From the NCBI RefSeq assembly GCF_020103755.1, contig NZ_JAHSQD010000030.1:1-33886 (forward strand): DNA of 33,886 bases, in the 5' to 3' direction. The stretch is from Streptomyces sp. LS1784 (lineage in GTDB: Bacteria > Actinomycetota > Actinomycetes > Streptomycetales > Streptomycetaceae). This document shows positions 1 through 33,886 of this stretch, one piece after another (position 1 is the stretch's first letter; every line of letters starts with the position of its first letter). The notes under the pieces were generated by a model. That model was not told the DNA's origin, made no database searches, and saw nothing but the letters and a program-made list of their open reading frames with translations. The translations under genes and the position numbers were made by a program.

Positions 1-231
1 GGGCCGGCCGCCGCCGAGCGGCGGCCGACGGGGATCACCGAGCGCGAACGGGAGATCCTCACCCTGGTCGGCCGGGGCCTGTCCAACACCGAGATCGCCG
101 CCGAACTGGTGCTCAGCATCGCGACCGTCAAGACCTACATGACCCGGCTGCTGGCCAAGCTCGACGCCCGGGACCGGGTGCAGCTGGTCATCCTGGCGTA
201 CGAGGCGGGCCTGGTCTCCGTGTCCGGTTGA
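1..231 (+). CDS. LuxR/NarL-type response regulator, C-terminal part
   Basis: Only the C-terminal 76 codons lie in the window; the 5' end is cut by the window edge. The residues form a complete LuxR-type (GerE) helix-turn-helix: a start like ITEREREIL, then [21 protein letters not shown] and a recognition helix ending in [23 protein letters not shown]. This is the DNA-binding half of NarL-family two-component response regulators, which normally carry an N-terminal receiver domain that is not visible here. The gene ends with TGA and faces the next gene tail to tail across about 50 bases. The partner kinase is presumably outside the window. The family is clear; the regulon cannot be inferred. 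Confidence 0.9.
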
Positions 232-282
232 CCGGGCCCGCCGGGAGGGACGGGTCGGCGCTCGACCGCGAAGCGCCCGTGT

Positions 283-1122
283 TCAGCGCTTGACCGCCAC
301 GCCCGCGTACATCGCGATGTCCTGGTCGCGGACGGGCGCGGCACCGGCGTCCGTCCGCCAGTGGTGCACCAGCGTGACACCCGGGTCGAGCAGCTCGTAG
401 CCGTCGAAGAAGGCCTCCGCCTCGGCCTTGTCGCGGATCTGGAGCGGGATGCCGCGCGCGTTGTACTCGCGGCCGACGCCACCGACGCCCACCGGGTCGG
501 TGTCACCGGTGAAGACCGTCAGGGCGAGGAAGCTGCCGGGCGCCAGGGCGTCCATGAAGCGGCGCACGATGCCCTGCGGGTCGTCCTCGTCCAGCACGAA
601 GTGGACGATCGCGATCAGCGACAGCGCCACCGGCTGCGAGAGGTCGAGCACCTCGCGCAGCCGGGGGTTGCCGATGATCGACTCCGGGTCGCGGAAGTCG
701 GCGTCCACGTAACAGGTACGGCCCTCGGGCGTGCTGTCCATCAGGGCCCGGGCGTGGGTCAGCACGATCGGGTCGTTGTCCACGTACGCGACCCGGGCCT
801 CGGGGTCGATCGCCTGGACGATCTCGTGCACGTTCGGCGAGGTCGGGATGCCGGTGCCGATGTCGAGGAACTGCCGCACGCCGTACTGCTCCGCGAGGTG
901 GCGAACCGAGCGCTGCATGAAGTCGCGGGTGGTGCGCATCGAGATCGGCAGCGACGGCCAGGCCTGCACCGAGGCGTGCGCCGCGACCCGGTCCGCCTCG
1001 AAGTTGGTCTTGCCGCCGATGAGGTAGTCGTAGACCCGGGCGGAGTGCGGAACGTCCATCCGCAGGTCCACCGATGGGAAATCCTCGCGCGGACCGTGCT
1101 CCGCCCGGATCTCGTTCGCCAT
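283..1122 (-). CDS. SAM-dependent methyltransferase of the DUF574 type
   Basis: The 279-residue protein has the signature of the actinobacterial Methyltransf_19/DUF574 family: DVPHSARVYDYLIGGKTNFEADR near residues 23-45, the SAM-binding loop DIGTGIPT at 87-94, and an acidic YVDNDPIV motif about 30 residues later. Family members are small cytoplasmic Rossmann-fold methyltransferases, very numerous in Streptomyces; substrates are mostly unknown. I chose the ATG at 1122 over an in-frame start at 1146 because GGGAG lies a few bases upstream of it and the family begins close to this position. It is transcribed alone and towards the LuxR-type gene. The family call is secure; the substrate is unknown. 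Confidence 0.9.
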   Translation of the reverse strand: MANEIRAEHGPREDFPSVDLRMDVPHSARVYDYLIGGKTNFEADRVAAHASVQAWPSLPISMRTTRDFMQRSVRHLAEQYGVRQFLDIGTGIPTSPNVHEIVQAIDPEARVAYVDNDPIVLTHARALMDSTPEGRTCYVDADFRDPESIIGNPRLREVLDLSQPVALSLIAIVHFVLDEDDPQGIVRRFMDALAPGSFLALTVFTGDTDPVGVGGVGREYNARGIPLQIRDKAEAEAFFDGYELLDPGVTLVHHWRTDAGAAPVRDQDIAMYAGVAVKR

Positions 1123-1221
1123 GCTCGTTCTCCCGTTGCTGGGCATCCGTCACAGGCCGCCGGCGTGGCGGTCCATGGTGCGCATGGTAACGGTCGCCCG
1201 GTACGACGGGATGACAGGCCC

Positions 1222-1971
1222 TCAGGCCTGCGCCTCCGGGTGCCTCGGTTCGAGCGCGGCGGCACCCGACTGACGGGGAATCGCGGTGGTGTCGGACTCC
1301 GCCCGGCCGTGCGCGGCGAGTTCGAGCGCGGCGCCGATCCAGGCCGTGCCGAAGGCCCACGTCGCCAACCACTCGCACAGGTACAGCGGCCGCACCGACC
1401 AGCCGGAGCCGACGCCCGTCACCCCGGCCAGGACGGAGAGCGCCAGGGCGACCAGGATCAGCACCCCGGCGACCAGGTAGGCCTTGCCCACCCGGGCCGG
1501 CTGGGTGGAGCGGGAGTTGCGGAAGGAGTAGAGGCAGAACAGCGCCAGCATGACGAACAGCAGGCCCGCGAAGGCCAGGTGGAACGCCCCGACGGTGCGC
1601 TGGACGCCGGACCCGCCCACCGGGGACGTCGGGCAGAGCGCGACCCCGAGCGCGAAGAACCCGGCCGCCGTGCTCCAGCGGTCGTCCCGGCGGTCGAAGC
1701 GGTAGCAGATCAGGAACACCCCGAGGGCGCACAGCCCGCCGACGAAGAGGTTCCGGCTGCCGGTGTAGTACGAGGCGCTCATCGAGCCCGGCCAGAAGCC
1801 GTCGGTGCTGCGCCCCATCACCTCGGCGGACAGCCAGTTGCCGAACGGCAGGGCCGGCGGCAGCAGGATGCCGATCAGGCCGACGCCGAGGCGCAGGATC
1901 GCGATGGTCCGAACGTCCTGGATGCTCCGCCGGATGCCGGGGGAGTTCTGCGTGCGCGAGTCGTGAGTCAC
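1222..1971 (-). CDS. Integral membrane protein of unknown function
   Basis: The 249-residue protein has about six hydrophobic segments (roughly residues 22-42, 74-90, 101-115, 127-147, 165-187 and 199-217) joined by short charged loops, so it is a polytopic membrane protein. A conserved-looking segment with SASYYTGSRNLFVGGLCALG lies near residue 65-84 and resembles DUF998-like or FRAG1-like proteins, but I cannot assign a family firmly. The start is GTG at 1971 with a near-perfect AAGGAGG five bases upstream. The C-terminal tail is polar and probably cytoplasmic. No operon partner is evident: the next gene on this strand starts about 100 bases away. Confidence 0.75.
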   Translation of the reverse strand: MTHDSRTQNSPGIRRSIQDVRTIAILRLGVGLIGILLPPALPFGNWLSAEVMGRSTDGFWPGSMSASYYTGSRNLFVGGLCALGVFLICYRFDRRDDRWSTAAGFFALGVALCPTSPVGGSGVQRTVGAFHLAFAGLLFVMLALFCLYSFRNSRSTQPARVGKAYLVAGVLILVALALSVLAGVTGVGSGWSVRPLYLCEWLATWAFGTAWIGAALELAAHGRAESDTTAIPRQSGAAALEPRHPEAQA

Positions 1972-2025
1972 GGACGCCTCCTTGCCTTTCGCACGGGCCC
2001 GTCGGCCCGCTGGTCCTCCGGCCGC

Positions 2026-2036
2026 GGGGGGGGGGG
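2026..2036. repeat. Homopolymeric run of 11 G
   Basis: An uninterrupted run of eleven G residues lies in the 271-base gap between the membrane protein start and the end of the DUF1648 gene, followed by further G-rich sequence. It is about 55 bases upstream of the membrane protein start codon, so it could lie in the promoter or 5' leader. It is also the kind of tract where sequencing errors are common. I see no other gene in this gap. Confidence 0.8.
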
Positions 2037-2242
2037 AAGGGGTGGGGCGGTGTCGGACGGGCGCCGCCGCACGCCTGAACGGCCGTCAACTTGTGTACCC
2101 GCATTGGCGTTCGAAGCACCACCGATGTGCGCGGTTTACGCCCCCGGTTGCCGCTTGGCGCCCACCGGGCGCCCCCTGACAGTGGTGGAGGCGGCCCGGT
2201 CGTGGTGACCGGACCGCCTCGTCCCCCTTCCGCGGAAAAGGT

Positions 2243-3256
2243 TCAGTCGGTGGGCTGCCGGGTGCGCGCGATCAGCGCGTTGAGCAGGGCCGCCCCGCGC
2301 TCGGCATCGTCGACGCTCACCGCGAAGTCCGCGCCCCGGCGGGTGCGGACCACCAGGCAGACACCCCGGCGCAGCATCACGGTGGTGCCGAGCCCGTTGA
2401 TCCGGTAGCCCCAGCCGCCCGCCTGCGCGGCGGTGCGCTGCTCGGCGCGCGCGGAGTCGAGCTCGGCGGGGGACCAGTGGCGGGCGGGCCGGCCGAACGG
2501 GCCGAAGCCGACGGTCAGGCCGCGGGCGGTCACCCGCGCCCGCACCGAGGAGGAGGCGAGGGACGCGAGGGAGGCGACGGCGAACGGCAGCACCAGCGCC
2601 CAGTCCAGCTCGCCGACTCCGCTCGCGACGACCAGCACCCCCGTCACCGCGACCAGTCCGAGTACTGCCGCGGCCACTTGCAGCCACGGGTTGGCGGCCT
2701 GGGACAGCCAGACGACCTGCTCGCCCGGCGGTACCTCCAGCGCGGGCGCCCCGGCCGCCGGGCGCGGCTCGGGCCGGCCGCCGTAGCGGCGGCTCGCCAG
2801 CCAGGCCAGCAGTCCGGCCAGGCCGGTGGCCAGCAGGATCAGGACCACCTCGATGCCCATCGGCGCGGCGTCCTGCCAGCGGGCGCGGTCCAGGTTGGCG
2901 TGCACGATGGAGGTCTGCGCGCCCGTCAGCAGCACGCCGCCGGCCGCCAGCGTGGCCGCCGCGGCCCCGGGCGCCCGGCCTGCCCAGTACCGCCGCAGCG
3001 CCACCGCGGTGAGCACCAGGACCGCCCAGAACGCGGCCGGGACCAGCGCGGCCGCCGTCAGCGACATCGAGCCGTTCGGCTCCCGTCCGCCCCAGTGGGT
3101 GGCCAGCGGGTCCGGCAGCCGGTGGCGCGCCGTCAGCGGCAGGGCGACCAGCAGTGCCAGCACGCCGACCGACCAGGCCGCCGCGGCCCAGACGGCACCG
3201 CGAGGTGCCGGGTGCTCCGCCGTGGTCCGCTCCGTCGGTGTCTCCTCGTCCGTCAC
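2243..3256 (-). CDS. DUF1648-domain membrane protein
   Basis: The 337-residue product begins with a transmembrane helix (about residues 23-43) followed by the DUF1648 hallmark, a HWG...PNG segment near residues 54-62, then further helices near 66-87, 97-113, 126-150, 193-213 and 220-240. The C-terminal 100 residues are hydrophilic and look like a bacterial PH-like domain. DUF1648 proteins commonly sit beside YtrA-type GntR regulators, as here. The start is GTG at 3256, inside a GTGA overlap with the stop of the upstream regulator and preceded by AGGGGG, so the two genes are translationally coupled. A longer reading frame upstream of this start is out of frame with the regulator and I rejected it. 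The role is unknown; it is probably a target of the neighbouring regulator. Confidence 0.85.
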   Translation of the reverse strand: MTDEETPTERTTAEHPAPRGAVWAAAAWSVGVLALLVALPLTARHRLPDPLATHWGGREPNGSMSLTAAALVPAAFWAVLVLTAVALRRYWAGRAPGAAAATLAAGGVLLTGAQTSIVHANLDRARWQDAAPMGIEVVLILLATGLAGLLAWLASRRYGGRPEPRPAAGAPALEVPPGEQVVWLSQAANPWLQVAAAVLGLVAVTGVLVVASGVGELDWALVLPFAVASLASLASSSVRARVTARGLTVGFGPFGRPARHWSPAELDSARAEQRTAAQAGGWGYRINGLGTTVMLRRGVCLVVRTRRGADFAVSVDDAERGAALLNALIARTRQPTD

Positions 3257-3600
3257 GACATCCCCCTGATCATGTCCACGAGATCGTTCCTGCTGTAGCC
3301 GGCCCGGGCCGCGTCCTCGACCAGCTTCCGTACCCGGTCGACCAGTTCGGAGCGGGTGTCGGCGCCGGTCGCGATCGTGATGCCGCGGCCCCGGCGGAAC
3401 TCCAGCACCCCTTCGTCCCGCAGCGTGCGCAGCCCGCGCAGGACGGTGTTGGTGTTCACGCCCAGTGCCCGGGAGAGCTCCCGGGCCGGAGGCAGCTTGT
3501 CCCCGGGGGCGCACTCGCCCTCGGCGACGGCCCGTCTGATCGCGCCGGCGACCTGTTCGTGCAGCGGTCGGGTGTCCCCGATGTCCAGCTTCAGCAACAT
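3253..3600 (-). CDS. GntR-family (YtrA-like) transcriptional regulator
   Basis: The 115-residue protein is short for a GntR regulator: a winged helix (PLHEQVAGAIRRAVAEGECAP, then LPPARELSRALGVNTNTVLRGLRTL, then an RGRGI wing) and a tail of only about 40 residues without an effector-binding domain. This is the layout of the YtrA subfamily, which regulates adjacent membrane-protein operons. The chosen ATG at 3600 lacks a Shine-Dalgarno sequence and lies inside an inverted repeat, which suggests a leaderless mRNA. An in-frame GTG at 3639 exists, but the only purine run near it is too close. The gene is coupled through a GTGA overlap to the DUF1648 gene. The family is certain and the start moderately so. 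Confidence 0.9.
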   Translation of the reverse strand: MLLKLDIGDTRPLHEQVAGAIRRAVAEGECAPGDKLPPARELSRALGVNTNTVLRGLRTLRDEGVLEFRRGRGITIATGADTRSELVDRVRKLVEDAARAGYSRNDLVDMIRGMS

Positions 3601-3623
3601 GGTGCTAATGACGATAGCACCAT
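3599..3623. promoter_or_regulatory. Operator: perfect 9-bp inverted repeat over the GntR start codon
   Basis: ATGGTGCTA at 3599-3607 and TAGCACCAT at 3615-3623 are perfect reverse complements separated by 7 bases. One arm contains the start codon of the GntR gene. A symmetrical site at the start of a YtrA-type regulator gene is the expected autoregulatory operator, where binding would block transcription of the regulator/DUF1648 operon. The binding itself is inferred. Confidence 0.75.
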
Positions 3624-3669
3624 TAATGCTTTGTGCCACTGTCCTCGGGCGACGGGCGTGCGCGGGAAC

Positions 3670-3733
3670 GGGCGGGCCCCGGGTGGCGGGACGGTCGATC
3701 CGCTCGACCTCCCGCGCGCCCCGGGGCCCGCCC
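3670..3733 (-). terminator. Probable terminator of the oleate hydratase gene
   Basis: GGGCGGGCCCCGG at 3670-3682 pairs perfectly with 3721-3733, and the inner part also pairs (around GGTCGA and TCGACC), giving a long GC hairpin. It begins about 25 bases after the oleate hydratase stop. There is no clear T-run, as is usual in these bacteria. Confidence 0.6.
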
Positions 3734-3757
3734 GCCGCCCGACTCCGTGCCCGGCGG

Positions 3758-5548
3758 CTACTTCCGCTCGTCCTCGATCAGGCCGAACTCCTGCATCAGC
3801 TCGCCGACCTCGGTGGCCTCCAGCCGGCGAAGCAGCCGCTTGCGCAGGAACTCCGGCCCGGGCAGGTCGAGTTCGGCGCCGTCACGGAGCCGGGTGGTGG
3901 CGGCGAGCAGCTTGCGCACGTCGTAGGTGGAGTTGAACACCTCGGGCACGCCACGCTCGACGCCGAGCAGCCGGTAGACAGCCTCCATGCCGGTGCGCAC
4001 CGAGTACTCGGTGGTGAAGATGCAGTCCCGGCTGGTCTCCGCGAACTGGCCGATGAAGGCGAAGTTGACGGCGCCCTCGGGCACCACGTCCGGCCGGTCG
4101 CCCGCATGCCGGGGCAGGAAGAAGGACGTCACGTACGGCATCATCACCGGCACGCAGCGGGCGGCCCGCGCGGCCAGCTCGGGGATCTCCTCGACCGGCA
4201 CGCCCAGGTGGTACAGCCACTCCTGGGTGATCTCCTCGCCGGTGCACTCCTGCATCGGCTTGTTCACGTAGTTGCCGGGGCGGTCGACGAACAGCGAGTA
4301 GACCCAGACCACGATCTGGTCGGCGGGCTGGTGCTTGAAGTGCGGCTGGCGGTTGACCGTCCAGCTCAGCAGCCACGAGGAGTCCCGGGCGGTGACGATG
4401 CCGCCGGTGACCACGCCGCCGCTGAACGGGTCACGCTTGGCGACCTTCCGGATGTGGCGCGGGATGCGCGCGTCCAGGGTGGTGACGGTCGCCGACTCCC
4501 ACTTGCTCTCGGCGATGTTGCCGCAGAACACCTCGGGGCGGCCGAACGCCGGGTCCTTGGCGGCGATCCGGCGCCACAGGTCCCAGGCCGGGGCCGGCCC
4601 CTCGTCCAGCCGGGCCGGGGTGTGCTGGTCGCCGTTGTCGGAGTTCTCGGTGAGCGAGCCGATGGTGGTGAACACCAGGTCGTCCGGGCCCAGGTCCACC
4701 CCGCCCTCCCGGCCGGCCTCCCGCCAGTGGATCCGGGTGGCCTGCTTGCGGCCGGGGGCGTTCCGGGTGGCGGGGGAGATGTCGAAGTCGATGTCGGTGA
4801 CCTCGACCTCGTAGCGGAACCGCACGCCCTGGTCCATCAGCCAGTGGGTCAGCGGCAGGACCATGGACTCGTACTGGTTGTACTTGGTGAACTTCAGCGC
4901 GGACAGGTCCGGCAGGCCGCCGATGTGGTGGATGAAGCGGTGCAGGTAGAGCTTCATCTCCAGCGCGCCGTGCCACTCCTCGAAGGCGAACATGGTGCGC
5001 CAGTACAGCCAGAAGTTGCTGTCCAGGAAGTTCCGCGAGAAGACCTCGTCGATCCGCTTGCCCTCCAGCTCCTCGCGGGTGGCGAGGAAGACGCGGACCA
5101 GGTCCTTCTGCGCCTTGTCGTCGAGCGCGAACAGGCCGTCGGTGCGGGCGTCCTGGCCGCGGCGCTCGGTGACCCGCTGGAGCGAGAAGTTCGGGTCGTC
5201 CTTGTTGAGCCAGTAGAACTCGTCCAGCACGGACGCGCCCTCGACCTCCAGCGACGGCACCGAACGGAAGAGGTCCCACAGGCACTCCATGTGGTCCTCC
5301 AGCTCGCGCCCGCCGCGGACCACGAAGCCCTTCTCGGGCGCCTTGATCCCGTCCAGCGCGCCGCCGGCCAGCGTCAGCCGTTCCAGGATCGTGATCCGCT
5401 CGCCGGGCACCTGCCCGTCCCGGACCAGGAACGCCGCCCCGGCCAGCGCGGCGAGTCCCGACCCCACGAACCACGCCCGCTTGCGTTCGGCTCCCCCGGG
5501 CTTCCTCGGCCGGGCGAACGCCTCGTAGTTGCCGCTGCTGTAGTACAA
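3758..5548 (-). CDS. ohyA: Oleate hydratase
   Basis: The 596-residue protein matches FAD-dependent oleate hydratases (67 kDa myosin-cross-reactive antigen family), which add water to the cis-9 double bond of oleate to give 10-hydroxystearate. The FAD-binding fingerprint GSGLAALAGAAFLVRD is at about residues 29-44, followed by the acidic strand ITILER; GGRELEDHMECLWDLF and the later FIGQFAET and TEYSVRTGMEAVY segments are also typical. The length is normal and no break is seen. The start is TTG at 5548, with AGGGAG seven bases upstream; no better start exists. The gene is monocistronic, with a hairpin behind it. The enzyme usually detoxifies unsaturated fatty acids and acts at the membrane surface. 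Confidence 0.95.
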   Translation of the reverse strand: MYYSSGNYEAFARPRKPGGAERKRAWFVGSGLAALAGAAFLVRDGQVPGERITILERLTLAGGALDGIKAPEKGFVVRGGRELEDHMECLWDLFRSVPSLEVEGASVLDEFYWLNKDDPNFSLQRVTERRGQDARTDGLFALDDKAQKDLVRVFLATREELEGKRIDEVFSRNFLDSNFWLYWRTMFAFEEWHGALEMKLYLHRFIHHIGGLPDLSALKFTKYNQYESMVLPLTHWLMDQGVRFRYEVEVTDIDFDISPATRNAPGRKQATRIHWREAGREGGVDLGPDDLVFTTIGSLTENSDNGDQHTPARLDEGPAPAWDLWRRIAAKDPAFGRPEVFCGNIAESKWESATVTTLDARIPRHIRKVAKRDPFSGGVVTGGIVTARDSSWLLSWTVNRQPHFKHQPADQIVVWVYSLFVDRPGNYVNKPMQECTGEEITQEWLYHLGVPVEEIPELAARAARCVPVMMPYVTSFFLPRHAGDRPDVVPEGAVNFAFIGQFAETSRDCIFTTEYSVRTGMEAVYRLLGVERGVPEVFNSTYDVRKLLAATTRLRDGAELDLPGPEFLRKRLLRRLEATEVGELMQEFGLIEDERK

Positions 5549-5655
5549 GCCCGCGCTCCCTGGAAAGTTCGATGTCGAACCACCCGTCGGGCGTGTCGAT
5601 TCCCGGCGGGCCGTCTCCGTTCACCCATTCTGTGGTGATCTTCGCTCTTTTGATT

Positions 5656-5692
5656 GGGTCGAACGGGTGCCTGTCGATGGGGTCGAACGGGT
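5656..5692. repeat. Direct repeat in the oleate hydratase/UspA divergent region
   Basis: The 13-mer GGGTCGAACGGGT occurs at 5656-5668 and again at 5680-5692, 24 bases apart start to start. It lies in the roughly 300-base gap between the divergent oleate hydratase and UspA genes, about 110-145 bases upstream of the hydratase start. Two copies about two helical turns apart would suit a DNA-binding protein, but no known motif is recognised. On the minus strand the repeat could also encode HPFDPI twice in an open frame without a start codon. I see no gene in the gap. Confidence 0.55.
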
Positions 5693-5847
5693 TGATTCCG
5701 GGTGGTTCGGAGAGCCGGAGGTCCGCATATGGAGGGCGTTGGGAACACCGCCCGGAACGTCAGGAAGCCGTCAAGGACAACAGGTCAGCCCCCGTGGAGG
5801 CGGTTGGGTGGAGGACGACGGCGAACGCGACCACACGAGGACGGATC

Positions 5848-6411
5848 ATGCACGGCAACGGGCGGCACGGAGACGGCACGGAACCCAGGATCGTGGTCGG
5901 GGTCAGCGGGTCGCTGGAGAGCCTGGCGGCACTGCACCGCGGCCTCGCCGAGGCCCGCGACCGCGGCGCCGTCCTGGTGCCGGTGCTCGCCTGGGAGCCG
6001 CCCGGCGGCGAACACGGCTACCGGCGCTCGCCCTGCCCGCCGCTGCTCGCCGCCGTCCGGGAATCCGCCGAACAGCGCCTGCGGGACGCCCTCGACGCGG
6101 CCTTCGGCGGCGCCGACCCCGGCGTGCCGCTGTGCCCGGTGGTCATCCGCGGCGAGACCGGACCGGCCCTGGTGCACATCGCCGACCGGCCGGACGACCT
6201 GCTGGTCCTCGGGCGCAGCGGAGGCCCGCTGCGCCGCCGGCTGCGGCGCTCGGTGCCCGGCTACTGTGCCCGGAGGGCGGGCTGCCCGGTGCTGACCGTC
6301 CCGGTGCCCGAACTGCTCCACGACCTGCATCGGCTGGAGTCGGCGCACCGCCGTGCCCGCCGGCACCTCTCGTTCGGACCGGCGCCCGAAATTCTTGCGG
6401 CGAAGCGGTAG
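5848..6411 (+). CDS. Universal stress protein (UspA) family protein
   Basis: The 187-residue protein has one Usp domain: an N-terminal strand (RIVVGVSGSLESLAAL, about residues 14-29), an alanine-rich helix with AEQRLRDALD, and the late ATP-site signature DLLVLGRSGG...RRSVPGYCARRAGCPVLTVP (residues about 118-155), equivalent to the G-2x-G-9x-G-S/T motif of ATP-binding Usp proteins. The final 30 residues are a charged helix. The ATG at 5848 follows GAGGA at a good distance; longer readings upstream have no ribosome binding site. It is followed about 140 bases later by a GNAT gene on the same strand, perhaps a separate transcript. Single-domain cytoplasmic stress proteins of this type are plentiful in Streptomyces. 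Confidence 0.85.
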   Translation: MHGNGRHGDGTEPRIVVGVSGSLESLAALHRGLAEARDRGAVLVPVLAWEPPGGEHGYRRSPCPPLLAAVRESAEQRLRDALDAAFGGADPGVPLCPVVIRGETGPALVHIADRPDDLLVLGRSGGPLRRRLRRSVPGYCARRAGCPVLTVPVPELLHDLHRLESAHRRARRHLSFGPAPEILAAKR

Positions 6412-6549
6412 TCCGCGGCGCGGATGCACCCGGCCCGGCTGCGCGCGCGCTGCGCTCCCGGCCGATGGAACCGACGTCGCCATGACGGGGCGTCAGGCCA
6501 TGGCGCCCCTGCCCGAGGCGCCGGAGATAAGGGCGCGCAGGATGTCCGT

Positions 6550-7146
6550 ATGCAGATGACCAACGTGCCGCAGGCGGCGACCCTCTTTGACGCGTCGTCC
6601 ATCAGCCGAACGCTGGCCCTGGCCTTCGCCGACGACCCGATGATGTGCTGGTTCCTCCCCGACCCGGCCACCCGGCAGGCGGGGCTGGACGGTTACTTCA
6701 CCACGCTGTTCACCCGGCAGTACGGCCGCCACGGGGTGTGCGAGCGGACCGCGAACGCGGCCGCCTTCTGGGTCCCGCCGCGGGCGCAGGACAAGGCCGT
6801 CCCGGACGAGGAGACGCTCGCCGAACTGGCGGAGATCCTCGGCGACCGGGCCGAGCCGTTCCGGCGCTCCGTCGAGGCGGCCGCCGCCAACGCGCCGCAG
6901 GAGCCGCACTGGTACCTGGCGGTCATCGGCGCCGACCCGGTCGCCCAAGGGCAGGGGCAGGGCGCCGCGTTGCTGCGCTCGGGGCTGGCCAAGGCCGACG
7001 CGGCCGGGCTGCCGGTCTACCTGGAGTCCTCCAAGGAGGCGAACCTGGCGGTCTACCGGCACTTCGGCTTCGAGGTGCTGGAGGAGGTCCGGCTGCCGGA
7101 GGGCGGGCCGGCGCTCTGGGTGATGCGGCGTGGGGCCGGGGCGTAG
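6550..7146 (+). CDS. GNAT-family N-acetyltransferase
   Basis: The 198-residue protein has a GNAT fold in its second half: HWYLAVIGADP (strand 4, about residues 120-130), the acetyl-CoA pyrophosphate loop QGQGQGAAL at about 133-141, then LPVYLESSKEANLAVYRHFGFEV, the standard C-terminal signature. The first 110 residues are the variable acceptor side. The ATG at 6550 has AGGA seven bases upstream; a second ATG two codons later is possible. The gene ends 16 bases from the end of the convergent protease gene. The acetyl acceptor is unknown. Confidence 0.9.
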   Translation: MQMTNVPQAATLFDASSISRTLALAFADDPMMCWFLPDPATRQAGLDGYFTTLFTRQYGRHGVCERTANAAAFWVPPRAQDKAVPDEETLAELAEILGDRAEPFRRSVEAAAANAPQEPHWYLAVIGADPVAQGQGQGAALLRSGLAKADAAGLPVYLESSKEANLAVYRHFGFEVLEEVRLPEGGPALWVMRRGAGA

Positions 7147-7162
7147 CAGCGAAAGCCCCGGG

Positions 7163-8146
7163 TCAGTCGTCGGAGGGCAGCTCCGCCGGGACGGCGAGCA
7201 CGTCGACCAGGGCCTCGCCGCGCAGGACGGTGAGGGGGAGCGGGCGGCCGATCGCGTCGGCCAGCATCAGGCGCTGGAGAGCCTGGGCGCTGTCCATCGG
7301 CTCGCCGGCGGCGGTGAGCAGCAGGTCGCCCTCGTGCAGCCCGGCGCGGTCGGCAGGGGCACCGGGCACCACTTCGACGATGCGCAGGCCGGTGGGCTGC
7401 CCGCTGCGGTGGCGCAGGGCGGGCGGCAGGGGCGCGGGCACCCCGGCGAGGCCGAGGTAGGCGCGTCGGATCCGGCCGTCGGTGAGCAGGGCGGCGACGA
7501 TCCGGCGGCTGGTGGCGTCGATCGGGACGGTCAGGCCGAGCCCGTTCCCGGCCACCGCCGTGGTGATGCCGACCACTTCGCCGTTCGCGGTGGCGAGCGC
7601 GCCGCCGGAGTTGCCGGGATTGAGGGCGGCGTCGGTCTGGATCACGTTGTCGATGATCCGCACCGCGCGGCCGGAGCGGGCCGGGATCGAGCGGCCGAGC
7701 GCGCTGACCACGCCCGCCGTGACCGTCCCGGCCAGCCCCAGCGGGTTGCCGACGGCGACGACCAGCTGCCCGACCCGCAGGCCGGTCGCCTCGCCGAGCG
7801 TCACCGGCGTCGGGGTCGGCCCGTCGGCGCGCAGCACGGCGAGGTCGGAGAGCGGATCGGCGCCGATGGTGTGGAACGGGGAGGTGGTGCCGTCGGCGAA
7901 GGCCAGCGCCCCGGCGTCGGCGTGGCCGACGACGTGGGCGTTGGTGAGCAGGAACCCGTCCTCGGTGAAGACCACCGCCGAGCCGAGTGCGGTGCTGAAC
8001 CAGCCGCCCCGGCCGCGCCGGGGCACCTGGAGCGCGGCGACCCGCGGGGTCAGCGCGGCGGCGACGGAGGTGACGATCCGGGAGTAGGCGTCCAGCGGCG
8101 CCTCCGTCTCGGGGCCCCGGCCCGGTCCGGGGAGCGTGTCGGCCAT
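7163..8146 (-). CDS. HtrA/DegP-like serine protease with PDZ domain
   Basis: The 327-residue protein has a trypsin-like domain with His71 (LLTNAHVVGH), Asp101 (DPLSDLAVL) and Ser180 (LNPGNSGG), followed by a PDZ domain from about residue 225 (IVEVVPGAPADRAGLHEGDLLL). Unlike most HtrA proteins it has no signal peptide or membrane helix, so it is probably cytoplasmic. The ATG at 8146 is preceded by GAGAGGGG at a suitable distance. It is divergent from the ClpN-domain gene at 8329, with a shared upstream region containing an inverted repeat, which suggests joint control in protein quality control. The family call is secure; the substrate is unknown. Confidence 0.92.
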   Translation of the reverse strand: MADTLPGPGRGPETEAPLDAYSRIVTSVAAALTPRVAALQVPRRGRGGWFSTALGSAVVFTEDGFLLTNAHVVGHADAGALAFADGTTSPFHTIGADPLSDLAVLRADGPTPTPVTLGEATGLRVGQLVVAVGNPLGLAGTVTAGVVSALGRSIPARSGRAVRIIDNVIQTDAALNPGNSGGALATANGEVVGITTAVAGNGLGLTVPIDATSRRIVAALLTDGRIRRAYLGLAGVPAPLPPALRHRSGQPTGLRIVEVVPGAPADRAGLHEGDLLLTAAGEPMDSAQALQRLMLADAIGRPLPLTVLRGEALVDVLAVPAELPSDD

Positions 8147-8248
8147 GGTGCTCACCCCTCTCGCGGGCGCGGCTCTCACGATGGCACCAGATGGCAACAA
8201 CGGTGGGGTGCCCGGTCTTCCGCGCCTCGGAGGCGCCGTCCTGACGCG

Positions 8249-8276
8249 TTCTTGACGTGCGGCCGACTCTCAAGAA
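8249..8276. promoter_or_regulatory. Inverted repeat resembling an HspR (HAIR) site
   Basis: TTCTTGA at 8249-8255 and TCAAGAA at 8270-8276 are perfect reverse complements, 14 bases apart, in the gap between the divergent protease and ClpN-domain genes. The HspR operator HAIR is CTTGAGT-N7-ACTCAAG; here the CTTGA/TCAAG core is present but the spacing is three bases longer than the consensus. A TATAGT hexamer at 8292-8297 could be the -10 box of the rightward gene. HspR control is a hypothesis. Confidence 0.4.
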
Positions 8277-8328
8277 AAGGAAAAGCAGTCCTATAGTTCG
8301 AGTAAAGCCGCAGTCGTGGGAGGGGCCG

Positions 8329-8862
8329 ATGGAAACGACCATGCCGGAGCCGGACTGGCACGTGCTCGGTGAGCCGGGTGACGGGCAGCTGGGGACGGAA
8401 CACCAGGGCGCCCTCGACCCGCTGCTGCTCCCCACCCGGGAGGCGCTGCTGGCCCGTCGCACCCACCGGATCCCGCGCTGGAAGCGCCTGCTGCAGCCTG
8501 GCTCGTCCGGTCCGGCGGCCTGGATCCGGATGGAGGCCGACGCGCAGGCCGAGCGCCTCGGCCGCCGTACGCCCGGCACCGAACACGTCCTGCTCGCCCT
8601 GCTGGCCGTGCACGAAGTGGCCCGCCACGAGCCGCAGTCGGTGGAGGAGGGCGGCGCCGGCGAACTGCTCGCCGGGCTCGGCCTCGACTACGCCAGGGCG
8701 CACGCCGCGCTGGAATCCGGCGAGGTGACGCTGCCCGCCGACCCGCGCGCGGTCGAGGCCTACCTGGTTGACGCCGCAGGTCAGGGTTCTGATCAACTGG
8801 TCCGGGCGTTGCTGGAGGAGGACACCCGGGCTCGACGCCTGGTCGAAGCCCTGCGCGGCTGA
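8329..8862 (+). CDS. Clp N-terminal-domain-like protein
   Basis: The 177-residue protein contains the AERLGRRTPGTEHVLLALLAVHEVARH stretch (about residues 75-100) that marks the repeat of the Clp N domain, the substrate- and adaptor-binding domain of ClpA/ClpC/ClpB. No AAA+ module follows, so this is a stand-alone N-domain protein, a type seen in actinomycetes. The C-terminus is a helix ending RARRLVEALRG. The ATG at 8329 follows GGGAGGGG at about five bases. It faces away from the HtrA-like protease. It may act as a chaperone accessory or adaptor; this is inferred from the domain and the neighbourhood. Confidence 0.75.
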   Translation: METTMPEPDWHVLGEPGDGQLGTEHQGALDPLLLPTREALLARRTHRIPRWKRLLQPGSSGPAAWIRMEADAQAERLGRRTPGTEHVLLALLAVHEVARHEPQSVEEGGAGELLAGLGLDYARAHAALESGEVTLPADPRAVEAYLVDAAGQGSDQLVRALLEEDTRARRLVEALRG

Positions 8863-8917
8863 GGCGCCGTCGGCGCAGCGAGTCACGACACGGAGAAGAG
8901 AAGAAAGGGACACCCTG

Positions 8918-9004
8918 ATGCACGTCACCCTCGCCGAGGAGCTGATGCTGCTCTCGCTGGACGACGAGTCCGGCGTGGCGAAGGACGCCTCCACCGCCGC
9001 CTGA
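8918..9004 (+). pseudogene. GPP34-family N-terminal stub (28 codons)
   Basis: A ribosome binding site (AAGAAAGGGA) and ATG are followed by MHVTLAEELMLLSLDDESG, which is the usual start of bacterial GPP34 (Golgi phosphoprotein 3-like) proteins of about 200-230 residues. The frame then reads VAKDASTAA and stops. No further GPP34-like sequence follows in any frame, because a strong terminator hairpin begins five bases after the stop. The gene therefore looks cut off by a deletion that kept only the first exon-like stub, although a functional micro-ORF cannot be excluded. It follows the ClpN-domain gene by 55 bases on the same strand. Confidence 0.6.
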
Positions 9005-9008
9005 GCGC

Positions 9009-9050
9009 GCCGGGCGGGCTGCGCAGCGAGCCGCGCGCAGCCCGCCCGGC
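9009..9050 (+). terminator. Strong terminator hairpin after the GPP34 stub
   Basis: GCCGGGCGGGCTGCGC at 9009-9024 pairs perfectly over 16 bases with 9035-9050, with a 10-base loop. It immediately follows the stub and would end the ClpN-domain transcript. Confidence 0.8.
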
Positions 9051-9129
9051 CCCGTTCGCGGCACTGCTCGGAGCGTGGGGGCCTGGTGAACCCCGGCATC
9101 CGCGCCGGCCGACCGCTACGGGTCTCCGA

Positions 9130-9393
9130 CTACAGCGCGTCGAGCGGTACGTCCGGGTCGGCCAGCTCCTTGACGTCCACCACCCGCTTCGAGCGCACCA
9201 GTTCGCGGATCGGGTCGGTGACGTCCCAGACGTTGACGTTCATCCCCGCGAGCACCCGCCCGCCGGAGAGCCAGAACGCGATGAACTCGCGGGTGGCCGG
9301 GTCGCCGCGGAACACCACCTGGTCGTAGCCGCCCGGCTCGACGTAGCCGACGTACTCCATCCCGAGGTCGTACTGGTCGGTCCAGGACTCGGG
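9130..9393 (-). pseudogene. Detached 3' end of a ferredoxin-reductase-like gene
   Basis: About 88 codons match the C-terminus of the complete FAD/NAD reductase at 30878-32185. Reading begins near WTDQYDLGMEYVGYVEP, which is the canonical segment of this family, and runs to the natural stop. The two C-termini are about two-thirds identical in protein and share identical DNA runs of 32 and 22 bases. Upstream of about 9393 the FAD- and NAD-binding domains are absent. The piece is therefore either the displaced 3' end of the reductase gene at the far side of the accessory region, or the relic of a second copy. No ribosome binding site precedes the internal ATG at 9360. Confidence 0.85.
9199..9230. 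repeat. 32-bp direct repeat, left copy
   Basis: These 32 bases, inside the detached reductase 3' end, are identical to 30947-30978 inside the complete reductase gene and lie in the same orientation. A second identical 22-base run pairs 9268-9289 with 31016-31037. Recombination between the copies would remove the 21.7 kb between them. Confidence 0.9.
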
Positions 9394-9823
9394 AACACCC
9401 TTGCGAGGGGAGGACGGACTTGTCGCTGGTCAGTGTCGACTCCACGACCGTGCGCGCCCACCCACGCCGCCGCTGGGATGCTCGTAGGCGAGGACGCCAT
9501 GACGGCCCCGGAGGAGGCCGCGCGCGAGCAGGAGACGGCCCGGCAAAAGGGGGCCAGTCGTGGGAACAGAACTGACAGGACGAGCGCGGACGCATCGGAC
9601 GGCTGCGCAGGATCCGCCTGAAAGAGCCCCGTTCAGCCGGCTGACTGACCAGCAAAGGTCTATCTCGGGGCCGACCGCCGGTGCGGTCGTCTCGGGGCCG
9701 CGCTGAAGGCGGCGGCGGGGCGTAGTCGGTGCTCGGGGCGCCGGCCGCAGCGCGATCCTGCGCTCCGAGGTCCAGATCAAGGGTCGTGCCGCGCGGCGCA
9801 GCGCCGCCCATGGGCGGAAGCGC
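9394..9823. other. Intergenic stretch without a supported gene
   Basis: Open frames here have no ribosome binding site and low-complexity Ser/Arg/Pro-rich translations, as expected from GC-rich noncoding DNA. I see no RNA gene, transposon end or clear repeat. It adjoins the breakpoint of the reductase fragment and probably belongs to the accessory block. Confidence 0.5.
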
Positions 9824-10021
9824 TCAGCGTGCGTTCTCCGGGGAGCGCCGGGTTCTCGGGGGTGACCGGTGCGCCGTCCCGGTGCACGGGGTGATTGCCG
9901 TGGAGGGACTTGCCGTAGGCATCTCGACCGGCCTGCGCTCACTGGCTGGCGAGGGGTCTCCGTAGACGGCGAGGAGCGCGTCGAAGAGGGCGAGGTGTCG
10001 AGTGGTGGTGTCGCTGTTCAT
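9824..10021 (-). CDS. Possible small hypothetical protein (65 aa)
   Basis: An ATG at 10021 with AAAGGA five bases upstream opens a 65-codon frame. The first 22 residues (MNSDTTTRHLALFDALLAVYGD) look like a genuine amphipathic protein start, while the remainder is Pro/Ser/Thr/Arg-rich and could be read-on into noncoding DNA. I do not recognise the family. It is transcribed away from the GIY-YIG-type gene, with a strong palindrome between them. It may be a small intact gene or the 5' end of a truncated one. Confidence 0.35.
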   Translation of the reverse strand: MNSDTTTRHLALFDALLAVYGDPSPASERRPVEMPTASPSTAITPCTGTAHRSPPRTRRSPENAR

Positions 10022-10084
10022 GGTGTCCTTTGGGGTCGGTCCTGACGGCCGGTCGGGGCCGGCGGCCGCGTCGCGTGGAAATGG

Positions 10085-10117
10085 CTCGGGCTGCTCGCCG
10101 TCGGCGAGCAGCCCGAG
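10085..10117. promoter_or_regulatory. 33-bp near-perfect palindrome
   Basis: CTCGGGCTGCTCGCC at 10085-10099 is the exact reverse complement of 10103-10117, with a 3-base centre. It lies upstream of both the leftward small ORF and the rightward GIY-YIG-type gene. It could be a terminator for leftover transcription or a palindromic operator; a TTGAAT/CAGGGT pair at 10118-10123 and 10141-10146 follows it and is a possible promoter for the rightward gene. Confidence 0.6.
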
Positions 10118-10170
10118 TTGAATGTGGGGAACGGTCCTACCAGGGTGGCTAGTTGTGCAATGCTTCCGAA

Positions 10171-10749
10171 ATGGCGCCCTTATCCGAGTCCCAGTACGCC
10201 GCCCGGCTCGCGCAGTGCGAAATCGATCCCGAGGAGTTGTTGGGCCTCCTTGAGGAGGACCAGGTCCGCACGGTACTGCTGGACAGGCTTCGTACCGAAG
10301 GAACGAACCGCGAGTCCGGAGAAGTAGCCAATCTGGTGCACTTCGTGGAGTGGCTGGCGTTGCGGCGACTCGGGCCGGCTGCCGAACGGCCCCAGATTCC
10401 GGGAACGGACCAGCTCTACGTTCTGTCGTTCGCCAGGGCGACCAGTTCGTACGTGAAGGTCGGACGTACCACCCGCTTCGGTGCGGGTCGGCTACGTGAG
10501 CTTCGGGCCGAAGCGGAGCGCGGCGGGTACGTGCTGCTCGAGGCCTGGGCCTCCGAGCTGGTCGCCGACGCACACCCCTGGGAGCACGTGGTGCTCGGAG
10601 AGCTTCGGCGCCGACATCCGGGTGAGAGCAGAGGCGAGTACTTCTATGGCCTCGACTTCGACGATGCACGCAGCGTCGTGGATCAGCAGCGGTGCTTGGT
10701 CGCGCCCCGCTCGGTCGGTCTCACGGACTCTTCACGGCGGCCGGCTTGA
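10171..10749 (+). CDS. GIY-YIG-like (T5orf172-type) nuclease-domain protein
   Basis: The 192-residue protein has a helical N-terminal half and a C-terminal domain with the order of a T5orf172/MUG113-type GIY-YIG fold: QLYVLSF (about 81-87), YVKVGRTT (94-101), an arginine helix GRLRELRAEA (106-115), AHPWEHVVLGELRRRHPG (134-151) and the closing GEYFYGLD (155-162). These correspond to the first strand, the VKVGRT second strand, the catalytic Arg, and the metal-binding Glu region. Such domains occur in phage, mobile and restriction contexts. The ATG at 10171 has no clear Shine-Dalgarno; a TTG at 10153 is an alternative. It lies alone in a degraded stretch. The domain call is fairly sure, the function not. 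Confidence 0.7.
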   Translation: MAPLSESQYAARLAQCEIDPEELLGLLEEDQVRTVLLDRLRTEGTNRESGEVANLVHFVEWLALRRLGPAAERPQIPGTDQLYVLSFARATSSYVKVGRTTRFGAGRLRELRAEAERGGYVLLEAWASELVADAHPWEHVVLGELRRRHPGESRGEYFYGLDFDDARSVVDQQRCLVAPRSVGLTDSSRRPA

Positions 10750-10838
10750 GAAGGAAGGGCGGGGCGGCGCATCGTCTCGTGCCTGTCGGGTCCGTCGAGG
10801 CGAGGACGCTGTTGATCGCGACGGCGGTGGACACCAGG

Positions 10839-11205
10839 GTCAGCGCCTGTTGACCAGCCAGCGCTGGGGGATGGCTCGGCCACGTCCTTGATCAGGTACA
10901 TCCGGCAGACGCAGAAGAGCCCCACCGGGAGCGATCACCCGGTCCTCGCCCGACAACGTCGCCCAGAAGCGGTGTGCCGTGACCCTCAGAGAGGCTTGCC
11001 GTTCGGCCTCCGCCAGCTGCTCCTCGTCCAGCCCGCGCAGCGCGGCCCCAAGGTCACCGCCTCACACCGGCAGAGATGAGAGGATTGCCTGCCGCTCGGC
11101 CCCCGCAGTCTCCAGTTGCTGCGCCTGACGCAGGTCGGTCAGGTATTCGAAGGCCTTCTGCTTGCCAACGTCGAGAAGCGTACGCGTGAGCGAGTCCTTG
11201 CCCAT
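10839..11205 (-). pseudogene. Decayed gene of unknown family with in-frame stop
   Basis: Reading leftward from an ATG at 11205 (GAGG five bases upstream) gives a helical, coding-like sequence starting MGKDSLTRTLLDVGKQKAFEYL. It meets a TGA at 11062-11064 and then continues in the same frame with equally coding-like sequence (GLDEEQLAEAERQASLRVTAHRFWATLSGEDR) that has no start codon of its own. Further left the coding-like signal moves to another frame. This pattern fits a gene broken by one nonsense mutation and at least one frameshift. The first 47 codons could still be expressed as a small protein. I do not recognise the family. The remaining sequence at 10750-10838 shows nothing else. Confidence 0.45.
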
Positions 11206-11385
11206 CCGCGCCTCGCCACGATCCCGGTCCGGGAGAATCAAGACCACGGCCCGAAGGGCGCGGGCGATGTCGCGCACAGCGCCACCCGAAGTCAGCACCC
11301 CGGCGGGCGCGAGGCCGGCAGCGAGGCCAGGTGAGCGGGCGGTAGCGCCGCCGCTTCCAATATCAGCTGCGCGGAGCTGTCCAGG

Positions 11386-11538
11386 CTATTGCCTGGACCG
11401 ATGAGAACCTCTCCGACTCCGGGGAGGTGGCGAGATGATCGCCAAGCCTTCACCGACAAGGGACCGCAGGCGCCAGGCTGTACTCGTTTTCCCCGACGCA
11501 GAGTTGCCCCGCAGGACGATCAGGGCTGGCCGGCTCAC
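11386..11538 (-). pseudogene. Truncated P-loop kinase/AAA protein
   Basis: A GTG at 11538 overlaps the stop of the upstream 454-residue gene (GTGA), so this was the next gene of that operon. Its first residues, SRPALIVLRGNSASGKTSTAWRLR, are the Walker A region of small P-loop kinases/AAA proteins of the type found in Streptomyces (LIVLRGNSGSGKS). The sequence LVGEGLAII continues the family pattern for about 30 residues, then turns into Ser/Arg/Pro-rich nonsense and stops at codon 50; the full proteins are about 170-200 residues. The gene was therefore truncated by the rearrangement that produced the degraded DNA to its left. Confidence 0.65.
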
Positions 11539-12899
11539 GCTTGAGCTGATGACCGGTTGTTCCACCGCTCCTCCTCCGTCCTGTCCCGCAGGTGCGCGAC
11601 GAGCCAGGGCACCAACCGCGGGGCCACCACAGCCGCCACCTGTTCGGTCGGGTGAAGGAGGCCGAAGGAGCACTGCTCGGCTGTCCAGACGGTCACCCGG
11701 GTCAGCGGAGCGGCCGGGTTCACGCCGAGCTCTCCCTTCGGGCCGCAGGTGCTGTTGAACGGCGCGGTGACGTTCTGGCGGTTCCAGTACGTCCACGCCT
11801 CCGCGGCCTTCTCCTGCTCGAAGAGGTGATAGAGCTGCGGGTACCGGTCCAGGAGGCGGACCTCGCGGAACAGGAGCTGGCCGAGCAGCGGGGTGGCCGA
11901 CGTCCGCAGCTCGTCAGCGGTCGCCGCGGTGAAGGTGAACGTGGAGGCGTCGGCGGCTGGTGTGAGGGCGGTGGCCGTGAAGCGGTGAGAAAGGCGGTCG
12001 CGAACGAAGCCGGCGGCCGTCTCGGACAGCCCGGGCTCGATGGTGTCGACGAGCTGGAGCAGTCGACGGTGGCCGGGGTGGAAGCGGCCGAGGTCGAAGA
12101 GGGTGCCCATGCCGTCGACGGCGGTGAGGGCGAGCTGCTTGTAGAGGTGGTTGTTCATCTCGCCCAGCTCGGCGTAGAACTTCGTCGCGGTGCTGGTGGA
12201 GTGGAGCATCAGGTACTCGGCGACGGTCTCGAAGTAGAGGTAGCCGAGGTAGGGCATCACCGGCACCGCGGCGGCCACCCGGTCGAGGAAGTGCCCGGCT
12301 TCCGGGTGCGTGCGGCCGGCGGCGAGGCCGCGCATCAGGTCGAGCAGCGGCGCGGCGGAGCGCACCCGGTCGGCCACCGACCGGGCCACCTTCTCGTCAT
12401 CGGCGGGCGTCAGGGCCTGGCGGTGGCGGTCGAAGGCGCGCAGGTGCACGGAGCCCAGGCGCAGGTAGTCCAGACCCGCCGCCTCGGCCGGACGGTCGGG
12501 GGTGATCTCGATGACCAGGGGGGTGCTGCCGCGCCTGCTGTCCAGCTCGGGGCGGGTGCCGAGGAGGTGGGCGCCGAGGTTGTGCGGTCGCAGCGCGCCG
12601 CCGGGCAGCGGGGTGAGGGGGGAGCCGTAGATCGCGCCGACGAGGCAGCCGGTGGAGGCGAGCAGGTGGCCGCTGGTGCGGACGGCGTCCAGGGAACGGG
12701 TCAGGTGCAGCAGGTGCAGGGGGCGGCCCGAGGCGAGGGCGGTGAGCATGGCGTTGCTGTCGGGCCGTAGCACGTGCCCGTTGGGGGTGTGCTGGAGGTA
12801 CTGGCGCCAGTGGTCCGGGGTGGCGGCGAGGCCGGCGGGCAGGTGGGTGCCGGTCGGGGAGTCGAGGTCGGTGTGGGCGAGATCCCAGTCAGATGGCAC
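11535..12899 (-). CDS. Conserved-looking protein of unknown function (454 aa)
   Basis: The start is GTG at 12899, with GGAG about seven bases upstream, and overlaps the end of the HD-domain gene by 11 bases; the frame upstream of this point is a shadow of that gene. I do not recognise the family. The N-terminal third contains LHLLHLTRSLDAVRTSGHLLASTGCLVGAIYGS (about residues 61-93), which recalls the opening strand-helix of ADP-ribosyltransferase or RNA 2'-phosphotransferase folds, but this is only a resemblance. The middle holds a long helical region with HSTSTATKFYAELGEMNNHLYKQ. There is no signal peptide or membrane helix. It is coupled to both the HD hydrolase and the truncated P-loop gene, suggesting that the three act together. 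Confidence 0.8.
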   Translation of the reverse strand: MPSDWDLAHTDLDSPTGTHLPAGLAATPDHWRQYLQHTPNGHVLRPDSNAMLTALASGRPLHLLHLTRSLDAVRTSGHLLASTGCLVGAIYGSPLTPLPGGALRPHNLGAHLLGTRPELDSRRGSTPLVIEITPDRPAEAAGLDYLRLGSVHLRAFDRHRQALTPADDEKVARSVADRVRSAAPLLDLMRGLAAGRTHPEAGHFLDRVAAAVPVMPYLGYLYFETVAEYLMLHSTSTATKFYAELGEMNNHLYKQLALTAVDGMGTLFDLGRFHPGHRRLLQLVDTIEPGLSETAAGFVRDRLSHRFTATALTPAADASTFTFTAATADELRTSATPLLGQLLFREVRLLDRYPQLYHLFEQEKAAEAWTYWNRQNVTAPFNSTCGPKGELGVNPAAPLTRVTVWTAEQCSFGLLHPTEQVAAVVAPRLVPWLVAHLRDRTEEERWNNRSSAQA

Positions 12900-13659
12900 G
12901 GGGCGTCTCCTCTTCGGTCGACAGGGCGCGGAGCGCCAGGTGGACGGCGTGGGTATCGGTGGCACCGTCGAGGCGGGCCTGTTCGGTGAGCACCACCAGC
13001 TCGTGGGCGAGGACGGGTGCCCAGGCGGGGACCTGGAGGCGCAACTGGTGGAGGGCGGGCCACCAGCGGGTGGCGGGGAGGCGGTAGCGGTCGAGGGCAT
13101 CGGCGGCCTTGAGCAGGTCGACGGCCAGCCGGTGGCGTCGGTAGGCGGCCTGCTGCTCGGGGGTGAACGCGTGATGGGGGAGGTCGTGGAGGGCGACGGC
13201 GGTGATCGCCTCAGGACTGGCGGTGTGGCCGAACGCGGTGTGGAGGCTGGCGGGGTGCTGGGTGAGCCAGTCGGCGGCGCGCCGGCCGTGGCCGGGGTCG
13301 GTGCGGTCGTTGAGGCGGCGGCAGTCGTGGCAGGCTGCCGCCGCGGCGAGCGCGAGCACGCGGCCGGATGCGAGGCGGTGGCCGGCGGCGAGCAGCTGGA
13401 CAAGGACGGCGACCCGGGCACCGTGCAGGACGCCGTGGATGGAGGTGGCGGTCTCCGTGCGGGCGAACCAGGACTGATCGGGTACCAGGACCGTCGCGGG
13501 GTGTGGCAGTCTGGGCCGCACACCCGGACCGCCCGGCCGCTGGCCGGCGATCCACGCCAGCGTCGGCCGGTCCATCACCTGGTGGTCGGGCAAGCGGCCC
13601 GCGGCCGCGAGCTCGTGCAGCGACCGGTAGTCGTCGGCGGTGGGTGTCGGAGAGTTCAT
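12889..13659 (-). CDS. HD-domain metal-dependent phosphohydrolase
   Basis: The 256-residue protein has the residues of the HD superfamily in order: HGVLHGARV (His75/His79), ACHDCRRLNDRTDPGHGRRAADWL (His111-Asp112, with His124), LHDLPHH (about 158-163) and LLKAADALDRYRL (Asp187/Asp190). These bind metals and hydrolyse phosphomonoesters, often on nucleotides. The HGxxHxxRV...HDxxRxND...HGxRxA pattern is that of a stand-alone actinobacterial subgroup. The ATG at 13659 follows GAGGA. It starts only 29 bases from the divergent glycosyltransferase gene, so the promoters must extend into coding sequence. The substrate is unknown; with P-loop and sugar genes adjacent, a nucleotide or nucleotide-sugar is possible. 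Confidence 0.85.
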   Translation of the reverse strand: MNSPTPTADDYRSLHELAAAGRLPDHQVMDRPTLAWIAGQRPGGPGVRPRLPHPATVLVPDQSWFARTETATSIHGVLHGARVAVLVQLLAAGHRLASGRVLALAAAAACHDCRRLNDRTDPGHGRRAADWLTQHPASLHTAFGHTASPEAITAVALHDLPHHAFTPEQQAAYRRHRLAVDLLKAADALDRYRLPATRWWPALHQLRLQVPAWAPVLAHELVVLTEQARLDGATDTHAVHLALRALSTEEETPRAI

Positions 13660-13688
13660 CGAGTCCTCGAAGGGTCAGGTCGGTTCGC

Positions 13689-14567
13689 ATGGGCGTCACG
13701 CTGGGCGTGGTGGTGCTGACGATGGGCAACCGGCCCGCCGAGCTGGCGGCGCTGCTGGAGTCGGTGCAGGCCCAGGACGGCGCCGACACCGGGGTGCGCA
13801 CGGTGGTCCTTGGGCAGGGCGTCAAGCTGCCCGAGCTGCCCCAGTGGGTGGACGTGGTGGAGCTGCCGGAGAACCTGGGCATCCCTGGGGGCCGCAACGC
13901 CGGCGTGGAGCGGCTGCGCGAGCTCGGCGGCACGGACGTGCTGGTGGTGCTGGACGACGACGGACTGCTGCCGCGCACGGACACCTTCCGGATGATCCGG
14001 GAGGCCTTCGAGCAGGACCCGAAGCTGGGCATCGTCTCCTTCCGGATCGCGGACGAGACCGGGTTCACCCAGCGCCGCCACGTCCCCCGCCTCGGCGCCT
14101 CGGACCCGATGCAGTCCGGCCCGGTCACGACCTTCCTCGGCGGCGGCCACGCCATCCGCATGACCGTGATCGACCAGGTCGGCCTGTTCCCCGCACCGTT
14201 CTTCTACGCCCACGAGGAGACCGACTTCGCCTGGCGCGCCCTGGACGCCGGCTGGGGCATCGACTACCGCGCCGACATGGTGCTCCAGCACCCCCGCACC
14301 GACCCCGCCCGCCACGCCGCCTACTACCGCATGACCGCCCGCAACCGCGTCTGGCTCGCCAAACGCCACCTCCCCGCCCCACTCGTGCCCATCTACCTCG
14401 CCTCCTGGATCGGCTACACCCTGCTGCGCCGCCCGCCGATGGAGGGCTTGAAGGCGTGGTGGGGCGGCTTCTTCGAGGGCGCGCGGGTGGCATGCCCGCC
14501 GCGTCGGCCGATGCGGTGGAGCACGGTGCGCCGGATGGCCCAGCTGGGGCGCCCGCCGATCTTCTGA
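13689..14567 (+). CDS. Family 2 (GT-A) glycosyltransferase
   Basis: The 292-residue protein begins with a nucleotide-sugar-binding strand (LGVVVLTMGNRPAELAALLESV), has the ENLGIPGGRNAGVERL signature (about 61-76), the metal-binding DDD at 89-91 (VLVVLDDDG) and the acceptor-side HEETDFAWR motif at 175-183. These are the hallmarks of GT2 rhamnosyl-like transferases. A hydrophobic stretch near 232-250 (LVPIYLASWIGYTLL) may attach it to the membrane. The ATG at 13689 is preceded by AGGTCGG. It is convergent with the DegT gene across a shared terminator and divergent from the HD gene. It probably transfers the sugar made by the neighbouring epimerase/aminotransferase genes. Confidence 0.9.
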   Translation: MGVTLGVVVLTMGNRPAELAALLESVQAQDGADTGVRTVVLGQGVKLPELPQWVDVVELPENLGIPGGRNAGVERLRELGGTDVLVVLDDDGLLPRTDTFRMIREAFEQDPKLGIVSFRIADETGFTQRRHVPRLGASDPMQSGPVTTFLGGGHAIRMTVIDQVGLFPAPFFYAHEETDFAWRALDAGWGIDYRADMVLQHPRTDPARHAAYYRMTARNRVWLAKRHLPAPLVPIYLASWIGYTLLRRPPMEGLKAWWGGFFEGARVACPPRRPMRWSTVRRMAQLGRPPIF

Positions 14568-14569
14568 TC

Positions 14570-14609
14570 GCTGGTCCCAGCCGCCGAACGCTCGGTGGCT
14601 GGGACCAGC
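14570..14609. terminator. Bidirectional terminator between glycosyltransferase and DegT genes
   Basis: GCTGGTCCCAGCC at 14570-14582 pairs perfectly with 14597-14609, with a 14-base loop. It starts three bases after the glycosyltransferase stop and ends nine bases before the DegT stop, so it can serve both convergent genes. Confidence 0.8.
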
Positions 14610-14617
14610 TGTGCTGG

Positions 14618-15781
14618 TCAGGCCCAGATGGTGTGCATCGCGTCGATGATCCGTTGCACGTCGGCCGCGGTCATGGCTGGGTAGCAGGGCAGGGACAGCT
14701 GCCGTGCAGCCACCTCTTCAGTGACCGGCAGGCGGCACTCCAGCTCCCGGTACGCCGCGAGCCGGTGCACCGGCGTGAAGTGCACGCTGGTGCCGATCCC
14801 GTGCACATCCCTCAGCGCCTCGGCCACCGTGTCCCGCGACCGGCCGGAGGCCGGTTCGATCAGCACCGGGTACAGGAACCAGCCGTGCCGGACCCGGTTG
14901 AGGACGGTCGGCAGGCGCATCCCCGGAAGGCCTGCCAGGGACCGGTCGTAGGCGGCGGCGATCCGGGCCCGGGCGGCGGTGAAGTCCGCCAGCTTCTCCC
15001 ACTGCCGGATGCCGACCGCCGCCGTGATGTCCGGCATCACGCTCTTGAGGCCGGGGACGGTGACCTCGTAGTCGGCCGTGTGCCGCTCGCCGTGCCGCCG
15101 CCAGGCGGAGGAGTCGATGCCGTGCCGGCCCAGCAGCCGCGCCTGCCGGACGAGGTCGCCGCGCCCGGCGAGCATGCCGCCTTCGCCGGTGGTGATGACC
15201 TTGTTGGCGTAGAAGGAGAAGACGGCCAGGTCTCCGACGGAGCCGGCCCGCGCGCCGTCGCGCCAGGCGTGCAGCGCGTGGGCGGCGTCCTCGATCAGCA
15301 GTAGCCCGTGGTCGTCGGACAGCTTGCGGAACGCGGCCATGTCGCAGGGCTGGCCAGCGTAGTGCATGACGGCGATCGCCTTCGTCCGCGGGGTGATCGC
15401 CGCCTCGGCCGCCGCAGGGTCGAGGTTGAAGGTCACCGGGTCGACGTCGGCGAACACCGGGCGCGCGCCGCACTGGACGACGGTGTTCGGCACCGCGCAG
15501 AACGTCAGACTGGGCGTGATCACCTCGTCCCCGGGCCCGATCCCGGCCGCGAGCAGCGCCAAGTGCACGGCCGCGGTGCAGGACGAGACCGCGAACGCGT
15601 CTTGAACGCCGAGCGCGTCCCGCACGGCCTCCTCGAACCGGGCTGCCTTCGGGCCGTGGGTCAGCCAGCCCGAACGCAGGGTGTCCATGACCTCCGCCTC
15701 CTCTTCCGGTCCGATCGAGGGCCGGTTCCACGGCAGAAATGGCGCGGTGGTGGCCGGCTCGGCCGGCACGTCGACGGTCAT
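14618..15781 (-). CDS. DegT/DnrJ/EryC1/StrS-family aminotransferase
   Basis: The 387-residue protein has the fold-type I PLP signature of sugar aminotransferases: SSCTAAVHLALLAAGIGPGDEVITPSLTF (about 66-94), Asp165 in LLIEDAAHAL and the PLP lysine 194 in FSFYANKVITTGEGG. The C-terminal HFTPVHRL and LSLPCYPAMT segments also fit. Members transfer an amino group from Glu or Gln to keto-deoxy-sugars, usually bound to NDP; a few are dehydrases. The start at 15781 is an ATG within an ATGA overlap with the epimerase before it, with GGGAGG upstream, so it is the last gene of a three-gene operon. It is likely to make an amino sugar from a keto sugar produced by the two upstream enzymes. Confidence 0.93.
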   Translation of the reverse strand: MTVDVPAEPATTAPFLPWNRPSIGPEEEAEVMDTLRSGWLTHGPKAARFEEAVRDALGVQDAFAVSSCTAAVHLALLAAGIGPGDEVITPSLTFCAVPNTVVQCGARPVFADVDPVTFNLDPAAAEAAITPRTKAIAVMHYAGQPCDMAAFRKLSDDHGLLLIEDAAHALHAWRDGARAGSVGDLAVFSFYANKVITTGEGGMLAGRGDLVRQARLLGRHGIDSSAWRRHGERHTADYEVTVPGLKSVMPDITAAVGIRQWEKLADFTAARARIAAAYDRSLAGLPGMRLPTVLNRVRHGWFLYPVLIEPASGRSRDTVAEALRDVHGIGTSVHFTPVHRLAAYRELECRLPVTEEVAARQLSLPCYPAMTAADVQRIIDAMHTIWA

Positions 15782-16833
15782 GAAGCCTCCCACTCGCTGC
15801 TGTACTCGGCGCCGTACCGGCGGCAGTCGGCGCTCTCCAAACGGCCGACCTTCCCGGAGGTGACCGCGCCGAGCAGCCCGCGGTGGTTGTCGTACTGCGC
15901 CTGCCCGGGGTCGGTGACGGCGCCGGTCAGCACCAGGTCGGCGATCTCCCGCACCCCGTCCTTGAGCGTCGTGGCGCACGCGCCGGGCAGCGCCCGCTCG
16001 ATCCGGGCGAAGCTCACCCGGTAGTCGCGGGCGTCGGCTTCGTTCCGCTCAGGTCCCCGGTCGATCACCGCGCCGGGCACGACCTCGGCCACCGTGGCGG
16101 CGATGTCGCCGATGGTGTGGTTCTCCGGGTCGCTGCCCAGGTTCCAGGCACCGGTCAGCCGCTGCTCCAGTACCCCGGCCAGGACCCGCGCCACGTCGCC
16201 GACGTGTACGAGCGGCCGGCGCTGGGAGCCACCGTTGAGGGGGATGCTACCGCTGGAGGCCGCGTGGGACGCCATCTTGTTGACCACCGAGTCCAGGCGC
16301 TGGCGGGGCGAGGCGCCGTGCGCCGTGGCCAGGCGAAGGCACGTCAGCGCGCTCTGCGAGCCGAGGACGTCCGGGAGCCGCCGCTCCGCCAGCACCTTGG
16401 TGCGGGCGTAGATGCCCAGCGGGTTGGGCTCGGTGTCCTCGTCCACGGTGCCCTCGTGCAGCCCGTAGACGCTGCACGAGGAGAAGAAGACGTAGTGCCC
16501 GACCCCGGCCGCGGTGGCGGCCTCGGCGGCGATCATCGGGGAGGCGTAGTTGAGCTCGACCGCCAGCTGCTCGTCCAGCTGGCTGGCCGGCTCGCCGACG
16601 ATCCCGCCCAGGTGCACCACGGCGTCCGCGTCCGCGCTCACGCGGGCCAGCAGGGCGGCGTCGCGCAGGTCCCCGTGCACGAAGCGGGCGGTACGGGGAA
16701 GCAGCGCGGCGGGGTCGTCCTCGCGGTGGTAGATCAGCCCGTCCACCACGGTGACGTCGTGGCCGAGGGCAGCCAGGTGGTGGGAGGCGACGGTGCCCAG
16801 GTAGCCGGCTCCGCCGAGCAGTACGACATGCAT
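15778..16833 (-). CDS. NAD-dependent epimerase/dehydratase (extended SDR), first
   Basis: The 351-residue protein has the extended-SDR NAD site GGAGYLG at 7-13, a serine-rich strand FFSSCSVYG at 116-124 and the catalytic Tyr142xxxLys146 (IYARTK). The rest follows nucleotide-sugar epimerase/dehydratase architecture, with PLVHVGDVARVL in the C-terminal half. The best functional guess is a 4-epimerase, 4,6-dehydratase-like or keto-reductase enzyme on an NDP-sugar. The ATG at 16833 follows AGGGATC. It is coupled by an ATGA overlap to the DegT gene and lies 18 bases after the second SDR gene. The last 40 residues are unusual for the family and may be a lineage-specific tail. Confidence 0.9.
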   Translation of the reverse strand: MHVVLLGGAGYLGTVASHHLAALGHDVTVVDGLIYHREDDPAALLPRTARFVHGDLRDAALLARVSADADAVVHLGGIVGEPASQLDEQLAVELNYASPMIAAEAATAAGVGHYVFFSSCSVYGLHEGTVDEDTEPNPLGIYARTKVLAERRLPDVLGSQSALTCLRLATAHGASPRQRLDSVVNKMASHAASSGSIPLNGGSQRRPLVHVGDVARVLAGVLEQRLTGAWNLGSDPENHTIGDIAATVAEVVPGAVIDRGPERNEADARDYRVSFARIERALPGACATTLKDGVREIADLVLTGAVTDPGQAQYDNHRGLLGAVTSGKVGRLESADCRRYGAEYSSEWEAS

Positions 16834-16851
16834 CAGGGGTGATCCCTTCGT

Positions 16852-17925
16852 TCAGGCGGCCAGCGCGGCCGAGGTCGTGGCGGGGGTAAGAGCGGGAGGA
16901 GTGGTGAACCAGTCCGGGATCGCTCCGGGGGTGACCTTCAGCCAGGCGACGTAGCGGCTGATGCCGTCGGCCAGGGTGATGCCGGGCTGCCAGCCGAGGA
17001 GGTCGGTGGCCAGGCGGGTGTCGGCGCAGCCGCCGCGCGGGTCGCCCGCGGGCATGGGCGTCGTGATGAACTCCGCGCCCGAGTAGTGGCCGGCGATCAG
17101 CTCGCCGATCTGCCGGACCGTCGTGGCCACGCCGGTGCCCACGTTGACCGTCCGCCCGGTCATCCGGTCGGTGACCAGGGCGAGGACGGTGGCGCGGGCG
17201 ATGTCCTCGACGTGCACCATGTCCCGCACCTGACGGCCGCCGCCGTTGAGCTGGATCGGCCGCCCGGTGTGGGCGGACATGGCCATCCACGGCACCATCC
17301 ACGAGTGCGACTCGGGCTTGGGCACCTGCGGCTCGCCGTAGACGGAGAAGTACCGCACGATCGCATGCTCCGTCCCGGTGCCGGAGAGCAGCAGCCGCAC
17401 CTGGTGCTCCGCCCAGACCTTGGTGTTGGCGTAGACGGAGATCGGGTCGAGCGGCTGGTCCTCGGCGAACCGGGACGGGCCGTCCCCGACCGGGACGCCG
17501 TTGCCGTACACGGAGGCGGACGAGACGAAGACCAGACGCTTCACCGCGGCCCCGGCGACGGCGTCCAGCAGGACCTGCGTGCCGTGCACGTTGGAAGCGA
17601 ACGCGATGTCGGGCCTGCGGGTGCACGCCGCGACGTCCGCGTACGCCGCCGCGTGGACCACGAAGTCCGCCCGCCGGACCATCCAGTTCACGGTGGCCCG
17701 CTCCCGCACGTCGCCGAGGACGACCTCGGCCGCATGCCGGTCCACCTCGAACCGGTCCCGCACCGAGTGCGGGTAGGCGTCGAAGCGGTCGAGCACGAGC
17801 GGGCTGGCCCCGGCGGCGGCGAGCTGCGCGACGATGCGGCTGCCGACCAGGCCGCCGCCACCGGTGACCAGCACCGTGGCGCCGTCCAGCTGCCGCAACC
17901 GCGGATCGGAGGACACGTCAGCCAT
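16852..17925 (-). CDS. NAD-dependent epimerase/dehydratase (extended SDR), second
   Basis: The 357-residue protein has a 17-residue leader, then TGGGGLVG at 21-28 (NAD), VFVSSASVYGNG at 132-143 and catalytic Tyr165xxxLys169 (VYANTK). RYFSVYG and a C-terminal DTRLATDLLGWQP segment are typical of UDP-glucose 4-epimerase-like SDRs. It is the promoter-proximal gene of the SDR-SDR-DegT operon, starting at an ATG with GGAGG ten bases upstream, and is divergent from the HTH-TPR regulator. It resembles the other SDR only at family level, so the two probably act on successive steps. The exact reaction cannot be read from the sequence. Confidence 0.9.
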   Translation of the reverse strand: MADVSSDPRLRQLDGATVLVTGGGGLVGSRIVAQLAAAGASPLVLDRFDAYPHSVRDRFEVDRHAAEVVLGDVRERATVNWMVRRADFVVHAAAYADVAACTRRPDIAFASNVHGTQVLLDAVAGAAVKRLVFVSSASVYGNGVPVGDGPSRFAEDQPLDPISVYANTKVWAEHQVRLLLSGTGTEHAIVRYFSVYGEPQVPKPESHSWMVPWMAMSAHTGRPIQLNGGGRQVRDMVHVEDIARATVLALVTDRMTGRTVNVGTGVATTVRQIGELIAGHYSGAEFITTPMPAGDPRGGCADTRLATDLLGWQPGITLADGISRYVAWLKVTPGAIPDWFTTPPALTPATTSAALAA

Positions 17926-18052
17926 GAGGAATGAACCTCCTGAGGGGGTGTGGTTGGGTTCCGCCAGTGAAACGCCGGATCACCCGGCAGCGGTACGGTG
18001 GCGGCTCACCGACCCCGTTCAATCTGTTCAAGATCGTTCTAGGGAGGTTGAA
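17926..18052. promoter_or_regulatory. Divergent control region of the sugar operon and its regulator
   Basis: These 127 bases separate the divergent starts of the SDR operon and the HTH-TPR regulator and must carry both promoters. The repeated GTTCAA-like steps near 18018-18031 could be part of an operator, but no certain promoter hexamers are seen. Confidence 0.4.
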
Positions 18053-19414
18053 TTGACTGAACGACAGCAACGCAACCAGCAACTTGCCGCAGTCATCCAA
18101 GAATCCGGGTGCACGTACGAAGCGCTCGCCAAGGCGATCCGCACGGTCGCGGCCGAAGCGGGAGAGCCGCTGCGCACCTCCCGTTCGGCCGTCCACTACT
18201 GGGTGGCCGGCGGCACGCCGACCGGCCGGACGCCGGGCTACCTCGCCGAAGCCCTCAGCCGAAAGCTCCAGCGCAAGGTGACGCCGGCCGAACTCGCCCT
18301 AGGCTGCGACCCGGTCGAGGACGCCATGTACCCCGACCCGCTGGCCGCCGCCGCCGATCTCAGGAGGCTCATCGTGCACCGCCGCCGGGACTTCCTCGCG
18401 CTCGCTTTCTCCACCGCCGCCGTCGCGCTCCCGCTCACCTACGACCACCAAGCCGCCGCCGCCATGCTCCGCGCCGTCGCCAACGGCCGCCGCATCGGGG
18501 CCGGCGAACTGGAGACCGTACGACAGTTCACCGAGATGTTCCGCACCGCCGACGAACGGCACGGCGGCGGCCACGGCCTGGCCGCCATCACCACCTACCT
18601 CGACGACGTCGTCACCCCCATGCTCCACGCGGGCGCCTTCCCGAACGATGAGATCCGCTGCGGTGCCTTCGGCGCGGCCGCTGAGCTGGCCACCCTGATC
18701 GGCTGGAAATGCCACGATGCCGGCCGGGAAGGCGCCGCGCAGAAGTTCTACCTGCTCGCTCACCAGCTCGCCTGCGAGGGCGACCCTGCCGGACACGCGG
18801 CATGGACGATGCGCGCCCTCGTCCACCAGGCCCTCGACCTGAAACAGCCCGCCGGCTGCGTCGACCTTGCCCAGGCGGCGATGGAGCGGGCGCACGGAAA
18901 GGTCGACCGGCAAACCGAGGCACTGCTGCTGATCACCGCGGCCCGTGCCCACGGGACGGACGGCGATAGTGCGACCGCCGCCAAGCTCATCCTCGCCGCC
19001 GAGGACGCCATGCTCGCAGGTGGCGCCGACACCATCCCCACCTACGCCGCAGCCGCCGGCCCGGCCGCGGCCACCGTGGCCTCCCACACCGGCCGGACCC
19101 TGACCGCGATGAAGGACAACAAGGCCGCTGAACGTCACTACCGCACCGCCCTGGACAGCCGACGACCAGAGACCTACCACCGCCTGCGCGGCACCACCTT
19201 CGCGAACATCGCCAAGGCCGTCGCAGCCCAAGGGCGCTACGAGGAAGCCGTCGGACTGTGGGGCCAGAGCCTTGACCTGATGGACGGCGTCGCCTCCCGC
19301 CGCAACCGCACAGAGCTGGACACCATGCACTCCGCCCTCGGCCTCTACGCCAGGCGAGGAGTCCACGGCGCCGCCGAGCTCGCCCGCCGAGCCCAACTGC
19401 TCCGCGCGGACTGA
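18053..19414 (+). CDS. HTH regulator with TPR-like C-terminal domain
   Basis: The start is TTG at 18053, with GGGAGG five bases upstream; the longer frame upstream lies in the divergent control region. Of 453 residues, about 10-85 form a helix-turn-helix domain (TYEALAKAIRTVAAEAG...TSRSAVHYWVAGGTPTGRTPGYLAEALSRKL). Residues 110-128 (RRRDFLALAFSTAAVALPL) look like a twin-arginine signal but are internal. From about 200 to the end are helical, TPR-like repeats (for example AERHYRTALDSRRPETYHRL and QGRYEEAVGLWGQSLDLM). Similar HTH-TPR proteins accompany biosynthetic and signalling clusters in Streptomyces. It is divergent from the SDR-SDR-DegT operon and is its likely regulator, sensing a peptide or small ligand through the repeats. 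Confidence 0.8.
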   Translation: MTERQQRNQQLAAVIQESGCTYEALAKAIRTVAAEAGEPLRTSRSAVHYWVAGGTPTGRTPGYLAEALSRKLQRKVTPAELALGCDPVEDAMYPDPLAAAADLRRLIVHRRRDFLALAFSTAAVALPLTYDHQAAAAMLRAVANGRRIGAGELETVRQFTEMFRTADERHGGGHGLAAITTYLDDVVTPMLHAGAFPNDEIRCGAFGAAAELATLIGWKCHDAGREGAAQKFYLLAHQLACEGDPAGHAAWTMRALVHQALDLKQPAGCVDLAQAAMERAHGKVDRQTEALLLITAARAHGTDGDSATAAKLILAAEDAMLAGGADTIPTYAAAAGPAAATVASHTGRTLTAMKDNKAAERHYRTALDSRRPETYHRLRGTTFANIAKAVAAQGRYEEAVGLWGQSLDLMDGVASRRNRTELDTMHSALGLYARRGVHGAAELARRAQLLRAD

Positions 19415-19947
19415 CCTATGCATTGGCCTGCGCCTCCACCTGTCAACTGCACTATGTAAAACTTTAGTTGACGTTCCTGGCTTGGCTGGGGTTGGAGAGG
19501 CTGGCGTGGCGGGGCAGCCGCACAGCCTCACCACCTCCAGCTGATGCAGGCCCGCGAAGCTGCCCTGTGCAATCCGAAGGCTCTCCATGACCGCGAGATC
19601 GCCGCCGCCGCCCCCGATCCCACCACAGCGGAGACCATCGAGGCGGCCCGTGACCGGCCGCCGCAAGGCCGCGACCGGCACTGCCAGACCGCAGCCGACA
19701 CCAACATCGCCCGACCGCCCGTCGCTACCACCAGTACGCCGCCTGCGCCTACGACTGGGCACTGAAATACGTCGGCGCCCCAATGGCAACCGGCACCTCG
19801 GCTACGCCCATGCCTATGCCGAGCAGGCCGCCCACCACGCCCCCCGCCAGGGCCCGCTGGACTCTCACCCTGCCCCGCCCGCAACTGGCTGACCGACCGG
19901 CTGCCGGTCGACTTCACTGGCGACGAACTTGGTGCGTCTCCGGGTCT
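19415..19947. other. Degraded intergenic region with an inverted repeat and coding remnants
   Basis: GTCAACT at 19442-19448 and AGTTGAC at 19476-19482 form an inverted repeat around an AT-rich centre, just after the regulator. Further right, a coding-like piece on the plus strand (YHQYAACAYDWALKYVGAP, from 19726) breaks into another frame as NGNRHLGYAHAYAEQAA. This looks like the end of a decayed gene of unknown family. No intact gene is supported. Confidence 0.4.
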
Positions 19948-20760
19948 GTCGAGCCCGTTGCGTTGGGCGGTTATGAAGCTGTTGAAGTACTTGAACAGGT
20001 CCTGCACCGCACGCTTCCGGGCGCCAGCGACCCGACGCATCGTGGTGGTGAACGAGCTGGACCCAGTTGCGTGCAGAGCCCCGAGGAGGGACAGCGCGAT
20101 GACGCTCTTCCCGGTACCGGGCCCGCCCGTGATGACGACGACCTCCTTGTGGTCGGACTGCTGCGCCTGGCGGACCGCGCGCAGCACCAGCTCGTAGGCG
20201 ACCCGCTGTTCGTCCAGCAGAACGAACTGCTCGCGCTCGCGGACCTCTTCGGCGGCGACCGCCATCAGCTGCTTGGACGGGGCCACCTTGCCCGCGAGCA
20301 ACTGGTCCGCCGCGTCGGCGCCGGAGACCGGCTTCAGCTTCGACTGGAGGTACTGGATGAACTCCCCGCGGCGCTCGTCGGTGAAGAGCCGGCCGCGCTC
20401 GCCTGCGGCACCTCGTAGAGGCCCTGGACGCCGAACTCCGTCGCGTTGTGGAGGAAGGCCACGCCGGAGAGCCGCTCGGGGTGGGTGGCGAGTCCGCCGT
20501 TGAAGGAGACCAGGTAGTCGCAGTAGCCGCGGACCTGCTCGATCGGGTTCAGCACCGGCCGGGTGTAGGCGTCGACCCGGCAGAGCAGGGGCTCGCCGTC
20601 CTCCGGCAGCGCGCTGCTCCACTGCTTGAGCTCGACCACCACGTAGGACGGTTCGCCCGTGGTCGGGTGGACGCCGGCGAGTATGGCGTCCGCGCGCTGG
20701 CTGTTGAGCGGCAGTGCGTACTCGAGGAGTACCTCCGCACGGATCGGGAGCCGGCGCATG
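19948..20760 (-). pseudogene. Decayed DUF2075-type nuclease-helicase
   Basis: Reading leftward from about 20760, the sequence matches DUF2075 proteins, which join a PD-(D/E)xK-like region to a superfamily 1 P-loop helicase domain: RAEVLLEYALPLNSQRADAI followed by VVVELKQWS (D...ExK), then after a one-base frameshift near 20406-20413 GRLFTDERRGEFIQYLQ, the Walker A GGPGTGKSVIALSLLGAL and LFKYFNSFITAQRNGLD. The similarity ends at about 19948, just before the expected Walker B, and the first 50-60 residues are also missing. With both ends lost and a frameshift, it is clearly dead. DUF2075 proteins are common in phage-defence and mobile islands. Confidence 0.8.
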
Positions 20761-20882
20761 CCGAGCGAATCCCGGGTGCACAGAGCCCGTGACGCCCTCT
20801 CGCACCCGTAGCACCGCCGGTCGGTCATCGGCGCCGGGTACCGCGGGTTGCGTGATGGCCGGCGACGGGTGCGGGAGCGTGC

Positions 20883-20965
20883 CTATCGGCTCAGCCACTC
20901 CGGTGGCCGACTGGGCTCGATTGAGGCCGGTGCGGCCGGTGCATCTTCTAGGCGTCCGCGCAGGC
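20883..20965 (-). pseudogene. Displaced 3' end of the HEPN-like gene, beyond the IS element
   Basis: Removing the IS element and one copy of the TTAG target duplication joins 22353 to 20965 in frame. The reading continues as SLRGRLEDAPAAPASIEPSRPPEWLSR and ends with TAG at 20883. This restores a 296-residue protein, against 297 residues in the interrupted form, and shows that these bases were the native 3' end of the gene at 22267-23160. Confidence 0.85.
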
Positions 20966-20969
20966 TTAG

Positions 20970-22352
20970 TACTGCAACCGCATCTGTCGTTACCGCTGGC
21001 GTTCGGCGTCGTTGGTATGACTGTGTGCTGATGAGCTGACGGTTGAGCAGGTCGAGTCGTGGTCCGAGGGGATAGTGGGCTTCCATGCCCGCTTCGCGCA
21101 CCGTTTCGGCAGGTCGGAGCCACGGGAGCGTGCTCTGGACTACCTGACCGGGCTGCTGGCGCCCCTGGAGCGGAAAAACGGCTGGACGCTGTCCGAACAG
21201 GTCGGCCAGTCACGCCCGGACGGCGTCCAGCGCCTGCTCAACCACTCCGAGTGGGACGCGGACGCGGTCCGCGACGACGTGCGCGACTTTGTGAGACCAT
21301 CGGCGCCAAGGACGGAATCCTGATCGGCGACGACACGGGGTTCCTGAAGAAGGGCACCCGCTCGGCCGGCGTCCAGCGCCAATACACCGGCACCGCCGGT
21401 CGGACGGAAAATTGCCAGATCGGCACGTTCCTGGCCTACACCTCGTCCAAAGGCCGCGCGCTGATCGACCGCGAGCTGTACCTCCCCAAGTCGTGGACCG
21501 ACGACCGTGCGCGGTGCCAGGCCGCCGGGATCGACGACGAGGTGCCGTTCGCGACCAAGAACGAACACCTGAAGTGGATGCTGCAGCGTGCGATCGACGC
21601 GGAAGTGCCGTTCGCGTGGGTCACCGCCGACGAGGCATACGGGCAGGTCAAGCACCTGCGGTTCTGGCTGGAGGAACGCCGCATCGCCCACGTGATGGCC
21701 ACCAAGGTCAACGACACGGTGATCACCGCCAATGGGACGAACACCCGCGTGGACGCCCTGATCAACTCGCTGCTCCGGCAGGCATGGAAGCGCCTGTCCG
21801 GTGGCCAGGGCGCGCACGGCGAGCGGATCTACGACTGGGCTCGTGTCGTGATCCGCCCGGTGTGGGAGAACGGTTTCGGGCACTGGGTCCTGGCTCGCCG
21901 ATCCGTCAGCGACCCCAGCGAGATCGCCTACTACGTCTGCTACGGCCCCGTCGGCACCCGTCTCAAAGACCTGGTCAAGGTGGCCGCCGCCCGGTGGGCG
22001 GTCGAGGAGTCGTTCCAGGTCGCGAAGAACGAGTGCGGCCTGGACCACTACCAGGTCCGGCTCTACCGGGCCTGGTACCGGCACATCACCCTGGCCATGG
22101 CCACCCTGGCCTATCTGACCGCCGTCCGGGCCCAAGAAGCCGCAAAAGGGGCACCAGCGACGACGAAAACGAGCTCATACCCCTGAGCGTCCCCGAGATC
22201 CGCCGCTTGATGGGCCACCTCATCGTCACACCCCGCCACCACACCAACGAGCACCATCTGCGCTGGTCACGCTTCCGCCGACGCAGCCAGGCCCGAGCCC
22301 GCCGCTCCCACTACAAACGCCGAGGCCACAACCCCCAGATGCGGTTGCAGTA
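20970..22352 (+). mobile_element. IS701-type insertion sequence (1383 bp)
   Basis: The element is bounded by inverted ends in which TACTGCAACCGCATCTG at 20970-20986 is matched exactly by the reverse complement at 22336-22352. TTAG at 20966-20969 and 22353-22356 is a 4-bp target duplication of the YTAR type known for the IS701 family. The element carries one DDE transposase read across three frames. It sits antisense in the 3' end of the HEPN-like gene. The sharp ends and duplication suggest a fairly recent insertion, although the transposase frame is already broken. Confidence 0.92.
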
Positions 22353-22356
22353 TTAG
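21021..22356 (+). pseudogene. IS701-family transposase, two frameshifts
   Basis: The protein reads GFHARFAHRFGRSEPRERALDYLTGLL...NGWTLSEQVGQ in one frame to about 21294, then continues after a one-base loss as IGAKDGILIGDDTGFLKKG (with the first catalytic Asp), the TADEAYG segment and RWAVEESFQVAKNECGLDHYQVR (with the catalytic Glu). Near 22150 it moves by -1 again to ENELIPLSVPEIRRLMGHLI and ends MRLQY at 22356. These are IS701 DDE-transposase features. No normal start codon is in frame at the N-terminus; GTG at 21075 is the first. The second shift lies at A AAA GGG, a possible slippery site, but the first has no such motif, so ordinary decay is more likely. The last stop codon lies in the target duplication. 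Confidence 0.85.
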
Positions 22357-23160
22357 GCCAGGGCGGTCACGGAACTGGAGCACGAGATCGCAGTATTGGT
22401 CACCTTTGAAGGGTGACCGTGACCGCACGTCGGGCACGTCGAGCAGGTACGAGCTACCGTCCGGCCCCAGGTCGAGGACCACCGTCAGCTCTGGGACCGG
22501 GACTAGCTTGACCGCGCCCGCAAGGCTTTCCTTGTGAATCCCTTTAAGCCGCGCGAGTTGTGCCCGCAGATCGCCGTCGGTGCGGGGGTCGATCTGCTGC
22601 TGATGGGCCGCTTCGACCAGCCGCAGCGCGAGGTGGACGAATGCCTCCTGCTCGTCGGCTGTCAGGGGCCTAAGCTTTCCACCATTGCTGTCGTGGCCGA
22701 CCAGCGAGTCCGAGCTGTCGACGTAGACCAGTTGGTGAACCAAGCTGTTGCGAAGCAGTGCTGTCCCGTCGTAGGTGAGTGCAGTGGCCTTCCATATGTC
22801 CGCCGGGAGGAACGCTGGGGTGCCCACTTGGGCTCGCGCGAGCGCCCGCTTCCTCTCGATGCTGAACCCCCGCCTCTGGTCCGGTGTCTCGCCGGCCAGC
22901 GTGACGGCTTCCTCGAGGAAGAGATCGGCGATCTTCCAGGCTGCGCCGAAGAGAAGGGGTCGGATACGGAGGAGGGCGACACAGCCGTCCGGGGTGGCCC
23001 CCATGACGTCGCCGGCCGTCACGAACGCGCGAACCGAACCGTCTGCCGGATCCAGTACTGCCCGCCGAACGCCTGAGCTGGTCGGCGGGATGATCGGCAT
23101 CGCCCGGAGCAGAGTGTCCCGCTCGAGGGCTACAGCCTGTTCGAAGTCGGACCATGTCAC
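22267..23160 (-). CDS. HEPN-like protein with IS-altered C-terminus
   Basis: The 297-residue frame starts with GTG at 23160 (GGTGA upstream). Residues 1-269 are native; the last 28 (from ILQPHLG) are encoded by the end of the inserted IS element and replace 27 native residues. I do not recognise the whole protein, but LLRNSLVHQLVYVD has Arg137-x4-His142, the Rx4H catalytic motif of HEPN RNases, set in a helical region (RKRALARA to VEAAHQQQ). A beta-rich C-terminal part (LTVVLDLGPDGSSYLLDVPDV) follows. HEPN proteins are RNases used in toxin-antitoxin and abortive-infection systems. It lies 64 bases behind the 384-residue gene in the same operon. Whether the altered tail abolishes activity is unknown. 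Confidence 0.65.
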   Translation of the reverse strand: MTWSDFEQAVALERDTLLRAMPIIPPTSSGVRRAVLDPADGSVRAFVTAGDVMGATPDGCVALLRIRPLLFGAAWKIADLFLEEAVTLAGETPDQRRGFSIERKRALARAQVGTPAFLPADIWKATALTYDGTALLRNSLVHQLVYVDSSDSLVGHDSNGGKLRPLTADEQEAFVHLALRLVEAAHQQQIDPRTDGDLRAQLARLKGIHKESLAGAVKLVPVPELTVVLDLGPDGSSYLLDVPDVRSRSPFKGDQYCDLVLQFRDRPGLILQPHLGVVASAFVVGAAGSGLAASAEA

Positions 23161-23224
23161 GTGATCACCGTAGGCGCCGGCGCTCAGGAGCGCGCGCCGA
23201 ATCCGATGGCATCTCGCCGCCTCG

Positions 23225-24379
23225 CTACCGGGCGGGTAGGCCGGCCACCAAAGGGCGAAGGGGCGCTGGGGTCAGGAGATCGGCACGGTGGCGGCCACCC
23301 TCGTCGGCCACGGCCAGGGCTGCTTCGGTCCCCTCCGCCACGAACAGCAGCGACAGTGCTGACGAACACTGTTGACTTGGCGTCGGGTTCGGCTCAGCCA
23401 ACCCCACCCGAATCAGGTCCCGGCTGAGCGAAAACAGCATGCCGTAGATCCACTTCTCGCTGGCCGGCCCGGGAAGGCCATCTGCGATCTCAGCCTCGAC
23501 GGCTGCGCACAAGTCCTCCGCCCACGTGGCGAGGGTGCCAGCCGCCTGCCAGACGGCACGCAGTCGCTCCAGCGGAGTGTCCCGGACGAGCGTATGGAGA
23601 TGGTGAAGGATGCTGCTCTCCGGCAACCCCGGCAACCGGTGTGCGGGTGCGTCGCGGAGGGCCTGGAGAGGATCGCCGTTATTGGTCTCCAGCAGGTAGG
23701 CGCCGGGGTTGAGATCACTGACTCCGGAGCGGCTTCGAACGACCCGGGCGATCGTCTCCGGCCCGATGCCGTCGGCTCCAAGCAGGATCCCGAGCACGGA
23801 GTGGAACGTCAGTCCGGCGTTGTCCAGCGGTTCAGCGCCGCCGGAGCCGTCCAGGGCGCCGATCGTGGGCCAGAACTCGGCGAGGGCCGGGAGCTCGCGC
23901 AACGCCTTGTCGATCTTGCGGATCCGTCGGCTCACCCCGACCGTACGGTGTTGATGCTCGAGAGCGATTCGGGACGCGCCGTCCCCCACCCAGTCATCCG
24001 GATCGGTCCCGGCTGGAAGCGGGCCGAGGTTCTTCCGCAGATCCTCGGCCATCGCGAGCACATGCCAGCCGAACGCGGCGCGTACAGAGTCCTCAGGGAC
24101 GCGCAGGCCCTCGGCGAAGGCGCCCAGGATGAGGTGGTCGCGACTCCCTCCCTGCTTCTGGTGGTTCCCCAACCACACCACCAGCTCGCCGATCTCGTCG
24201 TCGGCGGCTGAGGAACTGCCGCCGACCGGCCGTCCGGGCCAGGTGCGCTCGTTGGGCGGGAGCAGCGGGTCCGGCTTGCCGCGCCAGCGTTCCAACTGCC
24301 GGGCGGTGACCTCGACCCCTTGGGCCTTGGCGTACGCGATCAGACGGGCATCGGCGGGGCTGGGTGAGCTGCGAGCCAT
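23225..24379 (-). CDS. Uncharacterised 384-residue protein, partner of the HEPN-like gene
   Basis: I do not recognise this protein. The N-terminal 50 residues (ARLIAYAKAQGVEVTARQLERWRGKPDPLLPP) look like a winged or MerR-like helix-turn-helix seen in actinobacterial regulators. The remainder is mostly helical and acidic, with no membrane segment and no clear catalytic motif. The ATG at 24379 has no Shine-Dalgarno; a TACCGT about a dozen bases upstream could be a -10 box of a leaderless transcript. It is followed by the HEPN-like gene after 64 bases. An N-terminal DNA-binding domain ahead of a toxin-like gene would fit an antitoxin or regulator role, which is inference only. Confidence 0.7.
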   Translation of the reverse strand: MARSSPSPADARLIAYAKAQGVEVTARQLERWRGKPDPLLPPNERTWPGRPVGGSSSAADDEIGELVVWLGNHQKQGGSRDHLILGAFAEGLRVPEDSVRAAFGWHVLAMAEDLRKNLGPLPAGTDPDDWVGDGASRIALEHQHRTVGVSRRIRKIDKALRELPALAEFWPTIGALDGSGGAEPLDNAGLTFHSVLGILLGADGIGPETIARVVRSRSGVSDLNPGAYLLETNNGDPLQALRDAPAHRLPGLPESSILHHLHTLVRDTPLERLRAVWQAAGTLATWAEDLCAAVEAEIADGLPGPASEKWIYGMLFSLSRDLIRVGLAEPNPTPSQQCSSALSLLFVAEGTEAALAVADEGGRHRADLLTPAPLRPLVAGLPAR

Positions 24380-24659
24380 GGCGAGACGGTAGCGGTCCGA
24401 CCAGCCACCGAAGTAGAACTCCCCGAAGTTGCCGGGAATCTGAAGACGGGCCTCCTGCTCAGATGGTAATGGCGGGCGATGCGGCAGCCACGCGGCGCAG
24501 CATCGAGCCGGGCAGACAGCTGCGGCTATTCCACATCCCGTCAGTTATCCACAGGCGCAGGAAACCTCTGCGCGCCAGGGCCGGTAGTGACCGTGACCTG
24601 CGGTCGCTCCGGGCTGGCGCGACGAGGCCCTGCCCGAGATCCGGAAGGAGGCTGAACCC

Positions 24660-24809
24660 ATGATCGAGCGCAGGTTTCGCCGGCGCCCGCTGGCCGACAG
24701 CGCCCGCGGCGCCGAGACCCCGCTTCCCCAGTGGCTGGAGTACGTGCGAGGCGCGCTCCAGGCGCTGGCGGCTGTGGTGGCCATCGTGGTCAATCTGCAC
24801 CGCTGGTGA
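24660..24809 (+). CDS. Small single-helix membrane protein (49 aa)
   Basis: An AAGGAGG eight bases before the ATG at 24660 is one of the strongest ribosome binding sites in the window. The product is 49 residues: an Arg-rich start (IERRFRRRPLADS), a middle LPQWLEYVRG and a hydrophobic helix ALQALAAVVAIVVNL ending HRW. It is likely a membrane peptide with positive residues on one side. It is the only rightward gene between the IS element and the reductase. The ATG overlaps the TGA of a weak upstream frame (24469-24663, no good ribosome site), so translational coupling is possible but not supported. It lies tail to tail with the second ATPase. Possible roles include a small membrane toxin or an effector accessory. 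Confidence 0.65.
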   Translation: MIERRFRRRPLADSARGAETPLPQWLEYVRGALQALAAVVAIVVNLHRW

Positions 24810-24853
24810 ACGGGGAGGGGTGCCGCACGGGCATCCCTCGCCGGCCTCACTGC

Positions 24854-24873
24854 CGCCCGACCCCCGTCGGGCG
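24854..24873. terminator. Hairpin between convergent small gene and second ATPase gene
   Basis: CGCCCGAC at 24854-24861 pairs with GTCGGGCG at 24866-24873 around four bases, in the 76-base gap between the two convergent stops. A second, imperfect hairpin lies just left of it. It is a likely bidirectional terminator. Confidence 0.55.
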
Positions 24874-24885
24874 AGTGGCCCAGGC

Positions 24886-26661
24886 TCAGGCAGGGTAGAA
24901 GCCTCTCCTGCTCGCCCCGGAGGTATGGAACGGGTGAAGCGTCGCCTGGCCGCTGAGATCGTCTGGGGGGTCAACGTTCTCAACGATGATGACCTGGGCA
25001 CTCGGGTCGTCGTGTAGCGATCGATAGAAATTGGCGATTACGTCGAAAGGGATCGCGCCGATTCCCCCAAAGGCGAGCGGGGAGTCGAGCACGATGAAGC
25101 CCGGGTGCAGGCGGCTTCGGTTTGCCGCGAAACGGGCAAGCGCTACGGTGAAAGCTGCGTGGGCGATTGAGCGCATCCCACGCCCGAGCATATTTCGGGG
25201 AAGATTACCCACCGACATGTCGGCGGTCTTTTGGTTGTAGGAGACGCGAATATCTCCGGGAATTCTCCACCTCGCCAAAGTTGCATGCACGGCAGTTTCG
25301 AAGCCGGAAATATCGGCTTCGGGAATTCCATCCGGCCGGGACTTCTTTGCGCTCTCAAGGCGTTGGATCTGAACATGCAAGGCCAGGTCGGCCTGAATCT
25401 GAGTTTTAGACGTGAGCAGTTCATTGATGCCGTCGCTTAGCGGCGCGAGTAGTCCATTGAGGCGGGCTACTTCAATTCTAATGTCATCGGTCTCTATGGC
25501 GAGCTCTGCATACTCGCTTTCCAAGGTGCGCAGCTGTTCGGCAAGGTCCGCCATCGTGGCGCTCAGATCATCGCGAAGTCCAGCCGTCTTGCGAATTTCC
25601 TCCCCAGCGGCAACCTGAAGTTGCTGCGCGTCACCCATCTGATGCCCAGGGTTCTGATGCCCGGGTGCCGCCCCGCAGAATACACAAGGGCCGTTTTGGG
25701 AGAAGTAGCCCAAAAGGTTTCCCGCCTCAGCAACCATTTGAAGGCGTCCAAGATCGGACTCATACTGCTGATTGAGGAGGTCGAAGCGGCCAAGAAGGGC
25801 CTCAAGCTCACCTGCGCGCTCACGGTTCCCGGCGACCCGCGAGGATACGAACCGCTCGCGTTCAACGAGCGCAAAGCGGCGTGCAACCAGCTCCTCATTG
25901 GTTGCTGCCGCAGCGGCCAGGGATTCCTCGACCTGGGTAAGCTGATTCTGGAGGTCGAATTCGCTGGCAGGGATCGCCAGCCTGCTCTGGGCATCGGCGA
26001 TGAGATCGTCGAGAAGATCCGCCCTTCCCAACCCGATATTCTTTTCTACGTCGCCGGGGCCGACAAAACTCTCTGGCTCGTCTTCCCCGGTCAGGAGGAG
26101 CTTGAAAACAGACCTCTCTGCCACCGCGTTCGCCGTCTGCCCGGAGGCTAGGACCGGAGAGCGCGTGTCGGAAATCCTCTCGCTGTTGATCACGCACAGG
26201 CGGGCCAAATCCCTGAAACCGAGGGTGCGGAACTGCCCGTGTCTGGCGCTCTTCAAAAGGTTCCGACCATCCGCCCCAAGGATCTTCAGTAGATAGCGGG
26301 ACAGGTTGTTGTCCGCTTGCGGGCTGTGTAGGACGCGCAGCTGCCGATTTGGGGCAGGAAAGGGAAAGTCCCGAATGTCCGCCTCGTATACCTCGACCAT
26401 ATTACTGCCCACCGCCCGGGCGAGGGTTAGAACATCGCCAGCAGCAGTGCGCAGTCCCAAAAGGAGATGAGTGTATCCATGTGACTCGGGGATTGATTTA
26501 ATCCGAGGCCCGCCGAGCGTGTAGTCGATGGCCTCAACAATATACGACTTTCCAGTTTCCGACGCCCCATGGATAACCGTTAGGCGGGGTCCGAACTCTA
26601 CGCTCGCTGGCGGCCTACCCGGACCTACCGAGGTGAGATGCACCAGGGTTAGGGCGCTCAC
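24886..26661 (-). CDS. Second ABC-3C-type ATPase paralogue
   Basis: The start is GTG at 26661 with GGAGGG six to seven bases upstream; it aligns with the ATG of the first ATPase. The 591-residue protein has Walker A GASETGKS at 32-39, a long coiled-coil middle with a CxxC...H...H motif (Cys326, Cys329, His335, His340), the signature-like region GRGMRSIAHAAF near 493-504 and Walker B IVLDSP with Asp526. The whole length aligns with the 609-residue paralogue upstream, clearly over half identical. Unlike it, the segment after Walker B has lost the acidic YREPDED stretch and reads AFGGIGAIPFD. The base composition is visibly more AT-rich than its neighbours. It probably pairs with or regulates the first ATPase. 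Confidence 0.85.
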   Translation of the reverse strand: MSALTLVHLTSVGPGRPPASVEFGPRLTVIHGASETGKSYIVEAIDYTLGGPRIKSIPESHGYTHLLLGLRTAAGDVLTLARAVGSNMVEVYEADIRDFPFPAPNRQLRVLHSPQADNNLSRYLLKILGADGRNLLKSARHGQFRTLGFRDLARLCVINSERISDTRSPVLASGQTANAVAERSVFKLLLTGEDEPESFVGPGDVEKNIGLGRADLLDDLIADAQSRLAIPASEFDLQNQLTQVEESLAAAAATNEELVARRFALVERERFVSSRVAGNRERAGELEALLGRFDLLNQQYESDLGRLQMVAEAGNLLGYFSQNGPCVFCGAAPGHQNPGHQMGDAQQLQVAAGEEIRKTAGLRDDLSATMADLAEQLRTLESEYAELAIETDDIRIEVARLNGLLAPLSDGINELLTSKTQIQADLALHVQIQRLESAKKSRPDGIPEADISGFETAVHATLARWRIPGDIRVSYNQKTADMSVGNLPRNMLGRGMRSIAHAAFTVALARFAANRSRLHPGFIVLDSPLAFGGIGAIPFDVIANFYRSLHDDPSAQVIIVENVDPPDDLSGQATLHPFHTSGASRRGFYPA

Positions 26662-26694
26662 TGCTCTTTTCCCTCCTGTGACTACCGAGTTCAT

Positions 26695-26717
26695 CCGGGC
26701 CACAGTGTGTGGCCCGG
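26695..26717 (-). promoter_or_regulatory. Perfect hairpin in the gap between the two ATPase genes
   Basis: CCGGGCCACA at 26695-26704 and TGTGGCCCGG at 26708-26717 pair over 10 bases with a 3-base loop. The hairpin lies in the 138-base gap and ends about 33 bases before the start of the second ATPase. Without a T-run it could act as a weak terminator, an RNA-stability element or an attenuator that sets the ratio of the two ATPases. Confidence 0.6.
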
Positions 26718-26799
26718 ACATGGCGGCCGCCGCCGCAGCACCACCGGCGCTGGCAGCATCCCCCGGACCCTCATGCTGACCCCGCTGGCACCTGCTCGA

Positions 26800-28629
26800 T
26801 CAGCCCGTTGGAGCCGCAGGGTAGAACCCCACTCGCTCCGCCCCGGCAGTCCTGAACGGGTGCAGCGTCGCCTGCTCACCCAGGTCCTGGGGTGGGTTGA
26901 CGTTCTCGGCCACGATGATCTGTACGTTGAGTTCGTCGTAGAGTGACTGGAAGAAGTGGCCGACTACGTTGCGGGGCATCACGAAGTCCTCATCGGGCTC
27001 ACGGTAGGCGAGCAGCGGAGAGTCCAGTACGACGAAGCCCGGGTGGGGCAGTTCGTGCTCCGCCGTGTAGCGCGCGAGGGCCATTGTGAATGCCGCGTGG
27101 ATGACCGAGCGCATGCCTCTGCCGCGGCTGCCGCGAGGGCTGCCGTCCACCGAGATCTCGGCCGTCTTCTGGTCGTAGCTGACACGATTGGCACCAGGGA
27201 GCTGCCAAGAGGCCAGGATCTCGTGCATCGTGCGCTCGAAGTCGGCGACATCCGATGCGGGAATTCCCTCTGGGCGGGCGGTTTCGGGAGTGGCCGGCGT
27301 GCTCGACAGGCTGGCCCTCATCTCTTCGAGCTGTTGAACCTGGGCGTGGATGGAGAGATCGGCTTGCACCTTGCTTCGGGTCGACAGGATGGCCTTGGTG
27401 TCCTCGTTCAGTGGTGCGAGGCGCTGGTCGAGGATGGCGAGCTCGCGGGTGAGCGCGCTGCTGCCGGCAATCAGTGAGGCGTGGTCTCCCTCCAACAACC
27501 TCAGCTGCTCTTCGAGGTCATCCATAGTGGTGAGTAGGTCGGCATGGAGTTCGGTCGTCTTGCGGATCTCAGCGGCAACGGCGACCTGGAGCTGCTCCGT
27601 CTCGGCCGTCTGGTGGTCGGGCTGCTGGTGCTCGGGGGCTGCTCCGCAGAAGATGCATGGGCCTTCCCGGAAGAAGTAGCCGAGAAGGCTGCCAGCTTCG
27701 GCGACCATCCGCAGGCGATCGAGGTCGGACTCGTACTGCTGGCGCAGGAGTCCGAAGCGGCCGATGAGTGTGCGGAGTTCCCCAATACGTTCGCGGTTCA
27801 CGGTGGTCCGCGTCTGCAGTAGCCGCTCCCGCTCGACCAGCGCGGAACGATCGGTGACCAGGTCTCTGGCGGCTGCCGATGCGTTGACCAAGCTCTCTTC
27901 CAGCCTCCGCAGCTGGTCAAGCAGCTCGGATTCGCTGCTTGCGATCTCCAGGCGGCTCTGCGCCTGGGTGATGAGCTGGTCGAGAAGTTCGATCTTTCCT
28001 TTGCCTACCTTCTTCTCAACGTTGCTCGCGCCGGTTGGGCCCTCGGGCTCATCCTCGCCAGTCAGGAGGAGCTTGAAGACGGACTTGTCCTCCGTCTCCT
28101 TGATCGTCTGGCGGGAAGCGAGGACTGGAGACCGCCCGTCTGCCATCGGTGTATCGGTGATGACGCAGAGGTGGGCAAGGTCCCGGAAGCTGAGTGTGCG
28201 CAGTACGCGGCGAGCGTTCTTCAGGACCCGCCGGCCGTCGACCCCGACGATCTTCAGCAGGTAGCGGGACAGGTTGTTCTCTGCCTTGGGGTCATGCTTG
28301 AGATTGAGCGTTCGGTTCGGTGCCACGGCTGGAAGGCTCCGCAGGTCGTCCTCGAAAACGTCGACCTTGGTGCCTCCCATTTCCCGGCACAGGGTGACGA
28401 TCTGACCGTCGGCGGTATGGAGGCCGAGCAGCATGTGGGTGTAGCCATCGGCCTGGCTGATTGTCTTTAGCTTGGTGGCGCCCAGCATGTAGTCGATGGC
28501 TTCGACGATGTAGGACTTGCCGGTCTCGGATGCCCCGTAGATGACAGTCAGGTGGGGGCCGAACTCGACGCTCGCCGGCGGCTTGTCCGGGCCTACCGAG
28601 GTGAGGTGCATCAGGGCCAGGGCGCTCAT
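26800..28629 (-). CDS. ABC-3C system ATPase (RecF/SMC-like)
   Basis: The 609-residue protein starts at ATG 28629, within an ATGA overlap with the middle-component gene. Walker A GASETGKS is at 32-39. A long heptad-rich middle contains a zinc-hook-like CIFC (Cys325, Cys328) followed by His334 and His339 near its centre. The signature-like GSRGRGMRSVIHAAF is near 500-514, Walker B GFVVLDSPLL has Asp536, and an acidic YREPDED stretch (542-548) follows. This is the structure of the Rad50/RecF-like ABC ATPases in the ABC-three-component conflict systems, where the ATPase is thought to sense invading nucleic acid and licence the effector. The neighbours confirm the assignment. Confidence 0.9.
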   Translation of the reverse strand: MSALALMHLTSVGPDKPPASVEFGPHLTVIYGASETGKSYIVEAIDYMLGATKLKTISQADGYTHMLLGLHTADGQIVTLCREMGGTKVDVFEDDLRSLPAVAPNRTLNLKHDPKAENNLSRYLLKIVGVDGRRVLKNARRVLRTLSFRDLAHLCVITDTPMADGRSPVLASRQTIKETEDKSVFKLLLTGEDEPEGPTGASNVEKKVGKGKIELLDQLITQAQSRLEIASSESELLDQLRRLEESLVNASAAARDLVTDRSALVERERLLQTRTTVNRERIGELRTLIGRFGLLRQQYESDLDRLRMVAEAGSLLGYFFREGPCIFCGAAPEHQQPDHQTAETEQLQVAVAAEIRKTTELHADLLTTMDDLEEQLRLLEGDHASLIAGSSALTRELAILDQRLAPLNEDTKAILSTRSKVQADLSIHAQVQQLEEMRASLSSTPATPETARPEGIPASDVADFERTMHEILASWQLPGANRVSYDQKTAEISVDGSPRGSRGRGMRSVIHAAFTMALARYTAEHELPHPGFVVLDSPLLAYREPDEDFVMPRNVVGHFFQSLYDELNVQIIVAENVNPPQDLGEQATLHPFRTAGAERVGFYPAAPTG

Positions 28630-29108
28630 TGGCCTTCGTCCCTTCTGTGGCCGGTGGCTTCGGCGCGCAGTTGGTCGGTCCAACGCCGGGTGATCTGCTT
28701 CATGTCTTCTCGAACATCTACGCCGTCGTGGAGATAGTGCTCAGCCAGCCATGCGGCGCGGTCCTTGAGCGCGCCGACGTAGTCGGCCTTGAGCGTCTCC
28801 AGGAAGCTGGCGGCTTCCTCCGTCGCGCCATAGAGAAAGCCGCCCTCGTCGGTGGTCATGTCCGCCAGGCCAGCCCGCAGGAGTACAACCAGTCCCTGCT
28901 CCACGAGAGCGCGGCGCAGGCCAAGCTCACCGGGCCCGGCGGGCAGGTCCGGTTGGAGACTGTCCGGGCCTCCGTCGAAGTCTCCGCTGTGCAGCAGGGC
29001 ATGGTCGAGGTAGACGAGTTCGGCGACGTCCAGGCGGTCTGGGAAGGCTTCGGTCAGGAGGACGAGTGCTCGGATGCCTACTTCTACGGGTCCGTTGAGG
29101 GGGGTCAT
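28626..29108 (-). CDS. ABC-3C system middle component
   Basis: The 160-residue protein matches the small middle component of ABC-three-component systems: PVEVGIRALVLLTEAFPDRLDVAELVYLDHALLHSGDFDGG near the start, then PDSLQPDLPAGPGELGLRRALVEQGLVVLLRAGLADM and FLYGATEEAASFLETLKADYV, a typical winged-helix-like adaptor. The ATG at 29108 follows AGGAGG at seven bases and lies two bases after the effector stop; a GTG overlapping that stop is an alternative start. Its stop overlaps the ATPase start. The component is thought to bridge effector and ATPase. I would place it in the middle-component-2 group, with moderate certainty about the subgroup. Confidence 0.88.
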   Translation of the reverse strand: MTPLNGPVEVGIRALVLLTEAFPDRLDVAELVYLDHALLHSGDFDGGPDSLQPDLPAGPGELGLRRALVEQGLVVLLRAGLADMTTDEGGFLYGATEEAASFLETLKADYVGALKDRAAWLAEHYLHDGVDVREDMKQITRRWTDQLRAEATGHRRDEGQ

Positions 29109-29110
29109 CG

Positions 29111-30268
29111 TCACTCCTCCTCTCGCTTGCACCAGGTCAGGCGGTGGTCATTGGCGAGGTGGTGGCACAGGCCCTTTTTGTCGAGGCCAGTCACGACCGC
29201 AGCCAGGATGTTCGCTGGGTTGGGGTGGTGGCTCGATGCAGCAATTAGCACTTGACGCAGCCGCTCGTATCCGTCGTTGTACGGGCCGTCTGCCACGTCG
29301 TAGACAGCATGGTAGAGATCGTTTTCGATCGCCCTGTAGGTGGCAGGTGGCACGCTCTCGCGGGCAAACACGCGCAGCGCCTCGGCACTGTAGAAGGCTT
29401 CGCGCTGGAGGATCAGGTGTTCCTTGGTCTTCTGGTGGTCCCGGGCCTCCTGCAGTGTCTGCAGAGTCAGGCCGTGCTTCTCGTTGTAGACATCGAGAAG
29501 CTTTCGGACGAAGACCGCCTCGTTGGCGGCTTGTTCAGCCGGCGGTTGCTCCACATCGGGGCGGGCCGGAAGCTGCTGTGGAAAGCGTCGAACGTGGTCT
29601 GGGGTCTTGCTGTGCATCTCCAGGATCCACTTCATCGCCGCTGGCTGGAACATGGAGAACTCTGTGTCTTGAGCCAGTTCCTCGACGGCAGCCCGTTCCT
29701 CCGCGCTCAGGTCGGTTCCGAGGGTTGATCGTTCCTTGTTCCACTCCTCGAAGAACTTCGCCTTCATGGCCTTCGGCTTGAGGAACAGACGCTCCAGAGT
29801 GATCCCGATCTTCGGCGCCACAAAGACGTACAGCGTGGGAAGCTCGTAGTCACCGCGGACCTTCGCCAGGAAGATCTTGACCATCTCCGGCCACGCGTCG
29901 GACGGCCTAAGCGCTGCGCTGTAGTGCTTGCACTGGTAGCAGTGCCACTCGCCCTCTGTACCCTCCAGCGTGAGGCAGGCGGCGATGTCCGCGCCCTTGT
30001 CTCCGGCTCCGCCCATCCGCTGAACCCGGACATAGGGGTACTCCAGGGCATGCACCCACTCGGCGGTGAAGTCCTCCCATTCGTCCTCTTTGCACCCGTA
30101 ACGGAGGAACTCCTCCGGCGTTGGTAGGCGTGCACCCTGCATCCGCGGAGCCAGGACAACCACGTCCGGTGACTTGCGCTCCGGGAACCCTTCGAAGATC
30201 GGAACAGGCGCGTCGCCCCCCGCTCCAGACGCCTCAGCCATGTCCCTCCACGTCAGGTAGTAGCGCAA
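29111..30268 (-). CDS. ABC-3C effector: restriction-endonuclease-like domain plus C-terminal ABC-3C domain
   Basis: The 385-residue protein has an N-terminal nuclease-like domain: acidic helix EDEWEDFTAEWVHAL (about 61-75), GDKGADI with Asp94 (90-95) and EWHCYQCKHY with Gln112 and Lys114, which together give the E...D...QxK pattern of PD-(D/E)xK endonucleases. The part from about 240 onwards is the helical domain that couples effectors to the ABC-3C partners. TTG at 30268 has GGAGAG six bases upstream and is preferred; an ATG at 30241 has its purine run too close. It is the first gene of a four-gene operon with a GATAGGACT element upstream resembling a -10 box. Nucleic-acid cleavage is likely; the target is unknown. 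Confidence 0.85.
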   Translation of the reverse strand: MRYYLTWRDMAEASGAGGDAPVPIFEGFPERKSPDVVVLAPRMQGARLPTPEEFLRYGCKEDEWEDFTAEWVHALEYPYVRVQRMGGAGDKGADIAACLTLEGTEGEWHCYQCKHYSAALRPSDAWPEMVKIFLAKVRGDYELPTLYVFVAPKIGITLERLFLKPKAMKAKFFEEWNKERSTLGTDLSAEERAAVEELAQDTEFSMFQPAAMKWILEMHSKTPDHVRRFPQQLPARPDVEQPPAEQAANEAVFVRKLLDVYNEKHGLTLQTLQEARDHQKTKEHLILQREAFYSAEALRVFARESVPPATYRAIENDLYHAVYDVADGPYNDGYERLRQVLIAASSHHPNPANILAAVVTGLDKKGLCHHLANDHRLTWCKREEE

Positions 30269-30877
30269 GATCAGCTCTCCGTAGTCCTATCACCCCGATG
30301 CCCGCCGGGGGAATGTGTCTACATACCAATCCGGCATCACGAGGGAACGGCAATGGGATCTTGCAGGTCGCGTCAGGTCGTGCGTGCGAATCCATGCCCA
30401 TCGCGCGGCTTTTCCGACGCTGGTAGCCCCAGGCCGGTTGGCGGCCCGAGCGGCGGTCGCCTCCAGTTCGCTGGGCGCCATCAGTCGCTGATTGTTGAGG
30501 CTCCTGGGCCTGAATATGGAGCATCCGGGTAGCGGCGCCGCGGCGCGGCTTGATGCTGCCACGCGGGTCGGTGGCGAGCCGTTCCTCACCCAAGGAGAAC
30601 GGCTGGCGGCAAGGCTGGCGCCGGCGGCACAGAACCTGGGTGACAGTCGCCGTAGGTGTGGGATCGTTTCATCGCCGACGACTCCTTCGGGGGAAGAGCG
30701 GGTCGGGCACCGGAACCGGCGGTCAAGCGGCCGGATGGGTCGCTCGACATGGTTTCTCCCTACTCGGCGAGGGTTGTACGCCCGCCGGATGGAGCCCTGG
30801 CCACCGAACCGGTCCCGTTCGTGCGGCCCGCAGCGATGACCGGTTGGCTTGTCGCCGACCAGGGCTCCTGCTGTGTC
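30269..30877. other. Noncoding stretch between the ABC-3C operon and the reductase
   Basis: About 600 bases without a supported gene. Several open frames exist on both strands, but none combines a ribosome binding site with coding-like sequence; a leftward frame of 63 codons at 30290-30481 has no ribosome site. The right part of the effector promoter must lie at the left end. No tRNA, inverted repeat or IS end was found that would mark an island boundary here. Confidence 0.5.
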
Positions 30878-32185
30878 TCAGACGTCGCCGAGGGGGACGT
30901 TCGAATCCGCCAGGCGGTCGGTGTCCACCACGCGCTTGGAGACGATCAGTTCGCGGATCGGGTCGGTGACGTCCCAGATGTTCATGTTCATACCGGCGAG
31001 GACCCGGCCGTCCTTGAGCCAGAACGCGATGAACTCGTTGGCCTTCACGTCCCCTCGGAACACGACCCGGTCGTAGCCGTCGGGCTCGACGTAGCCGAGG
31101 TATTCCATGCTCAGCTTGTCCCGTGAGGCCACCGGCTCGTTAGGATGCCGGGGTGTCCACTCGGCATCCGTGAAGAAGTACGGGATCCGGTCGTACACCG
31201 CGTCCGGCTGCCCGAGCAGCGCGCGGGCGGCGGTCTGCGGCTGGTTGAGCGCGTTGGCCCAGTGCTCGACCCGGATGTGCCTGTCGAACAGCGGGTGGTA
31301 GGCGTTGGCGACGTCGCCGGCCGCGTAGACGTCAGGGTCCGAGGTGCGCAGGTGCCGGTCGGTCCTGATCCCGTTGTCGACCTCCAGCCCGGCCGCTTCG
31401 GCGAGGCCGGTGGCGGGGGCGATGCCGATGCCGACGACCACCGCGTCGGCCGCCACCGTCGTGCCGTCGGCGAGCTTCACGCCGCTCACCGTGCCGCCCT
31501 CGCCGGTCAGTTCGGCCACTTTGACGCCGAAGCGCAGGTCCACGCCGTGCTCCCGGTGCAGGTCGGCGAAGACCTGGGCGACCTCCCGGCCGAGCACCCG
31601 CAGCAGCGGCAGTTCGAGCGCCTCCAGCACCGTCACCTCGGCGCCCGCCTCCCGGGCCGCGGCCGCCACCTCCAGTCCGATCCAGCCCGCGCCGATCACC
31701 GCGATCCGCGACCCCGGCCGCAGCGCCGCCTTGATCCGGTCGCTGTCCTCGACCCGGCGCAGGTACAGCACCCCGTCCTGGTCCGCGCCGGGCACCGGCA
31801 GCCTGCGCGGCACCGAACCGGTGGTCAGCAGCAGCTTGGCGTACTCCACCCGGCCGTTGTCGGCGAGCGTCACGGTGTGTCCGGCCGGGTCGATCGAGGC
31901 CACCGCCGTGCCCAGCCGCAGCGTGACGTCGTGCTCCGCGTACCACTGCGGCGGGTGGACGTAGATCTTCTCCCGGGGCGTCTTGCCCAGCAGGTAGCCC
32001 TTGGACAGCGGCGGCCGCTCGTACGGCCGCTCGTGCTCCTCGCCGATCAGGACGATGCCGCCCCGGTACCCGGCCTCGCGCAGCGCCTCGGCCGCCTTCG
32101 CGCCGCCCAGGGACGCCCCGACGATGACGACCGGGCGCTCCCGCCCGCCGCTCGCTCCGGTGCTCCCGGTGTCCGTGCCCGCCAT
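30878..32185 (-). CDS. FAD/NAD(P)-dependent ferredoxin reductase-like oxidoreductase
   Basis: The 435-residue protein has the FAD site GASLGGAKAAE at 23-33, RPYERPPLSKGYL near 53-65, the NAD site VIGAGWIGLEVA near 163-174 and VYAAGDVA near residue 290, all typical of the ferredoxin/rubredoxin/putidaredoxin reductase family. The ATG at 32185 follows GAGGAG. Odd feature: where relatives have FTDQYDLGMEY, it has an extra, unrelated-looking 20-residue segment (340-359) from DAEWTPRH to RDKLS before MEYLGYVEP. That is the point where the detached copy at 9130-9393 begins. The C-terminus could thus be a replacement acquired with the accessory region. It probably donates electrons to a ferredoxin or P450 partner not seen here. 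Confidence 0.92.
   Translation of the reverse strand: MAGTDTGSTGASGGRERPVVIVGASLGGAKAAEALREAGYRGGIVLIGEEHERPYERPPLSKGYLLGKTPREKIYVHPPQWYAEHDVTLRLGTAVASIDPAGHTVTLADNGRVEYAKLLLTTGSVPRRLPVPGADQDGVLYLRRVEDSDRIKAALRPGSRIAVIGAGWIGLEVAAAAREAGAEVTVLEALELPLLRVLGREVAQVFADLHREHGVDLRFGVKVAELTGEGGTVSGVKLADGTTVAADAVVVGIGIAPATGLAEAAGLEVDNGIRTDRHLRTSDPDVYAAGDVANAYHPLFDRHIRVEHWANALNQPQTAARALLGQPDAVYDRIPYFFTDAEWTPRHPNEPVASRDKLSMEYLGYVEPDGYDRVVFRGDVKANEFIAFWLKDGRVLAGMNMNIWDVTDPIRELIVSKRVVDTDRLADSNVPLGDV
30947..30978. repeat. 32-bp direct repeat, right copy
   Basis: This is identical in sequence and orientation to 9199-9230 and lies near the 3' end of the complete reductase gene. Confidence 0.9.
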
Positions 32186-32302
32186 GCTCGACTCCTCGTT
32201 CTCCGGCCGTGGTCGGGGTCAGCCTGCCGCCGTCCGGGTGGCCTGTCGAGAGCGCACCTGGCGCGCCGCGCCGCGCTCGCCCGTACGGGTGAACGCGGGG
32301 CC

Positions 32303-32734
32303 TCACCCGGTCATCGCGTCCCTGACCAGCGCGGTGTCGGTGAACTGTTCGAAGCGCACGATCCGGCCGCCGCGCACGGTGAAGCGGTGGGCGACCCGGA
32401 CCGCGAGGGGTTTTCCGGTGGCCTTGTGGACGGCCGTGTAGCGGCCCAGCACCACCACGGTCTCGCCGTCCACCACGTAGGTGTCGTCGTGCGCCGTCCA
32501 GTTGTCCCACTCGGCGGCCAGCCGCTCCATCACGTTGGCGGTGACGCCCTTCGGGGTGCGGTAGGTGCCGGCCAGCGGGAAGCCGGCCATCTCGGTCCAC
32601 TCGACGTCCTCGGCCAGGGTGGTGCGCAGCGAGGCCAGGTCGCCCCGGGAGGCGGCCAGGTACTGGCGGCGCACCACGTCGGCGGGGGCGGGCGACTCGG
32701 CGAAGGAGGCGACGTCCCGGGGGATCTCGATCAC
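32303..32734 (-). CDS. SnoaL/NTF2-like protein
   Basis: The 143-residue protein has the size and layout of SnoaL-like (ketosteroid isomerase-related, NTF2-fold) proteins: a helix VVRRQYLAASRGDLASLRTTLAEDVEWTE (20-48), then GTYRTPKGV, and the beta strands VVVLGRYTAVHKATGKPLAVRVAHRFTVRGGRIVRFEQFTDTA. These form a small hydrophobic pocket, sometimes catalytic, often of unknown role. The GTG at 32734 follows GGTGAGC and lies seven bases after the stop of the metallo-beta-lactamase-fold gene, so they share an operon. The ligand is unknown. Confidence 0.85.
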   Translation of the reverse strand: MIEIPRDVASFAESPAPADVVRRQYLAASRGDLASLRTTLAEDVEWTEMAGFPLAGTYRTPKGVTANVMERLAAEWDNWTAHDDTYVVDGETVVVLGRYTAVHKATGKPLAVRVAHRFTVRGGRIVRFEQFTDTALVRDAMTG

Positions 32735-32741
32735 GGTCAGC

Positions 32742-33545
32742 TCACCCCCAGGCCATCTCGCCCAGGGCGACCTTGGTGCCGATGTCCACCGCGATCCGCA
32801 GTCCCAGTTTCGGGAACCGCCGTTCCAGCGCCGCCTTGGCGGCGGCCGCGTCCGGGGCCCGGCCGATCTCGGTCTCGAAGGCGCGCAGGTAGGCGCGGGT
32901 GTGGTCGACGGCGGTGTGGTCGGTGGGTGCGCCGGCCGTCCGGTGGCCGGCCGCCACCCAGGTCGCTTGGAGCGCCTCGATGCCGTCCAACAGGTCGATC
33001 CAGGCGGCCCGTTGGGCGGAGGTGGGGGTGTCGGCGGTCCACACGTGCAGGCCCTCGAAGAGCAGCACCCCGCCCAGCACGGCGCGGTGGTGGTGCTGCC
33101 AGAGGTAGTGCCGGTCCGGCAGGTGGAAGTCGGCGCCGCGCAGCTCGAAGCGATGGCCCTCGAAGACGATCTCGTCGCTGTGCATCACCTCCGGCCGCAC
33201 CAGCCGGGTGGGAAGCTCCGGGCCCAGGTGCGCCCAGGCGCGCAGCTTGCTTTCGTAGGTCTCCTGGATGCGCTCGACGGTCGAGGCGGTGGCCAGGAAG
33301 CGGGCCTGCGGGTAGGCGTCCTGGACCTCCTGGGCGCCGAAGTAGAAGTCCGGGTCGCCGTGGCTGACGAAGACGGTGGTCAGCCGCTTGCCGCTCGCCT
33401 TGATCCGCTCGACCAGGCGGCGCCCGTCGGAGCGGGTGAACCCGGCGTCGACCAGCAGAGCGTCCTGCGGGCCGGTGACCAGGACGGAGGTCTTGTTGAG
33501 CGAGCTGTCAGGGCTGTCGATGATCTCGAAGTCGAGTGCGCTCAT
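32742..33545 (-). CDS. Metallo-beta-lactamase-fold hydrolase
   Basis: The 267-residue protein begins MSALDFEIIDSPDSSLNKTSVLV, has a metal site VFVSHGDPDFYFG at 59-70 in place of the usual HxHxDH, and a later WVAAGH (about 201-206). The SHGDPDxYFG variant belongs to a known subgroup with a modified metal site, so the hydrolase activity is not certain. The ATG at 33545 follows GAGGTGGG; an upstream start at 33590 lies in arginine-rich noncoding-like sequence and was rejected. It is the first gene of the operon with the SnoaL-like gene. Confidence 0.85.
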   Translation of the reverse strand: MSALDFEIIDSPDSSLNKTSVLVTGPQDALLVDAGFTRSDGRRLVERIKASGKRLTTVFVSHGDPDFYFGAQEVQDAYPQARFLATASTVERIQETYESKLRAWAHLGPELPTRLVRPEVMHSDEIVFEGHRFELRGADFHLPDRHYLWQHHHRAVLGGVLLFEGLHVWTADTPTSAQRAAWIDLLDGIEALQATWVAAGHRTAGAPTDHTAVDHTRAYLRAFETEIGRAPDAAAAKAALERRFPKLGLRIAVDIGTKVALGEMAWG

Positions 33546-33603
33546 GCGCCCACCTCGCTCCGCTCGGCGGGCGCTTCGCGCAACACGCACCTCTCGATGA
33601 CTT

Positions 33604-33626
33604 CCCCCCGGCCTTCGGCCGGGGGG
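33604..33626 (-). terminator. Terminator hairpin with a TTCG loop
   Basis: CCCCCCGGCC at 33604-33613 pairs with 33617-33626, closing on a C-TTCG-G tetraloop, one of the most stable RNA loops. It follows the partial transporter gene by about 118 bases on the minus strand and precedes the metallo-beta-lactamase-fold gene. Confidence 0.7.
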
Positions 33627-33743
33627 ACCCCCATGCTTCGCTCGCTCATGTGCCTTTCGTCCTTCCTCGGGTCGGCACGCCTCGCCGCCAGCATCGGCGC
33701 TGGGAGCGGCGTCCGCATCCGGAGGGTCGGAGCGGCCGCCCCG

Positions 33744-33886
33744 TCACCGGGCCGGGCCCAGCCGCAGCACTGCCAGCGACCCCAGCGCGGTCGCCGCGGC
33801 GAGCGGCACCCAGAGCATCCCGGGACCGGAGGCCAGCAACGCCGTCAGCACGGCCGGCGCGGCCGCCCGGCCCACGCCCGCCGACA
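33744..33886 (-). CDS. Probable MFS transporter, C-terminal end
   Basis: Only the last 47 residues are in the window; the 5' end is cut off. They read GVGRAAAPAVLTALLASGPGMLWVPLAAATALGSLAVLRL before the stop, an alternation of a short polar turn and two hydrophobic helices with a GxGR start. This is typical of the final helices of a major facilitator transporter. The substrate cannot be inferred. Confidence 0.65.
   Translation of the reverse strand, partial: SAGVGRAAAPAVLTALLASGPGMLWVPLAAATALGSLAVLRLGPAR

What the first reader, a model, noticed from the sequence alone, without database searches (positions are those of the whole stretch)
24886..26661. Second ATPase has lost the acidic segment after Walker B
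ATPase 1 reads VLDSPLLAYREPDED at residues 534-548; ATPase 2 reads VLDSPLAFGGIGAIPFD. Walker A, the signature-like region and the CCHH hook are kept. Losing conserved acidic residues next to Walker B suggests slowed or absent hydrolysis, so it could be a pseudo-ATPase that sets the state of a heterodimer.
Basis: partly seen in the sequence, partly recalled or inferred. Interest (0 to 1): 0.62.

Follow-up and report, generated by a model that had tools for sequence, protein, structure and literature searches.

The report
Second Lamassu ATPase with trimmed D-loop
An anti-phage defence operon (Lamassu) in a Streptomyces-family bacterium carries a second copy of its DNA-sensing ATPase, and this intact copy has lost part of a loop that in related proteins touches the partner subunit, which may change how the two halves hold together rather than simply switching the enzyme off.

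Summary
Window 24886-26661 (-) encodes a second LmuB (B2, 591 aa) of a Lamassu/ABC-3C operon (lmuA-lmuC-lmuB1-lmuB2). Its post-Walker-B loop reads DSPLAFGGIGAIPFD, against DSPLLAYREPDEDF in B1. Of 75 LmuB proteins compared, B2's loop is the shortest and least acidic, and B2 alone lacks Y/F six residues after the Walker B Asp. The cited Glu is E or D in only 32 of 73 relatives, and the canonical catalytic Glu is Ser or Thr in 73 of 73 (Gln in the solved LmuBs seen). What is lost sits at the D-loop position, which in Rad50 contacts the partner's Walker A; two Rad50 D-loop mutants hydrolyse faster and form less stable dimers. B2 does not look like a long-dead gene: its frame is open, its branch dN/dS is about 0.17, and its predicted LmuB fold is complete. 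It is probably not a recent copy of B1. No other tandem LmuB pair was seen. Best reading: a maintained second LmuB with altered ATP-dependent head engagement, possibly pairing with B1. The heterodimer is untested, and a spare or newly failing gene remains a serious rival.

The parts
24886..26661 (-). lmuB2: second LmuB (Rad50/SMC-like ATPase), 591 aa, GTG start
   Evidence: PADLOC LmuB PDLC03863 E 1e-130; Pfam AAA_23; model aligns to solved LmuB 9uxh_F, Z 31.2, rmsd 35.6, 459 aligned
26545..26568 (-). B2 Walker A GASETGKS (residues 32-39), kept
   Evidence: alignment; column counts
25675..25686 (-). B2 hook CVFC (residues 326-329), kept
   Evidence: invariant Cys columns
25168..25185 (-). B2 signature-like GRGMRS (residues 493-498), kept
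   Evidence: both Gly invariant in 73 of 73
25084..25086 (-). B2 Walker B Asp codon (D526)
25039..25083 (-). B2 altered post-Walker-B (D-loop) segment SPLAFGGIGAIPFDV: one residue missing before the aromatic, and the acidic stretch shortened
26671..26676 (-). Shine-Dalgarno-like GGAGGG before the B2 GTG start
   Evidence: sequence shown
26695..26717 (.). perfect palindrome CCGGGCCACA-N3-TGTGGCCCGG in the B1-B2 spacer; possible terminator hairpin
   Evidence: 1 match in the window, 0 in 100 shuffles; hairpin in the fold of the spacer, z -2.26, 6 of 200 shuffles fold as well; one place in the genome at up to 2 mismatches, but the reversed control pattern also matched once per strand
26800..28629 (-). 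lmuB1: first LmuB, 609 aa
   Evidence: PADLOC PDLC03863 E 1.7e-156; model aligns to 9uxh_F, Z 31.5, rmsd 29.1, 532 aligned
26965..27021 (-). B1 post-Walker-B segment SPLLAYREPDEDFVMPRNV (reference form)
28626..29132 (-). lmuC (ABC-3C middle component 2)
   Evidence: Pfam MC2 PF20288 E 1.5e-36; PADLOC LmuC
29111..30268 (-). lmuA effector with CTD6 and a weak Mrr-type nuclease match (start codon not verified)
   Evidence: Pfam CTD6 PF20282 E 8.3e-34, Mrr_cat 17.0 bits below its cut-off of 21; PADLOC LmuA

Best explanation
B2 is a second, selection-maintained LmuB subunit of a Lamassu (ABC-3C) defence operon. Shown: it keeps Walker A, signature, hook and a complete predicted head fold, but its post-Walker-B loop has lost one residue before the aromatic and most of the following acidic stretch, a state found in none of the 73 near relatives counted. 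Inferred: this loop is the D-loop, which in Rad50-type dimers reaches across to the partner's Walker A, so the change alters how ATP-bound heads engage and signal across the dimer (a weaker or differently regulated closed state) rather than removing a catalytic acid, which the counted relatives lack anyway. Inferred and less certain: B2 acts beside B1, either as the odd half of a B1-B2 dimer or as an alternative LmuB on the same LmuA-LmuC.
For: LmuB identity by PADLOC and fold (for B1; 72 for B2). Loop outlier: shortest and least acidic of 75, the only one without Y/F at +6. The same aromatic is at +6 in the solved LmuB chains, LDQPSQVYFP and YDQPSQVYFP. The block YREPDED is low confidence in the B1 monomer model (model residues 541-547 under pLDDT 50), as expected of a segment that orders only against a partner (inference). 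Purifying selection: B2 branch dN 0.19, dS 1.05-1.18, ratio about 0.16-0.18; no stop in 591 codons, where 60 of 60 neutral simulations to a similar divergence had 1-12 stops. Complete predicted fold, mean pLDDT 87.9. Rad50 precedent for D-loop to trans Walker A contact and dimer stability (PMC7049730, abstract and passages).
Against: The D-loop assignment rests on motif position and an unresolved loop; no ATP-bound LmuB coordinates were compared residue by residue. B2 could place its F in the aromatic slot with one residue less. B2 has more losses at class-conserved columns than most: 5 of 100 at the 98% level (2nd of 75; B1 1), 13 of 163 at 90% (5th; B1 2), 24 of 214 at 80% (12th), which would also fit early decay. 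In the N-terminal and middle thirds B2 is more diverged from L032 than B1 is (pN 0.190 and 0.263 against 0.140 and 0.178). B2 lies behind a 138-base spacer with a hairpin, so co-expression with B1 is unsure. dS is near saturation and B2's GC3 differs (0.66 against 0.81), so its dN/dS may be underestimated. No other tandem pair supports a conserved two-LmuB design.
Confidence: 0.45

Rival explanations
1. B2 is a leftover of a second Lamassu operon that is newly released from constraint: it was functional until recently, and the loop deletion is one of its first lesions.
For: Longest end branch of its four-row clade (0.54 against 0.24 for B1 and 0.05-0.08 for L032 and L017); lower GC3 throughout; second highest count of lost 98%-conserved columns; hairpin spacer; the two ORFs directly downstream show no LmuA or LmuC match.
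Against: Open frame; branch dN/dS about 0.17; C-terminal third no more diverged from L032 than B1's is (pN 0.187 against 0.201); at exact columns of 95% or more it loses 1 of 57, like B1.
Confidence: 0.3
2. One reading: B2 is a pseudo-ATPase without hydrolysis because acidic residues beside Walker B are gone, and it sets the state of a B1-B2 heterodimer.
For: The loop is really different and less acidic; binding motifs are kept.
Against: The acid is variable in the relatives (32 of 73 E or D); none of the 73, nor B1, has the canonical catalytic Glu; two D-loop changes in Rad50 raise hydrolysis (PMC7049730, abstract).
Confidence: 0.1
3. B2 is an independent LmuB that forms its own homodimer with a naturally short loop and widens target range, like other LmuB subfamilies whose loop also lacks the YRxP block.
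For: Distant LmuBs have DSPRKAFG (L125), DSPRKNIG (L126), DSPRTSLG (L133) and DSPQKNLG (L134) after Walker B, so an aromatic or aliphatic residue followed by Gly occurs without the YRxP motif.
Against: B2 belongs by sequence to the YRxP subfamily and is one residue shorter before the aromatic than those loops.
Confidence: 0.15

Closest known systems
Lamassu / ABC-3C systems (LmuA-LmuC-LmuB; DdmABC)
   Same: Gene order lmuA-lmuC-lmuB, MC2 and CTD6 domains, LmuB fold and hook
   Different: Two adjacent LmuB genes, the second with a shortened loop; no other pair was seen in the loci and genomes searched
Salmonella enterica and type II Lamassu LmuB structures (9hqu, 9hqx, 9uxh, 9nyg)
   Same: Same fold over nearly the full length; Y at +6 after the Walker B Asp; no Glu at +1
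   Different: Distant (12-17% identity in the structural alignments); one LmuB sequence per complex by the chain counts, and Gln at +1 where this subfamily has Ser/Thr
Rad50 (Mre11-Rad50)
   Same: ABC head with coiled coil and a CxxC-type hook; D-loop position after Walker B
   Different: Rad50 has the catalytic Glu (recalled) and an Asp in the D-loop (PMC7049730), and no LmuA/LmuC partners

Membership tests
Lamassu (ABC-3C) | LmuB: SMC/Rad50-like ATPase matching LmuB models | tested here: met
   B2 and B1 hit PDLC03863 at E 1e-130 and 1.7e-156
Lamassu (ABC-3C) | Middle component / LmuC next to LmuB | tested here: met
   MC2 PF20288 E 1.5e-36, LmuC PDLC03871
Lamassu (ABC-3C) | LmuA effector with an ABC-3C C-terminal domain | tested here: met
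   CTD6 PF20282 E 8.3e-34, LmuA PDLC03852
Lamassu (ABC-3C) | LmuB fold of solved Lamassu complexes | tested here: met
   9uxh_F Z 31.5 (B1: rmsd 29.1, 532 aligned) and Z 31.2 (B2: rmsd 35.6, 459 aligned)
Lamassu (ABC-3C) | Defence against phage or plasmid | not testable with these tools
   needs an experiment
Pseudo-ATPase (ATP-binding ABC head without catalysis) | Loss of a catalytic residue that active relatives keep | tested here: not met
   The Glu position is Ser/Thr in 73 of 73 relatives and Ser in B1 too; the cited acid is E or D in 32 of 73
Pseudo-ATPase (ATP-binding ABC head without catalysis) | No ATP hydrolysis | not testable with these tools
   needs an assay
Heterodimeric SMC-like pair | Recurrent co-occurrence of two distinct heads in one operon | tested here: not met
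   No second LmuB in 80 loci within the DNA held (71 with at least 2 kb on both sides), nor an adjacent pair in the other genomes with matches (G408 has three matches on three separate contigs, so its arrangement is open)

The most novel reading that the evidence does not exclude
A Lamassu sensor built as an LmuB1-LmuB2 heterodimer, in which only one protomer carries the family's D-loop, so that one of the two ATP sites is engaged differently and the asymmetry sets the threshold for releasing the effector.
Probability: 0.18. Interest if true: 0.6.

Novelty: new variant of a known kind. Interest (0 to 1): 0.33.

Why it matters
If B2 works, it is a natural D-loop variant inside an immune sensor family that lacks the canonical catalytic Glu, and it would let one ask what ATP does in Lamassu: whether head engagement rather than hydrolysis controls effector release. 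If it is a failing spare, the case is an ordinary remnant of defence-gene turnover.

Tried and rejected
Rejected: a compensated frameshift as the source of the odd loop. Rejected: B2 as a long-dead pseudogene. Weakly disfavoured: recent in-place duplication of B1. B2 groups with L017 and L032 (98/94, 97/94), and a B1+B2 clade has p-AU 0.034 (the group was named after seeing the first tree). With B2 on a long branch this is not decisive, and in nucleotides the stretch with B1, lmuC and lmuA is nearer to L017 than B2 is (76% against 67%). Led nowhere: viral-contig scan for B2 (1 candidate stretch, none confirmed); NCBIfam gave the LmuBs only weak SMC/Rad50-type matches far below the curated cut-offs; the sigma-70 promoter scan gave nothing above chance. 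Not searched: Rfam, PHROGs, the phages and E. coli genomes collections, metagenomes. Of 141 plasmid records with a match, only H1, H2 and H29 were opened. No paper on a two-LmuB Lamassu appeared in the listings of searches (one search showed 15 of 2,081), and no structural paper on Lamassu appeared in them either, so absence in print is not shown.

Rows dropped before the counts: of 103 extracted rows, repeats of the same locus and identical sequences, fragments (L009/L020/L029, L010), the broken L092 and the distant L011 (DSPRLALN, which lacks Y/F at +6) were left out, giving 84; 9 near-duplicates at 95% identity or more were then left out, giving 75 including B1 and B2 (65 of them from the collection scan). 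Bias: the scan used patterns holding LDSP or the Walker A box, so Ser at +1 is over-sampled; the 6 unnamed-genome and 2 plasmid rows and the solved chains were not picked that way and also lack Glu there. In one search three rows (L141, L151, L134) matched the text pattern outside Walker B and were not read, 16 of 27 loci gave no pattern and L121 matched outside Walker B.

Full report
What is there. On the minus strand, lmuA (29111-30268), lmuC (28626-29132), lmuB1 (26800-28629) and lmuB2 (24886-26661) form a Lamassu/ABC-3C operon: Pfam CTD6 and MC2, PADLOC LmuA, LmuC and LmuB twice. B1 and B2 share 55-58% identity. The first three genes overlap end to start. B2 follows after 138 bases that hold a perfect palindrome (0 in 100 shuffles of the window; but a reversed control pattern also matches once per strand in the whole genome at up to 2 mismatches), which folds as a hairpin (spacer z -2.26). 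B2 has its own GGAGGG before a GTG start. The window is contig C519 of a 9.56 Mb genome. Its host is of the Streptomyces family and probably of the Kitasatospora group: a genome called same genus has a contig of 465,598 bases (G043), the length of a Kitasatospora sp. CB01950 contig carrying the matching locus (L086; lineage), though two other same-genus genomes match records titled Streptomyces sp. (G017 and L088, G032 and L050). The nearest LmuB relatives in the named collections are Streptomyces (best rows).

The observation. Walker B and what follows reads VLDSPLLAYREPDEDF in B1 and VLDSPLAFGGIGAIPF in B2, in frame. I collected LmuB relatives from a collection of 84,980 species genomes (404 confirmed, best 80 kept), from whole-genome searches and two plasmid loci, and reduced them to 73 representatives plus B1 and B2. 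B2 lacks this block: its loop has 16 residues and 1 acid, B1's 20 and 4, the others 21-30 residues and 2-9 acids. So the change is real and unique in this sample, but the conserved thing that was lost is the [TA][YF]RxP block and not an acid. Near relatives from later searches also keep Y/F at +6 wherever the segment was read, with some variation after it (YSAP in L116, YRDA in L118, YRGA in L154). Distant LmuBs, including the genome's own other LmuB at G000:C2 (DSPQKNLG), L125, L126 and L133 and L011, have a different loop with Gly or Asn at +7, so the YRxP block is a feature of this subfamily and not of all LmuBs.

What the lost block is. In ABC ATPases the residues 6-7 after the Walker B Asp are the D-loop (recalled). 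In Pyrococcus Rad50 the paper names L828 and D829 and describes the contact of D829 with the partner's Walker A (PMC7049730, passages); that the Walker B Asp is six residues before L828 is recalled. Y at +6 also stands in the solved LmuB chains. Hence B2 has a shortened D-loop, with F perhaps standing in for Y one place early. The abstract of that paper reports that two Rad50 D-loop mutants gain hydrolysis and have a less stable dimer, so 'slowed or absent hydrolysis' is not the expected effect. The catalytic Glu itself is absent from all 73 relatives, B1, B2 and the solved chains aligned, and a review already drew the inference of low or no hydrolysis for Vibrio Lamassu from a Glu-to-Gln change there (PMC10586767, passages).

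Is B2 alive? The frame is open over 591 codons. Pairwise Nei-Gojobori distances give the B2 branch dN about 0.19 and dS 1.05-1.18, ratio about 0.17, within the range of pairwise ratios among the LmuBs without B2 (0.145-0.323). The C-terminal third is no more diverged from L032 than B1's (pN 0.187 against 0.201), but the first two thirds are (0.190 and 0.263 against 0.140 and 0.178). All 60 neutral simulations to similar divergence had at least one stop, mean 5.75. Against this, B2 has the longest end branch of its clade (0.54), lower GC3 (0.66 against 0.81), and more losses at class-conserved columns than most: 5 of 100 at the 98% level (2nd of 75), 13 of 163 at 90% (5th), 24 of 214 at 80% (12th). 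At exact columns of 95% or more it loses 1 of 57, the same as B1. Predicted structures of both are complete LmuB folds (mean pLDDT 86.5 and 87.9, pTM 0.59 and 0.63), with solved Lamassu LmuBs at the top of the comparisons (large rmsd, probably because the coiled coils bend). The loop is very low confidence in B1 (YREPDED under pLDDT 50) and better ordered in B2 (block mean 72).

Where B2 came from. It groups with L017 and L032 rather than with B1 (98/94; p-AU 0.034 against a B1+B2 clade), which weakly favours an LmuB from a related operon over a recent copy of B1. B1 with lmuC and lmuA aligns as one block to L017 at 76% nucleotide identity, B2 alone at 67%.

Is the pair a recurrent design? Not in what was searched. 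None of the 80 genome-contig loci has a second LmuB in the DNA held (tblastn; profile: the one double hit, L092, is a single broken gene; 71 of 80 have at least 2 kb on both sides). In whole genomes, matches were found in 12 of 100 relatives, 7 of 70 genus members, 19 of 394 class members and 24 of 394 family members; the window genome is counted in each tally, the sets overlap, and the cut-offs differ (E 1e-3, 1e-40, 1e-30, 1e-50). Only the window genome shows an adjacent intact pair. Two hits in one genome in G024 and G549 lie near the two chromosome ends; those in G078 and G068 lie close together and cover different parts of the query, as pieces of one gene would; G408 has three matches on three separate contigs of a draft, so adjacency there cannot be judged. 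Only three candidates per genome were scored. A plasmid record with four places (H29) holds a single LmuB within 15 kb on either side of its best place.

Verdict. A true and unusual sequence change in a second LmuB that shows signs of having been maintained, read wrongly as loss of a catalytic acid. Most likely it modifies ATP-dependent engagement of the heads; heterodimerisation with B1 is untested.

Noticed in passing
window 26695-26717: Perfect 10-bp palindrome with a 3-base loop between lmuB1 and lmuB2, one place in the genome at up to 2 mismatches (a reversed control pattern also matches once per strand); terminator or leftover of a mobile end is unknown. The Lamassu review (PMC10586767, passages) mentions hairpin-forming palindromes as a possible Lamassu trigger.
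   Followed up: partly
G000:C2:4148-6073 (L134): The same genome holds another LmuB of a different subfamily (PDLC03862, E 4.4e-223) with loop DSPQKNLGHGG.
   Followed up: partly
L020:6693-7547 (G024): A 284-aa ORF begins with a WhiB-like stretch (recalled resemblance) and ends in a C-terminal LmuB piece 80% identical to B1 over residues 463-624 of the query, present near both ends of the chromosome contig: a remnant or fusion.
   Followed up: partly
window 22267-23160 and 23225-24379: Two minus-strand ORFs downstream of lmuB2 with no Pfam, NCBIfam or PADLOC match at E 0.1, lying before an IS701-type transposase (21059-22186).
   Followed up: no
L112:14587-16764: On a Sinorhizobium fredii plasmid one annotated 'middle component 2' gene spans the LmuB match, so LmuC and LmuB appear fused.
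   Followed up: no
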